Shown here: piece after piece, positions 1 through 64,000 of the stretch | Numbering within the stretch: the first letter of the stretch is position 1 | How the letters are laid out: every line of letters begins with the position of its first letter | NCBI GenBank assembly: GCA_018266845.1 | Contig: JAFDZO010000012.1 | Span: 124,001-188,000 of the forward strand | Source of the DNA: Bacteroidota bacterium | GTDB taxonomy: Bacteria > Bacteroidota > Ignavibacteria > Tepidaquicellales > Tepidaquicellaceae | Length of the DNA: 64,000 bases | Reading direction: 5' to 3' | Position numbers and translations under genes: made by a program | Notes under the pieces: generated by a model | What the model was told of the DNA's origin: nothing | The model's database searches: none | Seen by the model: the letters and a program-made list of their open reading frames with translations, nothing else

Positions 1-846
1 GGAAATGAGGAAAACATCGGCTATGAGTATATAGATACAAGGTCATATTCTCCTAAGCCTGAATTTGTACCGGATGCACATTCCCCGATAAAATATTTTT
101 CAACCGCGGATAATAATATTTTTATTTACTGTGAAAATGGAGATGAAAAAAAAATTGAAATAAGTATGAATAAAGAAGAGTTAAAGAAGGCGCTTTCAGA
201 AAATTATTTTAAAACTGCTGCTGAAATCTTATTGAGGAAAGATTCTGTGGAAGCCGATTACGATGTTCAGCCGGGTGATGAAATACAGATTATTTATGCT
301 ACTGAGCAGGTGAGTTTTAAAAGCGAAGGAACCCTTGGCGATAAAAATTCAATTAAAGGCGAACAAAAAAAACTTCCTTCTAAAAAAGAAATTACAACTA
401 TAAAATGTACGGATGTAAAAAATGAAGGAAAGAAGAAATTTATTACTCTGGATATAACTAAGGTAAACTCAAAAACTAATAAAAACGAAAATTCAACATC
501 CAACGTACAAATAGAGGAAAATGGTGATGTACTTATGGAAAATCAGCTAGTGGGAAAAAAGCAGATGTACAAGCTAGATTTTAAAATTGACAGTCTTGAT
601 ATCTCAAAAATACCCGAAGAGTACGAACAAAGTAATATGACAAAAAATTTTATTACTTTTACCGGGATAACATATGATACCTTAAGCGGAAAACCATTTC
701 CCAGAATCGTTTATATAAATTCTGCAAATTACTATCAGATGTATTATTTAACCTATTTTCCCGTTCCTTACATCGAGTACCCGGGAACACAAGCTTCAAT
801 TACATATGTAAAGCTAAAAGGAAAAGAATATGGGAAAAAAGAATAA
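1..846 (+). CDS. Hypothetical protein, 5' end outside window
   Basis: The frame is open from the first base of the window to the TAA at 844-846, so the gene begins upstream and the in-frame ATG at 166 is probably internal. About 281 residues are visible. They are hydrophilic and rich in Lys, Glu and Asn, with no membrane segment. A mid-region resembles a beta-rich domain, and the last 60 residues are aromatic-rich (MYYLTYFPVPYIEYPG). I recognise no family. The next gene starts 10 bases downstream on the same strand, so the two are probably cotranscribed and this could be a surface-associated partner of that membrane protein. That link is inference from spacing only. Confidence 0.7.
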   Translation, partial: GNEENIGYEYIDTRSYSPKPEFVPDAHSPIKYFSTADNNIFIYCENGDEKKIEISMNKEELKKALSENYFKTAAEILLRKDSVEADYDVQPGDEIQIIYATEQVSFKSEGTLGDKNSIKGEQKKLPSKKEITTIKCTDVKNEGKKKFITLDITKVNSKTNKNENSTSNVQIEENGDVLMENQLVGKKQMYKLDFKIDSLDISKIPEEYEQSNMTKNFITFTGITYDTLSGKPFPRIVYINSANYYQMYYLTYFPVPYIEYPGTQASITYVKLKGKEYGKKE

Positions 847-856
847 CTATTAAAAA

Positions 857-1276
857 ATGCAGCCAACCCCTACTGAAAAATTCTATCTTCAAAAAAGTAA
901 ACTCGACCGAGTATTATTTATTCTTGGAGCTTTATGCTTTATTACAGTTTGCGTTCTTACAATTACTTATGCAGGATTTACAACTCAGCCGCGAGGAGAA
1001 ATTAAAGTTGTTTTAATTCCTGATGCGCAAACTTTATGGATTATAAATATTATACTCGGGATTGCAGGAGGAATTTTAGCTGACTTCAGAAAATTCTTGG
1101 CATCTGCGCCGGCGGGACTTATCACAAGTTTTGCTATTACCGGAGTAACTCTCGCTTACATTTCTTTCCGCGAATCTTTGATTAGTATCGAACTGCTTAT
1201 ACCGCTTTTTATTGGAGCAGTTTGCGGAGCGTTGGTTTATAATCTGTTTCTTCGTTTATTTTACAATAAAAAATAG
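857..1276 (+). CDS. Small four-helix membrane protein, unknown function
   Basis: The 139-residue protein has four hydrophobic stretches at about residues 17-39, 59-77, 84-104 and 110-132, separated by short charged loops. It ends in a basic tail (LFYNKK), consistent with an inner-membrane protein. The second and third segments are rich in Gly and Ala (GIAGGILADF, APAGLITS), a helix-packing pattern. The ATG lies 10 bases after the preceding stop, suggesting one operon with the partial gene upstream. No catalytic motif is visible and I cannot assign a family. It is followed by a 491-base gap filled largely by repeats. Confidence 0.7.
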   Translation: MQPTPTEKFYLQKSKLDRVLFILGALCFITVCVLTITYAGFTTQPRGEIKVVLIPDAQTLWIINIILGIAGGILADFRKFLASAPAGLITSFAITGVTLAYISFRESLISIELLIPLFIGAVCGALVYNLFLRLFYNKK

Positions 1277-1483
1277 CGGGGGGAACTTGTCATAAAGCAG
1301 TTGAAAAGCTGAAAGAAACCCAGAAATTTCTGTAAATACAAATAAAAATATTTTTGCCTATTAGCAGTAATAGGTAACTTTTGATTTACTTTGGAATTTA
1401 TTATTTATATTTTGAGAAGTAAGTAGTTCATTTGCTGAATGCTTTGCAAAAATTTACTAAGAGTGAATTAGCGTTCTTTCAAA

Positions 1484-1698
1484 ATGTTACAATAATGTTA
1501 CTTTTTCCGGCAGCTGCCAAAAAAATAGAAATGTTACAAAAATGTTACTATTCAAAAAGCGAAAAGCAAAATATTGAAATAGCATTCGTCCAAAAAGCGC
1601 AAAAATGCCACTTTTTCCAGCAGCTAAAATAGAAATGTTACAATAATGTTACTTTTTTCGGTACAAGAAACCACATAAGAATGTTACAAAAATGTTAC
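1484..1698 (+). repeat. Four copies of a paired AATGTTAC element in the gap 1277-1767
   Basis: The 18-base string ATGTTACAAWAATGTTAC occurs at 1484-1501, 1531-1548, 1635-1652 and 1681-1698. Each copy is two direct AATGTTAC half-sites 11 bases apart, about one helical turn. Three copies abut a conserved CTTTTTCCGGCAGCTG-like flank (from 1501, 1611 and 1698). Copies 1 to 2 and 3 to 4 are 47 and 46 bases apart, so the block looks like a decayed tandem duplication. The rest of the 491-base gap shows no gene. Confidence 0.75.
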
Positions 1699-1767
1699 TT
1701 TTTAGGCAGCTGAACAAAATCCGAAATTCCGAGTATTAAAAAGAACTAATAATTTAAATCCCGCAGT

Positions 1768-2403
1768 ATGAAAAAACTTTGTCTTTTATTCATTTTAGTC
1801 CTCACTTCTCTCTCCCTTAAAGCTCAAATTCCTTCAAAGGTTAATATTGACGACTATGAAAAGCTCGTAGCCGAAGCAAAAGAGCACCGCAAAACACGGT
1901 TGCTTACGCTTGACCAGTTCAACGAAGAAGCTAAAAAGCAGGGGGTGATCATCCTTGATGCGCGATCTGATAAAATGTATAATGCAAAGCACATTAAAGG
2001 AGCTGTGCATTTGAATTTTTCTGATTTCACCCAGGAAAATCTTGCGAGAATAATTCCTTCATACGATGCGAAAATTCTGATTTATTGCAATAATAATTTT
2101 GATAATGATGATAAATTTTTCCCTACAAAAATGGTGCAGCCGCAAATACTCAATTTGCAGGTAATTCAAAATGCTCAGATAAAAGGAGAATCTGAAACGG
2201 TCAATATTATAGATGAGACAAAACAAAACGAAACAAAATCCGGCGTGGAAGTCATCAAATTAAAGCCTATTACTCTTGCATTAAATATTCCAACGTATAT
2301 CAATCTTTACGGCTATGGATATAGAAATGTGTATGAACTATCTGAATTTGTAAGTGTTTATGACAGCAGACTTGTATTTGAAGGGACGGAGATTAAGAAA
2401 TAA
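1768..2403 (+). CDS. Secreted rhodanese-like domain protein
   Basis: The protein has 211 residues. Residues 1-20 are a Sec signal peptide ending LKAQ. Residues about 45-135 carry a rhodanese fold: the strand and loop IILDARSD (61-68), HIKGAVHLNF (75-84), and the active-site loop IYCNNN with the candidate catalytic Cys107, which in this family carries a persulfide. The loop and following region (FDNDDKFFPTK) are longer than in simple rhodaneses, and the C-terminal 60 residues include a GYGYRNVYEL stretch typical of the last rhodanese helix. It is probably periplasmic. The substrate is unknown. It is likely monocistronic, since it sits between a repeat-filled gap and a tRNA-like gene. Confidence 0.75.
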   Translation: MKKLCLLFILVLTSLSLKAQIPSKVNIDDYEKLVAEAKEHRKTRLLTLDQFNEEAKKQGVIILDARSDKMYNAKHIKGAVHLNFSDFTQENLARIIPSYDAKILIYCNNNFDNDDKFFPTKMVQPQILNLQVIQNAQIKGESETVNIIDETKQNETKSGVEVIKLKPITLALNIPTYINLYGYGYRNVYELSEFVSVYDSRLVFEGTEIKK

Positions 2404-2457
2404 ATATTGTTTTATAGGCTGTTTATAGCAATATACGATTTTTAATATAAAACTAAC

Positions 2458-2488
2458 TTGAAAACAACCTCAAAGTTGTCTATTTTTG
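2458..2488 (+). promoter_or_regulatory. Bacteroidetes-type promoter for the tRNA-like gene
   Basis: TTG at 2458-2460 and TATTTTTG at 2481-2488 are separated by 20 bases, matching the -33/-7 consensus (TTG-N19-21-TAnnTTTG) of the Bacteroidetes primary sigma factor. The expected start site, about 6-10 bases on, falls just before the tRNA-like gene at 2499. Confidence 0.6.
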
Positions 2489-2498
2489 TAGACACCAT

Positions 2499-2618
2499 TG
2501 TAGGGTGGTGAAACTGGCAGACACACCGTCCGGTCTCGACGGCGGAGAACATGGGAAAAATTTTCTTTGTAAAAAGAGGGCTAACTACTCCTTGAAGGTT
2601 CGAATCCTTCCCCTGCAG
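2499..2618 (+). tRNA. Atypical class II tRNA-like gene (Leu-like D arm, 51-base variable region)
   Basis: A cloverleaf can be drawn: acceptor TGTAGGG/CCCTGCA (2499-2505 with 2611-2617, one T-G pair); D arm GTG/CAC with a Leu-style loop AAACTGGCAGA; anticodon stem CCGTC/GACGG (2526-2530, 2538-2542); and T arm GAAGG-TTCGAAT-CCTTC (2594-2610). Two features are abnormal. The seven-base anticodon loop CGGTCTC has G, not T, at position 33 and would present GTC. The variable region (2543-2593) is 51 bases, several times the class II norm, with a GGAG/CTCC base stem. No CCA is encoded. It has its own promoter and terminator, so it is probably expressed. It could be a non-decoding tRNA mimic, an unusual tRNA-Leu, or a decaying gene. 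Confidence 0.55.
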
Positions 2619-2627
2619 CTTAAAATT

Positions 2628-2657
2628 AAAAAAGCTCAGATTGCTCTGAGCTTTTTT
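2628..2657 (+). terminator. Rho-independent terminator after the tRNA-like gene
   Basis: The 12-base stem AAAAAGCTCAGA/TCTGAGCTTTTT has a four-base loop TTGC and ends in a T run. It lies 10 bases past the tRNA-like gene. Because the hairpin is symmetric with A and T runs on both sides, it can also serve the convergent ppdK gene, whose stop is at 2670. Confidence 0.85.
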
Positions 2658-2669
2658 CGTTAACATCAG

Positions 2670-5390
2670 TTATTTATGTTCTTTCAGGTTTGCTCTTGCC
2701 GCAGCCAGTCTTGCAATCGGCACTCTGAACGGCGAGCAGCTCACGTAATCCAGTCCTAATCTGTGGCAGAATTCTACCGAAGCCGGCTCACCGCCGTGCT
2801 CTCCGCAGATTCCGATTTTCAAGTCATGTTTTACTCTTCTACCTTTTCTAACCGCATGTTCCATCAGAACTCCAACGCCGTCTAAGTCAATTGATTCAAA
2901 CGGGTCGCCCTTTAATATTCCTGTTTCAACATAATAAGGAAGGAACGAACCCGCATCATCTCTTGAAAGCCCGAACGTCATCTGCGTTAAGTCATTCGTT
3001 CCGAACGAGAAAAATTCAGCATGCTCTGCTATGTGTCCTGCTGCCAATGCTGCTCGGGGAATCTCGATCATTGTTCCTACTTTATAACTTATCTTCACGC
3101 CTTTTTCCTTCATAACTTCATCAGCTACTTTTCTTATTACTTCGGCTTGAGTCTTAAATTCATTTTCATGACTGATAAGCGGCACCATAATTTCAGGCAC
3201 TACTTTCAATCCCTCTTTATGAACAACTGCAGCAGCTTCAAATATCGCGCGCGCCTGCATCTCGGTTATTTCAGGATACGAGATACCAAGCCTGCAACCT
3301 CTGTGTCCGAGCATCGGATTGAACTCTGTTAGCGAGTCAATTTTATATTTAATTTCATCTACGTGCGTACCAATCATTACAGCCAGCTTGCGGATTTCAA
3401 TTTCCGTGTGCGGTAAAAATTCATGCAGTGGTGGATCGAGAAGCCTTATTGTTACAGGCCTCTGTTTCATCACTCTGAAGATTTCCACAAAGTCCAGTCT
3501 CTGATAAGGAAGCAGTTTATCTAATGCTTTTCTTCTTCCTTCTTCGCGGTATGCGAGAATCATTTCGCGGACAGCATCAATTCTATCACCTCCGAAGAAC
3601 ATATGTTCCGTACGGCAAAGTCCAATACCTTCTGCTCCGAAAGCAACAGCGTTTTCAGATTGGTCAGGCTGGTCTGCATTTGTTCTCACATGAAGTTTTC
3701 TGTTTTTATCAACCCATGTCATAAATTTGTCATAATATCTGAATATTTTTGATTCTGCCGGCTTCATAGTTTTATCAATCAAAACCTGCAATACTTCAGA
3801 GGGTTTTGTTTCCAGCATTCCTACGATTATTTCACCTGTCGAGCCGTCAATGGATAGATAATCACCTTCTCTTACTTCCTGAGTTTTTCCTTTTACTTTT
3901 AGAACTTTAAGCAGGTAATCAATTTCCAGTGTGCCTGCACCTGCAACGCAGACTTTCCCCATCTGTCTTGCTACAAGAGCTGCGTGGGAAGTCATACCGC
4001 CTTTTGAGGTTAATATTCCTTCTGCGGCATTCATACCTCTGATATCTTCGGGAGATGTTTCAATTCTTACAAGAATTACTTTTTCGCCGCGTGCTTTCGC
4101 GTTAACGGCATCATAAGAATTAAAATACACTTTTCCGCTTGCGGCTCCGGGTCCTGCGTTCAATCCTTTTGCAAGTAATCTTCCGCTTCTTATTGCTGTT
4201 TCTTTTTCCTTTAAATCAAAGATTGGTCTTAAAAGCTGATTTAATTGTCCCGGCTCTACCCTTAGAATAGCTTCTTTTGCATTGATAAGTTTTTCTTTAA
4301 CCATATCTACCGCTATTTTGATTGCAGCAAGTCCTGTCCTTTTTCCTGCCCTGCATTGAAGCATGTATAATACTTCTTCCTGTATGGTGAACTCAATATC
4401 CATCATATCATGGTAATGAAGTTCAAGAGTCTTTCTCACTTTTTCAAGCTGGTCATAGATTTTTTTGTTTTCCTTTTTCAACTCTGAAATAGGAAGAGGT
4501 GTTCTTATGCCGGCGACAACATCTTCTCCCTGCGCATTCATTAAGTACTCACCGTAAAATTCGTTTTCACCTGTAGAAGGATTCCTAGTGAACGCAACGC
4601 CCGTGCCGGATGTATCACCCATATTTCCGAATACCATTGCCTGCACATTAACAGCTGTTCCCCACTCTACCGGAATTTTATTCAGCTTTCTGTAAACAAT
4701 AGCTCTGTCGTTCATCCATGATCTGAACACAGCGCCAACGGCTCCCCATAATTGCTCCATCGGATCATCAGGGAAATCCATTCCTGTACCTTTTTTAATA
4801 GCTGCCTTAAACTCTATTACAAGCTCCTGCAAATCTTCTGCATTAAATTCCAAATCGTTTGTAATGCCTATCTGTTTTTTCTTTTTTTCGATTATCTCTT
4901 CAAAGGGGTCAATCTGGTGCTTATCCGTAGGCTTTAAATCCAATACAACATCTCCGTACATCTGAACAAACCTTCTGTATGAGTCATAAACAAATCTCGG
5001 ATTATTCGTTTTCTTTATCATGCCCTCTACGGTTTTATCATTCAAACCGAGGTTTAAAATCGTATCCATCATGCCGGGCATTGATGCGCGCGCGCCTGAA
5101 CGAACAGAAACAAGCAAAGGATTTTTTACATCGCCGAACTTGCTTCCCATTACCTTTTCTACTTTTTTCAGCGCATCAAGTACCTGTGATTTAAGTATAG
5201 AAGGGAATTTCTTTTTGTTGTCATAATAATAAGTACAAACTTCTGTTGTTATCGTGAAACCTGCCGGGACAGGAAGTTTTATATTTACCATTTCTGCAAG
5301 ATTGGCTCCTTTGCCCCCAAGGAGATTTTTCATTTTCGCGTCGCCTTCGGCTTTGCCCCCGCCAAAGAAGTAAACGTATTTTTGCGGCAT
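2670..5390 (-). CDS. ppdK: Pyruvate, phosphate dikinase
   Basis: This cytosolic enzyme interconverts pyruvate, ATP and Pi with PEP, AMP and PPi. At 906 residues it is full length for the family. The N-terminal ATP-binding domain shows [12 protein letters not shown] (residues 23-34) and [20 protein letters not shown] (about 96-115). The central swivelling domain carries the phosphohistidine motif GGMTSHAA, with His469 as the phospho-carrier. The C-terminal PEP-binding barrel shows [17 protein letters not shown] and a CGEHGGEP motif with the catalytic Cys near the end. All signature residues are present, so it should be active. It probably supports gluconeogenic or PPi-linked glycolytic flux. 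It is separated by 61 bases from the M61 peptidase upstream and is probably an independent transcript. Confidence 0.97.
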
Positions 5391-5451
5391 ATTATTATTA
5401 ATTTTGAGTTGTTGGATTTGTAATTTTAAGTAACAGATTTTCAGGGTGAAG

Positions 5452-7167
5452 TTATCCCAATAACCACTTATTAAGAACTTTCCTCTGCCCGTCAGTCATG
5501 TTTTCAATTTCCGATATTTCATACAATGGAATAGCCGGTGTTAGTATAATATTAAATTCCCTCATGAATCCTTTTCTGTTTATCAGAACTTTTACTTCAT
5601 CATTTAATTTATAGTTCTTAAGAATTTTATCGTAATCTTTTTCAATCCGTACATCATTGATTGCAATTATTTCATCTCCATTATTAAGTCCGGCAGTATA
5701 TCCGCTTCCGCCTTCAAACACTTTTGCAACTATTACTTTACCGGAGGTTTGATTGATTTCAATATCAAATGTAAGGTGATTTTCTCTTGTATTCACTGCC
5801 TGCAGCCCGGCTTTTTGTAAGTAGTTAAAGAGGGGCAGTTCATCAAGTCCGGCAAGATATTTATCCCAAAATTCAGATAAATCTTTTCCTGCAAGCTCTT
5901 CGCAGATTTCTTTTATTCTTTCATTGGTAAATCCTTTTGAGGGATCTTTTTTATAATCTTCCCACAAAGTTTTTAAAGCATCATCAAGGGATTTTTCACA
6001 GTTGCTTGAAGTGATAATTTCTATATTAAGCATCAGCGCAACCAGCGCGCCTTTGGTATAGTAAGATACCGTCGAATTTTTTGAATTTTCATCCTGCCGG
6101 TAATATTTTATCCACGTATCATAGCTCGACTCAAGCAGGGTCTGGTTAAATCTTCCCTGAAACCGCATAATATCATTTACTTCCTTTTCAATAAATTCAT
6201 AGTATCCTTTGTTATCAAGAACGCCGCACCTTCTAATGAAAATGTTATCGTAAATACTGGTCCATCCTTCGGCTTCCCAGAGACCGAAGGTATAATTTTC
6301 GTTATCATAATCGAACGGACCAAGCTCGAGAGGTCTTATTCTCTTTACATTCCATAGGTGAAAGAATTCATGTGATACAAGCCCAAGAAATTGTTTATAA
6401 GATTTATCATCCGTGAAGCTCCACCTTGGAAACTGAACCGCAAAAGAGTTTAAGTGCTCAAGACCTCCGCCCCCTTTTTCTACAAGGTGGCAGATGTAAG
6501 TATAATGCTTATACGGCATTCCTCCGAAGAAATTTATCTGAATCTCGGCAATGCGTTTAAAATCTTTTACCAAAGTTTCTTCATCATAATTTCCTCTTCC
6601 GTATAAACAAATGAAATGCTTTGTTCCTAAAATTTCAAATTCAAGTATGTTCTGATTTCCTATCTCTATAGGAGAATCAGCAAGCACATCGTAGTTATCT
6701 GCTTCGTAAAGGTTGTCGCCGGTTTTTTCCAAGCCTGTTGAAATACTCTTCCAGCTTGAGTGCGGATTTACTTTAACGGAGCATTTTTCATTCTCCATCC
6801 CTTTGGCAGACATGAATACATTAGAGCAGTTTATAAAAGCGTGTTCATCGTTTATCTCGCTTGTTCTTACTGTGAGTTCATTGCAGTAAACCTTATATTT
6901 TACAGTAAAAGAGTCCTCTCCGTTTGTTTCTACCAGCCAATGATTTTTTCTGGTTTTACAAATGGCGAGGTTTTTTCCTGAAGCGGAAAATGCCTGAACA
7001 TTCTGAACCTGACGGGCAAACTCTCTGACCATATATGAACCGGGAGTCCAAACAGGAAGAAAAAGAGTAACCTTGTCAGAGCTTATTTTGTTAAAATTTA
7101 TTTCAATCTCGCAGTAATGTGTTGCAGGATTTGCAAAAGAAATTGTGTAATTAATAGAGTGTAGCAA
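5452..7167 (-). CDS. M61 family aminopeptidase with PDZ domain
   Basis: This is a glycyl-aminopeptidase-type zinc peptidase of 571 residues. The zinc site is [15 protein letters not shown] with His266, Glu267 and His270; the third ligand is probably Glu300 in WEAEGWTS. The N-terminal beta domain (1-165) has the family's [16 protein letters not shown] signature. A PDZ domain (about 455-545, [21 protein letters not shown]) follows the catalytic domain. No signal peptide is visible, so a cytoplasmic location is likely. The only plausible start is TTG at 7165-7167: an in-frame TAG lies 21 bases upstream, and no ATG occurs before the conserved N-terminal strand. The PTS EIIA gene lies 31 bases upstream. 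Confidence 0.92.
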
Positions 7168-7198
7168 GAGGTAAAATTTGAATTTATTCTAATGAGGA

Positions 7199-7669
7199 TT
7201 ATACATCAAGAAAGCTTTGTTCTTCTTCTTTAAAAATCTCAAGAACTTCTTTACTTGTCTTTGATTCAGAAAGCCGCTGGCGGAATTCGTCTTTGTTCAT
7301 TAATCTGGAAATTCTGCTCAGCAGTTTTATATGCGCATTCAGCAAGTTTTCTTTTCCGACAAGAAGGAAAATAAACTTTACCGGCTGCAAATCAATTGAT
7401 TCAAAATCAATCGGATTTTTTAATATAGCAAACGCTGCCGTAATATCGCTTATGGCATCGGTTTTTCCGTGCGGGATTGCAAATCCTTTGCCTACTCCGG
7501 TGGAAACAAGCTTCTCTCTTTCAAGAACGCATCCCCTCACCTTCTCAAGGTTTAAAATTTTACCGGAGTTGTTAGCCAAATCAACTATTTGGTTTATCGC
7601 ATCGGTTTTATCTGCTGCGTCTAAGCCGACTGAAATAATACTCTCTTCTAAAATTTCACTGATTTTCAT
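7199..7669 (-). CDS. PTS EIIA (Ntr/fructose-type) domain protein
   Basis: A 156-residue single-domain EIIA of the PtsN/FruA type. The phosphorylatable histidine is His67 in the motif GKGFAIPHGKTD, preceded by LEREKLVSTGVG as usual in the family. No PTS permease or HPr gene is nearby, which suggests a regulatory role like PtsN rather than sugar transport. It sits 45 bases downstream of the sugar-nucleotide fusion gene and 31 bases upstream of the M61 peptidase, all on the minus strand, so these three may share a transcript. Confidence 0.88.
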   Translation of the reverse strand: MKISEILEESIISVGLDAADKTDAINQIVDLANNSGKILNLEKVRGCVLEREKLVSTGVGKGFAIPHGKTDAISDITAAFAILKNPIDFESIDLQPVKFIFLLVGKENLLNAHIKLLSRISRLMNKDEFRQRLSESKTSKEVLEIFKEEEQSFLDV

Positions 7670-7714
7670 TTTTTACAACTGAAAATTTAATTTGTTTAAA
7701 AAATTTTCGGATTT

Positions 7715-10153
7715 TTATTCCGAAAGATAGCTTTTTATTTTTTTCTTAAAGTCTCTTATTATCGCATCGGTTTTTCCCTGCGCATCGGTTTCAACATTAA
7801 GGTGAATAATGTCGCGGCTTTTATCGGGGATACAAAGCACGGTGTCTGTTTTGTTGAATGTCAGCAGTACGCCGTCAATTAGTGTCTGATGATACGCCAT
7901 ATTATCTTCCATAAACCGCCTTATTACTTTTCCTTTCTCTTCTTTGGTGCACTCTATATTTTCCTTCATCATAAAAAGTCTTGGAGTATCGTCTAATATA
8001 TCGTGAACGTTCGATTTAGTTTTTGCAAAAAGCTCAAGTATTTTTGCAATCGCAAACATTCCGTCTGTCGCATAAAGAAACTCAGGGAAAATAAATCCGC
8101 CCTTTGTTCCTCCTACAAACTTTACATCTTTATCATCGCATGCAGTCATCATCGCGTAGTGGCTGTCCTTTACTCTAACCACTTCAGTGCCGAATTCTTC
8201 GCATACCAAATCAATTTCCCGTGTCGCCTGAATAGGCACGGCAATTTTTTTCGTATCTGGGTTTGCCATCAAAAACATTTTCGTAATCAGCACTAAAAAT
8301 CTGTCGCCGTCAACTTTTTCTCCGTCATTGTTCATTATCCATATTTTCTCTCCGCCGGAATCAATCATAAATCCAAAATTGTAATTAAGCGAGCGAACCA
8401 CGTAAGAAAATTGCCTGAATGCAATATCAAATTCTTCCTGTGTTCTCGTGATTTTATCCTTATCTAAGTGAGCGGAAAGAGAAACCGTTTCAATGTTAAA
8501 CTCTCCCAGTAAATCAGGAAAATATTCTGCCGTTATTCCGTGACTGTAATCAAGAACAATTTTAAATCTTCTTTTTCTAATAGCTTCGACATCGAGGCAT
8601 CGCAGGAAATGCTCCTTGTATTTTTCGATAGTGCGTTCCGGGTATTTGATTGAGCCTACCATAAAAAAATCTGCTCTTTGATACTCTTCGCTGAAATATA
8701 ATTTTTCTATTCCCTTAGTTTTGCTGCTAGACAAATCTTTGCCATCCTTATCAAAGAAAATTATATCGGTGGTCGCTTTGTCAAAAGGAGATTTTCTCAC
8801 AAAAATTCCGCCTGAACCTGCGCCGCCTTTTAGCTCCTGCCGTAATAGCGGAATGGAAGAAACCTGCAAATCTTTTACCGTTAATCCTGCCGACATAATA
8901 CCCGATGAAATAGAACGCTTAATCATATTTGAAATATCATCAATATCGCGGGCTATAACGACTTTTTTGCTTTCTCCGATAAACGCTCCGTAAACAGAGC
9001 CGAGCTTGGATGCAAACTCAGGATTAACCTGTAGGTTTGAAAGCCCGGATATTCTTGAGTCTGTAAATAATTCGTTAAAGAATGTGTCTTCATAAATCAG
9101 GCTTCGTGTTACTTTCGCATTGTTTTCAATTCTCTTTTTGTCCCAAATTTTTATGCTTGAGCTTATGAAAGCATTTTTTCCGATTTCGCAGTTATCACCT
9201 ATGAAAACAAAATCGTTTACTCTTGCGTTTTCGCCGATTCTGCAATTTTTGCAGATTACGTCAAAGAGAATTCTTGCTTTGGAGCTTACATAAATGTTAT
9301 CCCAGAGAATAGAATTTTTTATGCTGGCTCCAGCTTCAACAACTACATTTTTTCCTATAATGCTATTTTCAACAAATGCTGCTTCAGAAATTTTTGCAGA
9401 AGGGTCAATGCAGTTACCTTTTGCGTCTTTTACTTTTATGTAATGAAGGTCGCCTCTAAGCGCTTCAAGGTTTGCATAGATATATTCTTCAAGATTACCG
9501 ACATCCCTCCAGTAACCGGTATTTTTAAAACCATAAAGCGGAATCTGGTTTGCAAGAAGATGCGGGAACAAGTCTTTGGAAAAATCAAAGTTTTCTCCGG
9601 CGGGGATATAATCAAAAATTTCTTTTTTGAAGTAATAGATTCCCGTGTTTATTGTGTCTGAAAAAACCTCTGATGAGGACGGCTTTTCTAAAAATCTTAC
9701 AATTTTATTTTCGTTGTCAGTTAGGACAATTCCAAACTGTAGAGGATTTTCCGCGCTGAAAAGTGAGATTGTTGCGGTTGAATCTTTTTCCTTGTGAAAA
9801 TTTCTTAAGTCCGTTAAGCTGAAATCAGTGAGCACGTCGCCGCTGATTACAAGAAAATCATCTGTGATAAATTCTTCCGCAAGCTTCACTGCGCCGGCAG
9901 TTCCAAAATCCTGTTCGGGCTTTACATAGCGGATGCTCATGCCGTATTTTGAACCATCACCGAGAAGGTTTTTTATATGTTCTGCCTGATAGTAAAGAAG
10001 CACGGTAATATCATTGATGCCGTGCGTTTTTAGCAAAGCCATAAGATGCTCCAGAATGGGAGTGTTTGCTATCGGAACAACCGGTTTTGGAATGTTATTT
10101 GTGAGAGGTCTTAAGCGTGTGCCAAATCCCCCTGCCATTACTATAGCCTGCAA
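7715..10153 (-). CDS. Sugar-1-phosphate nucleotidyltransferase fused to a degenerate phosphomannomutase domain
   Basis: An 812-residue, three-part cytosolic protein. Residues 1-235 are a GT-A nucleotidyltransferase (MAGGFGTRLRPLTNNIPKP near the start; VISGDVLTD at 102-110; EKP at about 156), of the mannose-1-P guanylyltransferase/glucose-1-P type. Residues 245-355 are hexapeptide-repeat strands. Residues 385-812 resemble phosphomannomutase, but the phosphoserine loop TASHNP is replaced by FVRKSPFD (451-458) and the metal loop DGDGDR by IDSGGEKIW. Mutase activity is therefore unlikely; the same replacements are known in this fusion family from cyanobacteria and actinobacteria. It starts at TTG (10151-10153), immediately before the conserved strand. 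It probably makes a GDP- or NDP-sugar for glycan synthesis. Confidence 0.9.
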   Translation of the reverse strand: MQAIVMAGGFGTRLRPLTNNIPKPVVPIANTPILEHLMALLKTHGINDITVLLYYQAEHIKNLLGDGSKYGMSIRYVKPEQDFGTAGAVKLAEEFITDDFLVISGDVLTDFSLTDLRNFHKEKDSTATISLFSAENPLQFGIVLTDNENKIVRFLEKPSSSEVFSDTINTGIYYFKKEIFDYIPAGENFDFSKDLFPHLLANQIPLYGFKNTGYWRDVGNLEEYIYANLEALRGDLHYIKVKDAKGNCIDPSAKISEAAFVENSIIGKNVVVEAGASIKNSILWDNIYVSSKARILFDVICKNCRIGENARVNDFVFIGDNCEIGKNAFISSSIKIWDKKRIENNAKVTRSLIYEDTFFNELFTDSRISGLSNLQVNPEFASKLGSVYGAFIGESKKVVIARDIDDISNMIKRSISSGIMSAGLTVKDLQVSSIPLLRQELKGGAGSGGIFVRKSPFDKATTDIIFFDKDGKDLSSSKTKGIEKLYFSEEYQRADFFMVGSIKYPERTIEKYKEHFLRCLDVEAIRKRRFKIVLDYSHGITAEYFPDLLGEFNIETVSLSAHLDKDKITRTQEEFDIAFRQFSYVVRSLNYNFGFMIDSGGEKIWIMNNDGEKVDGDRFLVLITKMFLMANPDTKKIAVPIQATREIDLVCEEFGTEVVRVKDSHYAMMTACDDKDVKFVGGTKGGFIFPEFLYATDGMFAIAKILELFAKTKSNVHDILDDTPRLFMMKENIECTKEEKGKVIRRFMEDNMAYHQTLIDGVLLTFNKTDTVLCIPDKSRDIIHLNVETDAQGKTDAIIRDFKKKIKSYLSE

Positions 10154-10177
10154 GTTTTTTCTAATTAATTATTAGAC

Positions 10178-10804
10178 TTATTTTTTATCTGAATCTTTTT
10201 TCTTGTCAAAATCAAACTTAACATCCGGTGCTTTTTCGGTTCCCGGAGCAGATTTAAAGTACGATTTTTCTTTGTAGCCGAATATCTTTGCTCCAATTAT
10301 ACTCGGAAAACTTTTTACAGTAGTATTATATTCCTGCACAGCATCGTTAAATTTTTTTCTTTCTACGGCGATTCTGTTTTCTGTTCCTTCAAGCTGAGAC
10401 TGAAGCTGCTGGAAATTTTCATTTGATCGTAGCTGCGGGTAATTTTCCGATACAACTAATAACCTGGATAACGCAGAGGATAATTTATCCTGCGCCTCCT
10501 GATATTTTTGAAATTTTTCCGGGTCGTCTAAATCTTCCGCTTTTATCTGAATCGAACCCACTTTGCTTCTTGCATCGGTAATTTCAGTCAAAGTGCTTTT
10601 TTCAAAATCAGCCGAGCCTTTTACGGTGCTTACTAAGTTCGGGATGAGGTCAGCTCTTCTTTGGTATTGGTTTTCCACTTGTCCCCAAGCGCTATTTACT
10701 TTTTCTGATTGCTCTACTAAGGTATTATATCCGCACCCGTAAAACGAAACTGAAAATACTAATAATGAAAGTGATAAAAATAATTTTTTTGAGAGTTGAA
10801 ACAT
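10178..10804 (-). CDS. lemA: LemA family lipoprotein
   Basis: The protein has 208 residues. It has a lipoprotein signal with lipobox FYGC (Cys24) rather than the uncleaved N-terminal helix seen in many LemA proteins. The LemA signature follows directly: a long four-helix region with SAWGQVENQYQRRADLIPNLV (about 38-58) and YPQLRSNENFQQLQSQLEGTENRI (about 122-145). The C-terminus is Lys/Asp-rich and disordered. LemA is often next to a TPM-domain gene, but none is present here. The function of the family is unknown. It lies 24 bases upstream of the sugar-nucleotide fusion gene on the same strand. Confidence 0.9.
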   Translation of the reverse strand: MFQLSKKLFLSLSLLVFSVSFYGCGYNTLVEQSEKVNSAWGQVENQYQRRADLIPNLVSTVKGSADFEKSTLTEITDARSKVGSIQIKAEDLDDPEKFQKYQEAQDKLSSALSRLLVVSENYPQLRSNENFQQLQSQLEGTENRIAVERKKFNDAVQEYNTTVKSFPSIIGAKIFGYKEKSYFKSAPGTEKAPDVKFDFDKKKDSDKK

Positions 10805-11023
10805 AGATATGGTATTTTATATTTAAAAATAACTTTACGCCTTTTGAAATACAATTCTGTTATTTTTAAAAAAATTCCCGCCTCTGCGAAATAAAAACTC
10901 ATTTTTTTGTATTAGACCTGCTTCAATTTCTTTCAGAAACAACTTTTGTTCTTGAACATTAATCCCGCATACGGAACTAAACAGGACTTAAAATTATTTA
11001 TAATTTAGTTATCTTAATTTTCA

Positions 11024-11719
11024 ATGGCATTTCACCTACGGTACATAGAAAAAAAAGAAATCTGCAAAGATACACACGCTCTGTATTTTGATATAACCGG
11101 AAAAGATTTTTACTATAAAGCAGGGCAATATGCTTCTGTTACGATTCCTATTCTTGAGGCAAAAGACGGCAAGGGGAACAAAAGGCATTTTTCGATTGCA
11201 AACGCTCCGGGAGAAAATAATTTTATAGAGATTATAACTAGAAAATCCGGCTCTGATTTTTCCGGGAAAATATTAAATCTTGTTAAAGGTGAAGAGCTTG
11301 TTTTTGAAAATCCGGCTGGAGAAATAAATGCCGATAATATTCACGGCAGCCCCGTATTCATTGCCGGGGGGACAGGCATTACCCCAGTAAGGAGCATTGT
11401 TTCTTATTGGAAAAAAAAGGGGGTTCATAAACGGATTACCCTATTTTATGCAAACCGTACGGCAGCGTGCGCTCCGTTTATGGATGAGTTTAGAATGTAT
11501 GAGAGTTCTTCGTTTGAGTTTATCCCGATTTTTGAAGAGGGCGAAGAAGAGCGCTACGAAAAGGGGGTTTTTAACGAGGAGATATTTAGGAGATATACAA
11601 ATGATATTTCGGCGAGATATTATTACATCACAGGACCTCCGGCTATGTTGAGCGAGGCGATAAAGATTCTCGTTAAGGCAGGGGTGCGGGATGAGAGGAT
11701 TTTTATAGAGAATGTTTAG
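11024..11719 (+). CDS. FAD/NAD(P)H-dependent oxidoreductase (ferredoxin reductase-like)
   Basis: The 231-residue protein has the two-domain ferredoxin-NADP reductase fold. The FAD domain carries AGQYASVTIP (33-42) and the flavin motif RHFSIAN (54-60). The pyridine nucleotide domain has GGTGITPVRSI (115-125), and YYITGPPAML lies near the C-terminus. There is no added 2Fe-2S ferredoxin domain, so it should pass electrons to a separate partner. The N-terminus (HLRYIEKKEIC) resembles stand-alone flavin reductases related to phenol hydroxylase or CDP-deoxyhexose reductases. It is divergent from lemA and monocistronic. The physiological acceptor is not evident from context. Confidence 0.87.
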   Translation: MAFHLRYIEKKEICKDTHALYFDITGKDFYYKAGQYASVTIPILEAKDGKGNKRHFSIANAPGENNFIEIITRKSGSDFSGKILNLVKGEELVFENPAGEINADNIHGSPVFIAGGTGITPVRSIVSYWKKKGVHKRITLFYANRTAACAPFMDEFRMYESSSFEFIPIFEEGEEERYEKGVFNEEIFRRYTNDISARYYYITGPPAMLSEAIKILVKAGVRDERIFIENV

Positions 11720-11760
11720 GGCGGGTTTTGGGCAGGGGTTAAGTTGCTGAAAAAACTATG

Positions 11761-11813
11761 GGTGAAACTTACGCCCCCTCGTAAGTTTTGAGGTAAATTA
11801 TTGTTAAAACAAT
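11761..11813 (+). repeat. 53-bp dispersed repeat, copy A
   Basis: This copy matches 34201-34253 at 52 of 53 positions by hand alignment. It contains two small inverted repeats: ACTTAC/GTAAGT around a C-rich loop, and ATTGTT/AACAAT. Weaker similarity (a TTGCTGA block) extends about 20 bases to the left. Both copies lie between convergent genes. Confidence 0.85.
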
Positions 11814-11885
11814 ACTAAGGTTTTCAAATTTTTGGAGATTTGTTGTATTTACAGGAGTTTATTTTCGCGGTGGTGGGAGGTTTAC

Positions 11886-11930
11886 AAAGTTAATAAGGTT
11901 TGTAAAGTTTGTAAGGTTTATAAGGTTTGA
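11886..11930 (+). repeat. Five tandem 9-bp units (AAGGTTTGT-like)
   Basis: Five consecutive 9-base units (AAAGTTAAT, AAGGTTTGT, AAAGTTTGT, AAGGTTTAT, AAGGTTTGA) form a short minisatellite in the 329-base gap 11720-12048. The gap also holds the 53-bp repeat and a palindrome, and no gene. Confidence 0.8.
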
Positions 11931-11982
11931 TTTGACGGCGGAACGGACGGAAAATTTATAAGGCCGGATTATTTGCTGGTTT

Positions 11983-12003
11983 CCCCTCCTTGACAAGGAG
12001 GGG
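11983..12003. repeat. Perfect 21-bp palindrome
   Basis: CCCCTCCTTG and CAAGGAGGGG flank a single A, giving a perfect 10-bp stem. It is followed by GTTAGGGGTGG. It lies 46 bases past the stop of the TPR/PIN-like gene and could act as its terminator or be a REP-type element; there is no clear T run. Confidence 0.75.
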
Positions 12004-12048
12004 TTAGGGGTGGTATAAATTAGGATTGGTTTAGCTACCATTTTCAAA

Positions 12049-15000
12049 TTAAACTAAATCTTTTTTTAATTTCCACGTCTCAAATATTTTTTTAAACCAT
12101 TCGTAGAATTCTTCTATCTGTTCTATTGATTCTTTATCATCTTTTAAATCATTTCTAAATGTATTAACTGATTCCGTAACAATTTCAAAAAATCTTATAT
12201 AGAACTTTTCAAGGTTGCTTTCATTAGTTGATAAAGAATCCATTGTATAATCAAAGAATTTATTTCTATTATCTTCATCCATTTTTAGCATAAAAAGATG
12301 AAAAATAAATTCTTTGACGACCTGGATTGTACTTTCTTTATTATAATTTAAATTTTTAAATAAGGAAATTGTTTTTAACGCCTCACTGCTTTTTTCAAAA
12401 TTTCCATCCACAATTCCACTTAATATCACTGGAACATTAATGGGTAAAATAAAATAATTTTTTGAAATAAGTGTACTAATAGTTTTATTGAGTTCTCGTT
12501 GAGTAAATATTAGTCCAAGATTTGAATTTTGCGATATTAATGAAAAATAATTAAGAAAAGCAAAAGAACTGCAAACCAAAAGTTCAGAACTAATATTAGG
12601 AGCAAAATTAAAAAGAACATTATCATCGTAGAGTAAAAGTGATTTCTTTTCTATTGCCAAATTCAAAGACTGAGTAGATGATTTATCCAAACTCTTTAAC
12701 AATTTAGGGTCTATGTAACTTTTAATTGGAGCTGAAACATAAGGTTTAATATTATTAATTATTTTATCTATTAGTTTTACTTCTTCTTTTGTTTCATCAA
12801 TTGATATTGAAATTGGAATAATTTGTCCCTTAATTTTAACAACCGAATTTCTTTCTTGAGTAAGAAAGGGTTGTATTGAGTTTTTATAATTATTCAACTC
12901 ATCCAAGAAATTTTGTGGTACATATATATTAGTAAATAGATATTTCAAAAAATTAAATTTATCGATGATTGTTAAAGTAATGCAACATAATGGATCAACG
13001 ACTACTAAGTTGTTTTTTTCTAAATTACTAATTTCAAATTCTTTTATATTTCCGCTAAATACATGGATTTTTCCATTAGGTGTACGAGTAAGGCTATACC
13101 AGATTTCAAAAAAGGTTTTGCCTGTATACTCAACAAGTGACCCAAAGGGAAGCCTTCTGGCTATATATGTATCAAATATATCTTCTCTTTCTGCATATTC
13201 AGGTGTATGCTTTTCCAATGTTTTCAATACACTATCGTTTTCTATTTTAATCTTTTTAAGGAACTTGCTTTCTGGATATTTTTCTTCCCAATTTTCTAAT
13301 AATTCATGATATTGGTTTTTTATTTCCTCGGAGATTTGATCAAAAATTTCTTTCTCTAAACAAGTCAGACAATTATGCATAAACATTTCTGCTAAACGAT
13401 AGTCACTTGGATTACTAATAAATGCAAGATAAGATAATTCAATAGCTCTTTTCTTTTCATCAAACAAATTTAAATACCCGGAGATTCTACTTAAATATTC
13501 ATATTCTTTATTTTTAATCATTTCGTTTACTTTCGCATTCAAAATTTTGAGAGCCTCATCCTTATTATTAACTCTAAATTCACAAACAGCTAAATTAAAA
13601 AAATACTGATAATTCTTTTCACGAATGGCTAACTCTTTAAGAAACTTAATAGCATCATAATACATTTCATTGTTAAAAAAAACATTCGCCCTAATATCGA
13701 ATATAAATTTATTATATTCATTATTAGTTTCTTCTAAAGTCTTAGTTGTAATTTCTAATACCTCTGAATCTTTTCTTTGATTATATTTACAATTAAGTAG
13801 TGCTCTATAAATGTAATCTACTTCGTTTGCATTAAAGAACTTAATAAAAATATCCTCTGCCTCCTCCCATCTACCAATTTCATAAAATAAATTCCCAAGT
13901 TCAAATAATAATACATCGTTTCCTTCTTCAACTTTAGATATAGAATTTTGTAAATATTCAATAGCTTCACTTATTCGTTCAACTAAAACCAAATAATCAA
14001 CTTTTTCTAGTATTAAATCTTTTTTATAAGGAAATTTTTTTTCAACTTCAGATAGAACCGTTTCAATTCTTTCATAGTCAAGTTTTGCCTCATAAATTCT
14101 ACATAATTTTAAAAATAGTTGAAAATTTTCATCATTTAATTGTTCTTTGAGGTTTTCAAAAGTAATCCCATTATCTTTTAATAAATTTTCAGCCTTATCA
14201 AATTCATTACCAAAAATGTAAGCGTTTACTAAGTGCTTTAATGTAATTTTCGAGTTTGTTTTATAAGCTTTTTCAAATTCTACAATTGCCTCTTTAATCT
14301 TACCTTTATTCAATAGACAACCCCCTAAGTTAAAATGTAATTCTTCGTCAATGTAATTTGCATTTTTGCATTTAATAAAATGTTCATAAGCTTTTTCTAT
14401 ATTTCCAATCAATGAATAATTCATCCCTAAATAAAAGTCACATAAGCTTACTTTGTATTTATTATCTTGCCTTTCAAAAACCGAAAGTGCATTATTTAAC
14501 ATTTCAATATTTTCAGCAAAAAATGACTGAGAATCTGTATTTTTAATTTTTAACCGTGTGCCTATTTTATTTAAATCATTTACTTTCGGAATTATTCTAC
14601 AAATTACATATTCTAAATATACATCGGGATCTTCCGTTTTTAATTCTAATAATTTTTGAAAATAGGTTAAGGCTCTTTCTTCTTTTCCTGCCCTCATAAG
14701 TCCTATTGCGCAAGTAAAGAGAACATTTCGATTATTTAAATCTTCTTCCGAAAATACTTTTAAAGCTTCTTCAATTTTATTCTCTCTTGCTAAAAATTCT
14801 GCCTTTAATATTTTTACCTCTTCATTATGTTCTACGATACTAAAATTTATTCTTATAAATTCCAATCCAAGGCTATATTCTTTTTTGAGAAGATAAAGAT
14901 AAAGAAAAGATGTTTTATTTCTAAATGTATTGGTAGCATACTTTACAGCTTCTTCAAAAAAAGATATAGCTTCTTCATGTTTTCCCAAATTAATTAACGC

Positions 15001-15774
15001 TAACCCAGCATTTTTATATAATCTATTTTTATCACCTTGAGGAATTTTGGCTGAATTACTATAGTCATTGATCAAATTTTTATAAATCTTTAATGCAGTG
15101 TTGAACTCTTGGGTGTTATAATTTTCGTTAGCAATTTTAAATTTTGAAGTGAATTCCAAATCATTACTTTCAAAATCACTCTTCAATGAGGAAAAATTTT
15201 TAATACTATCTATTTTATCAATTTTTTCCTCTAGTCTAGCAAAGTGCTCTGAATTAATAAAATTCCCTGAATCAATTTTTGAATCAATGATGTCTAATTT
15301 TCTAGTACTAGATTGAAGAATCCCTATAATATCAGTTAACTTGTTTTCCACAATAAAGTGGTGGAATAATTTTCCTAAATCTTTTGAATTTAATATATTT
15401 TCTTTTAATGTCTCGAAAAAATTTATTATGATTTTCTTGGCAATTTGTTCAGATTCACTTTCATAATAAAAACCAGATTCTATAAATTTTTTAGATAACA
15501 ATTCAATAGAGATTTCTCCATTCCCTTTCTTAAAATTCTCTAGTTCATTTATAACTTCTTTATCTTCAAAAAGTGAATAGAAATACTGTTTGTTCAGTTC
15601 TATATTTTCATTAAAATATTTATCAATAACTTGTTTAATAGTCTGGCTTAGAATAGAATCCTCAGAATCTTTGGAACTAAGTAATTTATCGTATATGAAT
15701 GAAGATAAAATATTGGTCAAGATTGGAAAAGTAAAAGAATTTAATATTATTTCTACTGCTTGATTATCAAACAT
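12049..15774 (-). CDS. Giant TPR protein with putative GreAB-C-like and PIN-like C-terminal domains
   Basis: The 1241-residue protein has three parts. Residues 1-190 are helical, with a hydrophobic N-terminal segment (VEIILNSFTFPILTNILSSF) and a coiled stretch (about 150-200). Residues 205-800 are a long array of TPR-like helical pairs (for example NAGLALINLGKHEEAISFFEEAV; ELGNLFYEIGRWEEAEDIF). Residues 865-915 (RRLPFGSLVEYTG and the strands after it) resemble the GreA/GreB C-terminal fold. Residues 920-1090 look like a PIN nuclease, with candidate acidic residues Asp927, Asp958/Glu959 and Asp1050/1051. TPR/GreAB-C/PIN proteins have been described, as I recall, as bacterial conflict-system components. 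The gene is isolated, flanked by repeats and much more AT-rich than its neighbours, which suggests transfer. The domain calls are by eye. Confidence 0.75.
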   Translation of the reverse strand: MFDNQAVEIILNSFTFPILTNILSSFIYDKLLSSKDSEDSILSQTIKQVIDKYFNENIELNKQYFYSLFEDKEVINELENFKKGNGEISIELLSKKFIESGFYYESESEQIAKKIIINFFETLKENILNSKDLGKLFHHFIVENKLTDIIGILQSSTRKLDIIDSKIDSGNFINSEHFARLEEKIDKIDSIKNFSSLKSDFESNDLEFTSKFKIANENYNTQEFNTALKIYKNLINDYSNSAKIPQGDKNRLYKNAGLALINLGKHEEAISFFEEAVKYATNTFRNKTSFLYLYLLKKEYSLGLEFIRINFSIVEHNEEVKILKAEFLARENKIEEALKVFSEEDLNNRNVLFTCAIGLMRAGKEERALTYFQKLLELKTEDPDVYLEYVICRIIPKVNDLNKIGTRLKIKNTDSQSFFAENIEMLNNALSVFERQDNKYKVSLCDFYLGMNYSLIGNIEKAYEHFIKCKNANYIDEELHFNLGGCLLNKGKIKEAIVEFEKAYKTNSKITLKHLVNAYIFGNEFDKAENLLKDNGITFENLKEQLNDENFQLFLKLCRIYEAKLDYERIETVLSEVEKKFPYKKDLILEKVDYLVLVERISEAIEYLQNSISKVEEGNDVLLFELGNLFYEIGRWEEAEDIFIKFFNANEVDYIYRALLNCKYNQRKDSEVLEITTKTLEETNNEYNKFIFDIRANVFFNNEMYYDAIKFLKELAIREKNYQYFFNLAVCEFRVNNKDEALKILNAKVNEMIKNKEYEYLSRISGYLNLFDEKKRAIELSYLAFISNPSDYRLAEMFMHNCLTCLEKEIFDQISEEIKNQYHELLENWEEKYPESKFLKKIKIENDSVLKTLEKHTPEYAEREDIFDTYIARRLPFGSLVEYTGKTFFEIWYSLTRTPNGKIHVFSGNIKEFEISNLEKNNLVVVDPLCCITLTIIDKFNFLKYLFTNIYVPQNFLDELNNYKNSIQPFLTQERNSVVKIKGQIIPISISIDETKEEVKLIDKIINNIKPYVSAPIKSYIDPKLLKSLDKSSTQSLNLAIEKKSLLLYDDNVLFNFAPNISSELLVCSSFAFLNYFSLISQNSNLGLIFTQRELNKTISTLISKNYFILPINVPVILSGIVDGNFEKSSEALKTISLFKNLNYNKESTIQVVKEFIFHLFMLKMDEDNRNKFFDYTMDSLSTNESNLEKFYIRFFEIVTESVNTFRNDLKDDKESIEQIEEFYEWFKKIFETWKLKKDLV

Positions 15775-16044
15775 ATAATTAAGTTTATTTTTGAAAAATA
15801 TTATAAAATTTGTTTTTTAAAACAAGCGAATAATATTCAAGAAAGCCCCCTTCTACATTGAAACTCCCCGCTATTTTAGGTATTTTACAGCTTCGCTTAC
15901 AAATGGTGAAATAGTGATATAGCGAAATAGTGGCATATCAAGATGATGATACAACATTGTTACATTCTTTCCGAAAAAACTTTCCGAGTGTAGAAAAAAA
16001 TAGAAAAAAAATAAATTAATAATATAAAAGGAGAAACATTTTAA

Positions 16045-17037
16045 ATGAAAAAAATCGGCATACTCTTCGGCCAGGAAAATACTTTTCCGCAGGCTTTTGT
16101 TGACAGAGTGAACTCAAAAAATATTGACGGCATCACGGCTGAGTTTGTGAATATTGATAAGGTTGTTCAGGGCGAGCTTTGCGGTTACGATGTGATTATC
16201 GACAGAATTTCGCAGGACGTTCCGTTTTACCGCGGCTTCCTGAAAAACGCAGCTATCAGCGGATGCGCAGTGCTCAATAATCCTTTCTGGTGGAGCGCCG
16301 ATGAAAAGTTTTTCAATAACGCTCTTGCAACAAAGCTGGGCGTGCCAGTTCCGAAAACAGTGCTTCTTCCTTCTAACGAGCATCCCACGGATACAAACGG
16401 CGGATCGTTCAGAAACCTTGCATTCCCGCTTGACTGGGAAGGCATTTTTGAATACACCGGTTTCCCTGCCTACTTCAAACCGTTTGCAGGCGGCGGATGG
16501 AAAAATGTTTATCAGATTACCGATATGGATTCGTTCTTCAAGGCTTACAATGAAACGGGTCAGCTTGTGATGATGCTTCAGGAAGAGATAAAGTTCGATT
16601 CGTATTTCAGATGCTACTGCATTGACAGGCAGGATATAAAGATAATGCACTACGAGCCAAGAAATCCGCACCATTTAAGATACGTTGCTAATCACGATGT
16701 AAGTCAGGAACTTCTTGATACAATAAGAGATTACGTATTGAGACTGAATAACGGACTGGGATATGATTTCAATACAGTTGAGTTTGCGGTGAGGGACGGA
16801 ATTCCGATTGCGATTGACTTCTGCAATCCCGCGCCGGATGCTGATAAGAATTCAGTGGGTGAAGAAAATTTTGAGTGGGTGGTGGAGTCAGCCGCTAACA
16901 TGGCAATAAGAAGAGCGCAGAACCATAAAGAGGGACAGAATAATTTAACATGGGGAACGTTTGTAAGAAACTTCTCGAACGATACTCCTTTAATGAACGG
17001 CGATGTAAAAAAAAAAGTAAGTAAGAAGAAGAAATAG
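16045..17037 (+). CDS. ATP-grasp family ligase (RimK/glutathione synthetase-like)
   Basis: The 330-residue protein begins with a Rossmann-like pre-ATP-grasp strand (KKIGILFGQENTFP). The grasp region shows a small-domain lysine loop (FPAYFKPFAGGGWKNVYQI, about 147-165), an LQEEI hinge, and the metal-binding end EFAVRDGIPIAIDFCNP with Glu, Asp and Asn. Such enzymes join a carboxylate to an amine through an acyl-phosphate. A good ribosome site (AAAGGAG) precedes the ATG at a somewhat long spacing. The next genes are a GCS2-type ligase and an M29-type peptidase, so it probably builds a small peptide or peptide-like metabolite. The substrate is unknown. Confidence 0.82.
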   Translation: MKKIGILFGQENTFPQAFVDRVNSKNIDGITAEFVNIDKVVQGELCGYDVIIDRISQDVPFYRGFLKNAAISGCAVLNNPFWWSADEKFFNNALATKLGVPVPKTVLLPSNEHPTDTNGGSFRNLAFPLDWEGIFEYTGFPAYFKPFAGGGWKNVYQITDMDSFFKAYNETGQLVMMLQEEIKFDSYFRCYCIDRQDIKIMHYEPRNPHHLRYVANHDVSQELLDTIRDYVLRLNNGLGYDFNTVEFAVRDGIPIAIDFCNPAPDADKNSVGEENFEWVVESAANMAIRRAQNHKEGQNNLTWGTFVRNFSNDTPLMNGDVKKKVSKKKK

Positions 17038-17118
17038 TTTTTGATTGTATTGGGTATTGAGTAGTGAGTATTGGGAATTTAAGAATTAAGAAATTAGATT
17101 TAAGATTTTGATGTAAGT

Positions 17119-17201
17119 TCAGAATTCAGATTTGTGATATAGGGTTTTCAGTAATTTTAGTATTATTTTAAAAATTCTGAAATCTGCTATCTGAATTCTG
17201 A
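17119..17201. repeat. Inverted repeat with 13-bp arms
   Basis: TCAGAATTCAGAT at 17119-17131 is matched by ATCTGAATTCTGA at 17189-17201, with a 57-base spacer. Weaker complementary AATTAAGAATT stretches lie outside. This fills most of the 259-base gap between the ATP-grasp gene and the GCS2 gene; no gene is seen in it. Confidence 0.65.
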
Positions 17202-17296
17202 GATGCAATGATTCTTAATTCATAATTCTACATTCATAATTGAAAAAGTTTTCCTTATCTTAGGCGAACAAAGTTTCAAACTAAAATTAACCCCGT

Positions 17297-18400
17297 ATGA
17301 AAAGCAAGCTTTTCACATTAGGCATAGAGGAAGAATTCCAGATAATTGACCCTGAGACGCGCGAGCTGAAGTCTCACATGAATCAGATTGTTACCGAAGG
17401 GCAGTCGCGGCTTCATGACCAGATAAAGCCGGAAATGCATCAGGCAGTTGTAGAGGTGGGTACGAATATCTGTAAAGATATTCATGAGGCGCGTGAGGAA
17501 GTATCGAAGCTGAGAAGAGATATTAGTAAGGTTGCTGTTGAATCGGGAATGCGTATTGCGGCTGCGGGCACGCATCCGTTTTCGCATTGGAAAGATCAGG
17601 AGATAACAGATCATCCGCGCTATCACGAAATACTAAACGAAATGCAGGAGACTGCAAGAGCGAATTTGATTTTCGGTTTGCATGTTCACGTTGGGATTGA
17701 TAATAGAGAGACGGGGTTGCAGCTGATGAATGCGGCGAGATATTTTCTTCCGCATATATTTGCGCTGAGCACAAACTCACCTTTCTGGCTGGGAAGAAAC
17801 ACGGGATTTCATTCGTACAGGACGAAAGTGTTTGACAAATTCCCGCGCACGGGAATACCGGATTTCTTTTCAAGCTTGGCAGAGTATGAAAATTATGTAA
17901 ATGTACTTATCAAAACAAAGTGCATAGATAACGCAAAGAAAATCTGGTGGGATATAAGACTTCATCCGTTCTTCGATACGCTTGAGTTCAGAATATGCGA
18001 TGTGCCGATGACGGTTGACGAGACAATCTCTCTTGCTGCAATTATGCAGGCAGTGATTGCAAAGCTGTATAAGCTGCTGCGCGCAAATTTGGGGTTCAGA
18101 ATTTACAGACGCGCTCTTATCATGGAAAATAAATGGCGCGCCGCAAGATACGGCATTCACGGCAAGATGATTGACTTCGGCAAGGTGGAAGAGGTGGATT
18201 ATAAATTCCTTATGCACGAGCTTGTTGCGTTTGTGGATGATGTGATAGTAGATTTGGATTCGCGCGATGAAGTATATAATATTTTTAAAATTATGGAAAA
18301 CGGAACGGGCGCTGACAGGCAATTGAAAGTTTATGAAGAGACAAAGGATTTGAAGAAGGTTGTGGATTACATTACGGAACAAACAGTAAAAGGGCTGTAA
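17297..18400 (+). CDS. Carboxylate-amine ligase, GCS2 family (glutamate-cysteine ligase-like)
   Basis: The 367-residue protein is of the YbdK/GCS2 type. The N-terminal signature FTLGIEEEFQIIDPETREL holds the acidic metal-binding cluster (Glu11-Glu13). The core strand FGLHVHVGID (127-136) carries two conserved His, and WWDIRLHPFFDTLEFRICDVP is the other family signature. These enzymes make gamma-glutamyl amides, classically glutamate with cysteine, with weak or unknown specificity in many bacteria. With the ATP-grasp enzyme upstream it could form a two-step, glutathione-like pathway, although no canonical gshB is seen. Two REP-like palindromes follow it. Confidence 0.9.
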   Translation: MKSKLFTLGIEEEFQIIDPETRELKSHMNQIVTEGQSRLHDQIKPEMHQAVVEVGTNICKDIHEAREEVSKLRRDISKVAVESGMRIAAAGTHPFSHWKDQEITDHPRYHEILNEMQETARANLIFGLHVHVGIDNRETGLQLMNAARYFLPHIFALSTNSPFWLGRNTGFHSYRTKVFDKFPRTGIPDFFSSLAEYENYVNVLIKTKCIDNAKKIWWDIRLHPFFDTLEFRICDVPMTVDETISLAAIMQAVIAKLYKLLRANLGFRIYRRALIMENKWRAARYGIHGKMIDFGKVEEVDYKFLMHELVAFVDDVIVDLDSRDEVYNIFKIMENGTGADRQLKVYEETKDLKKVVDYITEQTVKGL

Positions 18401-18419
18401 AAAAATTTTAATAAATCTT

Positions 18420-18449
18420 CTCGTTCCGATACTCCGGTGTCGGAACGAG
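18420..18449. repeat. TCC-apex palindrome, copy 1
   Basis: The arms CTCGTTCCGA/TCGGAACGAG (10 bp) surround an inner TAC-TCCG-GTG, so the tip reads TCC. It belongs to the variable-stem, constant-apex family seen across the window. It has no T run, so it is a weak terminator at best for the GCS2 gene 20 bases upstream. Confidence 0.75.
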
Positions 18450-18458
18450 TATAATTTA

Positions 18459-18484
18459 CGTTACGAACGGGGATGTTCGTAACG
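18459..18484. repeat. GGGA-apex palindrome, copy 2
   Basis: The arms CGTTACGAAC/GTTCGTAACG (10 bp) flank GGGGAT. It lies just upstream of the M29-type peptidase gene. An ATG inside this element (18473) is in frame with that gene but is unlikely to be its start. Confidence 0.75.
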
Positions 18485-18508
18485 AGAAAAAAACTCCCAA
18501 AATATTTT

Positions 18509-19552
18509 ATGAGTCAAATGGAAATTAACACGGAAGTTGACGCAGACTTACTGCCGGGCGCATATAATGCTATCAATGTTTGCTTAAGACTTAAACCAGA
18601 AGAAAGAATTACAATCATTGCCGATAACGATGCAATTGATATTGCAAGGGCGATGGAGCACGAGATAAAGAAAGTTGGGGCAGAGTTTGCCACATTCATA
18701 ATAGAAGATTACACTCCGAGACCGATACCCGGGGATTTGCCGCAGGTGATATTGGACGACCTTGCAAAATCGCAGGTAAGTATTTTTGCAGCTACTCCGA
18801 AGATGGGCGAGCTTCGTTCACGCGCTTCGATGACTTACGTTGTTGACGCTCATAAAATTAGACACGGACACATGGTGAACATCAACAAACAGATTATGAT
18901 GGAAGGCATGAGAGCGGATTTTATTAAAGTGGATAAAATCAGCCAGCGCCTGATTGATATAGCAAGCAAAGCAAAGATAATTAAGCACACATCAGATAAC
19001 GGAACAGACATAGTTGCAGAATTTGTTCCTGAATTAAAATGGCTGAAGACATCCGGCATTATTTCTCCCGATAAGTGGGGAAATCTTCCCGGAGGAGAAA
19101 TATTCACCTCACCATGGAATGTAAACGGAACGTTCGTCGTTGACGGAGTTGTAGGCGATTATCTCTGCCAAAAATACGGTGATATACTTCACACCCCTTT
19201 AACAATTGAAATAAAAGATTCGCGCATTGTAAAAATGACATGCGATAATAAAGAGCTTCTTGAAGAGTTCACTGCATACACAATGACAGATGAGAACAGC
19301 AACAGAGTAGGTGAGTTTGCAATCGGCACAAACATAGCGTGCAAAAATGTAATAGGAAATATTTTGCAGGATGAAAAACTGCCGACGATTCACATGGCAT
19401 TCGGACATCCTTACTCTGCGCACACAGGCGCAAAGTGGAGCTCCACAACTCATATTGACTGCGTTAGCATAAAGAACAGCATCTGGTGCGACGATGTTCA
19501 GGTAATGGAAAAGGGGGAATTTCTTCCTATAATAACAAGCGGAATTTTATAA
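18509..19552 (+). CDS. M29-type (thermophilic metalloprotease) aminopeptidase
   Basis: About 347 residues if started at the ATG at 18509. An in-frame ATG at 18473 lies inside a palindromic repeat and would add a non-conserved, basic 12-residue extension. The family's metal-site regions are present: GGEIFTSPW (Glu ligand), RVGEFAIGTN (Glu), IHMAFGHPYSAHTGA (His) and THIDCV (His, Asp). M29 peptidases are dimetal aminopeptidases of the Thermus aminopeptidase T type. The N-terminal half is shorter than in aminopeptidase T, so it belongs to a compact branch. Next to two peptide-bond-forming ligases, it may hydrolyse their product or a modified peptide. Confidence 0.85.
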   Translation: MSQMEINTEVDADLLPGAYNAINVCLRLKPEERITIIADNDAIDIARAMEHEIKKVGAEFATFIIEDYTPRPIPGDLPQVILDDLAKSQVSIFAATPKMGELRSRASMTYVVDAHKIRHGHMVNINKQIMMEGMRADFIKVDKISQRLIDIASKAKIIKHTSDNGTDIVAEFVPELKWLKTSGIISPDKWGNLPGGEIFTSPWNVNGTFVVDGVVGDYLCQKYGDILHTPLTIEIKDSRIVKMTCDNKELLEEFTAYTMTDENSNRVGEFAIGTNIACKNVIGNILQDEKLPTIHMAFGHPYSAHTGAKWSSTTHIDCVSIKNSIWCDDVQVMEKGEFLPIITSGIL

Positions 19553-19561
19553 ACCGTCAGA

Positions 19562-19957
19562 ATGAAGTTTTCAGGAATAATATTTTTATTTCTTTTTATT
19601 TTTTTAGTTCAGGGATGCAGCAAAAACGATGAGGTACTTACAAATTCAACTGACGGAAACAGGTATCCGAATACACCATCAAATCCAAGTCCTTCTAACG
19701 GAGCGGTTAATGTTTCAGGCTTTATTACTCTTACATGGACTTGTTCAGACCCGGATGCAGGAGATACCGTGAGATACGATGTAAGGTACGGAATGACAAA
19801 CAATCCTACTGATACACTTGTAAAAAATGCGATAAATCCCGCAGCGGATTTAGGCATTGCAGATACAAACAGAACTATCTTCTGGAAAGTAACAGCAAAA
19901 GATAATCACGGGCTAAGCAAAGAAGGTCCCGTATGGAGCTTTACAACCGGTCATTAA
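19562..19957 (+). CDS. Small lipoprotein with a fibronectin/cadherin-like domain
   Basis: The 131-residue protein has a lipoprotein signal (hydrophobic FSGIIFLFLFIFLVQ followed by the lipobox VQGC, Cys19). A short linker leads to one beta-sandwich domain (about 38-130): PSNPSPSNGAVNVSGFITLTW, a DPDAGDTVRYDVRYG strand pair, and a closing VWSFTTG. This is the pattern of FN3-like modules that precede binding domains in Bacteroidetes surface proteins. It starts 9 bases after the aminopeptidase stop, so it is probably cotranscribed with it. No catalytic residues are visible. Confidence 0.75.
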   Translation: MKFSGIIFLFLFIFLVQGCSKNDEVLTNSTDGNRYPNTPSNPSPSNGAVNVSGFITLTWTCSDPDAGDTVRYDVRYGMTNNPTDTLVKNAINPAADLGIADTNRTIFWKVTAKDNHGLSKEGPVWSFTTGH

Positions 19958-20035
19958 AAATATTTTTCAATTTACACACAGCACATTGAGAAAAATTCTA
20001 CAGAGAAAAACACAAACTAAATTCTCTTAACAATT

Positions 20036-21079
20036 ATGAAAAAAATAATTGGTCTCAATCTGCTTCTAACTTTTTTTCTTTCCATTTTTTATTTCGGCTG
20101 TCATCAATCCAATCCTGTTAATCAGATTTTACAGCAATCAGATTATGAAATCAAAGTCTGGAATTATTCCGATAACTATTATTTCCTTGATACAAATTAC
20201 AAAAGTAATTTCATAGACTTCGAAAGCGATGGAGTTCTGAATTCATCTGAAAATATTTCAAGAAGAGTTTCAACTGAAAATTTTGAAGTTTGGATTTTAA
20301 CAAATTCAACAACTGCTGACAGAAGAATGGTGTCAGCAATTATTGACTTACCCCCTTTACCGGGAAGCGCAGGATATGATACGTCTTATTATGCCCCGAG
20401 AATTATTCCCGGGAAAAGATATTTCGGCTTATTCCGAAAACTGAGTCCTTCTGAATATATAGTAAATTATTCAGCCGGCTTTATAGGATTAAAAAATAAT
20501 ATTTCTGATAACGATTTTATTGCAGTATCATACAGGGAAGTAGGAACAGGAAAAACTTACGGCACAAACTCGCTTACTTTTAATAACGATACTCTTGTAC
20601 TAAAAATGATAAAGACCGGAAATGTAAGTCCACAATCAGATACTCTTGCCTGGGCAATGAAAATGAAAAATGTTTACAAACTTCCTTCTTCAAATATAAC
20701 TGAAATAGGTTTCGAATTAAAAATTGCCTTTATTGACCCTGCCAACCCTATTCAATCACCAACCCTGCCAGATGGAAAATCTGTATTGAACGTTACAGGA
20801 TTAGACCGGTATATCGGACACGGACCGGCCATTGGTCCCGATAATAATTTTGATTTTATTACGGATCGAACTATTATTACTGAAACAGGAGATATAATTT
20901 TCCCGACAACGCAGCCGTTTTATGACGAGATTTTGAAAGAAACAACAAATTCTAATTTACCTTATGGTGATACAACGTTAATAGTTAAATCAATTTACAC
21001 GAAATTAAAATCCGAGGCTGCTGTATCACAGAATAATTCTATGTATATTATCAAAGGAAAACTCCTTAACCAGCAATAA
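20036..21079 (+). CDS. Predicted lipoprotein, unknown function
   Basis: The 347-residue protein has a signal peptide with a putative lipobox FYFGC (Cys22). The rest is Asn-, Ser- and Tyr-rich with alternating beta-strand character, and it contains a proline-rich loop (LPPLPGSAGYDTSYYAPRIIPG). No domain is recognised. It lies 18 bases upstream of the ATP-grasp-like gene on the same strand, so both may be translated from one transcript, although an envelope lipoprotein and a cytosolic ligase have no obvious functional link. Probably anchored in the outer membrane or periplasm. Confidence 0.7.
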   Translation: MKKIIGLNLLLTFFLSIFYFGCHQSNPVNQILQQSDYEIKVWNYSDNYYFLDTNYKSNFIDFESDGVLNSSENISRRVSTENFEVWILTNSTTADRRMVSAIIDLPPLPGSAGYDTSYYAPRIIPGKRYFGLFRKLSPSEYIVNYSAGFIGLKNNISDNDFIAVSYREVGTGKTYGTNSLTFNNDTLVLKMIKTGNVSPQSDTLAWAMKMKNVYKLPSSNITEIGFELKIAFIDPANPIQSPTLPDGKSVLNVTGLDRYIGHGPAIGPDNNFDFITDRTIITETGDIIFPTTQPFYDEILKETTNSNLPYGDTTLIVKSIYTKLKSEAAVSQNNSMYIIKGKLLNQQ

Positions 21080-21097
21080 AATTTGTAATAAAATTAT

Positions 21098-22285
21098 ATG
21101 ATAAAATCTCTCAGAGAAAAGTACATTAAAGAATTTACTCAGGAAAAATACGAAGCATTCCTGAAGGATATTAATTCTGCATATAAGCCGATTGAATTTA
21201 AGATTTCCGAAACTCCGGTGTTCATTCCGGCAGAGCTACGCGACGAGCTTTCAAATGCATGCATTGATATACTTAATTTTTTAAAATCCGATAAGTTCAA
21301 AGAGCTTTCAAAGAATGCTATTCCGCCCGGACTTGAAGTACCAAATGAAAGCGCAAACACCGAACTACTTGCAATTGACTTTGCAGTAACGAAAGACAGC
21401 GATGGAAATTATCTTCCGCAGTTGATTGAGCTTCAGGGCTTTGCGTCGCTCTACTGCTATCAGGAATTACTTGATATGAAAATGCGCGCTCACTTCGATA
21501 TTCCTGAAAACTATACTCACCGCTTTCGCGGACTTACGCATGAAACGTACTTAGAAAAACTAAAGAAGACATTAATCGGCGATGAAAATCCTGAGAATGT
21601 TATTCTTCTCGAAATTGAGCCGGATAAACAAAAAACAGCGATTGATTTCTGGGCAACGGATGACTGGCTGGGCATTACTCCTGTTCATATAGGAGATATT
21701 GAAAAAGAAGGAAAGAAATTATTTTACCATAAAGACGGAAAAAAAATTCAGATAAAAAGAATTTACAACAGAGTTATTTATGATGAACTAAAAAACAGAA
21801 GCGATATAAAATATAATTTTAAAATCAGCGAAGACCTCGATGTAAAATGGGTGGCGCATCCGAACTGGTTTTTTAAAATCAGTAAATATATTCTGCCGTT
21901 TATAAAGAGCAAATATGCACCCGAAAGTATTTTCTTAAGCGACCTGAAAGAAATTCCTGCTGATTTAGAAAATTATGTATTGAAGCCGCTCTTCTCTTTC
22001 GCGGGAGTTGGCGTTATCTTCGATGTAAAGAAAGAAGACATAGAAAATGTAAAGGACCGCGGGAATTTTGTTCTTCAGAAAAAAATCACTTACGCTCCCG
22101 TAGTCGAAACGCTTGACGAGCCGGCAAAAGTAGAGATAAGAATTTTATTTTTATGGAACGAAGGCGAAGAACCCGTGCCGGTAATAAATCTTGTAAGAAT
22201 GGGTAAAGGAAAAATGATGGGCGTAGATTTTAATAAAGGTAAGACATGGGTAGGTTCCAGTATAGGGTATTTTCCGAAAAACTAG
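21098..22285 (+). CDS. Divergent ATP-grasp-like protein
   Basis: The 395-residue protein has no signal peptide. Its order of motifs suggests an ATP-grasp enzyme: an acidic metal strand-like LPQLIELQGFASLY (about 107-120), a lysine/glycine nucleotide loop NYVLKPLFSFAGVGVIFDV (about 290-308), and a hinge-like VLQKKITYAPVV followed by VEIRILFLW. The placement of the LIELQ segment before the K-G loop hints at a circular permutation, as in glutathionylspermidine-synthase-type enzymes. It is the second ATP-grasp-type protein in the cluster 16-22 kb. The substrate is unknown, and the family assignment is by motif only. Confidence 0.6.
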   Translation: MIKSLREKYIKEFTQEKYEAFLKDINSAYKPIEFKISETPVFIPAELRDELSNACIDILNFLKSDKFKELSKNAIPPGLEVPNESANTELLAIDFAVTKDSDGNYLPQLIELQGFASLYCYQELLDMKMRAHFDIPENYTHRFRGLTHETYLEKLKKTLIGDENPENVILLEIEPDKQKTAIDFWATDDWLGITPVHIGDIEKEGKKLFYHKDGKKIQIKRIYNRVIYDELKNRSDIKYNFKISEDLDVKWVAHPNWFFKISKYILPFIKSKYAPESIFLSDLKEIPADLENYVLKPLFSFAGVGVIFDVKKEDIENVKDRGNFVLQKKITYAPVVETLDEPAKVEIRILFLWNEGEEPVPVINLVRMGKGKMMGVDFNKGKTWVGSSIGYFPKN

Positions 22286-22294
22286 TGTACTGTC

Positions 22295-22337
22295 ATTCCC
22301 GTCCCGCAACTAGCGCGGGATAAACTTCGGCGGGAAT
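22295..22337. repeat. Nested inverted repeat (ATTCCCG...CGGGAAT)
   Basis: ATTCCCG at 22295-22301 pairs with CGGGAAT at 22331-22337, and an inner CCCGC/GCGGG pair lies between. This is a common intergenic palindrome type. It starts 10 bases past the ATP-grasp-like stop codon. Confidence 0.6.
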
Positions 22338-22352
22338 CCAATTATGACATTT

Positions 22353-22382
22353 AACCTGACAGGTTTTCAATCCTGCCAGGTT
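22353..22382 (+). terminator. CCTGACAGG-family hairpin with T run
   Basis: AACCTGACAGG/CCTGCCAGGTT (one mismatch) encloses an eight-base loop and is followed by a T run, so it can terminate the plus-strand ligase cluster. The sequence belongs to the same repeat family as 25257-25286 and 25947-25974. Confidence 0.65.
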
Positions 22383-22409
22383 TTTTTATAAATATTTTCT
22401 AATTTCTGT

Positions 22410-22431
22410 TTCCCAAGGTCCACCTTGGGAA
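22410..22431. repeat. TCC-apex palindrome, copy 3
   Basis: The arms TTCCCAAGG/CCTTGGGAA (9 bp) flank TCCA. It lies 12 bases left of a second palindrome of the family, in the 599-base gap 22286-22884. That gap also holds a pseudogene fragment. Confidence 0.75.
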
Positions 22432-22443
22432 GCAAAACATTTA

Positions 22444-22469
22444 CGTTACGAAGGAGGACCTTCGTAACG
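22444..22469. repeat. AGGA-apex palindrome, copy 4
   Basis: The arms CGTTACGAAGG/CCTTCGTAACG (11 bp, perfect) flank AGGA, the complement of the TCCT apex. The outer stem bases CGTTACG are shared with the copies at 18459 and 46341, although the inner bases differ. Confidence 0.8.
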
Positions 22470-22487
22470 AGAGTAAAGATGCAATAT

Positions 22488-22692
22488 AAATCACTCCCAC
22501 CTGAAAGTTTTTGCCGCTAATAGATAAATCACAACTCCCCAGCTGAGCAGAATTAAAATATCATTTCCTACTCCTATCGGGCTAGCGCCTTCGAATGCTA
22601 TTTTTCTCATTGCTTCATTCAGATAAGTAAACGATAGTGCTTTTGCCACGGGCTGAAGCCACGAGGGAAAATTTGATATAGGGAAATGTTTC
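22488..22692 (-). pseudogene. Decayed 3' fragment of an ABC-2 permease gene
   Basis: The minus strand encodes 64 residues (FPISNFPSWLQPVAK to the stop) that match the C-terminus of the intact permease at 23321-24421 at 56 of 64 positions by hand count. Homology stops abruptly at about 22692, and nothing upstream corresponds to the remaining 300 residues. The fragment keeps the same stop codon context. It is a partial duplication, in direct orientation to the intact gene, and the two copies bracket the small secreted-protein gene at 22885. Not expected to be functional. Confidence 0.85.
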
Positions 22693-22884
22693 AAAAGAGT
22701 TCGAATCTCTAAAAACTGAATTTTACATCTTGAATTTTATATAAATAGAAAAATATTAGTTAAAAACTTAATAAAACTTAGAAATTACCTCGTAATTTCG
22801 GTATTGATATTTGTATAATTAGTAATTAAGTTTAGTTAATTCCTCTGGTTTAAACTGTTTTTTTAAAATTTAAAGGTTAAAACT

Positions 22885-23256
22885 ATGAAACCAACCTTGA
22901 AAGTAGTAGTATTTATCTCCCTCATTGCTGTACTTAGTTCGTTTGCCGGCACAATTGTTCCGGGCGAAAAATCCGACCTTCCTGCGCCATATTCAATACA
23001 GGTATTTACCAAGCCTGATTGTTATACAGGAACATGCCGAATACAAGATCAGTCAAACTTGAATGTTTATAATGCAAGCTCTACAGGATCTTCGTATTAT
23101 TATGCGCCTAATGGATTGGGGCCCGGTACTTATACGGTTGTAGTTTGTTGTGATGGTATGGTAGGTTATGGAACCGTTACATTAACTGCTCCTAGTACAA
23201 ATGCAGTAATAACGGTTGAATTACAGCCAGGTACCTGTCCTGATTTAGGAAATTAA
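22885..23256 (+). CDS. Small secreted Cys-containing beta-sandwich protein
   Basis: The 123-residue protein has a signal peptide (KVVVFISLIAVLSSFAG). The mature part contains Cys residues in the pattern C-x4-C (CYTGTC), a later CC pair and a final Cys (GTCPD), so disulfides are likely. The glycine-rich YAPNGLGPGTYTVVV turn and final ITVELQ strand recall carboxypeptidase-regulatory-like beta-sandwich modules. I recognise no family. It lies between the permease-fragment duplication and the intact ABC transporter, on the opposite strand to both. A strong hairpin 17 bases downstream probably ends its transcript. Confidence 0.7.
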   Translation: MKPTLKVVVFISLIAVLSSFAGTIVPGEKSDLPAPYSIQVFTKPDCYTGTCRIQDQSNLNVYNASSTGSSYYYAPNGLGPGTYTVVVCCDGMVGYGTVTLTAPSTNAVITVELQPGTCPDLGN

Positions 23257-23272
23257 TTTCGTTAATAAAACA

Positions 23273-23303
23273 GCAAACCCAAAGATCTACTCTTTGGGTT
23301 TGC
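23273..23303. terminator. Bidirectional terminator hairpin
   Basis: The 13-bp perfect stem GCAAACCCAAAGA/TCTTTGGGTTTGC has a five-base loop. It sits between the convergent stops at 23256 and 23321. The flanks are A/T-rich but lack a long T run. Confidence 0.75.
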
Positions 23304-23320
23304 CAAAAATTCTTTTAACA

Positions 23321-24421
23321 TCATTCCCACTTAAAAGTTTTTGCCGCAAGAAGATATATCACAACTCCCCATCCTAGTAAAATCAAAATGTCATTTCCCA
23401 CTCCGAACAAGCTCGTGCCTTCAAAAGCAATTTTTCTCATTGCTTCATTCAGATAAGTAAGCGGCAATACTTTTGCCACGGGCTGAAGCCACGACGGGAA
23501 ATTTGATATTGGAAAAAACGTTCCCGAAAGCAAAAACTGCGGAAGCGTAATTAAGTTAGCAATCGGCGGAACTGCGTGTTCATTTTTTGCAATACCCGAA
23601 ACCAAAAATCCGAATCCCAGAAAAACTATCAGCGCGATAATGGAAAGCAGTATCATATTTAGAAAAGTAACGAAGCCGTGAACAAGCGTGAAGCCGAAGA
23701 CAAAATTACCAATTCCAATTATAATTACTGCACTGAAAATGGAAAAAATCAGTCTTGCGAAGGATTCTCCGAGAATGATATACATTCTTTTTATCGGTGT
23801 TGCAAAAAATCTTTTCAGTACGAAAGTCTGACGTAGATTAATAAATACAAAGGCAGTTCCGAAAATCCCTGCGCTTAGGAGTGAAAAGCCGAGCTGTCCC
23901 GGCAAAATAAAATCTATCGTTTTATATTTTCTTCCTTCAACTATCTGCTCATTAAGTCTTGCAAGAGGTACATCTATATTTATTTTTGAAAGATTGATTT
24001 TATCAACAATGTCGTTCAAAATCATTTTTATCACGCTGCCTCTATCCATTGAAGCGGAACTTGTTTTCAGATTAACGTTGTAAGAAATTTTGTTATCTAC
24101 AAATCCTTTTGTGATTCCTATCACGCCGTCAATCTGACCTTTTTCAAGCTTTGTTTTCAACTCTTCATCGGGAATACCAGTTTTTAACTTAATCGTTTTT
24201 ATGTTTTGAAGAGACTGAATAACAGGGTTTTCCATATCGGATTTTTCTTCAACGGCTAAATCAACGGAAAAACCTCCGCCGCCTATGAAGCCGAACACAA
24301 TTATAAATATCAGCGGAAATAAAAGATTGAAAACCACCGCAGAAGGATTTCGTGTTATTGATTTTAAGCTTGCTTTCGAGATTGAAAGCATAGCGCGTAT
24401 TTGATTATATTTTCTCTCCAT
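23321..24421 (-). CDS. ABC-2 type transporter permease
   Basis: The 366-residue protein has one N-terminal membrane helix (FNLLFPLIFIIVFGFIGGG), an extracytoplasmic domain of about 120 residues, and five C-terminal helices, the standard ABC-2 exporter layout of the YhfI/YadH or drug-export type. The short motif LLSGTFFPISNFPSWLQPVAKVLPLTY before the last helix is the family's conserved re-entrant segment. Its start codon overlaps the stop of the ATPase gene by one base (TAATG on the minus strand), so translation is probably coupled. The substrate is unknown; export of a lipid, drug or polysaccharide precursor is typical. A decayed copy of its 3' end lies at 22488-22692. Confidence 0.92.
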   Translation of the reverse strand: MERKYNQIRAMLSISKASLKSITRNPSAVVFNLLFPLIFIIVFGFIGGGGFSVDLAVEEKSDMENPVIQSLQNIKTIKLKTGIPDEELKTKLEKGQIDGVIGITKGFVDNKISYNVNLKTSSASMDRGSVIKMILNDIVDKINLSKINIDVPLARLNEQIVEGRKYKTIDFILPGQLGFSLLSAGIFGTAFVFINLRQTFVLKRFFATPIKRMYIILGESFARLIFSIFSAVIIIGIGNFVFGFTLVHGFVTFLNMILLSIIALIVFLGFGFLVSGIAKNEHAVPPIANLITLPQFLLSGTFFPISNFPSWLQPVAKVLPLTYLNEAMRKIAFEGTSLFGVGNDILILLGWGVVIYLLAAKTFKWE

Positions 24422-25179
24422 TACTCGTCTCTAAGCTCCTTTCCTGTTAAATCCAAAAACACATCTTCGAGTGTTGCTTCCTTAACTTGTTTGGGTCGTT
24501 TAAACCCTTTTTTGATTAAGTGGTCAATCAAGTTGTTCGGAGTATCTATTGTGATAATTTTTCCTTTGTCAATAATTCCTACACGGTGGCATAAAAACTC
24601 TGCTTCATCCATATAGTGAGTTGTAAGCATTACAGTTGTGCCTTTGCTTTGGATATTGTTTACAAGATCCCATAGATTTCTTCGCGCCTGCGGGTCAAGT
24701 CCTGTTGTCGGCTCATCAAGGAAAATTACCTTCGGCGAATTTATCAGAGTTGTTGCAATGGAAAATCTCTGCTTCTGCCCGCCGGAAAGCTCTTTATATT
24801 TTGCCTTAGCTTTTTCTTTCAGGTCAACAAGGTCAAGCATTTCCATTGTGTTTACATCAACATTATAAAGTCCTGCGAATAAATTAAGAAGCTCTACTAA
24901 AGTAAGGTTTGGATAATACCCCGCTGCCTGAAGCTGAACACCTATTATATTTTTAATTTCATTGGGAGATTTATCGAGTGATAAACCGCAGATAGTAACT
25001 TCACCTGAAGTTTTATCGCGGAGCGTTTCCATTATTTCAAGCGTGGTAGTTTTTCCTGCGCCGTTAGGACCAAGCAGCCCGAATATTTCACCTTCTTTTA
25101 CCTCGAATGAAATCCCTTCAACAGCAGTTAATGAATCATATTTTTTAACGAGGCTTTTTACCTCTATAATATTGCTCAA
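24421..25179 (-). CDS. ABC transporter ATP-binding protein
   Basis: The 252-residue ATPase has Walker A GPNGAGKTTT (about 36-45), a Q-loop at GVQLQAAGYYP, the ABC signature LSGGQKQRF, and Walker B VIFLDEPTTGLDPQARR. The switch His is in LTTHYMDEAEFL. All catalytic motifs are intact. The C-terminal extension KRPKQVKEATLEDVFLDLTGKELRDE is typical of DrrA/CcmA-type exporters. It forms a two-gene operon with the permease and overlaps it by one base. The first-gene position of the ATPase and the terminator upstream (25223-25246) indicate an independent transcript. Confidence 0.95.
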   Translation of the reverse strand: MSNIIEVKSLVKKYDSLTAVEGISFEVKEGEIFGLLGPNGAGKTTTLEIMETLRDKTSGEVTICGLSLDKSPNEIKNIIGVQLQAAGYYPNLTLVELLNLFAGLYNVDVNTMEMLDLVDLKEKAKAKYKELSGGQKQRFSIATTLINSPKVIFLDEPTTGLDPQARRNLWDLVNNIQSKGTTVMLTTHYMDEAEFLCHRVGIIDKGKIITIDTPNNLIDHLIKKGFKRPKQVKEATLEDVFLDLTGKELRDE

Positions 25180-25222
25180 TTTTTAAACTTATGTTTTGCT
25201 AAAATACGCTATAAAATAAAAA

Positions 25223-25246
25223 AGGTTAAGAGAAATATCTTAACCT
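25223..25246 (-). terminator. Rho-independent terminator
   Basis: The 8-bp stem AGGTTAAG/CTTAACCT with an eight-base loop is followed on the minus strand by TTTTTTATTTTAT. It is well placed to end the minus-strand gene at 25310-25846. Confidence 0.75.
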
Positions 25247-25256
25247 AAACACGATA

Positions 25257-25286
25257 GACCTGACAGGTTTTTAATCCTGTCAGGTC
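25257..25286. repeat. CCTGACAGG-family palindrome
   Basis: The arms GACCTGACAGG/CCTGTCAGGTC (11 bp, perfect) flank an eight-base AT loop. It is next to the terminator at 25223 and closely related to 22353-22382 and 25947-25974. Confidence 0.85.
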
Positions 25287-25309
25287 AGAATGGAGTTAAT
25301 TTAAAATAA

Positions 25310-25846
25310 CTAAAAGTTTAAATTTTTAAAATAGTCAACTGTTTCCGTCCCACCTTTCGTTGGTAATATTGGGTGAGGTTTCAGAGTTATAAGAGCAATC
25401 CAATTTGGTTTAAATTTTTTTTCAAATTGAATAAATTCTGAGTCGTAAATTTTTCTGTACTCTGTTTGAAATGCCATGAAATGTATATTAATGTCAGTAT
25501 TTTTTGCTCTTAAATTTAACATTTTTCCAATTTTGGCATTAGCAATATAAACAAAACTCTGTAGTCTTCTAACTTTTAATGCCGTTGCAAACTGTCCTTC
25601 GGAACGCAGTGACCATTCTGAATTTTCGAGTAATCTCCAAAAATCATCTGACGATTTACATGCTCTTTGTAAATCATTTATCCCTATTGGATATCCTTCA
25701 AAATGAACTCTTGCTAAGGCAATAGTTCTCACAGTTGTTTTATATCTACCCCATCTCGCAAATACAATAGATCCATACATAGATCCTAGAAAACCTATAA
25801 GACACCATGCCAAATTCCAATATTGACCAGCAAAAGAATTTTCCAT
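25310..25846 (-). CDS. Hypothetical protein with N-terminal membrane helix
   Basis: The 178-residue protein has one hydrophobic stretch near the N-terminus (WNLAWCLIGFLGSMYGSIVFA), followed by a basic GRYKTTVR that would hold the helix with its C-terminus in the cytoplasm. The remaining 140 residues are soluble and mixed helical, with Trp/Phe-rich SSDDFWRLLENSEWSLRSEGQF. I recognise no domain. It stands alone: a palindrome and 185 bases separate it from dps upstream, and a terminator lies downstream. The C-terminal end (HPILPTKGGTETVDYF) is low in conservation-type residues and may be variable. Confidence 0.65.
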   Translation of the reverse strand: MENSFAGQYWNLAWCLIGFLGSMYGSIVFARWGRYKTTVRTIALARVHFEGYPIGINDLQRACKSSDDFWRLLENSEWSLRSEGQFATALKVRRLQSFVYIANAKIGKMLNLRAKNTDINIHFMAFQTEYRKIYDSEFIQFEKKFKPNWIALITLKPHPILPTKGGTETVDYFKNLNF

Positions 25847-25946
25847 AAAATAAATCTCTTTTTATTATTATCCAATTGTGAGACTATGAAACTATTGCAT
25901 TAAAATAAGAAGTTTCGTAAGAAGAAAAAGCAATTAATGTTTCCTG

Positions 25947-25974
25947 ACCTGACAGGATTAAAAACCTGTCAGGT
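25947..25974. repeat. CCTGACAGG-family palindrome
   Basis: The arms ACCTGACAGG/CCTGTCAGGT (10 bp, perfect) flank the loop ATTAAAAA, the reverse complement of the copy at 25257. It lies in the 185-base gap upstream of the 25310-25846 gene and downstream of dps. Confidence 0.85.
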
Positions 25975-26031
25975 TAAAAAAATCTATTATTGGGAATAGT
26001 TTGAAACTTGGCACTTGAAACTTGAAACTGA

Positions 26032-26493
26032 CTATTCCAGCATTGCCTTCAGCATCCAAATAGTTTTTTCGTGAGTATTGATTCTTTGTATCAACAAATC
26101 CTGCGTAGCTTCATCATTTGCTTTTTCTGCTATTGGGAAAACCTCATTTGCAGTTTTTACAACTCTCTCGTTATCAGCGATAAGAATTTTTATCATATCC
26201 GTTGCTTTAGGAATTCCTTTTTCTTCTTTTATTGAAGTAAGTTTGTTAAACTCCGAAAAAGTTCCCGGCGCATCAGCATCGAGCGAGCGGATTCTTTCGG
26301 CGATAATATCTATTGAAGTCCACAATTCGGTGTATTGAGTTTCAAACATTAAGTGAAGCGTTTGAAACATTGGTCCCCTAACATTCCAGTGGAAGTTATG
26401 AGTTTTTAAGTATAGCATAAAGGTATCCGATAGCAGTTTAGATAAACCTTCAGCGGTTTTTTTGTTTGTATCTAATATTTTTGACTTTGCCAT
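26032..26493 (-). CDS. dps: Dps family DNA-binding/ferritin-like protein
   Basis: The 153-residue protein is of typical Dps length. Dodecameric Dps proteins oxidise and store iron and protect DNA from peroxide. The ferroxidase site is intact: KTHNFHWNVRGPMFQTLH gives the two His, and IDIIAERIRSLD gives the Asp and Glu from the neighbouring subunit. The N-terminal KSKILDTNKK is short and basic, which may support DNA binding. It lies 25 bases downstream of the MoxR-like gene on the same strand, but Dps is usually stress-regulated on its own; no PerR or OxyR site was found. Confidence 0.95.
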   Translation of the reverse strand: MAKSKILDTNKKTAEGLSKLLSDTFMLYLKTHNFHWNVRGPMFQTLHLMFETQYTELWTSIDIIAERIRSLDADAPGTFSEFNKLTSIKEEKGIPKATDMIKILIADNERVVKTANEVFPIAEKANDEATQDLLIQRINTHEKTIWMLKAMLE

Positions 26494-26518
26494 AATATTT
26501 TATTGAATAAGTTTGAGA

Positions 26519-28042
26519 TTAATATTTAAAATTGAAATCGTCATCATAATCGCCGTAATTTTTCTGCTGAGTGAACATGCTGCCTACCATATCCTTGTAT
26601 GACACTATAACATCAGAATCATCCTTTGCAATTTTCGAATTCTGGTGCAAGCCGTCGAGCACAAATTCCATCAGAGCGGCAAGCTCGTATTCCGTTTCGT
26701 AGTACTGCGAATATTTCTTCACAAATTTTTCAAGTCCGTCAACTTTTTTCAGCTCGTTGAAATAATCTTTAAAGCTCATGTTATCTTTTATATTCACTAC
26801 TCCGCCGTACTGGAACCACTCGACTATCTCCGCATAAGGGTCGGCATCGGGTTTATCGTTTTTCTTTTTCTTTAACAGCGGGTCAGGGAAATATTTTCTG
26901 TAGATTTCCCTAACGGCTTTTGATAGAAGAGCGCGGGAAACTTTTATCGAACCCTCCTGCTCTCCCTCAAACACAAGCTCCATTTTTCCCGTCATTCCGG
27001 GAAGCACAGCGTTAATATCGCAGATGCGTAGATAAATATCTTTTTCGTTATTAACTATCGAGCGGCGCTCTGCGTTGCTGATAAGGTTTTCCATAGAGGA
27101 AATCGTCAGCCGCGCGCTTACGCCGGATTTCTGGTCAACAAACTCGCTTACCCTTGCCTGCATTGCAGTCATCTCAATAATTTCCTTGAAGTAATAAGGA
27201 ATATTTACTTTGCCCTCGCTTCGTTTTATCCATGAATATGTGTCTGTAATTTCTATTCCGTCTTCCAACGACTTCGGATAGTGTGTTATTATCTGCGAAT
27301 CAATTCTGTCTTTCAGCGGAGTAATAATGTTTCCTCTGTTAGTATAGTCTTCGGGGTTAGCGGTGAAGACCATCAGCACATCGAGGGGAATACGGATATT
27401 AAATCCTCTTATCTGAATATCTTTTTCCTGCATAATATTCAGCAAGCCGACCTGAATTCTTGGCTGCAAATCGGGAAGCTCGTTGATAACAAAAACTCCT
27501 CTGTTAGTTCTTGGGATAATTCCGAAGTGAATAGCTCCTTCGTGGGAATAGTGCAGCCGATGGTTTGCTGCTTTAATCGGGTCAATGTCCCCTATTAAAT
27601 CGGCAATGTTTACATCGGGAGTTGCAAGCTTTTCGCTGTAACGCTGCTCTTTGCTTATCCATTCTATTTCTGTTTCATCTCCCATTTCATTCACCATATC
27701 AACGGCATGTTTTGAAATCGGGTGAAACGGATTATCATTTATCTCCGAGCCTTTTACAATGGGAATATAATCATCGAGTAGGCTTACAAGCATACGCGCC
27801 ATTTTTGTTTTTGCCTGTCCGCGGAGCCCGAGCAGAATAATATCGTGCTTCGCAAGAAGAGAATTTACGACTGCCGGAACAACCGTATCTTCGTATCCGA
27901 CGATGCCTTCAAAAATTGTTTCTTTATTCTTAATGCGATTAATAAGATTATGTCTTATCTCATCTTTTACAGAGTGCGTTTTATACCCGGCTTTCTTTAA
28001 GCCGCCGAGCGTTTTTATTTCAGTCAGTTTATTAAAATCCAT
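26519..28042 (-). CDS. MoxR-like AAA+ ATPase (magnesium chelatase ChlI-like)
   Basis: About 507 residues with the ATG at 28040-28042 as start; an in-frame TTG at 28066 would add eight residues and looks less likely. Walker A is LLGLRGQAKTKMARML, where the first two Gly and Lys are kept but the loop is not classical. Walker B is GVFVINELPDLQ. The sensor region VFTANPEDYTNRG is followed by an Arg-rich segment and a C-terminal lid. MoxR/ChlI ATPases usually act as chaperones with a von Willebrand factor A partner encoded next door. No such partner lies in this window; the neighbours are dps and a CBS protein. Confidence 0.85.
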   Translation of the reverse strand: MDFNKLTEIKTLGGLKKAGYKTHSVKDEIRHNLINRIKNKETIFEGIVGYEDTVVPAVVNSLLAKHDIILLGLRGQAKTKMARMLVSLLDDYIPIVKGSEINDNPFHPISKHAVDMVNEMGDETEIEWISKEQRYSEKLATPDVNIADLIGDIDPIKAANHRLHYSHEGAIHFGIIPRTNRGVFVINELPDLQPRIQVGLLNIMQEKDIQIRGFNIRIPLDVLMVFTANPEDYTNRGNIITPLKDRIDSQIITHYPKSLEDGIEITDTYSWIKRSEGKVNIPYYFKEIIEMTAMQARVSEFVDQKSGVSARLTISSMENLISNAERRSIVNNEKDIYLRICDINAVLPGMTGKMELVFEGEQEGSIKVSRALLSKAVREIYRKYFPDPLLKKKKNDKPDADPYAEIVEWFQYGGVVNIKDNMSFKDYFNELKKVDGLEKFVKKYSQYYETEYELAALMEFVLDGLHQNSKIAKDDSDVIVSYKDMVGSMFTQQKNYGDYDDDFNFKY

Positions 28043-28111
28043 TAAATAGAATGAGTTTTTGTTCAAAAATTACAACCGCCCTAAGAATAAAAGAGTTTCG
28101 GAAAACGTGCT

Positions 28112-28543
28112 TTACCCGTTAAACTGAATATAGGAATTAAGCAGCTCGATTTTTTCTTCCTTTTCCTGCATATCGTGATACATAATATCGCGTATAGAAA
28201 GCATTCCTATAAGGTCGGTATTTTCTCTTACAAGAATGTGCCGTATATTTTCCTGTTTCATTATTTGCAGGCAGTAATGGGGGGTGTCGTGAGCTTCTAT
28301 AAGAATCACTCCCTTAGTCATAACATCATCAACAAGGGTTTTGCTTAAATCCAGTTCTTTAGCAGCGCACCTGCGAAGCAAATCTCTTTCGGAAAAAATT
28401 CCTGCGAGCTTGTTTCCTTCTTTAAGAACGGGCACAGCGCCTACGTTGTGCATATCCATAAATTTTGCAACGTCAGCGACCGTCATTCCGCTTTTTACAA
28501 AATGAAGGCGATCTTTTTTTATTAAATCTTTTACGCTTGTCAT
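28112..28543 (-). CDS. CBS-domain pair protein
   Basis: The 143-residue protein consists of two CBS motifs (about 8-63 and 73-130), which fold into one Bateman module that binds adenosine nucleotides. Signature segments are VADVAKFMDMHNVGAVPVLKE with GIFSERDLLRR, and a second copy ending in MLSIRDIM. There is no attached catalytic domain, so it probably acts as an energy-sensing regulator of another protein. A strong ribosome site (AAGGAGG) precedes the ATG. The next gene, MoxR-like, starts 70 bases downstream on the same strand. Confidence 0.9.
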   Translation of the reverse strand: MTSVKDLIKKDRLHFVKSGMTVADVAKFMDMHNVGAVPVLKEGNKLAGIFSERDLLRRCAAKELDLSKTLVDDVMTKGVILIEAHDTPHYCLQIMKQENIRHILVRENTDLIGMLSIRDIMYHDMQEKEEKIELLNSYIQFNG

Positions 28544-28771
28544 TTTGTTCCTCCTTTGGTTTTAACAAAGAGAAATATTTTCCGGCTGAAAACCTTAGAA
28601 AAATACTCCTCATATATTTTTTTAGAACTCCGAAAACTTATAGAAATAAAACCTGTTTTTTAAAAAACGCAGGGGTGAATTTTAAAGCGAAAAGAATGGT
28701 TGTTTCGATTGAAGATTAAAGAATATTTTTCAAAGATACTAATCAAAATTTTTATCCGATGTTTTTGAAAA

Positions 28772-28875
28772 GGAACACAGATAAATAAGATTTTTATGAT
28801 GACACGGATAATATTTTTTATGAGATAAATTCTAATCTGTGAAATTATGTTAATCATAAATAATCAGTGTTTCTG
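28772..28875. repeat. Imperfect ~100-bp inverted repeat in the 28544-28960 gap
   Basis: GGAACACAGATAAATAAGAT at the left matches the complement of ATAAATAATCAGTGTTTC at the right, with patchy matches continuing inwards (ATAAGATTTTTATGATGACAC against GTTAATCATAAA). The arms are AT-rich and end in ACAC/GTGT, like elements at 43060 and 50787. Nothing else is recognised in this 417-base gap. Confidence 0.5.
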
Positions 28876-28960
28876 AACGATGATTAAACTCAATAAATCT
28901 CTTTAAATTCAATATTTGAAGAGTTAATTTAGCAGTCAAAACTAAAACTCTCAATCATTA

Positions 28961-31441
28961 ATGAAAAAGTTCTTTTCCCTCATTGCTCTTATTTTAATTT
29001 TCTCAAGCCAGGCGTTTTCACAAACGAATGAGGAAAATTTAAAATCTGTAGTTAAAGTTCCTCCGGGATACTATCAAAATCAGTTTGATGCTGTAAACAG
29101 CACTGTTCAAACTGTTAACGGCTATGACAATTTTTTTCTCGGCAATGATTTCGGCGAGCCGCACATTGCAACAAATCCGAGAAACCCTCTAAACAGTATT
29201 TGCGCTTTTAATACAAATAGTGTTTACTATACTCTCGACGGCTATAACTGGACAAAGGTTTTTGTTAGCTTTCCGGGATTTGCTTCAAGCGAAATTCTCG
29301 GAGACCCTGTTCTTGCCTTCGACAGCTTAGGAAACATCATTTACGAACAGCTTTATCAGCAAGGTAGCACGTATGGAGTAGTGGTAACCCGCTCTACCGA
29401 CGGAGGACAAACTTTTTCGGGAGCATACAGAGTTACTTCAACAACCGTTGGACTTTCCGATAAAGAATGGATTTGCGCAGACCAGACTGCCGGACCTTAC
29501 TCCAATTATCTCTATACAATGTGGAGACAGTTCGGCTCAACAGGAATGAGATTCTGTCGAAGCACAAACGGCGGTGTTAACTGGTCAAGCCCTATTACAT
29601 TAACAGGCGATCAGGGCGCGTATGTTTGTGTAGGTCCTAACGGGTTAATTCAGGGTGGCAGCGTTTATACTGCAAATACAAGCGGCGGAAATATTTTAGT
29701 AGCCCGCTCAACAGACGGCGGCGCAACGATGGGACCACAGGTAAATGCAACTGCGTTCTCAGGTTCAGGAGTTTCTTGTTCAGGGAGACAGACTGTAAAA
29801 GGATGTATAAGAACAAATTCATTTCCGAAGATTGCCGCAGATGGCAGTTACGGAGCATACAGAGGGTACGTGTATGTTACCTACGAGGCAAATCCTCTGG
29901 GTCCCGATGTAGCAGATGTATATGTAGTACGCTCTACCGATTACGGACAAACATGGGGAACTCCGGTAAGAGTAAATGACGACGCAACAACAGCAGACCA
30001 ATGGCTGCCTGCAATCAGCGTGGATAATACAAACGGAAGAATATATGTAAGCTGGATGGATTCCCGAGAAGACCCGACGAACAATCTTCAAACAAAAATG
30101 TACGGTTCGTATTCAACAGACGGCGGCGCTACATTTGTGGCTAACTCGCCGGTATCTACAACGCTATTCAATCCTGATAACATGAAACAAAGTCAGGGTT
30201 CAGGACAGGCATTTTATATAGGAGATTATCTTGGAGTTGCAGCAATTAATAAAACTGCTCTTACTGTATGGATGGACGGAAGAGCAAATACACTCGGAAG
30301 TTATGTCGGATATTATCCTGATTACGCAATGACAACTTCTGCTTCAAGTGTTTATATGGCTAATAATGACAGTTCGTTTGTAACAGTAACCATTCCAAGC
30401 GTGAAGGGACCTTTTAACGACAGGGTGAAATTTACCGCAGCATTGGATACGGTTCCTGCATCGGGTTCAATCAATTTAAGTTTTGTTAATAATAAAGATT
30501 CTGTAACGGCGTATCCTGATTCTATAAGATTAAGAATTAAAACAGTAGGTAATGTATCACAAAGATTATATAAAGTAACAGTAACAGGCAGAGGTACAAA
30601 CGGAACGCCTGTTCACAAAAGAACTATAGATCTCCTTGCAAACTCTTCATACGTAACGGTTTCTACTAACAAGCCGACACTTACTGAATTTAAGATTAAT
30701 GGAGTAACCTATAATAATGTTCAGACGCAGGTTTTTCCAAACGGGGGCAATGTAACTTTAGAGGCAGTAACGCCTTCTTCAGGCACGCAGACAAGATACA
30801 GATTTGTAAACTGGTCTAATGGCGGAGCAAATCCTCAGACGATTACCGTAAATGGAAATTCTTCTGTTACGGCTAATTTTATGCCTCAATATAAAATTAC
30901 CGGAATAACTTCTTATTCAAGTATGTTCGGTGCAAACACATTTTATGATTCTGCTCAGACATTTCAGTTTGGCATTGCATCACGAAGAATAAATTCAGGC
31001 GGAACGAATTATTATTTCCATGCCTGGATTGGGGCAGGAAACGGTTCTTATACAAGCCCTGACAGCACGGGTCGCGATTCTATGGTAACATGGTCTTTAA
31101 AACAGGGACCAATAGTAGAGTCAGCGCTCTGGACAGATGTTCCGATAGGAATAAAGAATATTACAAGTGAAATTCCTGCCGAGTTTAATCTTGAGCAGAA
31201 TTTTCCGAACCCCTTCAATCCGGTAACGAACATAAAATTTGATGTAGCAAAATATGGTCCGGTGAAAATTGTAGTATATGATTTACTCGGAAAGGAAGTA
31301 AATGTGGTATTGAACAGGCAGCTTTCGCCCGGAAGGTACATCATAGATTTTAATGCTGAAAATTTATCCAGCGGAATTTATTTTTATAAACTTATTACTC
31401 AGGAATACGTAAGCATAAAAAAAATGACTCTGCTAAAATAA
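28961..31441 (+). CDS. Secreted Asp-box (BNR/sialidase-like) protein with T9SS sorting domain
   Basis: The 826-residue protein has a signal peptide of 20 residues (ending AFSQ). Residues about 55-460 form a beta-propeller-type region with five Asp-box motifs S-T-D/N-x-G-x-T/N-F/W (for example STDGGQTF, STNGGVNW, STDYGQTW). About 575-660 is a bacterial repeat-like beta module (VNWSNGGANPQTITVNG). The last 80 residues are a T9SS C-terminal domain (NFPNPFNPVT at its start, YVSIKKMTLLK at its end), which directs passage through the outer membrane and anchoring or release. Sialidase catalytic residues were not identified, so 'sialidase' describes the fold, not the activity. It is paralogous to the next gene. 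Confidence 0.9.
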   Translation: MKKFFSLIALILIFSSQAFSQTNEENLKSVVKVPPGYYQNQFDAVNSTVQTVNGYDNFFLGNDFGEPHIATNPRNPLNSICAFNTNSVYYTLDGYNWTKVFVSFPGFASSEILGDPVLAFDSLGNIIYEQLYQQGSTYGVVVTRSTDGGQTFSGAYRVTSTTVGLSDKEWICADQTAGPYSNYLYTMWRQFGSTGMRFCRSTNGGVNWSSPITLTGDQGAYVCVGPNGLIQGGSVYTANTSGGNILVARSTDGGATMGPQVNATAFSGSGVSCSGRQTVKGCIRTNSFPKIAADGSYGAYRGYVYVTYEANPLGPDVADVYVVRSTDYGQTWGTPVRVNDDATTADQWLPAISVDNTNGRIYVSWMDSREDPTNNLQTKMYGSYSTDGGATFVANSPVSTTLFNPDNMKQSQGSGQAFYIGDYLGVAAINKTALTVWMDGRANTLGSYVGYYPDYAMTTSASSVYMANNDSSFVTVTIPSVKGPFNDRVKFTAALDTVPASGSINLSFVNNKDSVTAYPDSIRLRIKTVGNVSQRLYKVTVTGRGTNGTPVHKRTIDLLANSSYVTVSTNKPTLTEFKINGVTYNNVQTQVFPNGGNVTLEAVTPSSGTQTRYRFVNWSNGGANPQTITVNGNSSVTANFMPQYKITGITSYSSMFGANTFYDSAQTFQFGIASRRINSGGTNYYFHAWIGAGNGSYTSPDSTGRDSMVTWSLKQGPIVESALWTDVPIGIKNITSEIPAEFNLEQNFPNPFNPVTNIKFDVAKYGPVKIVVYDLLGKEVNVVLNRQLSPGRYIIDFNAENLSSGIYFYKLITQEYVSIKKMTLLK

Positions 31442-31447
31442 TTTCTT

Positions 31448-31489
31448 AAATTGCAGGCAGTATCATTATTTGAAAACTGCCTGCAATTT
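31448..31489 (+). terminator. Hairpin terminator between the two paralogous T9SS genes
   Basis: The 14-bp stem AAATTGCAGGCAGT/ACTGCCTGCAATTT with a 14-base loop starts 7 bases past the stop. It is followed by TCATCCCTTTACCC rather than a clean T run, so strength is uncertain. The paralogues are therefore likely transcribed separately. Confidence 0.65.
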
Positions 31490-31607
31490 CATCCCTTTAC
31501 CCTCATAGAATTAATACCATTACTTTTATCTCAATATAAATTAGTTTCATTAAAAGAATATAATTTTTATTTTACTAACAATTATTTAAAAAACTAAACC
31601 CAATAAA

Positions 31608-34097
31608 ATGAAGGTTAACTTTCTAAAGATTTTACCCCTTTTTATTTTAGGTTTTTTTGGCGGGTTTGCATATTCTCAGGATAATCCGAACTTGGATCAG
31701 CTTCCAAGGCATTTCTATGATTTCGGACCCGGTAATCAAAGCGCTCAATTACCCTTTGTAGTAACAAGCTCTGATTATTTCGATAACTTTGATATCGGAA
31801 TTGACTTTGCAGAACCGCATTTATCAGTAAACCCTAATAATGCGTTAAATTCATTCACCGCGTACAACAACACAACAACTTTAACCGGTTCTACACCCCA
31901 CTATACAATTGACGGGATTAACTGGTTTACTGTTCATCCGTCATGGGGACAACCAATGAGAGGAGACCCCGTAACTGCTTTTGACAGTTTGGGAAATTTG
32001 TATTTTGAAAATATGTATGGCGACCCGAATATTTTGGGAACCAGAATTGCAAAATCTACTAACGGCGGACAATCATGGTCATCTGTAGTAAATGGTAATG
32101 TTGGAAATGATAAGAACTGGATAGCTTGCGACCAAACAGGCGGACCTTATGCAAACTACGTATATTCGGTTATGACCCCCGGTAATTTTGTAAGAAGCAC
32201 CGATTTCGGTCAAACATTTAACATAACATTTTCTGCAACAAACCAGCTGCCGGGCATGATGGTTTGTGTCGGTCCTAATAAAACCGGTGGAAATATTCCC
32301 GGAGGATGTGTTTATGTTGTAACTAATACAGGCAGCTCATTTGCAGCAGTCTGGACATTTTGGCGCTCAACAAACGGCGGCGCTTCATTTACGCAGGTTT
32401 CACAGGTTCAGTATGCAAATGTTGTGGGTACAATTGTCGGCGGAAGAAATTCCGTTGAAAACTTTAGGACAAGACCTTATCCTATGATTACATGCGATAA
32501 CAGCTACGGACCAAACAGAGGTCGCCTATATGTTATTTATGCTTCAAACTTCCCGGCAGGAGACGGTAACAAACCGGATATTTGGTTGAGATATTCTGAT
32601 GATCAGGGAGTTACTTGGTCAACAGAAAAAAGAGTAAATGATGATGCTAACCCTCAGCTAAATAATCAATGGCATCCTTCAACATGGTGTGACAAAAAAA
32701 CAGGAAGATTATTTATAAAATGGCTTGATACCAGAGACTGCCCAACCAGCGACAGCTGTCTTGTATATGCAACCTACTCAGACGACGGCGGCGCAACATT
32801 TGCTCCAAATCAGGCAGTATCAAATAAAAAATTTAGAATTAACTGTACATCTTGCGGCGGCGGCGGAACACCTTCGTATTTAGGGGATTATGATGCTGTC
32901 GGTTCAAATGGAAAATACTCAATTATGTCTTGGACAGATTTCCGCAGCGGCAGCTTTGGAAGCTATACCGCTTATTTCCCGGATTATGCAATGAAGACAA
33001 ATGTAACAAGTACGACAGTAGGAAATAACGACTCCGCTTTTGTAACAGTAAGCGTTCCGGCTGTAAAACTTTATAACGATAGAGTAAAATTCACGGCTTC
33101 GTTGGATTCACTGCCGACATCAGGCTCTTTGCAGTTATCATTTGTAAACGGAAAAGACTCCATTACAACATTCCCGGATTCAGTGAGATTAAGAATCAAA
33201 TCTGTGGGAACAATAAATTCGAGATTATTTAAATTAACGATAAAAGGTTCAGGACCCGGGGGCGTGCCGGTTCATACAAGAAATGTAGATTTGCTTGTAA
33301 ACACCTCATTCCTTACAGTCGGCTCTAACAGAAATGGTCTTGTAACAATCAATGTTAACGGAACACCTTACACAACAACACAGACATTTACTTATACAAA
33401 CGGTACCAGTGTAAATTTACAGGCTGTAACTCCATCAACCGGCTCAGGCACAAGATATGCTTTTGTCAATTGGTCAAACGGGGGACCAAACCCTCAGACA
33501 ATTAACGTGAACAGCAGCCAGACAATTACTGCTAATTACAAACCGCAATATAGGCTGACAGGATCGACTGCATATTCGTCTGTTGTAGGCAATGGGCAGT
33601 ATTTTGATTCAGCCGCTACTATGCAGTTTGCAATTGCTTCAAGAAGGGTTCTCGATAACGGAACAATGTGGTACTTCCATGGCTGGTTTGGAATTGGAGC
33701 CGGAGCATACACAAGCGCTGACAGTTCAGGTGCAGACTCCGCAGTAACCTGGAAGCTAAATAATCCTATTGTCGAGCAGGCAATTTGGACAACAGTCCCG
33801 ATTGGTATTCACAATATCAGCACCGAGCTTCCGAAGGAATATGCTTTGATGCAGAACTACCCGAATCCATTTAACCCTACTACGAATATAAGATTCGACT
33901 TGCCGAAAAATTCGTTTGTAACTCTTAAGGTTTATGATATGCTGGGTAAGGAAGTTGCTACTCTTTTAAGCAAAAATCTTCAGGCAGCAAGCTATATGAT
34001 GGATTTTGACGCTTCGGAACTGCCGAGCGGAATTTACTTCTATAAGTTTCAGGCAGGGGATTTTGTAAGCATAAAGAAGATGACGCTGATTAAGTAA
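31608..34097 (+). CDS. Secreted Asp-box protein with T9SS sorting domain (paralogue of the gene upstream)
   Basis: The 829-residue protein has the same plan as its neighbour at 28961: signal peptide ending AYSQ, an Asp-box propeller region (STNGGQSW, STDFGQTF, STNGGASF, SDDQGVTW, SDDGGATF), the VNWSNGGPNPQTINVN bacterial repeat and a T9SS tail (NYPNPFNPTT, VSIKKMTLIK). The two share long identical stretches such as SNGG-PQTI and the strand LRIK, indicating a tandem duplication followed by divergence. A cysteine/glycine loop (NCTSCGGGGTPSYLGDY) is specific to this copy. Ligand or substrate is unknown; a surface adhesin or glycan binder is plausible. Confidence 0.9.
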   Translation: MKVNFLKILPLFILGFFGGFAYSQDNPNLDQLPRHFYDFGPGNQSAQLPFVVTSSDYFDNFDIGIDFAEPHLSVNPNNALNSFTAYNNTTTLTGSTPHYTIDGINWFTVHPSWGQPMRGDPVTAFDSLGNLYFENMYGDPNILGTRIAKSTNGGQSWSSVVNGNVGNDKNWIACDQTGGPYANYVYSVMTPGNFVRSTDFGQTFNITFSATNQLPGMMVCVGPNKTGGNIPGGCVYVVTNTGSSFAAVWTFWRSTNGGASFTQVSQVQYANVVGTIVGGRNSVENFRTRPYPMITCDNSYGPNRGRLYVIYASNFPAGDGNKPDIWLRYSDDQGVTWSTEKRVNDDANPQLNNQWHPSTWCDKKTGRLFIKWLDTRDCPTSDSCLVYATYSDDGGATFAPNQAVSNKKFRINCTSCGGGGTPSYLGDYDAVGSNGKYSIMSWTDFRSGSFGSYTAYFPDYAMKTNVTSTTVGNNDSAFVTVSVPAVKLYNDRVKFTASLDSLPTSGSLQLSFVNGKDSITTFPDSVRLRIKSVGTINSRLFKLTIKGSGPGGVPVHTRNVDLLVNTSFLTVGSNRNGLVTINVNGTPYTTTQTFTYTNGTSVNLQAVTPSTGSGTRYAFVNWSNGGPNPQTINVNSSQTITANYKPQYRLTGSTAYSSVVGNGQYFDSAATMQFAIASRRVLDNGTMWYFHGWFGIGAGAYTSADSSGADSAVTWKLNNPIVEQAIWTTVPIGIHNISTELPKEYALMQNYPNPFNPTTNIRFDLPKNSFVTLKVYDMLGKEVATLLSKNLQAASYMMDFDASELPSGIYFYKFQAGDFVSIKKMTLIK

Positions 34098-34123
34098 TTT
34101 CAAGCTATTTTTTGAGATTTTTT

Positions 34124-34157
34124 AAAGCCGTTGGGAAGAAATTCCTGACGGCTTTTT
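34124..34157 (+). terminator. Rho-independent terminator
   Basis: AAAGCCGTTGG pairs with CCTGACGGCTTT (one bulge or mismatch) and ends in a T run. It lies 26 bases past the stop of the T9SS gene. Confidence 0.8.
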
Positions 34158-34200
34158 TATTTCCGGTTTTAAAAAGGGCTAAATTGCTGATTTTTTACGG

Positions 34201-34253
34201 GGTGAAATTTACGCCCCCTCGTAAGTTTTGAGGTAAATTATTGTTAAAACAAT
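34201..34253 (+). repeat. 53-bp dispersed repeat, copy B
   Basis: It is identical to 11761-11813 except at one position (T for C at base 8). As with copy A, it lies between convergent genes. The 301-base gap 34098-34398 otherwise holds the terminator at 34124 and a GC-rich nested palindrome at 34335-34374 (GGGGCG.../...CGTCCCC around CCCGCT-GTT-AGCGGG). Confidence 0.85.
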
Positions 34254-34398
34254 TTTGTAAAATTTATAAAAATTTCTAAGTTTTGTTATAACAGTATATT
34301 AATGGTTACGAGCGGTTCGGGATTGGTAAAAAAAGGGGCGTTCGCCCTCCCGCTGTTAGCGGGACGGCGTCCCCGTAATCAATACATTTTATTAAATC

Positions 34399-37300
34399 TT
34401 ACTTTATTAATATCATTTTCCTCGTCTCAACAAATTCACCCGATTCTATTCTATAAAAATACATTCCGCTGGATAAATTTGAGCCGTTGAATTTCACTTC
34501 ATAGTTTCCTGCCGTCTTAACTTCATTAATTAAATTTGCAACTTCTCTTCCGGAAATATCATACACTCTTATCTTTACCAATCCGTCTTTCGGAATGCTG
34601 TATTTAATTGTGGTTGTAGGATTAAAAGGATTCGGATAATTCTGTGTTAAAGAATAAGAAGATGGCTTAACATTTAAGTGAGAATTTTGATTTCCGGAAT
34701 TTTTGAAATCAACATAAATTTTACCTGCTGCCATGTTATCGCCGGATGGTTCATCGCCGTCATACACTCCACTAAGAGTATAAATAGCATCTTTTCCGCT
34801 TAAATCTTCCACTTGTATCTGTATGTAAAACGTACCTCCAACCTCTAGATTATTCATTACGTAACCTCTATAGTATTCAACAATTGATTCATCTTCCAGA
34901 TTTAAAGTATCTGAAAATAGCTCCTGAAAAACTTCATTAGTTGAGTAATCATATAAGTTAACTGTGTATTTCATAGGATAGTATTCGCCTCCTTGACATT
35001 TCTTATGAAATGCTGAAGTTCCAATTATTAAAGTATCTCCTGTATGCATAGTAAACGGACTTGATGTCATATATTCATTGAATTCTGCACTTGAAGTTAA
35101 TGCAGGAGGTTCTGCATTCATATCAATTTCCTGTACTTCCTGCTGACCTGACTGAATAATAATCGGACCTAAATTAAATACGTAATCTGTACTATTCATA
35201 TTAACTACACCTTTTATATTACCAAAAGCATTGTCCTGGGATTGAATATTACTATTCGTAACAGATATATTACTTTCACCTAAAGAGTATAAAGAATTAG
35301 AAGGATTTAATGTTGTTCTTATTGCGCCTCCTGTTGCGGAAGTATAGCTGTTACGTACCAGCTTTACATCTGTTCCTGTAAACGTACTCGGTTCACAATA
35401 ATATCCGTTCAGATTATCTCCTTTTACAAAGTGCTTAAACTGATTATTATTCTTTGAAAAATTCACCATATATGCATTTGCATTTGTGCAGCCTTCAATA
35501 TTTGGATTTTGTTGAGAGCTTACACCGTCTGAATTATACATTATAAAACTGCTCCATGATGTCGAACTTGTTGCATATTTTACTACTATTGGGTAAAAAT
35601 TCATGTTGACAACTGTTGCCTGATTTAATCCGGTTGCGCCATCGATATTATACGCCCTCGCAATTGCATATTTTCCCTGATAAGTAATAACAGGTAATCC
35701 GTTTCTAAGGGAAATATCAGGTGAATATCGGAAAGTAATTGCGCCATCACCGCTTGAAATGTTTGTTTGTGAAGTTGAATCAGTAGCAAAGGCAGCACCG
35801 TAAACATAAAAGCTTGCCGTTTTATAGAATACATGATTATCTCTTAAAAATGCATAATAAATATCATGACCGGAGCCTGAAGTTTTAGGCTTGCTGTAAA
35901 TTGCAAAGTCAGAAATGTTACCTGCGCTGATTACTCTGTCTACAGGAGAAATACCCGGAACATGTACTCTTGCCATTAATTTATAACTGTTGCCGTCAGG
36001 TTTCAAATATGAAATTACGGTGAATCGGTTGTCTGAGATATCACTCTTTATTACTGAAAGTTTAGGTTTAGATTCAAAAGAAAGATTTCCAGGGACTTCT
36101 AATTTAAACGAATTACCATAAGGATTATTTACAGGGTCAATTAAATCTACCCCCCAGCTTCCTGAACCCCCGATAGTTTCTCTTTGTGAATACATTATAA
36201 ATATACTATCAGCATCTCTTCGCTCCCATACGACTGCAGAATTTTTACCTGCATCTACACCGCCTGATAGAATTGTTTTCACTTCTGCAAGATATGGATT
36301 GATATTATTCGTTGCTGTGCTATTTTGTGTATTAACTACTTCTTCATGACCAAAAGTAGTGCCGTTGTTTGTAGAGCGTGAAAAAAATATTCCGCCGATG
36401 GAAGTTTGTATCCTATCAATATTTCCATGAGCTTCTTTTAATGATTTTGTAGAAGCAGATTTGGAAATTGCAGTATTATCTGTTGAGAGATTTTTTGTTT
36501 TGTAGCTGGTTGAAAATACTCCGTCTGACGATAAATAAGCAGAAGGATTAGTAATGGATTCACCTGTACTCCATTTATAAAATATAGCTTCGTTCGATTG
36601 ATTTTCGTTAATAAAATAATTTGTAGTCATACTAATATTCCCGCCGTATAAATATGAAGATACCGGAGTATTGTAAGTATTGTAACCTGAAGCTCCCGGA
36701 ATATCCTGAATGCCGAAAGATGAGCTTATAGAAATGTTATCTCTGAAAGTAGTAAGATTTGAATTTAATCGCCTTATTGCAAGCGTTCCATTAAAGTTTG
36801 CTGCATAAATAATATTTCCTATTACATTTAATCTTTGATAAAAAGAATTATCATATGAATAAATTGAATAATCTATACTCCAGTTAACTCCGGCATTTGT
36901 AGTTTTGTAAATTTTTCCTTGAGCTAACAAATAACCATTATTAAAATCTGTGAATTTTATTCCATTTCCTGTATAAACATTTGAAATACTTCCATGCTCA
37001 GCAACAAAATATTCTGACAAAGTTGAATTTAAAACTGCACAATAGATATTGTCAACAGTTGAAGTTACTCTATTTAAAATCATTCGAAATTCCCTTTGAT
37101 TATTATCGTTTTTAACAATCTGAACAGATGAAAATCCAGATAGAGAATTTGAAGCATGCCCATCTTCTATTTTGGTTACGTTACCGGGATTTGACATGCC
37201 GTCATATGTTATAAACATTACATAGTTTGCATAAGAGCTAGAATTTGGAGTACGATTAAAAGCCCATCCTGCAAAAGCAACAATATTTGGGTCAACCGGG

Positions 37301-37842
37301 TCAAAGGCAATATCCTTTATGTAATAAGTATATACATTTGAGCTGTAAGTAAATACTTGTGACCAATTGCTTCCCCCATCGGAGGTTTTATAAATCTCCA
37401 AATCATAAGTCTCATTATTTCTTCGGATAACCCAATACCCTATGCTTGCATTAAAAAATTTTATGGGCGATTTAAATGAGTTTCCGGGATTGAAGCCAAA
37501 ATTCGTTTGAAACCAATTTGCTCCTCCATTAGTAGTTTTATCAAGGTAATTGCCATGTGCTATGAAAAAAGTATTTTCATTTATGATTTGCATTGAAGCT
37601 TCTTCCGGATATTGTGAATTAAGAAGCGAAGAATACTGCCAATTTAGACCTTTGTTAGTTGTTTTTGCCAGTTTAGCTACGCCGTTTTGCTGAACTATTG
37701 CAAATCCAGTATTTGCATTAAGGAATTGAACACCGAAGCAACTTTGTCCGCTGCCAGAAGTTATTGACGAAGTGCCATATTGCTGAGCGAATGAAATGTG
37801 TGTCAGCATTAACAATAATATAACAAAATATTTTATTTTCAT
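34399..37842 (-). CDS. Large secreted Asp-box protein with T9SS sorting domain
   Basis: The 1147-residue protein has a signal peptide ending ISFAQQ. The N-terminal half carries Asp-box motifs in a Ycf48/plant photosystem II assembly factor-like pattern (TTNKGLNW, TTNGGANW, TSDGGSNW, TTNAGVNW, STNNGTTF). A middle region of about 450 residues is Asn- and Ser-rich and unassigned. A beta domain follows (FTMHTGDTLIIGTSAFHKKC), and residues about 1065-1147 are the T9SS domain (NYPNPFNPTT, FVETRKMILIK). It is probably a cell-surface protein of unknown ligand. It lies 12 bases downstream of a lipoprotein gene with a similar 'text-like' composition, so both may function together. Confidence 0.87.
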   Translation of the reverse strand: MKIKYFVILLLMLTHISFAQQYGTSSITSGSGQSCFGVQFLNANTGFAIVQQNGVAKLAKTTNKGLNWQYSSLLNSQYPEEASMQIINENTFFIAHGNYLDKTTNGGANWFQTNFGFNPGNSFKSPIKFFNASIGYWVIRRNNETYDLEIYKTSDGGSNWSQVFTYSSNVYTYYIKDIAFDPVDPNIVAFAGWAFNRTPNSSSYANYVMFITYDGMSNPGNVTKIEDGHASNSLSGFSSVQIVKNDNNQREFRMILNRVTSTVDNIYCAVLNSTLSEYFVAEHGSISNVYTGNGIKFTDFNNGYLLAQGKIYKTTNAGVNWSIDYSIYSYDNSFYQRLNVIGNIIYAANFNGTLAIRRLNSNLTTFRDNISISSSFGIQDIPGASGYNTYNTPVSSYLYGGNISMTTNYFINENQSNEAIFYKWSTGESITNPSAYLSSDGVFSTSYKTKNLSTDNTAISKSASTKSLKEAHGNIDRIQTSIGGIFFSRSTNNGTTFGHEEVVNTQNSTATNNINPYLAEVKTILSGGVDAGKNSAVVWERRDADSIFIMYSQRETIGGSGSWGVDLIDPVNNPYGNSFKLEVPGNLSFESKPKLSVIKSDISDNRFTVISYLKPDGNSYKLMARVHVPGISPVDRVISAGNISDFAIYSKPKTSGSGHDIYYAFLRDNHVFYKTASFYVYGAAFATDSTSQTNISSGDGAITFRYSPDISLRNGLPVITYQGKYAIARAYNIDGATGLNQATVVNMNFYPIVVKYATSSTSWSSFIMYNSDGVSSQQNPNIEGCTNANAYMVNFSKNNNQFKHFVKGDNLNGYYCEPSTFTGTDVKLVRNSYTSATGGAIRTTLNPSNSLYSLGESNISVTNSNIQSQDNAFGNIKGVVNMNSTDYVFNLGPIIIQSGQQEVQEIDMNAEPPALTSSAEFNEYMTSSPFTMHTGDTLIIGTSAFHKKCQGGEYYPMKYTVNLYDYSTNEVFQELFSDTLNLEDESIVEYYRGYVMNNLEVGGTFYIQIQVEDLSGKDAIYTLSGVYDGDEPSGDNMAAGKIYVDFKNSGNQNSHLNVKPSSYSLTQNYPNPFNPTTTIKYSIPKDGLVKIRVYDISGREVANLINEVKTAGNYEVKFNGSNLSSGMYFYRIESGEFVETRKMILIK

Positions 37843-37854
37843 TTTATTAAAATT

Positions 37855-38931
37855 TTATTTTTTAAGACCAATTGTGAATTTTGTTCTCTTATTAACCCCA
37901 TCATTATCAACAACGACATAATTATTTTCATTTATTAAATAAGTTCTTCCTTCGCTGACAGGATAAGTTTTAAATTCTTTACTCCATTTTTTTCCGTTCC
38001 AGTGGAATAGAAAATATTCTTCTCCGTTTGCTGCATCAGGCTGGAAACCCGCAGTCATAATGTTAGTTCGGGAATATCCGTCAAGTCCTCCTCCAAATAT
38101 AAATCCATTAGATTTTAGGAACGGAGTAAATCCCGAATTATTATATATCGATAGCTCGCCGTATTTTTTAGTAAAGAAATATCCGTTGATATAGCGGGTT
38201 TCAACATAATCAGTATTAGGAGCATAGATTGGAGTTCTAAATTCATTAACTTTTTCCCAGCTTATTCCGTTAAAATCATATACAAAATAGATACGCTCTA
38301 AGTCAGCCGGAGACGGACTATCATTTGTTAATAATACTAACCGGTACTTTTGCGCAGTGGAATCAAAGAATATTTTCTGAACTGAACAATTAGTATCGTT
38401 CGGAACAGGGAAATTATATCTTGTAAGATTATTTCCGGAAAATTTATACATTCTTATCTTAGTATCTACAATCCACATTTCATTTTCCGAGAATGCAAAA
38501 CCATAATACGGGTACAGATAATAATTATTCCCTACGGGAATATCCTGAAATTCACTTCCATTCCATTTAAGTATTCTGCATAATGATGAGTCAACATTTC
38601 TGGTAGAGCCTATGATATAAGATGTGGTTGAATTATAGCTTACCAGGTATGCACCCCGGAAATCAACATACTGTATCAAAGTCCCAACATTATTATTAAG
38701 ATGTGCAAGGTCGCCTACAGAATTTAGTGCATACACATCATCAGTATCTTTTGCCCAGACACCTTTGTAATACCCTTCTCCATCTATTACATAGGATTTC
38801 CATCTGAACCTGGCTGAGTCAAGCGAACTATTATCGGATGGAGTTACAGGATTATCTTCCCCGCAGGAAAAAAAGCTGATGCAGATTAATGATACAAACA
38901 CTAACGGCAATATGGATTTTATAAGTCGCAT
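37855..38931 (-). CDS. Predicted lipoprotein, propeller-like
   Basis: The 358-residue protein has a lipoprotein signal with lipobox SFFSC (Cys23) and an acidic/Pro linker (GEDNPVTPSDNSS). The rest shows repeated short strands with aromatic residues and glycine turns (WAKDTDDVYALNSVGDLAHL; ILKWNGSEFQDIPVG; FLFHWNGKKWSKEFKTYPV), consistent with a seven-bladed propeller. No catalytic motif is visible. It is the first gene of a probable two-gene operon with the large T9SS protein (12-base gap). The likely location is the outer membrane, facing either side. Confidence 0.72.
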   Translation of the reverse strand: MRLIKSILPLVFVSLICISFFSCGEDNPVTPSDNSSLDSARFRWKSYVIDGEGYYKGVWAKDTDDVYALNSVGDLAHLNNNVGTLIQYVDFRGAYLVSYNSTTSYIIGSTRNVDSSLCRILKWNGSEFQDIPVGNNYYLYPYYGFAFSENEMWIVDTKIRMYKFSGNNLTRYNFPVPNDTNCSVQKIFFDSTAQKYRLVLLTNDSPSPADLERIYFVYDFNGISWEKVNEFRTPIYAPNTDYVETRYINGYFFTKKYGELSIYNNSGFTPFLKSNGFIFGGGLDGYSRTNIMTAGFQPDAANGEEYFLFHWNGKKWSKEFKTYPVSEGRTYLINENNYVVVDNDGVNKRTKFTIGLKK

Positions 38932-39388
38932 ACAAGAATTAAATTATGGAATAAAGAAAATTTTATTTTAGTTTTTTGCGTGATAAGTTTTTATACTTTC
39001 CGTCATACTAAAATAGCTTTGAAATTTTGGATTGGATAGGAATATTTATTAAATCACTTTTCTTTTAAACAGGGAGGCCGCAATTCTCTCTTCAATTGAA
39101 AAAGATTTATAAATTCTTATCCAATTCCTTTTAAGGAGCATGTGCCATAATGGATTTTTTGAAGAGATTAGAAGGTTTTGAATTGCATATTTTGGGACGA
39201 ACAACTAAAAAATTGCAGTTGGAAGGGGAAAATAGGGCTGTAAAATCAACAGGCATGGCAGGATATTTAATTTTCCGTTTGCCACTCCTGGTTTACAGTT
39301 AATTATATCTTATAGAAATGTAGAAATATTAACTTAGGTAAAATATTTTTATTTTGGATTAATTAATATCCAAAAAAATTTACCAGTG
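38932..39388. other. Gene-free part of the 584-base gap 38932-39515
   Basis: I see no gene, RNA or long repeat here. The stretch is AT-rich with stop codons in all frames, and no ORF above 60 codons appears. The right-hand end of the gap holds one palindrome (39389-39411) and a terminator (39437-39469). Confidence 0.5.
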
Positions 39389-39411
39389 GTTGTTGGTCGG
39401 AGACCAACAAC
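39389..39411. repeat. GGA-apex palindrome, copy 5
   Basis: The arms GTTGTTGGTC/GACCAACAAC (10 bp, perfect) flank GGA. It has the same architecture as the palindromes at 18420, 22410, 22444, 40782 and 46341, but a wholly different stem. Confidence 0.8.
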
Positions 39412-39436
39412 GGCTACTTGGATTTACCTAAACAAA

Positions 39437-39469
39437 AAAAGGCATCAGCTTATTCAGCAGATGCCTTTT
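39437..39469 (-). terminator. Terminator for alanine dehydrogenase
   Basis: AAAAGGCATC/GATGCCTTTT (10 bp) encloses a 13-base loop. On the minus strand it is followed by TTTGTTTAGG, 46 bases past the ald stop. Confidence 0.8.
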
Positions 39470-39515
39470 GATATTTCAATTATTTTTCTGTTAACTATTA
39501 ACTAACAACCGGCAA

Positions 39516-40631
39516 CTATACAAGCGCTTCGTTTACATCGGTGTAGTCAAAGCCGAATGCATCGGATACGCCTTTGTATGTTATCTTTCCGTCAATCATA
39601 TTCAATCCTAATTTTATTTCTTCGTTCTCTGTGCATGCTTTATGGTAGCCTTTGTTTGCAATTTCAACTGCATAAGGAAGCGTTGCATTTGTAAGAGCAA
39701 GTGTGGAAGTGAACGGCACTGCTCCCGGCATATTTGCTACGCAGTAGTGAACTATTCCGTCAACAACGTAGGTCGGATTTTCGTGAGTTGTCGGCTTGCA
39801 GGTTTCGATACATCCGCCCTGGTCAACAGATACGTCAACAACTACAGCGCCCGGCTTCATTATCTTCAGCATATCACGTGTAACTAAGTGAGGAGCTTTT
39901 GCGCCGGCGATAAGTACTGCGCCGATAACGAGGTCAGCTTTTCTTACGCACTCGCGGATATTACCGACATTGCTCATCATTGTTGTGATGTTCTTCGGCA
40001 TTACGTCATCGAGGTATCTTAATCTTGAAAGATTGTTATCGAGAATGGTAACTCTTGCGCCGAATCCTGCAGCAATTTTTGCAGCGTTTGTTCCGACGAT
40101 ACCGCCGCCAAGGACTACAACATATCCGGGTTCAACTCCGGGTACGCCGCCGAGAAGGACTCCGCGTCCGCCCATTGTTCTTTCAAGATATTTTGCGCCT
40201 TCCTGTGATGCCATTCTTCCTGCAACTTCACTCATCGGAATGAGAAGAGGCAGAGAGTTATCTTCTTTCTGAACGGTTTCATAAGCAATAGCGATACACT
40301 TTGATTTCATCATTGCGACGGTAAGCTCGCGCGATGAAGCGAAGTGGAAATATGTAAATACTGTCTGACCTTTTCTAATTAAATTATATTCCGGTTTAAT
40401 CGGTTCTTTTACTTTCATAATCATATCAGCTGTATCATAAACCTGCTTAGGAGTATTGAGAATTGTAGCTCCTGCTTTTTTGTATTCTGCATCGGTAAAT
40501 CCGCTGCCCATACCTGCATTTTTTTCAATAAATACTTTATGACCGTTTTTCTTTAAGACTTCCGCTCCGGTAGGTGTAAGCGCAACTCTGTTCTCATTGG
40601 TCTTTATCTCTTTTGGAACTCCGATTTTCAT
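39516..40631 (-). CDS. ald: Alanine dehydrogenase
   Basis: Catalyses the NAD-dependent, reversible oxidative deamination of L-alanine to pyruvate and ammonia in the cytosol. At 371 residues it is full length. The N-terminus MKIGVPKEIKTNENRVALTP is the family signature and includes the substrate Arg and neighbouring Lys. The Rossmann motif GGGIVGTNAAKIAAGFGARVTILD binds NAD. DVSVDQGGCIETCKPTTHENPTY and the NMPGAVPFTST loop complete the active site. It is monocistronic, flanked by a 578-base palindrome-rich gap upstream and a terminator downstream. It links amino acid use to pyruvate, which ppdK can convert to PEP. Confidence 0.97.
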   Translation of the reverse strand: MKIGVPKEIKTNENRVALTPTGAEVLKKNGHKVFIEKNAGMGSGFTDAEYKKAGATILNTPKQVYDTADMIMKVKEPIKPEYNLIRKGQTVFTYFHFASSRELTVAMMKSKCIAIAYETVQKEDNSLPLLIPMSEVAGRMASQEGAKYLERTMGGRGVLLGGVPGVEPGYVVVLGGGIVGTNAAKIAAGFGARVTILDNNLSRLRYLDDVMPKNITTMMSNVGNIRECVRKADLVIGAVLIAGAKAPHLVTRDMLKIMKPGAVVVDVSVDQGGCIETCKPTTHENPTYVVDGIVHYCVANMPGAVPFTSTLALTNATLPYAVEIANKGYHKACTENEEIKLGLNMIDGKITYKGVSDAFGFDYTDVNEALV

Positions 40632-40781
40632 ATAAGTGTGAGTTTAAATTTAATTGTAGTCGTATAAAATACTTTAAATAGAGAAGTTATTCAATTCAGA
40701 AGGGGGGCTTTAATTATGCTCATCACACAACAAAAAATTTGTAACCCTATCCTATAGAGGCTGAGTGAAAGTCCACATTTC

Positions 40782-40885
40782 TCCTTGCGAAGCTCCTGCT
40801 TCACAAGGAATATAATTTATGAAGCTCTGCTTCGTTGCAAAACGGAGTTTTGCGGGCACTTTCCGTCCCAAACGGGGTTTTGGAC
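40782..40885. repeat. Cluster of four small palindromes in the 40632-41209 gap
   Basis: Four hairpins follow one another: TCCTTGCGAAGC-TCCT-GCTTCACAAGGA (40782-40809), GAAGC-TCT-GCTTC (40821-40833), GCAAAAC-GGA-GTTTTGC (40837-40853) and GTCCCAAAC-GGG-GTTTTGGAC (40865-40885). Each has a different stem but a TCC or GGA/GGG tip. The rest of the 578-base gap shows no gene. Confidence 0.8.
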
Positions 40886-41209
40886 GAAGAACCTACAATT
40901 AGTTTTTGACTTTTCACACAATTTCTTTAGGATGAGACTACTGCATTATTAGTAAGTCCCGATGGAATGTCTAATTTTGACAAAAAATAATTCATTCTAA
41001 AATTATTTTTTGTCGTGTGTTGAGTTAATTATGAATTATGAGCTATGAATTGGATGACAATTCTCCTTCTTACCGAAGATAGAAAATCCATTTTTTTTAT
41101 GGTTTATAGTGAGAAATTCTATTTTGCAGAAAAACTAACCCTGCTATTCATTGCTTTTGAAACTTAAAAATTTTATTTTCGTAAAGAACTTTAAAAAACA
41201 AAGTGCTTT

Positions 41210-41821
41210 ATGGAAACTACAAAAGTTCAATCCGAGCTTAGCTATATAAAATCCGTTATGGAACAATCCCGCCCGAACTTAATTATTGACGGCTGGCATT
41301 TTATTATGTGGGGAATTCTGGTATTCTTCGGGCTGGTCAATACTTACTTTGCTATCCTTTCCGGCGCAGGAAGCCAGATATATTACGCATGGATAATAAT
41401 TGTTGCTGTCGGATGGATTTGTTCATTCCTTATTTCGTGGTACAGAAGAAAAAAGGGAATAGGAAAATCAGCGCGGGCAGTCAATGAAAGGCATATAGCA
41501 AGTATTTCAATGGCGTGCGGAGTTGCGATGTGCATACTCGGCTTTGTTGCCCCTTTAAGCGGAACGTTCTCATCTTTTGCAATCTGCCCTTCAATGGCGG
41601 CTGTGCTGGGGGTAATGTATTTCTTGATTGGCAGTATTGTTGATAATAAAATGGTAAAATACCTCGGTTATGCTTGGTGGCTTGGTTCAGTCGGTTTGTT
41701 TGCAATGGTAATGGAAAAAAGTTTAAGAGTAGAATCCATTCTGGCTTATGCGGTTTTAATGATAGCGCTGCAAGTTATACCGGGATTTATACTGAACAAA
41801 AAATCTCAAAATCTAAAATAA
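41210..41821 (+). CDS. Membrane protein, paralogue A of a pair
   Basis: The 203-residue protein has an amphipathic N-terminal segment (SELSYIKSVMEQSRPNLIIDGWHFIMWG) leading into about six hydrophobic helices. The next gene encodes a protein of the same length and plan (SEILFIKRVIEESRKSALNNGKYYILWG), so they are tandem paralogues and may form a heterodimer. The conserved start (helix with S-E-hydrophobic-I-K then WG) is unlike known transporters that I recognise. The next genes are a winged-helix regulator and a pterin dehydratase on the same strand. Function is unknown. Confidence 0.75.
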   Translation: METTKVQSELSYIKSVMEQSRPNLIIDGWHFIMWGILVFFGLVNTYFAILSGAGSQIYYAWIIIVAVGWICSFLISWYRRKKGIGKSARAVNERHIASISMACGVAMCILGFVAPLSGTFSSFAICPSMAAVLGVMYFLIGSIVDNKMVKYLGYAWWLGSVGLFAMVMEKSLRVESILAYAVLMIALQVIPGFILNKKSQNLK

Positions 41822-41833
41822 ACATCATAAACA

Positions 41834-42433
41834 ATGAGTTCAAACATTGAATCTGAAATTTTATTCATTAAAAGGGTAATCGAAGAAAGCAGAAAGTCTG
41901 CCTTAAATAACGGTAAATATTATATTCTCTGGGGAGTCTTAATAAGTATTGCAAGTCTTGCAACTTACCTGATTGAGAAACTGGATTTTGATTTTAATCC
42001 AAACTACCTTTGGGGAGTATGTATATTAGCCGGGTGGTTTTTTTCGGGTTACTGGGGATATAAAGAAGGCAAAAATCCGAAGACGACAGGGCTTGCAAGC
42101 AAAGTAATTCCTGCGCTTTGGTCATCACTTGGCATAACAATGATGGTGATAGTGCTGGCTGGAATTATATCCGGCTCGATAAAGTATGTCTCAATCAGCC
42201 CGCTTATTGCTGCGGTAATAGGCGTAGGATATTTTACGTCGGGTACGATTTATTCCGATACCATGTTAAAGGTGCTGGCATTTTGCTGGTGGGGAGCATC
42301 CGTTGTAATGTTCAATCTGAGCGGCATAGAAGTTCTGCTTGCAAACGGAATATTTATAATTGTATTTCAGGTTATTCCCGGATTTATATTGCTTTCAAAG
42401 TGGAAAAAAGATTTTACAGTTTCTAATGCTTAA
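41834..42433 (+). CDS. Membrane protein, paralogue B of a pair
   Basis: The 199-residue protein starts 12 bases after paralogue A and resembles it throughout. It shares the N-terminal SEI-x-FIK-x-VIEESR segment and WGVLISI, plus the C-terminal QVIPGFIL motif found in both. About six hydrophobic helices are predicted by eye. Between helices the loops are short and positively charged on the presumed cytoplasmic side. It lies 18 bases upstream of the winged-helix gene, which suggests that the regulator controls or senses something linked to this membrane pair. No enzymatic motif is visible. Confidence 0.75.
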   Translation: MSSNIESEILFIKRVIEESRKSALNNGKYYILWGVLISIASLATYLIEKLDFDFNPNYLWGVCILAGWFFSGYWGYKEGKNPKTTGLASKVIPALWSSLGITMMVIVLAGIISGSIKYVSISPLIAAVIGVGYFTSGTIYSDTMLKVLAFCWWGASVVMFNLSGIEVLLANGIFIIVFQVIPGFILLSKWKKDFTVSNA

Positions 42434-42451
42434 AATGATTTTACTTTATTA

Positions 42452-42778
42452 ATGGGCAATTTTGATTATACACAAATAGATGACTTAATCCACTCGCGGA
42501 TTCGGACTGCAATTATGGCAGTGCTGATTTCTGTAGAGGAGGCAGAGTTTACTTTTCTGAAAGAAAAAGTTAATGCTACTGACGGAAACCTGAGTGTGCA
42601 CTTGCGCAAGCTGGAAGATGCAGGATATATAACAGTAAAGAAAAACTTTATCGAAAGAAAACCTGTTTCACGTTATAAGATAACTTCAAAAGGGCATAAG
42701 GCATTTGAAGCCTATATAGAAAAACTGGAAGAATTGTTAAATAATAGTAAATCTCAAAAAAATGGAAAAACTGACTAA
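42452..42778 (+). CDS. Winged-helix transcriptional regulator (MarR/ArsR-like)
   Basis: The 108-residue protein is a stand-alone winged helix. Residues about 10-95 read IRTAIMAVLISVEEAEFTFLKEKVNATDGNLSVHLRKLEDAGYITVKKNF, the helix-turn-helix with recognition helix GNLSVHLRKLEDAGY and then the wing (RKPVSRYKITSKG). This matches the DUF/HTH_34 winged-helix group that often pairs with small membrane proteins. No effector-binding cysteines or metal ligands are seen. It overlaps the pterin dehydratase gene by 17 bases and is 18 bases after the membrane pair, so all four genes probably form one autoregulated operon. Confidence 0.88.
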   Translation: MGNFDYTQIDDLIHSRIRTAIMAVLISVEEAEFTFLKEKVNATDGNLSVHLRKLEDAGYITVKKNFIERKPVSRYKITSKGHKAFEAYIEKLEELLNNSKSQKNGKTD

Positions 42779-43046
42779 AACGGAGCTTTCCAAAGCATTA
42801 AGAAGCTTAAAGGGATGGAAACAAAAAGGGAATTCAATCGTAAAGACTTATAAAACCAAAGGATTCCCTCAAACGATGGGCTTGACAACTGCAATCGGCG
42901 CGCTGTCGCAGCAGCACGACCACCATCCCGATTACCTTACTTTGAAATATGCTTCCGTTGAGGTTTCTTTTTCTTCACATGATGTAAAAGGATTATCAAT
43001 GCGCGATATAAAAATTGCGCGCGATATAGATAAATTAAAATTTTAA
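42762..43046 (+). CDS. phhB: Pterin-4a-carbinolamine dehydratase
   Basis: The 94-residue cytosolic enzyme dehydrates 4a-hydroxytetrahydrobiopterin during pterin recycling. The catalytic signature is QQHDHHPDYLTLKYASVEV (about 48-66), containing the H-x-x-H-H-P-D set. The family's GWKQKGNSI near the N-terminus and LSMRDIKIARDID helix near the C-terminus are present. No phenylalanine hydroxylase gene is nearby, and in such bacteria the protein is often of uncertain role. The 17-base overlap with the regulator gene suggests coupled translation. Confidence 0.93.
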   Translation: MEKLTKTELSKALRSLKGWKQKGNSIVKTYKTKGFPQTMGLTTAIGALSQQHDHHPDYLTLKYASVEVSFSSHDVKGLSMRDIKIARDIDKLKF

Positions 43047-43059
43047 AATAACTTTAGTG

Positions 43060-43163
43060 TTCAACACGAAAACACAAAAGACACAAAATATCACCAAACA
43101 GAATTAAGCATTATATTAAAAATTTTTGTGTGATTTAGTGATTTTAGAGTTTTGGTGTTTGAA
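43060..43163. repeat. Imperfect ~104-bp inverted repeat
   Basis: TTCAACACGAAAACACAAAA at the left pairs with the complement of GAGTTTTGGTGTTTGAA at the right, with further CACAAAA/TTTTTGTGTG matches inside. The arms are CACA-rich like those at 28772 and 50787. It occupies most of the gap between phhB and the TonB receptor gene. Confidence 0.55.
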
Positions 43164-43181
43164 TAAAGAATAACAATAAAA

Positions 43182-45386
43182 ATGAAATACTTATTTACTC
43201 TCTTTCTTCTCTTATTTATTTCAGCGAATACTTTCGCTGCTGATTCTCTTGCTACAGTTCCGGTAAAAATTTCCGGTATTGTAAAAGGCGAAGAGAACAA
43301 ACCTGTTAACGGAGCAAACTTAGTTATCGAGGGAACTATAGACGGAGCAACTACCGATGAAAAAGGTATGTATGAATTTGAAACTGAAAAAACAGGAAAG
43401 CAAAAGCTGCTTGTTACTGCTGTTGATTATTCATCGTACTCAACAGAAATTGATATTCAGCAGGGACAGAATATTGTTCTGGATATTAAGCTCACTAAAA
43501 ACGTAACAACTACCGAGCAGATTCTTGTTACGGCAAGCTCATTTACTTCGGGGGAAAATTCAAAGGTTACGCTTACTCCTCTGGAAATTGTAAGAATACC
43601 CGGAGCTAATGCAGACCTTTACCGCGCGCTTACAACTTTTCCCGGTTCAAATCAGGTAGATGAAGGCAGCCGTATTACTGTCCGCGGCGGCGACCCTGAT
43701 GAAGTGATTACTATTTTAGACCAGGCAACCTTGTACAATCCTTTCATCTTTGATGATTCATATAATACATCTTCATTTTCTACCGTGAATCCATGGAGCT
43801 TAAAAGGAATAAATTTTACAAGCGGAGGATTTTCTGCTAAGTATGGAAACGCTCTCTCCGCAGTTCTTGATTTAAAATCATATGACATGCCCACAACTAC
43901 CGGAATGTTTGCAGTTATCGGAGTGGGTGTCGGCGGACTTTCGGGTGTATATAACAACAAAGGAAAATTCGGCGGAACTTTCTCGCTAACGCAAAGCTAC
44001 CTTAAGCCGTTTTTTGAATTGAACGGACAAACAGGCGACTACAGCAAAATCCCTGAAACACAAGGAGCAGGCGGAACTCTTGCGTATAAGTTCGGAACAA
44101 CGGGCAATATGAAGCTTTATTTTAATTACACAAACGATGCAATCGGAATAAGAAACACCAGTCCTTCTTATGACGGATATTTCAACTCCAACTCGGACAA
44201 CTATTTTGCTAACTACAAAATTTCTTTTGCGCCGGGCACAACATCGCTTTTGAGCGCGGGCGCATCTGTAAGTCTGTTCAACAGAAAATTAAACTATGGA
44301 ATTTTAGATACACGTTCAAAAGATTATTATGCAAAAGGCAGAGTAGATTTCACCCAGCCTGTAAGCAATTCAACAGATTTGAACGCGGGGGTTGAGTATG
44401 AATACCTTGAAAATCAGACGAAAGGCACTGTACCTCAAAATTCATACAACTTAAGATTGAATGCTCCTTCCTTAAAGATTGACACAAGTTCAAATTCAGG
44501 TAGAATAGGCGGATATATAGAAACACAGATGAGAATTTCTGAGAACTTCTTTATCATTCCGGGTATAAGAAGTGATTATCACACCCTTTCTAAAAAAATC
44601 AGTGTTGACCCAAGACTTTCAGTTGGTTATCAGCTTGCAAAGTATAATGTTGTGCGCGGGGCAATCGGTCTTTATCATCAGTATGCAACTCCGCAAAACT
44701 ATCTCAGCGCAAACAATAATGATTTAGTTGCAGAAGATGCTATGCACTACATTCTCGGGTATGAATATAATAAGGAAGGCGATATTGTTTTCAGAGTGGA
44801 AGGTTATTACAAAGATTACAGAAATCTTACTGCGTTTGACCCGAATGATTTTTATCTGAAATCAATAGGAAGCGGATATGCAAAGGGTGTAGATGTCTTT
44901 TTAAAGTATAAATATCAGAATAAATTTACAGGATGGCTATCCTATGCTTATGCAGATTCAAAAAGGAAACCTTACGACAGCGCGCAGGAGACATCTTCAG
45001 ATTATGATATTTCCCATAATATGAGCCTTACTGCGAGTTATAATCTTACGGATGCAATTAACGTAGGTTTTACCTATAGAATTTCAACAGGCAAGCCTTA
45101 CACTCCTGTAACAAGCGCGACCTATGACCCCGTGCAGGATGTATATGTTCCGGTATATGCGCTGAAAAACAGCGACAGGTTTCCGACATATACAAGACTG
45201 GATATGAGCTTCCAGTATTTGACATCTTTGTTTAACAAGTTCTGCGTAGTATTTGTAGCATTTAACAATGTATTGAACACAAAGAATCTTTATCAATACA
45301 GTTACAATTTCGATTACTCGAATAAAATAGAAATAAATTCTTTAAATAAAAGAATCGTTTACTTCGGAGTAGGCTTACAACTTTAA
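43182..45386 (+). CDS. TonB-dependent receptor with carboxypeptidase-regulatory-like domain
   Basis: The 734-residue outer-membrane protein has a signal peptide ending FAAD. Residues 27-110 are a carboxypeptidase D regulatory-like beta sandwich (VNGANLVIEGTIDGATTDEKG). The plug at 115-225 shows VRGGDPDEVITILDQATLYNP, and the barrel continues to the C-terminal YFGVGLQL. A canonical TonB box is not obvious. The receptor would import an unknown ligand with TonB energy. The following TPR-protein gene starts 25 bases downstream and is probably cotranscribed. No SusD-like gene is present, so this is not a complete Sus pair. Confidence 0.92.
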   Translation: MKYLFTLFLLLFISANTFAADSLATVPVKISGIVKGEENKPVNGANLVIEGTIDGATTDEKGMYEFETEKTGKQKLLVTAVDYSSYSTEIDIQQGQNIVLDIKLTKNVTTTEQILVTASSFTSGENSKVTLTPLEIVRIPGANADLYRALTTFPGSNQVDEGSRITVRGGDPDEVITILDQATLYNPFIFDDSYNTSSFSTVNPWSLKGINFTSGGFSAKYGNALSAVLDLKSYDMPTTTGMFAVIGVGVGGLSGVYNNKGKFGGTFSLTQSYLKPFFELNGQTGDYSKIPETQGAGGTLAYKFGTTGNMKLYFNYTNDAIGIRNTSPSYDGYFNSNSDNYFANYKISFAPGTTSLLSAGASVSLFNRKLNYGILDTRSKDYYAKGRVDFTQPVSNSTDLNAGVEYEYLENQTKGTVPQNSYNLRLNAPSLKIDTSSNSGRIGGYIETQMRISENFFIIPGIRSDYHTLSKKISVDPRLSVGYQLAKYNVVRGAIGLYHQYATPQNYLSANNNDLVAEDAMHYILGYEYNKEGDIVFRVEGYYKDYRNLTAFDPNDFYLKSIGSGYAKGVDVFLKYKYQNKFTGWLSYAYADSKRKPYDSAQETSSDYDISHNMSLTASYNLTDAINVGFTYRISTGKPYTPVTSATYDPVQDVYVPVYALKNSDRFPTYTRLDMSFQYLTSLFNKFCVVFVAFNNVLNTKNLYQYSYNFDYSNKIEINSLNKRIVYFGVGLQL

Positions 45387-45411
45387 AAATTAAATCATAA
45401 AAAAAATAACA

Positions 45412-46188
45412 ATGAAAAAAACAATATTACTCGTATTGCTTCTTGTATCATTCGGTTTGAATACAGCTTTAAAAGCCGATGATGATTTTACAAAAGCTAT
45501 GGTGAAGGCGAAGCAGAGCTTGAAAACAGCAGTAGATAAATACGATGAAAAAGAAATGATAAAGGCGCGCGGACAATTTGAACGAATTTTACAGTTGAAG
45601 AAAAACACATGGCTAGTGAACTATTATCTCGCCCTTTGTGATTACAACATTTCTACAACAGGAATGGAAAAGAAGGATAATGATAAAATTAAAAAATACA
45701 CACAGTCAGGGCTTGACCTATTGGAGAAATCAATACTTGAAAGAGATAATTTTGGCGATGCCTATGTTTTAAAGATGTCTCTCGAGTATAACAGATTCCA
45801 ATATGAAATGGATAAGATGCAGACGATTATTGCCGATGTTACGGCAGCCGAAGAGAGCGCCAAAAAATATGACCCGACTAATCCGAGATTTTACTTAGTA
45901 AAAGGTATTGCCACTTATTTTACGCCGGCAGCATTCGGCGGCGGAATTGATAAGGCGCAGCCTTTGATTGAAAAATCCATTGAGCTTTACGGCTTGATAA
46001 AAAATTCCGATGAAACATTGCCTGACTGGGGGCTTGATGCCGCTTACGGTTATATGGCGCTATGTATGATTGACGCAGGAAAACTGCCCGAAGCAAAATC
46101 TTATATGGATAAAGGGCTTGCAATAAGTCCCGACTCAAAAATGCTGACCGGCTGGGTGAAAAAGCAATATGATGAAAAGGCAAAGTAG
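45412..46188 (+). CDS. Periplasmic TPR protein
   Basis: The 258-residue protein has a signal peptide (TILLVLLLVSFGLNTALKA). The mature part is helical, with TPR-like pairs at about residues 40-75 (FERILQLKKNTWLVNYYLALCDY), 95-130, 140-170 and 205-240 (GLDAAYGYMALCMIDAGKLPEAKSYMDKGLAI). It probably binds a partner in the periplasm. Its position directly after the TonB-dependent receptor suggests that the two act together, for example in assembling or regulating the receptor. No lipobox is present. It is followed by a strong terminator. Confidence 0.8.
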   Translation: MKKTILLVLLLVSFGLNTALKADDDFTKAMVKAKQSLKTAVDKYDEKEMIKARGQFERILQLKKNTWLVNYYLALCDYNISTTGMEKKDNDKIKKYTQSGLDLLEKSILERDNFGDAYVLKMSLEYNRFQYEMDKMQTIIADVTAAEESAKKYDPTNPRFYLVKGIATYFTPAAFGGGIDKAQPLIEKSIELYGLIKNSDETLPDWGLDAAYGYMALCMIDAGKLPEAKSYMDKGLAISPDSKMLTGWVKKQYDEKAK

Positions 46189-46229
46189 TTTTTTTAGTAT
46201 TAAGTAGAAAGTAGTATGTATAAAGTATG

Positions 46230-46260
46230 AACCCTTTGATGATTTCATCAAAGGGTTTTT
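46230..46260 (+). terminator. Rho-independent terminator
   Basis: AACCCTTTGATG/CATCAAAGGGTT (12 bp, perfect) with a four-base ATTT loop runs into TTTTT. It lies 42 bases past the TPR stop and ends the receptor operon. Confidence 0.9.
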
Positions 46261-46286
46261 TGTTTTATCTATAAATATGCTCTTGG

Positions 46287-46313
46287 CCTTGCAGGATTAA
46301 AAACCTGTCAGGT
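46287..46313. repeat. Degenerate CCTGACAGG-family copy
   Basis: CCTTGCAGG, an eight-base AT loop and CCTGTCAGG. The right arm matches the family exactly, and the left arm has decayed (one insertion and one change). It directly precedes the tandem array at 46334. Confidence 0.6.
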
Positions 46314-46333
46314 TATCGAGAAGCTCATCAATA

Positions 46334-46606
46334 CAATACTCGTTACGACGCTCCTGCGTCGTAACGAAGTTTACAGCTCTGTTTCCAAAGCACCCGTTTT
46401 AGAAACTAACAATAACATCTTTACAATACTCGTTACGGCGCTCCTGCGTCGTAACGAAGTTTACAGCTCTGTTTCACAAAAGCACCCGCTTTAGAAACTA
46501 ACAATAACATCTTTACAATACTCGTTACGGCGCTCCTGCGTCGTAACGAAGTTCACAATTCTGTTTCACAAAAGCACCCGCTTTAGAAACTAACAATAAC
46601 ATCTTT
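46334..46606 (+). repeat. Three tandem ~91-bp units, each with two hairpins
   Basis: Units run at about 46334-46423, 46424-46515 and 46516-46606 (90, 92 and 91 bases) and are nearly identical. Each holds hairpin 1, CGTTACGRCGC-TCCT-GCGTCGTAACG, at 46341, 46431 and 46523, and hairpin 2, GTTTC..AAAGC-ACCC-GCTTT..GAAAC, at 46381, 46471 and 46563. Substitutions keep pairing: A to G in hairpin 1 gives a G-T pair, and hairpin 2 of unit 1 has GTTTT opposite AAAGC, again G-T. The units end in GAAACTAACAATAACATC. The array fills the 457-base gap before an AlkD-like gene. Confidence 0.9.
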
Positions 46607-46645
46607 CTATCTTTTTATTTTTCCTTATTGTTTTTAACTTGAAAA

Positions 46646-47500
46646 ATGCTTGATGAAAAAAAGAAGAAAAAGATATTATCGTTCATTGACAAAAATGAAT
46701 ATGATAAGTTAATTAGCTACCTCGATACATTCAAAACGGCTCACGCAGGCACTCCGAAAACAGACATAAAAAGATTTACAATAAAGGAAATTACAAAGCG
46801 AATTACAGAAAACAAAAATTCCGAAAAAATATTTTTTAATTTAGGAAAAAAATTATGTGATAGAAAAGAATATGTTTCTCATGAAATAGGCATAAGCATT
46901 ATCTGGCGGGGCTACAGGCACAATAAAAAAGAAACAAAAGAAATTTTATTACAAATTGCCGATAGTGAGAACTGGGAAGTCCGCGAATATGCAGCCGGAG
47001 CTTTTATCAATGTGTTGAAAGAAAATCCTGATTTATACAAAACAATTTTACAGTGGGCAAAACACAAATCGGAAAATGTAAGACGGGCAGTTGTATTTTC
47101 TGCACTGGCATATTCTGACAAAAAAGATACATCGAAACTACAAAATGCTTTTGAAATACTTGAGCCGTTGATGAGTGATGTTTCAGTATATGTTAAAAAA
47201 AATCTTGGTCCGTTTATACTCGGCTCACACCTTGCAAATCACCACACAGAAGAGGTTATTTCACAGCTAAAAAAATGGATGAAGATAAATAACGAACAAG
47301 TAAAATGGAATATTGCAATGACGTTCAATAACAGTTTCGGAATCAGGCATCCCGAAACTGCTCTGCTTTTTTTGAAGGAGCTTTCACAAGAAAAAAGTAA
47401 AATAGTAAGCAGACCGGTGATTTCCACACTTAGACATTTGAACAAACGGCATAAGAAACTTATTCAGGAATTTATTAAAAAAGAGGGGATAGAAATCTGA
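46646..47500 (+). CDS. AlkD-like HEAT-repeat protein (DNA alkylation repair family)
   Basis: The 284-residue protein is all-helical with HEAT-type repeats. Segments such as VREYAAGAFINVLKENPDLY and VRRAVVFSALAYSDKKDTSKL are the typical alternating helices of the AlkC/AlkD superfamily, which uses a basic concave face to hold DNA. AlkD excises N3- and N7-alkylated bases. The N-terminal 45 residues are highly Lys-rich, again suggesting nucleic-acid binding. The key AlkD Trp/Asp residues could not be placed with certainty, so enzymatic activity is unproven. The stop codon overlaps the putative CTG start of the next gene. Confidence 0.78.
   Translation: MLDEKKKKKILSFIDKNEYDKLISYLDTFKTAHAGTPKTDIKRFTIKEITKRITENKNSEKIFFNLGKKLCDRKEYVSHEIGISIIWRGYRHNKKETKEILLQIADSENWEVREYAAGAFINVLKENPDLYKTILQWAKHKSENVRRAVVFSALAYSDKKDTSKLQNAFEILEPLMSDVSVYVKKNLGPFILGSHLANHHTEEVISQLKKWMKINNEQVKWNIAMTFNNSFGIRHPETALLFLKELSQEKSKIVSRPVISTLRHLNKRHKKLIQEFIKKEGIEI
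47483..47488 (+). promoter_or_regulatory. Ribosome binding site for the chromate transporter CTG start
   Basis: GAGGGG at 47483-47488 lies 8 bases before CTG at 47497. It is one of the strongest ribosome sites in the window and supports initiation at this non-canonical codon, the only plausible start after the in-frame TAA at 47476-47478. Confidence 0.6.
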
Positions 47501-48636
47501 CACTCTGGGAACTGTTTAAATATTATCTCTATGTCGGCTCAACATGTTTCGGCGGTCCGCTGGCAATAATAAACACTATCCGTACCGACCTTGTTGAAAA
47601 AAGAAAATGGCTTGATAAAGAAGAGTTCGAGCATTACTTCGGATATGCGCAGATAGCGCCTGGTCCGCTGGCTTTTCAGGTTGGAGTGTATAACGGCTTT
47701 TTCAAGCACGGTATTCCGGGCGCAGTGTTAGCGGGATTCGGGCTTGTGCTTCCCTCTTATCTTCTCGTTTTGATTTTTTCCATTTTCTATCAGAAGTATA
47801 ACGATGTAAGCTACCTGCAAAATGCGCTGTACGGCGTAAGCCCTGCAATCATTGCAATCATACTTCATTCTGGAATAAAACTAAGCAAAAATGTTTTAAA
47901 GAAAGATTATTTACTGTATGTTATTTTCTTTGCTTCGATTGCCCTTACAATTTTTCTAAAAGTTCCGATTCTTTATCTGATAGTTTCTTCAGGCTTGATA
48001 GCATTAGTTTTTTACAGCATAAAAGAAAACAAATCTCAAAAATTAAATTTCCTTCCTTTAGTTCTTGCTTCGCCGCTGGCATTTATTCAGCAGACAACTC
48101 AGACAGCGGGAGCAAAGCTGCTTGACCTTGCTCTGGTATTTTTAAAAACAGGCAGCTTAACTTACGGCAGCGGATTTGTTATCATAGGAGTGCTGCAGCA
48201 GGATGTTGTTAATAATTATCACTGGCTGAACCAGACGGATTTTCTGGCGGGAATTTCATTCGGAAATATTACACCGGGTCCTGTAGTGATTACATCTACT
48301 TTCATCGGCTATATGGCAGCAGGATTTTGGGGGTCTGTAATAAGCACATTCTGTATTTTCTTTCCCACGTTCTGCTTTGTACTAATACTTGCGCACAGCA
48401 TAGCAAAGTTCAAAGATAATTTTTATCTGAAAGCATTCATAAAAGGAGCAAACGCCGCCGCCATTGGGGCAATACTTTCTACAGCTTATAATTTATCGGG
48501 AAGCTCATTGATTGATATAGCAACATATGTAATTTTTGCGGTAAGTTTAGTTATACTTTTCAGATTTAAAGTAAATACACTCTACCTTATTGTTGCTGCT
48601 GCTGCGTGCGGAATTATTGTGAGGATGATTGTATGA
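47497..48636 (+). CDS. chrA: Chromate/anion transporter of the CHR family, likely CTG start
   Basis: The 379-residue protein is a long-chain CHR transporter with two homologous halves. The N-terminal half reads (from 47500) TLWELFKYYLYVGSTCFGGP, with the family motifs FGGP and GPLAFQVG. The second half repeats them (GSLTYGSGFVIIG; GNITPGPVVITSTFIG). About ten helices are present. The frame is open and clearly homologous back to 47500, far upstream of the GTG at 47686. Upstream of the motif the only candidate start is CTG at 47497, preceded by GAGGGG and overlapping the previous stop. It exports chromate or another oxyanion; the physiological substrate is unproven. Confidence 0.85.
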   Translation: MTLWELFKYYLYVGSTCFGGPLAIINTIRTDLVEKRKWLDKEEFEHYFGYAQIAPGPLAFQVGVYNGFFKHGIPGAVLAGFGLVLPSYLLVLIFSIFYQKYNDVSYLQNALYGVSPAIIAIILHSGIKLSKNVLKKDYLLYVIFFASIALTIFLKVPILYLIVSSGLIALVFYSIKENKSQKLNFLPLVLASPLAFIQQTTQTAGAKLLDLALVFLKTGSLTYGSGFVIIGVLQQDVVNNYHWLNQTDFLAGISFGNITPGPVVITSTFIGYMAAGFWGSVISTFCIFFPTFCFVLILAHSIAKFKDNFYLKAFIKGANAAAIGAILSTAYNLSGSSLIDIATYVIFAVSLVILFRFKVNTLYLIVAAAACGIIVRMIV

Positions 48637-48643
48637 TTCAAGT

Positions 48644-48661
48644 CCCGGCAATGAAGCCGGG
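48644..48661. repeat. Small GC hairpin after the chromate transporter
   Basis: CCCGGC/GCCGGG with an AATGAA loop lies 7 bases past the transporter stop and 15 bases before the convergent deaminase stop. It has no T run and may act only as a weak bidirectional terminator. Confidence 0.55.
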
Positions 48662-48676
48662 AATGAAATAATTATT

Positions 48677-49153
48677 TTAATACTCTATCTTATCTTCGTT
48701 TTCCTGCCACGCTTTAAAAACTTCAAGCGCTTCATCTGAATGATAATGCAGCATTGGGATACTTCTTGCATCGTGGGCTAAGTCAAGCTCATCATAAATA
48801 AATTTATCATCAAAGCCGATTTCAGCAGCATGGTGCTTATTATTAGCATAGTAAATTTTATCCAGCCGCGCCCAGTAGATTGCAGCAAGGCACATAGGGC
48901 AGGGTTCGCAGCTTGTATAAATTTCGCATCCGCTAAGATTAAAAGTATTCAGCGCTTTGCACGCTTCGCGTATTGTTTCAACTTCCGCATGGGCAGTCGG
49001 GTCATTTTTTACCGTAACTTTGTTGCTGCCTTTAGCGATTATTTTCCCGTCTTTTACAATTACTGCCCCGAAAGGACCGCCGGTGCCGTTCTTTACATTT
49101 TCTCTGGACATTTTCACGGCTTCGTCCATAAATTCTTTGTTAAATTCGCCCAT
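48677..49153 (-). CDS. Nucleoside/guanine deaminase (cytidine deaminase fold)
   Basis: The 158-residue cytosolic zinc enzyme has the zinc site HAEVETIREA (His and catalytic Glu) and CEPCPMCLAAIYWARLDKIYY (two Cys ligands). The sequence after it (HHAAEIGFDDKFIYDELDL) matches the Bacillus guanine deaminase GuaD group more than tRNA adenosine deaminase TadA, which usually has a shorter C-terminus. It probably converts guanine to xanthine in purine salvage. The flanking terminator at 49172 separates it from the thioredoxin gene, so it has its own promoter. Confidence 0.9.
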   Translation of the reverse strand: MGEFNKEFMDEAVKMSRENVKNGTGGPFGAVIVKDGKIIAKGSNKVTVKNDPTAHAEVETIREACKALNTFNLSGCEIYTSCEPCPMCLAAIYWARLDKIYYANNKHHAAEIGFDDKFIYDELDLAHDARSIPMLHYHSDEALEVFKAWQENEDKIEY

Positions 49154-49171
49154 ATTTTTTTTGCATAAAAA

Positions 49172-49197
49172 AACCTGACGGCATAAGCTGTCAGGTT
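49172..49197 (-). terminator. Terminator of the thioredoxin/TPR gene
   Basis: AACCTGAC/GTCAGGTT (8 bp) encloses GGCATAAGCT. On the minus strand it continues into TTTTTTATGC, 25 bases past the stop at 49222. The stem resembles the CCTGACAGG palindromes. Confidence 0.8.
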
Positions 49198-49221
49198 GAA
49201 TGTTATTTATTGAATAAAAAA

Positions 49222-50313
49222 TTATTTTGTACCGTAGATTTTATCTTTGGTTTTGTTGTATGTTTTATTGTCAGACCATAACTCAAGCGCTCTGTTGATA
49301 GATTTCTTAGCTTTTTTACTATCTCCAAGTTTGAAATATAAATCTGCCAGTACATTTTCAGCACTTGCTTCAAATATTCCTCCTTTGAAATAAGGAATAC
49401 TTTTCTTGGCATCACGCACTGCCAGTTTGTAGTTTTCTTCTGTTGATGTTGTGTCGCTATTTATTTTTCGCGCTTTGCTTAGATAGTATTGTCCGAAATA
49501 ATATTTAACCATATCATCTTTGGGAAACTTTTTATAAAGCCCTTTAAGTGTTAATAGCGCCATTTCATCATTTTTGCTCTCTGTGTATTTATCTGAAAGA
49601 AATAGTTTGACATCTTTAGAAAGGTTTGTCTTCGGATACTTTTCTAATAGTATATTAACATCTTTTATGTAAGCTTCAGAAGTTTTATCTTTTACTTCCA
49701 TCATTGCAATTAAAAGCTCTGCATCATCTGTATATCCCTGTGAATTTGAAACATCAGTTTGAATGATATAATTGAGATACTTTTTAGCGTCATCGGCTTT
49801 ACCTTCTGCAATTAATCTGTTTGCAAGGTCAAGATTTGCTTTTAAATCGGTTTTATTGTTATTGTAATTCGATTGCAAATAAGCTAATGAGCTTTTTCTC
49901 TCATTGATTTTTTTGATATTTTCTAAAAAATCAGGTGCAGGGTAAAAACCTATTATTTTATCAATTTCATTTCCATCGGCATCAACGAATAGTAAAGTCG
50001 GGTAGCTGTTCACTCCGTATTTTTTTGCAAGGTCTTTGCCTTCTTTTTCGGCATCGGTCTTCCAGTTAATTTGATGTTTCTCAGCGTATTTCACCACGGC
50101 TTTATTGCTGTAAACTCTCATATCAAGATGCTTGCACCAGATACACCAGTCAGTAATGAAATCAATCATTACTATTTTGTTTTGTTCTTTTGCCTTCTTT
50201 AAGATTTCGTTGAATGTTCCCTTTTCAAAAGCAATTTCATCTGCGTTTGCCGCTTTAAGCCCAAGGAAGAGGGAGATTACAAGAAGCAAAGCGAAAGTAT
50301 ATATATTTTTCAT
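49222..50313 (-). CDS. Secreted thioredoxin-fold protein with C-terminal TPRs
   Basis: The 363-residue protein has a signal peptide (FALLLVISLFLGLKAANA). Residues about 27-140 are a thioredoxin domain of the DUF255/DsbD-gamma type, with a redox motif WCIWCKH and cis-Pro loop NSYPTLLFVDADG. Residues about 145-355 are TPR-like helices (NRLIAEGKADDAKKYLNYI; AENVLADLYFKLGDSKKAKKSINRALELW). It probably acts as a periplasmic disulfide oxidoreductase that recognises a protein partner through the TPR half. It starts 53 bases downstream of a small membrane protein gene on the same strand. Confidence 0.88.
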   Translation of the reverse strand: MKNIYTFALLLVISLFLGLKAANADEIAFEKGTFNEILKKAKEQNKIVMIDFITDWCIWCKHLDMRVYSNKAVVKYAEKHQINWKTDAEKEGKDLAKKYGVNSYPTLLFVDADGNEIDKIIGFYPAPDFLENIKKINERKSSLAYLQSNYNNNKTDLKANLDLANRLIAEGKADDAKKYLNYIIQTDVSNSQGYTDDAELLIAMMEVKDKTSEAYIKDVNILLEKYPKTNLSKDVKLFLSDKYTESKNDEMALLTLKGLYKKFPKDDMVKYYFGQYYLSKARKINSDTTSTEENYKLAVRDAKKSIPYFKGGIFEASAENVLADLYFKLGDSKKAKKSINRALELWSDNKTYNKTKDKIYGTK

Positions 50314-50366
50314 ATTTTGTGTTTTAGTAAATTACCTATACGTAAAAAAATCTTCAATGTTTATTT

Positions 50367-50693
50367 TTACCCTCCGAAAAAGTAAAAGAAAAAATTGAAG
50401 CCGACTATGGCAAAGCTGAGAAGAATATTTGCAACAATGAGAAAACTGAGCAGGGATGAGTAATGCTCCTTATATGTAATATAGTGTTTCAGAAACGCAA
50501 AAAACGTAAAGATAGCGAGCACAAATACAATTATCGAAACCGTTAACCCGGGAAAAACATTGAGCGCGTTTAAATTCATCATTTCAAGAATACGTGTAAG
50601 ACGGGACTTTTCTGCGCCGCCTGTTGACATAAGAACAAGCTGTCCGGCATTTACTAAAGAGAAAAGTACGACCAGAATTTTTATCGCTGCCAT
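50367..50693 (-). CDS. Small membrane protein, three helices
   Basis: The 108-residue protein has three hydrophobic stretches, at about residues 3-20 (IKILVVLFSLVNAGQLVLM), 46-71 (VFPGLTVSIIVFVLAIFTFFAFL) and 80-106 (LLSFLIVANILLSFAIVGFNFFFYFF). The loop between the first two is basic and cytoplasmic. I recognise no family. It lies 53 bases upstream of the thioredoxin/TPR gene on the same strand and may form an operon with it. A 318-base gap, mostly an inverted repeat, separates it from the divergent GT-C-like gene. Confidence 0.7.
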   Translation of the reverse strand: MAAIKILVVLFSLVNAGQLVLMSTGGAEKSRLTRILEMMNLNALNVFPGLTVSIIVFVLAIFTFFAFLKHYITYKEHYSSLLSFLIVANILLSFAIVGFNFFFYFFGG

Positions 50694-50786
50694 AAGTATA
50701 TGAATATAAGAAGATTATTTACGAAAAACGATAAAGATTGTATTCTGGAAAAAGAGTTTTCTATCCGGGAAAATAATAGGCTCCAC

Positions 50787-50947
50787 TTAACCACAGAAAA
50801 CACAGAGGGTTTACACAAAGAACACAGAGATATAAATTATTTTCTATCTATATTGTTATATTAAGCTCAGCAAAGAATTTACCGGCAGTAAATTTTACAT
50901 TATTTTGGTGCGCTCTGTGTTATTAAATCTGTGGTCTCTGTGGTTAA
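50787..50947. repeat. 161-bp imperfect inverted repeat in the 50694-51011 gap
   Basis: TTAACCACAGAAAACACAGAG at 50787 onward matches the complement of CTCTGTGTT...CTGTGGTTAA ending at 50947. The terminal 10 bases (TTAACCACAG/CTGTGGTTAA) are perfect. It is MITE-sized but has no recognised target-site duplication. It fills half of the 318-base gap between divergent genes; nothing else is recognised there. Confidence 0.6.
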
Positions 50948-51011
50948 ACAGATAATTCTTCATTAAAAAAAAGTAAATTGAAATTACTTTTATCTGTAAT
51001 TAACTTGAAAA

Positions 51012-52979
51012 ATGGCTAAAAATAAGAAGGCAGAAAACAAGAAAAACTCTGCAAAAGAACAGGTAAATATTGAAATACCTTTTGAACCAAACAAAAACCA
51101 GTCGTTAATTATATACATTTCGATAGCTGCTGCGGCAATTGTATTTGCCGTGCTTTATCTTTTTTCGGCAAATGCTGCAAACGGCTACAACGGCTTTCCG
51201 CTTGATGACCCGTGGATTCATCTTACTTTTGCAAAAAATCTTGCCGAGTACGGAAGCTTTTCATATTTCAAAAATGAAATGTCCACTGCCGGCTCTACTT
51301 CACCGATTTACACAATGATTCTTGCCGCCGGATTTCTTATTACAAAAAATGAAATGGTGCTGAGTTATGTGTTAGGAATTATTTTCTTTGTATTCGCGGG
51401 GATATGGTTTTATCGTTTAAGCTCATTTGAGTTCGGTAAAGAAAATATTTTCGCCATATTATGCACGGCTATTTTTATTGTGGATAAATGGATGAATTTT
51501 ATTGCAGACTCCGGCATGGAGACTACAATGTTCATCTTTTTGCTTATTGCAGCAGTTTATGCTTATAAAAAAAGGCAGGCAGCAGCAACGGCAGTTTTTG
51601 CGGGATTGATTTTGTGGACACGCCCGGATGGAACAGCTTTCCTTGGGGCATTAGTCTTTGATTATTTATGGTGTGTTTATCTTGCAAAGAAAGATAAAAG
51701 CATTAAGCTTTTTTCAAAAACTGAATTATTTAAAATAGCGGGAATTTTTGCCGGTATAATTATTATTTATTTTGGAATGAACCTCAAGTTGTCCGGTTCG
51801 ATACTTCCGAATACGTTTAATGCAAAGCTTACTTATTATGCGCCGGAATTCAGAAGCCGGTCAGTATTTTTAAAGGGAGAAGTTTGGGATTATTTTACGG
51901 CAGGGGCTTATGGAATTGTCATGTTCGGATTTTTAGTAGCTGCGTTGAAATTAATTTTTGATACGATAAAACGAAAATATAACCCTAATTTTGTTTATAT
52001 AGTTTTCACAGCTGCGCTTGTTTTCATTTACTGGTATAGAATGCCATATGCGCACAGGTTCGGAAGATACTTAATGCCGATAATTCCGTTTATGATTTTA
52101 GTTTCGATGACGGGGTTTAGAGAAACAGCAAAACTTATAGCTTCGTATTTTAAAAGCAAGCAGGTTGCAAACGGATTTAACATACTTGCTGCCGTAGCTA
52201 TAATTTTCTTTGGGCTTCAGAATTATTTTGATAATAAAAAATCTTATGCCGAAGAGTGTAGATATATCAATGACAGGCAGGTAGTTGCAGCTAAATGGAT
52301 AAGAGATAACACGAAAGAGACAGATATAATCGGAACACACGATGTAGGGGCAATAGCATTTTACAGTCAGAGAAAAATTGTTGATGTAGCAGGGCTTGTA
52401 ACTCCCGAGCTTATTAACAAACTTCATGATGAAAATTATGTTGAGTATATGAGAGAATATTTAAAGAAAAGTAATGTTTCATATCTTGCATTTCTAAGAG
52501 AATGGTACAGGGTGGTAAATCAAACGCCTTTGTTTATGAGTCCTGAAAATTCTGCGCAGGAAGTAATGGAGGTATTTAAGTTTAGCCCTGATTCAACGCA
52601 TATACTCTCAAAAAGAGTAAACAGCGGAATAGAGTATGTTGGGCAGTTTATAAATCAGAGGGGAATGCAAAATCAGGCATTGAATGTAATTAATCAATTG
52701 CTTTCAATGGATGAAAAGTCATCGCTGACTTATTACCTTGCTGCTATTGTTTACGGAAGTGCTAACGATGCGAAAAACTATGAAAAGAATTTATTAAAAG
52801 CTATTGAACTTTATCCTGATTTTAAAGATGCGCTTTTCGCTTTAGGAAATTTTTATAAAGCTCAAAACAACAACGCCGAAGCTAAAAAATATCTTACGCG
52901 ATATGTAACGCTGAAGCCGTCAGATACAAAAGCGCTGGAAATGCTGAAGAGCGTAAGCGATTCGACTACGGCTAAATAA
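51012..52979 (+). CDS. GT-C-like membrane glycosyltransferase with C-terminal TPR domain
   Basis: The 655-residue protein starts with a Lys-rich cytoplasmic tail and a helix (LIIYISIAAAAIVFAVLYLF). The first extracytoplasmic loop has the acidic motif LDDPWIHLTFAKNLAE, typical of GT-C glycosyltransferases that use lipid-phosphate sugars (ArnT/PMT group). About ten helices follow to residue 400. Residues 400-530 are a soluble domain with IIGTHDVGAIAFYSQRKIVDVAGLV. The last 110 residues are TPR-like (YLAAIVYGSANDAKNYEKNLLKAI; LFALGNFYKAQNNNAEAKKYLTRYV). It probably glycosylates a surface polymer or protein. Sugar and acceptor are unknown. Confidence 0.82.
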   Translation: MAKNKKAENKKNSAKEQVNIEIPFEPNKNQSLIIYISIAAAAIVFAVLYLFSANAANGYNGFPLDDPWIHLTFAKNLAEYGSFSYFKNEMSTAGSTSPIYTMILAAGFLITKNEMVLSYVLGIIFFVFAGIWFYRLSSFEFGKENIFAILCTAIFIVDKWMNFIADSGMETTMFIFLLIAAVYAYKKRQAAATAVFAGLILWTRPDGTAFLGALVFDYLWCVYLAKKDKSIKLFSKTELFKIAGIFAGIIIIYFGMNLKLSGSILPNTFNAKLTYYAPEFRSRSVFLKGEVWDYFTAGAYGIVMFGFLVAALKLIFDTIKRKYNPNFVYIVFTAALVFIYWYRMPYAHRFGRYLMPIIPFMILVSMTGFRETAKLIASYFKSKQVANGFNILAAVAIIFFGLQNYFDNKKSYAEECRYINDRQVVAAKWIRDNTKETDIIGTHDVGAIAFYSQRKIVDVAGLVTPELINKLHDENYVEYMREYLKKSNVSYLAFLREWYRVVNQTPLFMSPENSAQEVMEVFKFSPDSTHILSKRVNSGIEYVGQFINQRGMQNQALNVINQLLSMDEKSSLTYYLAAIVYGSANDAKNYEKNLLKAIELYPDFKDALFALGNFYKAQNNNAEAKKYLTRYVTLKPSDTKALEMLKSVSDSTTAK

Positions 52980-53048
52980 ACCTTTTTGAAAATTTTGCGA
53001 AAGAAATAATACAAAGGCGGATGAGTTTCCGCCTTTTGAATTTAATAA

Positions 53049-54146
53049 ATGCTGAACACACTTCTACAAAATAGTTTTATATTAGATATTGTCAGGAAAT
53101 TTTCCGCGGGAAACCCCAAGAAAGTTTTCACGAAATATTTAATAATACTTTCCGCGTTCAACATTTTCTTATGCGGATTTATTGTTCAGCAAAGCTTGTA
53201 CTCAAAGTATAAATGGAAAGACGGAAAAGATAAAGAGTTTGATGTTCGCCCGGGGGAGAATTTTTCGGAGATAGTAAAAGAGCTGAAGGAGAAAGATATT
53301 ATTCCGAGCGCTGTAATTTTGAAAATAGCCGGCAAGATAACCGGAAAAGACGATAAGATAATTTCAAGAAGATACATTTTTAAATCAGGTATGACTACGC
53401 TGGATATTTTGAATATTATGACTGATCCCAGCCTGTTTCAGTCGGTAAAGTTTACTGTAAACGAAGGGCTTACGGTAAAACAAATAGGTAAATTCGCCGA
53501 AAAATATCTTGGCTTGTCTAAGGAAAAATTTATTGAAGAAGCCCAGAACGATTCCCTGATAAAACTGCTTGGGCTGAAGGATTCAATTACATCGCTTGAA
53601 GGGTTTCTTTATCCCGATACTTATGATGTTCCTCTTGAGATTACCGAAAAAGGTTTAGTGAAAATTTTGTTTAATGAATTCAGAAAGCGGGTATTCAATA
53701 ATCCTGAAATAATGGACTCTATAGCTGCAAAGAAAATGAATTTTTACGATGTGATGAAAATGGCTTCAATTATAGAAGGTGAAACACGGAAAGAGGACGA
53801 GAAGTCGCGTATTGCAGGAGTATATTATAATCGAATAAGAAAAAATATGAAGTTAGAAGCTGACCCGACTGTGCAATACGCGCTGCCTGACGGACCGAAG
53901 AAACGGCTGACCTATGACGACCTGCATATAAAATCACCTTACAATACTTATATAATAAAAGGGCTGCCGCCGGGACCAATAAATAATCCTTCGGTTTCTT
54001 CTATTAAGGCGGCTATAAATCCTGAAAGCCATAACTATATTTTCTTTGTTGCAACAGGAGAGGGCGGACATACATTTACAGAAAACTACGCAGACCATCT
54101 GAAAGCAGTAGATGTTTACAGAAAAAAAATGAATCAGGGAAAGTAA
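53049..54146 (+). CDS. mltG: Endolytic murein transglycosylase MltG
   Basis: The 365-residue protein is an inner-membrane lytic transglycosylase that cuts nascent glycan strands and sets their length. A basic cytoplasmic tail and one helix (residues about 28-46) precede a LysM-like subdomain (EFDVRPGENFSEIVKELKEKDII). The catalytic region shows MASIIEGETRKEDEKSRIAGVYYNRI, with the conserved catalytic Glu in EGET, then LEADPTVQYAL and KGLPPGPINNPS. All family signatures are intact. Its stop overlaps the start of the following gene (TAATG), so it is the first gene of a three-gene operon. Confidence 0.95.
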   Translation: MLNTLLQNSFILDIVRKFSAGNPKKVFTKYLIILSAFNIFLCGFIVQQSLYSKYKWKDGKDKEFDVRPGENFSEIVKELKEKDIIPSAVILKIAGKITGKDDKIISRRYIFKSGMTTLDILNIMTDPSLFQSVKFTVNEGLTVKQIGKFAEKYLGLSKEKFIEEAQNDSLIKLLGLKDSITSLEGFLYPDTYDVPLEITEKGLVKILFNEFRKRVFNNPEIMDSIAAKKMNFYDVMKMASIIEGETRKEDEKSRIAGVYYNRIRKNMKLEADPTVQYALPDGPKKRLTYDDLHIKSPYNTYIIKGLPPGPINNPSVSSIKAAINPESHNYIFFVATGEGGHTFTENYADHLKAVDVYRKKMNQGK

Positions 54147-55666
54147 TGGGAGAGCTTAAGAAGTTGTTCAGCTTGTTTTTGAAACTTGATTTCAGAGATA
54201 AAGAAAAATCAGGTAAAAGAAAAATTTTAGGTGTTTTAGTAACCTACCTTTTAACAAATGGTATCCTTTCGCTGAATAATTTTAACGGGTACGATGAGTT
54301 TAGTTTTGCCGTAATCTCATTTTCGATTAACATTTTTTTCATTTCATTTATTGTTTTAAATGACTTCGATAATCTCTTTCTTGCAAAAAATTATTATAAC
54401 GGATTAGCCGCGCTTCCTCTAAAGCAAAACAATATGTTTGCTGCGAAATTTATTTCAGCAGCAGTAATAATCTTTACATTCTTTATTTTTTCTTCCGCGT
54501 CGCAGATTGTTTTCTTTTATTTGTTCACAAATGATGCGGTAAAGACGGCTTTGTTTTTAGTTTGCTCCATGCTTTTCAATTTTGCATTTATGGGGCTTAT
54601 TCTTTTCCTGTATTTAATTATCATAAATAGTTTTGCGGGGAAGACAAATATTTTTATCTATGCTCTCCAAATGATATTTTTCTTCTTCGTAATGTATTCT
54701 TCTACGGCTACATCAAAAGCCTACCGCCTTGGCAAGAAGAATATTTTGGAAATAGAGTTTGTAAGATTTCTGCCTCAGGTGTTTTTTGCGAAGGCGATAT
54801 ATAGTCCTTTATTAATTCCGGTTTTAGTGATTATAACTGCGGTGATATATTTCCTGCTTTACAAATATATGTCGGGAAAGTATCATGCGCTGCAATCGAA
54901 GATATTACCTATATCAAAGATAAACAAGCGAAGATTTTCTTTTTCTTTCTGGGATAATTTTATCCGAAATAATTTTGCGCGAGGAAATATCCAGAAAGCT
55001 TCTTATGATTTATTGAGATGCCATCTGCGGAATTCAAAATTTTTGAGAACAAAGTATATTCCTATGCTGCTGCTGCCGGTTATTATTTGCGTTGTGGTAT
55101 TGGTGTTTTTCCCGGATGGCGTTACTTTAAACGTAATGTCAAAAGCAGGTTCTCCTGCTGATGATTCGCTGCTTGTGCTGACACCAACAATAACTTTTCT
55201 TTTTATTATAAGCGCAAGAATGCTTTATTCAAACACAAGAATTGCAGATGAGTATTCATCCGGCGGCGAAAGTCTTTTGAATACGCTTCCAATACCGGAT
55301 GTTAAGCAGCTAAACCTTGGCATATCAAAATATATTCTTTTTAATTTTCTTTTACCTGTTTTTGTTTTAGCGGGGTTATTGCTGTTAACTCGTTTAGATT
55401 CAATTACTGTATCGCTGAATTTACTGTACATTATATCTGTAGTGTATTTGTTAAACTCGGTTTTTTTATTGTTTGAGAAACGCCTGCCGTTTTCTCAGGA
55501 TTACTCAAAATTTAACTCCCTTTCGAAACTGGGAGAAGTAATGCTTAATATGCTGTTTGGAGTTTTAATTTTTATTGTTCAGATTTTTGTTTTCCAAAAC
55601 ATTATTTTTGTAATAGCAGCCGCAGCAATATTTTTCGGCGTATCTTTCCTAATCAATAGAAACTAA
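54146..55666 (+). CDS. Multispanning membrane protein, ABC-permease-like
   Basis: The 506-residue protein has about twelve hydrophobic helices, grouped before and after a central basic soluble loop (about residues 245-295, INKRRFSFSFWDNFIRNNFARGN). The layout and the repeated L-I-F-A-A-K motif (GLAALPLKQNNMFAAKF; LLNTLPIPDVKQLNLGISK) suggest a duplicated ABC-2-like permease module, although no ATPase gene is nearby. It starts in a TAATG overlap with mltG and ends two bases before ubiX. It may therefore be linked to cell-envelope growth. Precise function is unknown. Confidence 0.75.
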   Translation: MGELKKLFSLFLKLDFRDKEKSGKRKILGVLVTYLLTNGILSLNNFNGYDEFSFAVISFSINIFFISFIVLNDFDNLFLAKNYYNGLAALPLKQNNMFAAKFISAAVIIFTFFIFSSASQIVFFYLFTNDAVKTALFLVCSMLFNFAFMGLILFLYLIIINSFAGKTNIFIYALQMIFFFFVMYSSTATSKAYRLGKKNILEIEFVRFLPQVFFAKAIYSPLLIPVLVIITAVIYFLLYKYMSGKYHALQSKILPISKINKRRFSFSFWDNFIRNNFARGNIQKASYDLLRCHLRNSKFLRTKYIPMLLLPVIICVVVLVFFPDGVTLNVMSKAGSPADDSLLVLTPTITFLFIISARMLYSNTRIADEYSSGGESLLNTLPIPDVKQLNLGISKYILFNFLLPVFVLAGLLLLTRLDSITVSLNLLYIISVVYLLNSVFLLFEKRLPFSQDYSKFNSLSKLGEVMLNMLFGVLIFIVQIFVFQNIIFVIAAAAIFFGVSFLINRN

Positions 55667-55668
55667 TT

Positions 55669-56304
55669 ATGGCGCAGGCAGAAACAAAAACCGAGACAAA
55701 GGGCTTGATAAAATCTTTTAACGGCAGCGGGAAAAATATAATACTCGGTATTACGGGCACCAGCGGTGCTATATATAGTCTCAGAATGCTGCGCGCGCTT
55801 CTTTTAAATGAATTTAACGTTGATATAATTGTAAGCGAATACGGGCAATACACTTTGCTGAATGAATGCGGAGTGGATATTACTCAATGCAATCTGAATA
55901 CGCTTTTTCCCGATGTGCTTCTTTTAAAATCCACAGTAAAGTTTCATAATAATCTCGACTTAAAGTCGGAAATTTTTACAACGGGATATGATTGTTATGG
56001 AATGATAGTATGCCCCTGCGCTATGAATTATGTGTCAGGTATTGCGCGCGGTGATAGTAAGAATTTAATCGAAAAATCAGCTGACTTTGCTTTTTCGTAT
56101 TCCCGGCCTTTAATCATTGTTCCCCGCGAAACACCAATCAATAAAGTTCATCTTGATAACATGAGTAAAATAATGGATGCAGGAGGAAAAATTGTTCCTG
56201 CAATGCCGAGCTTTGAATATAATCCGAAAGATTTTAATGATCTTGCAGATTACGTAGCCGGACGCGTTATGGATTTTTTATGTAAGGGGGCTGAGACAAT
56301 TTAA
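55669..56304 (+). CDS. ubiX: UbiX-family flavin prenyltransferase
   Basis: The 211-residue enzyme prenylates FMN with dimethylallyl phosphate to make the prFMN cofactor of UbiD-type decarboxylases. The flavin-binding loop ILGITGTSGAIYSLRML (residues about 26-42) is well conserved. IVCPCAMNYVSGIARGDSKNLIEKSADFAF and the PRETPINKVHLDNMSKIMDAGGKIVPAMPSFEY strand complete the active site. No ubiD gene lies in this window, so its client is elsewhere. The gene is the last of the mltG operon, and its stop overlaps the convergent gene's stop by four bases. Confidence 0.93.
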   Translation: MAQAETKTETKGLIKSFNGSGKNIILGITGTSGAIYSLRMLRALLLNEFNVDIIVSEYGQYTLLNECGVDITQCNLNTLFPDVLLLKSTVKFHNNLDLKSEIFTTGYDCYGMIVCPCAMNYVSGIARGDSKNLIEKSADFAFSYSRPLIIVPRETPINKVHLDNMSKIMDAGGKIVPAMPSFEYNPKDFNDLADYVAGRVMDFLCKGAETI

Positions 56305-59153
56305 AAGTCCCAGCCGAAATAAAACTGATGATACAATCCTGATTGCAGTTTCGTAAAATTCTGCTCTATTCTTTTTCCTAAATCATATCTTAAGCCGATT
56401 AGCCCGAATAAGTTCATTCTTACTCCTGCGCCTATGCTTCCCTTTGTTTCTCCATAGTTATCGAATGTATCCCATGTGTTTCCTGCATCCATGTAAAGAG
56501 CGCCTCTTATTCCCGGGAAGCCAAGATTTATACCCAGAGGAAATTTTAAAATTAGGGCATTGATTAGCGGAAAACGCAGCTCTGCATTTGTCTGCCACAG
56601 CTTGCTGCCGCGAAGTGAATTCCTGTCCCATCCGCGAAGCGACCAGCTTCCTCCCATGAAAAATCTTCTCGGCGCTTTACCTTCATTCATAAAGTATTGT
56701 CCTCTGAAAGCAAGAGCAACAGTCTGCGAAAGACGCAGATACCTTCTGTAATCGAAAAGCACGCTGTAGTAATTAAGATTGGAGTTATCTATATCGGATG
56801 TATATCCTAATGTGAAGTTAAATCTCACTCCGTCTATGGGACCTGTATATGTCCACAGAGAATTATCGTGAACATAGCTGATGGAATTTGAAAGAATGAG
56901 CGAGCGTGTGTTATCAAGAAAATCTATATTCTTATTCGACTCTGCCAGATTTACTGATGTTTCTATTCTTTTAAAAAAAGATAAAGGATAAGAGAAGCTT
57001 AAATATCCTCCGTAAATTCTTTCATAATAAGAAACATCACTTTCGGTTAAATCATATCGCTTACCTGATAAATGATAAATGCCATAAGCATAGTTCAATC
57101 TTTTTTCTAAAGATACTTTTGATATAGCTACATTGAAACTTTTCCAAAACTCTGACTGTGAATCGGAATTATTAAAAAGAAGAATATAATATTTTTCATT
57201 GCTGAGAATATCGCTTAATGAAATTATTCCTCCGGCATTAGTTCCGAAAACTGGGTCAGTTGTAAGCGAAGTTGTAGCAACGTCAAGAGAGTAATCTTTG
57301 AAATACTTCAGCTGATTCTTTTTGGGATTCGATTCAATCTTAGCAAAATCCCACGGATGAGTTTTTTGGGAGAAATCAATTTTCTTTACAATCTTGGAGG
57401 TGTCATAAATCTCGGAAACATTATCAAGCATCCTTACAGTAATGGAGCCGAATTCATAGGAAGAAAAAATCACCCTGTTATCCCCTGCAAAATCAGGGTC
57501 GTATGCAGCGGTAATGAAATTTGTAAGACGCTTCATTTCAAGATTTTGCGGAAGATTATCCCAGAACGCGCTTGTTCCGTGTCCGCCTGTTTCCATAGGT
57601 TCTGCTTTGCTTAAATCAATCATCCAGATATTCTGTTCGCCTGTTGCTGTCGAGGTAAAAACAATCTTATTTCCGTCGGGAGAAAAACGCGGATTGTAAT
57701 CTATTTCATCGCCGATTGTGAGATAAGAAATTTTGTTTGTCGTCAAATCGTATAAAAATAAATTGTACTTGTTCATTCCGAATGAAGTTCTGTCGGATGA
57801 AAATACAATATATCTTCCGTCCGGTGAAAAGTCGGGATCGCGTTCATCATAATAGTCATTTGTTAACCGGGTTAATGTTTCCGTATCAACATTTAAAATA
57901 TATAAATCACTTCTTCCGCCGAAATCGGTCGCCGGAAATGCAACTAACTTGCCGTCTTTGCTCCATGAAGGCGAGCCGATATTAACAATATTGTCGAAAG
58001 AAAAATCCGCTATGAGTTTTTCTTTGGAAATATCAAACAAATGAAGCGCATCCCTATCACCCTTTTGTGTAATAAACGCAAGAGTTCCTTTCAAAGAAAT
58101 ATCAAGACCAGTTCTGAAAAAATGAAACTGCTCGAATTCATCGGAAGATTCGCCCTTAACAACAAGCTCAGAGTTTCCTCTTTTTGCTAAGCTCGTTTTG
58201 TAAATACTGGTATAGCCTGTTTGATTTCCTATGTAAAATATTTCATCTTTCTTGTTAAAATTCGTAAATGTAGGCTTATGAGCGAATCCGGCTGAAAAAA
58301 TATTTTTTGATACTTGCGAAGGATTATCGTGGTCTGCATAATCGGGCAAATACATTTTTTTGAGATAGTACAGAAAATCCCTGTCAAACGCTTTATAATC
58401 TTTCCCGATAGTTTTTTCCATAACGGTTGAGAAGCTTTCATCCATCCAGAAATTTTCCTGTAGCTGAAGGATTTTATCCTCACCGTAATTTAGCGCTATG
58501 TATTCAAGAACTTTCTGCCCCAGCTTATACATTAAATATGTGCCATAAAAATTTTCCCAGTCGTCAAGTCCTACTATATAATTATTTATCACGGCATCTT
58601 TCAAAACCATTTCCGCCTGTGTATCCCATTTAGTTGACCAGTATTCTGCAAGACCTTCGGTAAACCAAAGCGGCGGCATACGTTCCGAAACCTGCCCGTG
58701 GATTTTTAACTGCGATAAAATTTTCGATGTCATGAATACGTGAACAAGTTCGTGCGCTATCACATGCTGAAACTGCCCTATAGAACCTTCAAAAGGTATA
58801 ACAACTCTGCCTTTTACGAACTCGAAAAATCCGCCCACACCATCGGGTATAAATCCGGGAGAAGTATTTGTCTGTTTAAAGTGAATTGGCGATGCATAAA
58901 AAATTATAGGCACCGTATCGTAAAGGGAATGGTTGAATTTCTGAACGAGGTTTTTGTATTGCTCTTCCGCAAAATATGCTCCCTGCTCTGCAAGTTCTTT
59001 AGCTTCCTTGTAGTAATAGATTTTGAAATGCTCGGTGGACATTGTGTTCCATTCAAAATCGGAATATTGAACTTTGTTCCTGCCGAAGTCAACAAACTGA
59101 GCAGATGAGGGAAGATATATTGAGAGGAAGAAAAGTAATATTAGCTTCTTCAC
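56301..59153 (-). CDS. Outer-membrane fusion: MA-type metallopeptidase, TolB-like propeller and BamA-like barrel
   Basis: The 950-residue protein has a signal peptide (ILLFFLSIYLPSSAQ). Residues about 30-265 are a gluzincin peptidase domain, with HVIAHELVHVFMTS (HExxH) and WFTEGLAEYWSTKW as the third-ligand helix. Residues about 280-600 form a TolB/WD40-like propeller (YYDERDPDFSPDGRYIVFSSD; DYNPRFSPDGNKIVFTS). The C-terminal 230 residues form a D15/BamA-like barrel, with FMGGSWSLRGWDRNSLRG and a final Phe (FYFGWDF), the outer-membrane insertion signal. The peptidase and propeller probably sit in the periplasm or at the surface. Substrate is unknown. Confidence 0.85.
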   Translation of the reverse strand: MKKLILLFFLSIYLPSSAQFVDFGRNKVQYSDFEWNTMSTEHFKIYYYKEAKELAEQGAYFAEEQYKNLVQKFNHSLYDTVPIIFYASPIHFKQTNTSPGFIPDGVGGFFEFVKGRVVIPFEGSIGQFQHVIAHELVHVFMTSKILSQLKIHGQVSERMPPLWFTEGLAEYWSTKWDTQAEMVLKDAVINNYIVGLDDWENFYGTYLMYKLGQKVLEYIALNYGEDKILQLQENFWMDESFSTVMEKTIGKDYKAFDRDFLYYLKKMYLPDYADHDNPSQVSKNIFSAGFAHKPTFTNFNKKDEIFYIGNQTGYTSIYKTSLAKRGNSELVVKGESSDEFEQFHFFRTGLDISLKGTLAFITQKGDRDALHLFDISKEKLIADFSFDNIVNIGSPSWSKDGKLVAFPATDFGGRSDLYILNVDTETLTRLTNDYYDERDPDFSPDGRYIVFSSDRTSFGMNKYNLFLYDLTTNKISYLTIGDEIDYNPRFSPDGNKIVFTSTATGEQNIWMIDLSKAEPMETGGHGTSAFWDNLPQNLEMKRLTNFITAAYDPDFAGDNRVIFSSYEFGSITVRMLDNVSEIYDTSKIVKKIDFSQKTHPWDFAKIESNPKKNQLKYFKDYSLDVATTSLTTDPVFGTNAGGIISLSDILSNEKYYILLFNNSDSQSEFWKSFNVAISKVSLEKRLNYAYGIYHLSGKRYDLTESDVSYYERIYGGYLSFSYPLSFFKRIETSVNLAESNKNIDFLDNTRSLILSNSISYVHDNSLWTYTGPIDGVRFNFTLGYTSDIDNSNLNYYSVLFDYRRYLRLSQTVALAFRGQYFMNEGKAPRRFFMGGSWSLRGWDRNSLRGSKLWQTNAELRFPLINALILKFPLGINLGFPGIRGALYMDAGNTWDTFDNYGETKGSIGAGVRMNLFGLIGLRYDLGKRIEQNFTKLQSGLYHQFYFGWDF

Positions 59154-59200
59154 AAAAACAAATTAAAAAACGCGGAAAGGATAATCAAGAATAATGCTTA

Positions 59201-59866
59201 TTACACTATTTCTTCAGTGATGACATAAGATTCGTTTAAATCATTAATAAACTTTATCTGGAATGGCGATTTTTGTGAAGGCATAGTGGTGGGATACCAA
59301 TTTCTGTTTTCAACTGCTAAAATGAGAAGACCGTTATCATCACCCATAGCAGAAAAAGTGTCTGAGTTCACACTTTTTACAAAATCGGAAACCTTATAAT
59401 CATTGATTAACTTTTGCTTTATAGAATGGAGATTGTTTGAAACAATACCTATTTCACTGACGCAGAGAATTTGAGATGAATTGAATTTCTCACCGGTTTC
59501 ATTTTTCAAGTCAAAGCGTGAAATCAATTCGGCTATATTTCCGGCAGCATCAAAAAAATAAATTGACTTTGCATTCCAATTTTCAAAATCGGCGATGACG
59601 CTGTTTTCTTCTGTTGGTAATAGTTTTACTTTACCCGTCATCCAACTAATAGCTTCGTTGAGTTTATTTGAAGGAATATTAAACGCAAAATGATAAAATG
59701 GCTTTTGAGTATTTTTGCACTCTTTAAAAATTAATTTTGTTGAACCCGCCTGAAACCCGACTTGATTATCGGATTGTGAAATTATTTTTAACGACAGAAT
59801 ATTCCCGTAGAAATTTTTTGTTTCGGAAATATTATCTGTGAAAAGAGTTAATTCGGTGATTTGCAA
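59201..59866 (-). CDS. VOC (glyoxalase/bleomycin resistance) superfamily protein
   Basis: The 221-residue protein has two VOC half-modules. The first (residues 1-115) begins with the paired beta-alpha-beta of the family (MQITELTLFTDNISETKNFYGNILSLKII) and ends with IYFFDAAGNIAELISR, which carries the metal-ligand-type Glu. The second (about 130-221) is weaker (ILCVSEIGIVSNNLHSIKQKLIN). The start is TTG at 59864-59866. Substrate is unknown; it may be an isomerase, dioxygenase or binding protein. It lies between the peptidase/barrel gene and another VOC gene, all minus strand. Confidence 0.82.
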   Translation of the reverse strand: MQITELTLFTDNISETKNFYGNILSLKIISQSDNQVGFQAGSTKLIFKECKNTQKPFYHFAFNIPSNKLNEAISWMTGKVKLLPTEENSVIADFENWNAKSIYFFDAAGNIAELISRFDLKNETGEKFNSSQILCVSEIGIVSNNLHSIKQKLINDYKVSDFVKSVNSDTFSAMGDDNGLLILAVENRNWYPTTMPSQKSPFQIKFINDLNESYVITEEIV

Positions 59867-59924
59867 AGTGAAATAATTTTATCAAAAAAAAGCTCCTCAC
59901 ATTGAAATATGAGGAGCAAAATAT

Positions 59925-60296
59925 TTAGTTCTTTGAATGTAAAGCTATAGTATTGCCTTCTGAATCCCTAAATTTTGCAATATAGCCAACCTCATCGGAT
60001 ATTTTAGTCTTCGGCATCACAATAGTTCCGCCTGCTTTTACTGCGCGTTCAAGCATTGATGTAAGCTCATCTCCGGCATGAAAGTAAACAGTAACTCCGT
60101 CCGCCGAGGGCTTTCCTTCATCCGCGCCGACAATGGCTCCGCCAATATTAATATCCTCGCTCCATGGAAAAAAAGCCATTGGATATGGTCCATACTGAAC
60201 TACTTTTATTTCCGATTCAAGCAGGGCTGAATAAAACTTTGCAGCCCTTTCAAGGTCTGATGCAGGGATTTCAAACCAGTCAAGTAAGTATTTCAT
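59925..60296 (-). CDS. VOC family protein, single domain
   Basis: The 123-residue protein has a single VOC domain of the type annotated as predicted lactoylglutathione-lyase-like, built as paired beta-alpha-beta motifs. Segments are LDWFEIPASDLERAAKFYSALL at the N-terminus and VGYIAKFRDSEGNTIALHSKN at the C-terminus, the latter with the usual Asp/Glu and Asn pattern. One polypeptide gives half of the active dimer. Partner and substrate are not clear. Gaps of 58 bases downstream and 76 bases upstream leave room for separate promoters. Confidence 0.85.
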   Translation of the reverse strand: MKYLLDWFEIPASDLERAAKFYSALLESEIKVVQYGPYPMAFFPWSEDINIGGAIVGADEGKPSADGVTVYFHAGDELTSMLERAVKAGGTIVMPKTKISDEVGYIAKFRDSEGNTIALHSKN

Positions 60297-60372
60297 GGGA
60301 ATATTTTTGGTTTATAAAAATTATACGTTTATAAATCAAAAATAGTTATATCGGCATATAAAAGAAATATGC

Positions 60373-62124
60373 TTACTTTACAAGAATCATCTTTATGGTT
60401 TCCGTATAATTTCCTGTAATCAGTTTACAGTAGTAAATTCCGCTTGAGCGGTTAGCCGCATTCCATTGTATCTCATAATTACCCGAAGTATGAACTTTAT
60501 TTACAAGCGTTTCAATCTCTCTTCCTGTTTCATCAAGTACAACAAGCTCTACGTTCACGCCTCCATTAGTTTGCGGAACGCTGTATTTGATTTTAGTGGA
60601 AGGGTTAAACGGGTTCGGATAATTCTGATGCAGACGAAAATCTTTCGGTACACCGGAATTTTCTTCGTTTATACCTATCGGGTCAACCACTTTAAAATTC
60701 AACATCATTCCGTCATCTTCATGTTCGAGATTATGGCAGTGCCACATATAAATTCCCTTGTACTGTGTGAACTTAATGAGAACAATTACCTGTTCGTAAG
60801 GATTTACCAGAACTGTGTCTTTCCATCCTTTGTCATTCGGAGCAAGTGTTGTGCTGCCGTTTCTTGAAAGCACCTGAAATAATATTCCGTGACTGTGCAT
60901 AGGATGGAACTCGTTTGTGGCATTTACTATTTTCCACTGCTCCAGCCCGTTCTGCGGAACTTCAAAATCAATTCTGTTCATAGAAAATGTCAGCCCGTTA
61001 ATCAGGTGCATATTCATTCCTCCGCTAGCGTGAGATAGGGTAAAGCTTCTTGTCCGCACAACATCTGAAGGATTATAGTAAGTAATAGGCGTTAAGCTTG
61101 CAGGAACCACTCCTCCTGATGAAGTATTTGAGGTAATATCAAACCTTAAGAGGTTCATTTCTGTTCCCTGCTGGTAAGTTGGTCCGCCTGAACCCGTAAA
61201 TGGTAATGATTTTAACGTTACGCTTTGTCCGATTGTGTAAGGAGAAAAATCGAATAAAATTTCCACTCTTTCCCCCGGAGAAATATAAAACGATGTAGCA
61301 GAAACAGGAGCATCTTTCAGTCCTCCGTCAGTTCCAATAATATGAAAAGCCCTGTTATCCGAAAATGCAATTTTATAAATACGGGCATTAGAACCGTTAA
61401 GCAGCCTAAATCTGTAAAGAGTTCGGCTTACCTGAAAATAAGCATCAGGTGTTCCGTTTATTAATGGAACATCACCTAAAAATCCAACCATCATATCGGT
61501 TGAGTTTGGATTATAGGTGAACTGAGGTATATTTACGCTGCGCCTATCCTGAATGCAAAGCGGTATATCAAAATTTCCCGAAGGGAGATTTAAGGCATTT
61601 TCTGATTGGTCGGTAACTATGAAAAATCCGGCAAGCCCTTTGAATGCCTGCGATGCTGTCAGCATATCGGCATGAGGATGATACCAGTAAGTTCCGGCTC
61701 TTTGAACAATCGGAAATGAATAGTTATAGGTTTGTCCGGGATGAATTGCATACATAGGATGACCATCCATAACCTCAGGAGCAATGATGCCATGCCAATG
61801 AATAATGCTGTCTTCGGATAAATTATTAACAAAATTTATATTGAGGGTAGAGCCGCGCTCAATAATAACTGTAGGACCAGGATAAGAATTATTAATTGTA
61901 ACAAGCTGCGAAGTTTGACCGGGCCATACGGTTTGATTTGTAACCGAGGCAGTCATTGTGTTACCGGTGAGGACGGGAGGAAATCTTAAAGGATTTCCTA
62001 TTGCGCTTCCAGCGGGAAAAATTTCACTGCTGTCAGCAAGTAGCTCGTTGGGAATTATACTTCCCGGAAGAGAAATTAAAGCACCCAAGCCCAATGCTTT
62101 TTTAATCATTTCCCGGCGTTTCAT
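60373..62124 (-). CDS. Multicopper oxidase with Tat-like signal and T9SS tail
   Basis: The 583-residue protein has all four copper motifs: HWHG (109-112), YWYHPHAD (146-153), HPMHSHG and HCHNLEHEDDGMM, the last giving the type 1 copper Cys-His and axial Met. The N-terminus MKRREMIKKALGLGALISLPG is Tat-like (twin Arg, then a modest hydrophobic helix). The final 85 residues are a T9SS sorting domain (NYPNPFNPST, TETIKMILVK). It should oxidise Cu(I) or organic substrates at the cell surface. A copper-binding-type lipoprotein gene lies 94 bases upstream on the same strand, suggesting copper handling. Confidence 0.93.
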   Translation of the reverse strand: MKRREMIKKALGLGALISLPGSIIPNELLADSSEIFPAGSAIGNPLRFPPVLTGNTMTASVTNQTVWPGQTSQLVTINNSYPGPTVIIERGSTLNINFVNNLSEDSIIHWHGIIAPEVMDGHPMYAIHPGQTYNYSFPIVQRAGTYWYHPHADMLTASQAFKGLAGFFIVTDQSENALNLPSGNFDIPLCIQDRRSVNIPQFTYNPNSTDMMVGFLGDVPLINGTPDAYFQVSRTLYRFRLLNGSNARIYKIAFSDNRAFHIIGTDGGLKDAPVSATSFYISPGERVEILFDFSPYTIGQSVTLKSLPFTGSGGPTYQQGTEMNLLRFDITSNTSSGGVVPASLTPITYYNPSDVVRTRSFTLSHASGGMNMHLINGLTFSMNRIDFEVPQNGLEQWKIVNATNEFHPMHSHGILFQVLSRNGSTTLAPNDKGWKDTVLVNPYEQVIVLIKFTQYKGIYMWHCHNLEHEDDGMMLNFKVVDPIGINEENSGVPKDFRLHQNYPNPFNPSTKIKYSVPQTNGGVNVELVVLDETGREIETLVNKVHTSGNYEIQWNAANRSSGIYYCKLITGNYTETIKMILVK

Positions 62125-62218
62125 GCTTAGAATGTTTGATTAAAAAGTAATGGTATTAATGGTTTAACCTAACAATTCATTGCATAAAATTAAGGTCATA
62201 AATTGAACTACTATTTTT

Positions 62219-62602
62219 TTACTGATGACCCCCTATTTTGCAGCAGTCTTCCAGCTTTTCATAAGCAGCTTCGTTTTTCTTTTTGCTGTTTGCGTCATAG
62301 CCTACTAGAGTAATTTCCGTTTCAATTTTATCGGGATTGATTTTGCTTTTATCAAAATCTACAGTAGCTGTTTTCTCTTTTACGCTTACGTTAATAGAAT
62401 TAATTCCGTCAACTTTTTTTAATGCCGTTTCAATTGTTTTTTTACAGGTAGCGCATTGAAGAGTCGGAAGGTTTATCTTAACAATTTCTCCCTTTTTTTC
62501 GGAAGAATTATTTCCGGTGGAATTTTCATTTTTTGTTTTGCTGCAGCCCGTTAAGACAGCCGAAACAATAACTATAAGAAAAAGATTTTTTATCTTTAAC
62601 AT
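62219..62602 (-). CDS. Lipoprotein with heavy-metal-associated (HMA) domain
   Basis: The 127-residue protein has a lipobox LTGC (Cys20) and a Lys/Asn/Ser linker. The HMA domain (about 40-110) holds the metal motif CATC (Cys50, Cys53) and the typical beta-alpha pattern VDGINSINVSVKEKTATVDFD. The C-terminus adds DCCKIGGHQ, with two Cys and a His that may be extra metal ligands. It probably binds copper(I) in the envelope and delivers it to, or removes it from, the multicopper oxidase encoded downstream. The partner assignment is by position, not proven. Confidence 0.85.
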   Translation of the reverse strand: MLKIKNLFLIVIVSAVLTGCSKTKNENSTGNNSSEKKGEIVKINLPTLQCATCKKTIETALKKVDGINSINVSVKEKTATVDFDKSKINPDKIETEITLVGYDANSKKKNEAAYEKLEDCCKIGGHQ

Positions 62603-62676
62603 ATTAGGTTTGGTTATAAGTAAAAATAGATTTATTATATAATTTATGCAATAAAAGTTGTTGACGGAAAATTCAC

Positions 62677-63492
62677 CTATGGCTTAACGGCTTTAATGGA
62701 AAACAACATCGGCAGCTTATCGCCGAACTTACTCATTCTCCAGTATCCGTCTTCACTTTGATACATACCGGGAAAAATGTTGTAAGGTGAAAAAGGAAAT
62801 TCGTGAATGTATTCTACGCGTAATCCTGATGCCGTAAGGGAGTTAAAAATTTCGGATAAGCTGTGATTCCATCCGAATTCATTTATCTCTTGCAGTTTTA
62901 AATTCCGGTCTGCATAGGTTGAACTCGAAATAATTTTTATAGGTTCTTCCGTATTAAAATATGGGTATTCGATTTTTTCAAAACTGTCATCAAACATCCA
63001 AACCATAGGGTGAAACTCGACATAATAAAAGAAACCTCCGGGCTTTAAAAAATGGCTGATTATTTCCGCCCAGCTATCTAAATCAGGCAGCCAGCCTGTT
63101 ACTCCATATGAACAAAAGACAATATCGTACTTTTTATCGAGATGATTTTTTAAATCATAAACATTGCAATTTACAAATTCGGCATCTGTTCCGCACTTAT
63201 TATTAATTTCTATTGCATTTTTAATAGCTTCTTCGGAAAAATCTACTCCCGTCGCTTTTGCGCCAAGACGGGCGAATGAAATTGTATCCTGCCCGAAGTG
63301 GCATTGCAAGTGAAGAAGAGATTTACCGTTTACATCGCCTAACTCGTCAAGCTCGATTTTATTAAGAGAGTTTTTCCCGGTGATAAAACCATCATTATCA
63401 TAGAAAGCAGATTTTACGTGAACACCTGTTCTCTCGTTCCACAGTTTCTTATTGCTTTCAAAATATGTTTGGTTTTTTCCTGTCAGTTTCAT
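62677..63492 (-). CDS. Class I SAM-dependent methyltransferase
   Basis: The 271-residue cytosolic protein has the class I SAM motif set: LLHLQCHFGQDTISFARLGAKATGVDFS (motif I, with an acidic Asp-Phe-Ser), a CNVYDLK motif II, and DIVFCSYGVTGWLPDLDSWAEII as motif III/IV. The C-terminal half includes GFFYYVEFHPMVWMFD and a region unlike common families. It is of the methyltransferase_11-like group, with unknown substrate. Its start codon immediately follows the stop of the partial upstream gene, so the two are in one operon. Confidence 0.88.
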   Translation of the reverse strand: MKLTGKNQTYFESNKKLWNERTGVHVKSAFYDNDGFITGKNSLNKIELDELGDVNGKSLLHLQCHFGQDTISFARLGAKATGVDFSEEAIKNAIEINNKCGTDAEFVNCNVYDLKNHLDKKYDIVFCSYGVTGWLPDLDSWAEIISHFLKPGGFFYYVEFHPMVWMFDDSFEKIEYPYFNTEEPIKIISSSTYADRNLKLQEINEFGWNHSLSEIFNSLTASGLRVEYIHEFPFSPYNIFPGMYQSEDGYWRMSKFGDKLPMLFSIKAVKP

Positions 63493-64000
63493 TTATCTTT
63501 TCGTAAATAATTTTGTAGTGCTGAATATATTTTTAAAATATTTTTCCCGCCAGTTCGGCATGTATTTGTCCAAAATCAAACCTTCAATCGCCCCAAAAGA
63601 ATAGACACAATCTCGTTGGTTTTCGTAAAGTGTAACTTTATTAATTTCCTCGTCGAGGCGTTTTAATCTTTTTGTGTAATTATCTGCAATGGGTTCATAA
63701 TCATTTAAAGATTTAAAATCGCCTGAAAGCATATAATCGTTTTTTACTAGATATGCTAAGATGTCATACTCAGTGCAGCGGGCAATACCTTCCTGCCACA
63801 GTTGAAACTCAAGATACTTAGAATCTTTTTCACTTACAATTTTTTCGAAATCCTTTTTTGACTTTAAGTATTCTGCCGTTTTCTTTTTAAATGATTTTGT
63901 GTTAATGTTTTGATAAGCTGATACAAGTTTTGTTTTTAATTCATTAAATGCTTTGTTTACAACTGTATCTTCATAGGGGAATTTATAGTTTAATATCCAC
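63493..64000 (-). CDS. Hypothetical protein, N-terminus beyond the window
   Basis: The reading frame runs open from the right edge of the window to the stop at 63493-63495. About 168 residues are visible, and the ATG at 63732 is internal. The visible part is helical and rich in Lys, Glu and Tyr. One segment, LEFQLWQEGIARCTEYDILAYL, contains an E-G-I-A-R-x-T-E pattern that resembles the third-ligand helix of gluzincin peptidases, so this could be the C-terminal part of a metallopeptidase-like protein. The HExxH motif would lie outside the window, so this cannot be tested here. Confidence 0.6.
   Translation of the reverse strand, partial: WILNYKFPYEDTVVNKAFNELKTKLVSAYQNINTKSFKKKTAEYLKSKKDFEKIVSEKDSKYLEFQLWQEGIARCTEYDILAYLVKNDYMLSGDFKSLNDYEPIADNYTKRLKRLDEEINKVTLYENQRDCVYSFGAIEGLILDKYMPNWREKYFKNIFSTTKLFTKR

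Follow-up and report, generated by a model that had tools for sequence, protein, structure and literature searches.

A solitary TPR-PIN gene in an AT-rich island

On the minus strand of the window, by which we mean the whole 64-kb stretch of DNA that was analysed, lies a single unbroken ORF with an ATG start, encoding a TPR-PIN protein of 1241 aa (Table 1). The AT-rich island proposed in the original prediction is borne out by calculation, since the G+C content of the gene is 0.256 as against 0.371 in the remainder of the window, and its GC3 is 0.185 as against 0.24–0.49 in 14 other window genes. The gene stands alone, as is characteristic of the TPR-GreAB-C-PIN system, and, as had been predicted, no companion toxin or ATPase gene was found beside it. 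The neighbours are ordinary genes (names read from the sequences). On the left they encode an FNR-like reductase, a LemA-like protein and a sugar-nucleotide enzyme; those on the right (16045–19552), for an ATP-grasp protein, a GCS2-like ligase and an aminopeptidase-like protein, form a block that is conserved in the relatives examined.

The TPR array, which lies N-terminal to the PIN domain as in the rest of the family, gives strong Pfam matches (TPR_2, 1.4e-19; TPR_19, 4.7e-19). Residues 1–165 gave no Pfam family above the cut-off and no known effector, and no match to EAD10 appeared. A kinship of this region with the N-termini of three relatives (L068, L027 and L076) was discarded, as the likeness is visual only and not better than that of a shuffled sequence, and so was a weak N-terminal match in G307, because the protein concerned is of another type and seems to be a peptide-modifying enzyme. 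At a guess, the N-terminus may serve as an adaptor or an oligomerisation part.

Table 1. Features of the TPR-PIN gene and its boundaries (positions in the window)
Feature	Positions	Strand	Basis or remark
TPR-PIN gene, intact, 1241 aa	12049..15774	-	G+C 0.256
N-terminal region, residues 1-165, helix-rich-looking	15280..15774	-	Position of relatives' effectors (e.g. REase, PNP-like, alpha/beta hydrolase)
TPR array, ~residues 214-832	13279..15135	-	Pfam TPR matches; AF2 helices 688-832, moderate confidence
Residues 770-832, TPR-like helices only; GreA/B-C position in relatives	13279..13467	-	PF01272, profile, model
Pre-PIN linker, residues 833-920, common to family	13015..13278	-	Alignments
PIN domain, residues 925-1054 (Pfam limits)	12613..13002	-	PF20698, AF2, Foldseek
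D927 codon, first PIN acid, strand 1	12994..12996	-	Family alignment
E959 codon, second PIN acid	12898..12900	-	Family alignment
Q1035 codon, site of usual third PIN Asp	12670..12672	-	Family alignment
D1051 codon, invariant across family alignments	12622..12624	-	Alignments
Left boundary repeat (gene 3')	11949..12026	.	Near-full-length match at G001 cargo 3' edge
Right repeat (gene 5')	15842..15887	.	Also right of G001 cargo, 79% over 47 bp
Right anchor, ATP-grasp gene 16045-17037	16004..17037	+	DNA homology with G001 restarts at 16004

The PIN domain and the region preceding it

TPR-GreAB-C-PIN is a predicted conflict system with a constant C-terminal part, composed of TPR, GreA/B-C and PIN, and an N-terminus that is EAD10 or one of 13 effectors; its genes are mostly standalone, and the GreA/B-C domain has been proposed to dock at the RNA polymerase beta' coiled coil while the PIN domain cuts the transcript (Kaur, Iyer, Burroughs and Aravind 2021, PMC8195603). 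This published system is the one to which the original prediction referred in describing a TPR/GreAB-C-like/PIN-like protein. The ORF, the TPRs and the PIN domain of that description are confirmed here, but the GreA/B-C segment is not, both Pfam and a leave-one-out profile being negative.

The suggested search with the PIN-TPR-GreABC family (PF20698) yielded a match of 29.9 bits at residues 925–1054, rising to 32.7 bits when only the C-terminal part is searched, against a Pfam cut-off of 27.8 bits. The fold prediction is in agreement: an AF2 model of residues 901–1106, computed with three relatives in the input, has a PIN-like alpha/beta order of strands and helices (pLDDT 74 and pTM 0.73, quoted for the best of five models only). 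The most probable Foldseek matches of this model in the PDB are 3i8o (0.98) and 3ix7 (0.97), which we take to be PIN proteins, followed at lower probability by SMG6, VapC4 and PAE2754, with E-values that are weak throughout (all >0.01). PDB sequences searched by profile yielded no relevant PIN relative. The acids named in the original prediction (D927, D958/E959 and D1050/D1051) are all present, and in the family alignment it is D927, E959 and D1051 that are retained and aligned with the catalytic acids, D958 and D1050 standing beside the latter two; an acidic active site of three to four Asp/Glu is thus represented by three residues. The third Asp that is usual in the family is Q1035 in this protein.

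Loss of individual acids is also found elsewhere. A clade of three relatives (L014:161–3835, L025:7695–11381 and L075:4507–8229) retains GreA/B-C and has T, A or S in place of the first PIN Asp, which suggests that these PIN domains are inactive. Since the first Asp is gone in this clade, loss of catalysis probably occurs within the family.

GreA_GreB (PF01272) has no Pfam match in residues 770–859, whereas six of the nine relatives tested have a match located precisely between the TPR array and the PIN domain (E 2e-7 to 2e-3). The GreA/B-C profile, rebuilt without each test protein, was applied to 13 single-PIN relatives drawn from phylum genomes, plasmids and three contigs of the genome contigs collection, and in 11 of them the true sequence outranked all 999 shuffles; L026 was ranked 25 at the correct place, and L027 was missed. 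For the 1241-aa protein the rank was 364 against 999 shuffles, at the wrong place. In the alignment, its TPR helices join directly onto the helix that comes after GreA/B-C in the relatives. An AF2 prediction of the whole C-terminal half from four sequences (mean pLDDT 51; used for the TPR–PIN secondary structure only) places helices across residues 688–832, with a block-mean pLDDT of ~51–84, and no strands before the pre-PIN linker. A GKK(V)GD-type motif does not occur in the protein. By profile, the GreA/B-C domain is absent from the 1241-aa protein, and the published RNA-polymerase mechanism is therefore not simply transferable to it.

This absence is not unique, as GreA/B-C was likewise not detected in two further TPR-PIN proteins, L076 (4475–8761; PF20698 63 bits) and L029 (683–5428; below the cut-off), both apparently with two PIN segments; among single-PIN members it was seen only in the 1241-aa protein. 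L029 starts with an alpha/beta hydrolase, and L076 is encoded close downstream of an HsdR-like gene. In a 14-member tree the branch of the 1241-aa protein is long (2.59) and its placement unsupported (32/41), so that loss of GreA/B-C and its ancestral absence are not separable.

Insertion slot, neighbourhoods of relatives and spread

A dispersed repeat and a perfect palindrome adjoining the gene had been reported, and both were recovered, the palindrome CCCCTCCTTG-A-CAAGGAGGGG (11983–12003) lying inside the repeat next to the gene 3' end. What had been missed is that a congener (G001, the sole congener compared, so that the slot comparison comprises two genomes) carries an OLD/PtuA-like module in the same insertion slot. 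Homology with G001 restarts 41 bases ahead of the ATP-grasp gene, and the following three genes are 92–95% identical. A few hundred bases to the left of this junction, G001 carries an unrelated AT-rich minus-strand module with a G+C content of 0.275 (L050:9712–12001; G001 C2:1209711–1212000), which consists of an ATPase gene and a 181-aa gene, both of 27–28% G+C. The ATPase has PtuA and AriAB-type matches and, by sequence, a TOPRIM-like C-terminus (OLD/PtuA-like); the 181-aa gene has no match in Pfam or PADLOC. The only near-full-length G001 match of the left boundary repeat (C2:1209612–1209698) is at the 3' edge of this module. The palindrome core itself is dispersed, with 44 matches in G001, 9 in the source genome and one weak match in eight other family genomes, and the placement may therefore be due to chance or driven by the repeat. 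A small ORF at 11859–12047 (NPSLSRRG) was rejected as a gene, being merely the dispersed repeat in translation. Past the left repeat the two genomes have different genes, and as the FNR-LemA-sugar nucleotidyltransferase block lies ~89 kb off in G001, no clean empty site can be demonstrated. On the simplest reading, the locus is a cargo slot that two congeneric species have filled with different defence-type modules, and the OLD/PtuA-like slot mate links the solitary TPR-PIN copy to defence cargo independently of its own neighbours.

The neighbourhoods of relatives also support a defence role, as judged from raw tallies. A CBASS cyclase with E2 and phospholipase lies next to L024, a type I RM methyltransferase with OLD-like and AbiEii-like genes next to L026, and a C5 methyltransferase next to L015. 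Gabija-type genes, Shedu and ThiF/JAB flank L033 on the S. meliloti LMB1 plasmid pC (NZ_CP141215.1 154471–170971). No obvious defence neighbour was seen for L014, L025, L027 and L068. The L033 family member is annotated as hypothetical, and plasmid pC is conjugative.

The family is spread sporadically. No orthologue of the TPR-PIN gene was found in 58 relatives, and in overlapping samples that each include the source genome, PF20698 exceeded its cut-off in 3 genomes among 119 relatives, 8 among 395 of the phylum and 7 among 391 of the class; the gene is accordingly not core, in keeping with what the original prediction required. The identity of the 1241-aa protein to any homologue found is ~20% or less. 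With the whole protein as the query, no close relatives were found in the genome contigs and viral contigs collections, and the C-terminal 467 aa gave no match in the phages collection. A 10-member family alignment was too diverged to serve as a search query; a 4-member alignment retrieved three loci from the genome contigs collection and none from the viral contigs collection. Family homologues occur on conjugative plasmids. The atypical composition (G+C and GC3) and the sporadic, non-core homologues mark the TPR-PIN gene as horizontally acquired, as had been proposed. One further family member (L077:6091–9624), broken by an in-frame TAA and located in an AT-rich island (0.306 vs 0.424), looks decayed.

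Proposed function, alternatives and known systems

We consider it somewhat probable, a little better than even, that the gene arrived by horizontal transfer and is a single-gene RNase for defence in which a PIN domain is controlled by TPRs and acts without RNA-polymerase docking. The long TPR superhelix would bind something produced or changed by an invader, either a virus or a mobile element, and would keep the C-terminal PIN domain inactive until this signal arrives. The freed PIN domain would then cut RNA by means of D927, E959 and D1051 with metal ions, and this cutting would stop the infection directly or through shutdown of the cell. Without a GreA/B-C domain, the protein would not act by docking at the secondary channel of RNA polymerase, as proposed for the family, and the TPR array rather than RNA polymerase may decide the site of action. 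From the original interpretation, the solitary, transferred TPR-PIN kin of a conflict system is thus preserved, but not its GreA/B-C part. We infer nuclease activity, auto-inhibition, sensing and defence from the domains and acids, the patchy spread and the shared slot; counted against the defence reading are Q1035, the housekeeping neighbours, the lack of a close orthologue, the dispersed repeat on the left edge of a slot shared by two genomes, and the fact that no family member has been validated in the literature searched.

The published mechanism might nevertheless apply unchanged if a GreA/B-C domain that has diverged past recognition docked on the beta' coiled coil, so that the PIN domain cut the extruded transcript. 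The pre-PIN linker, PIN and post-PIN core are indeed of the family type, and L027 was also missed by the leave-one-out profile despite a GreA/B-C-like alignment, but the lack of a PF01272 match here as against six of nine relatives, the profile rank, the predicted helices at residues 774–832 and the absent GKK(V)GD-type motif make this unlikely. It is improbable, too, that a catalytically dead PIN domain acts here as an RNA- or protein-binding module of a regulator or scaffold, as could be argued from Q1035 and from the first Asp lost in L014, L025 and L075, given that the protein retains D927 and E959 as well as the invariant D1051.

Two further explanations concern the role of the gene. A host housekeeping or stress RNase without a conflict role would fit the lack of an adjacent defence gene in the source genome; set against its absence from 58 relatives, its composition, the different defence-type module that fills the slot in the congener, and the occurrence of homologues within defence islands and on plasmids, this appears quite unlikely. 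Very unlikely, in our estimate, is a selfish or plasmid-stabilising gene on a mobile element that is not immune: homologues on conjugative plasmids and repeats on both edges are consistent with it, but the locus has neither an antitoxin nor an integrase or transposase, and the neighbours of relatives are immune systems.

On a bolder reading, which we consider rather less likely than not, GreA/B-C would be an optional targeting module within a broader class of TPR-PIN immune proteins, the 1241-aa protein with L029 and L076 possibly forming a TPR-sensing branch that cuts RNA independently of RNA polymerase. Such a branch, if real, would overturn the sole mechanism proposed for the family, which is widespread and has its own Pfam entry; the only proposed mechanism that was found depends on GreA/B-C. 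A natural protein with TPRs and a three-acid PIN domain but without GreA/B-C makes docking directly testable against a GreA/B-C-bearing relative.

Among known systems, PDC-S70, a PADLOC candidate PIN nuclease (PMC12988326), matches residues 923–973 weakly (E 1.3e-4; first half of the PIN domain), but its model is a short PIN (125–162 positions) without a TPR array. DS-3 of DefensePredictor is a one-protein PIN system without an antitoxin, validated in phage defence (PMC13092281); compared by description, it is alike in being a single-protein PIN system without an antitoxin and differs in that its PIN domain is split between the N- and C-terminus. The PF20698 proteins L076 and L029 share TPR and PIN and the undetected GreA/B-C, but have two PIN-like segments, whereas the 1241-aa protein has one, together with the pre-PIN linker of the single-PIN type.

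The closest comparison is that with the TPR-GreAB-C-PIN system (PF20698) itself, for which no experimental study was found in the literature searched (most subscription papers lay outside its scope). Relatives have effector-like N-termini: a Mrr/Cap4-like nuclease in L024 (weak Pfam matches) and, by eye, in L032, L033, L069 and L070, the hydrolase of L029, and, by eye, a PNP-like domain in a Nostoc relative. The 1241-aa protein follows the family order of TPR array, pre-PIN linker and PIN domain and is similarly solitary and sporadic, but has no recognisable GreA/B-C or known N-terminal effector, and has Gln for the third PIN Asp. It is a family member by PIN and TPR but departs from the published architecture in one of its defining features, and is best filed as a variant without GreA/B-C of an already published, predicted family.
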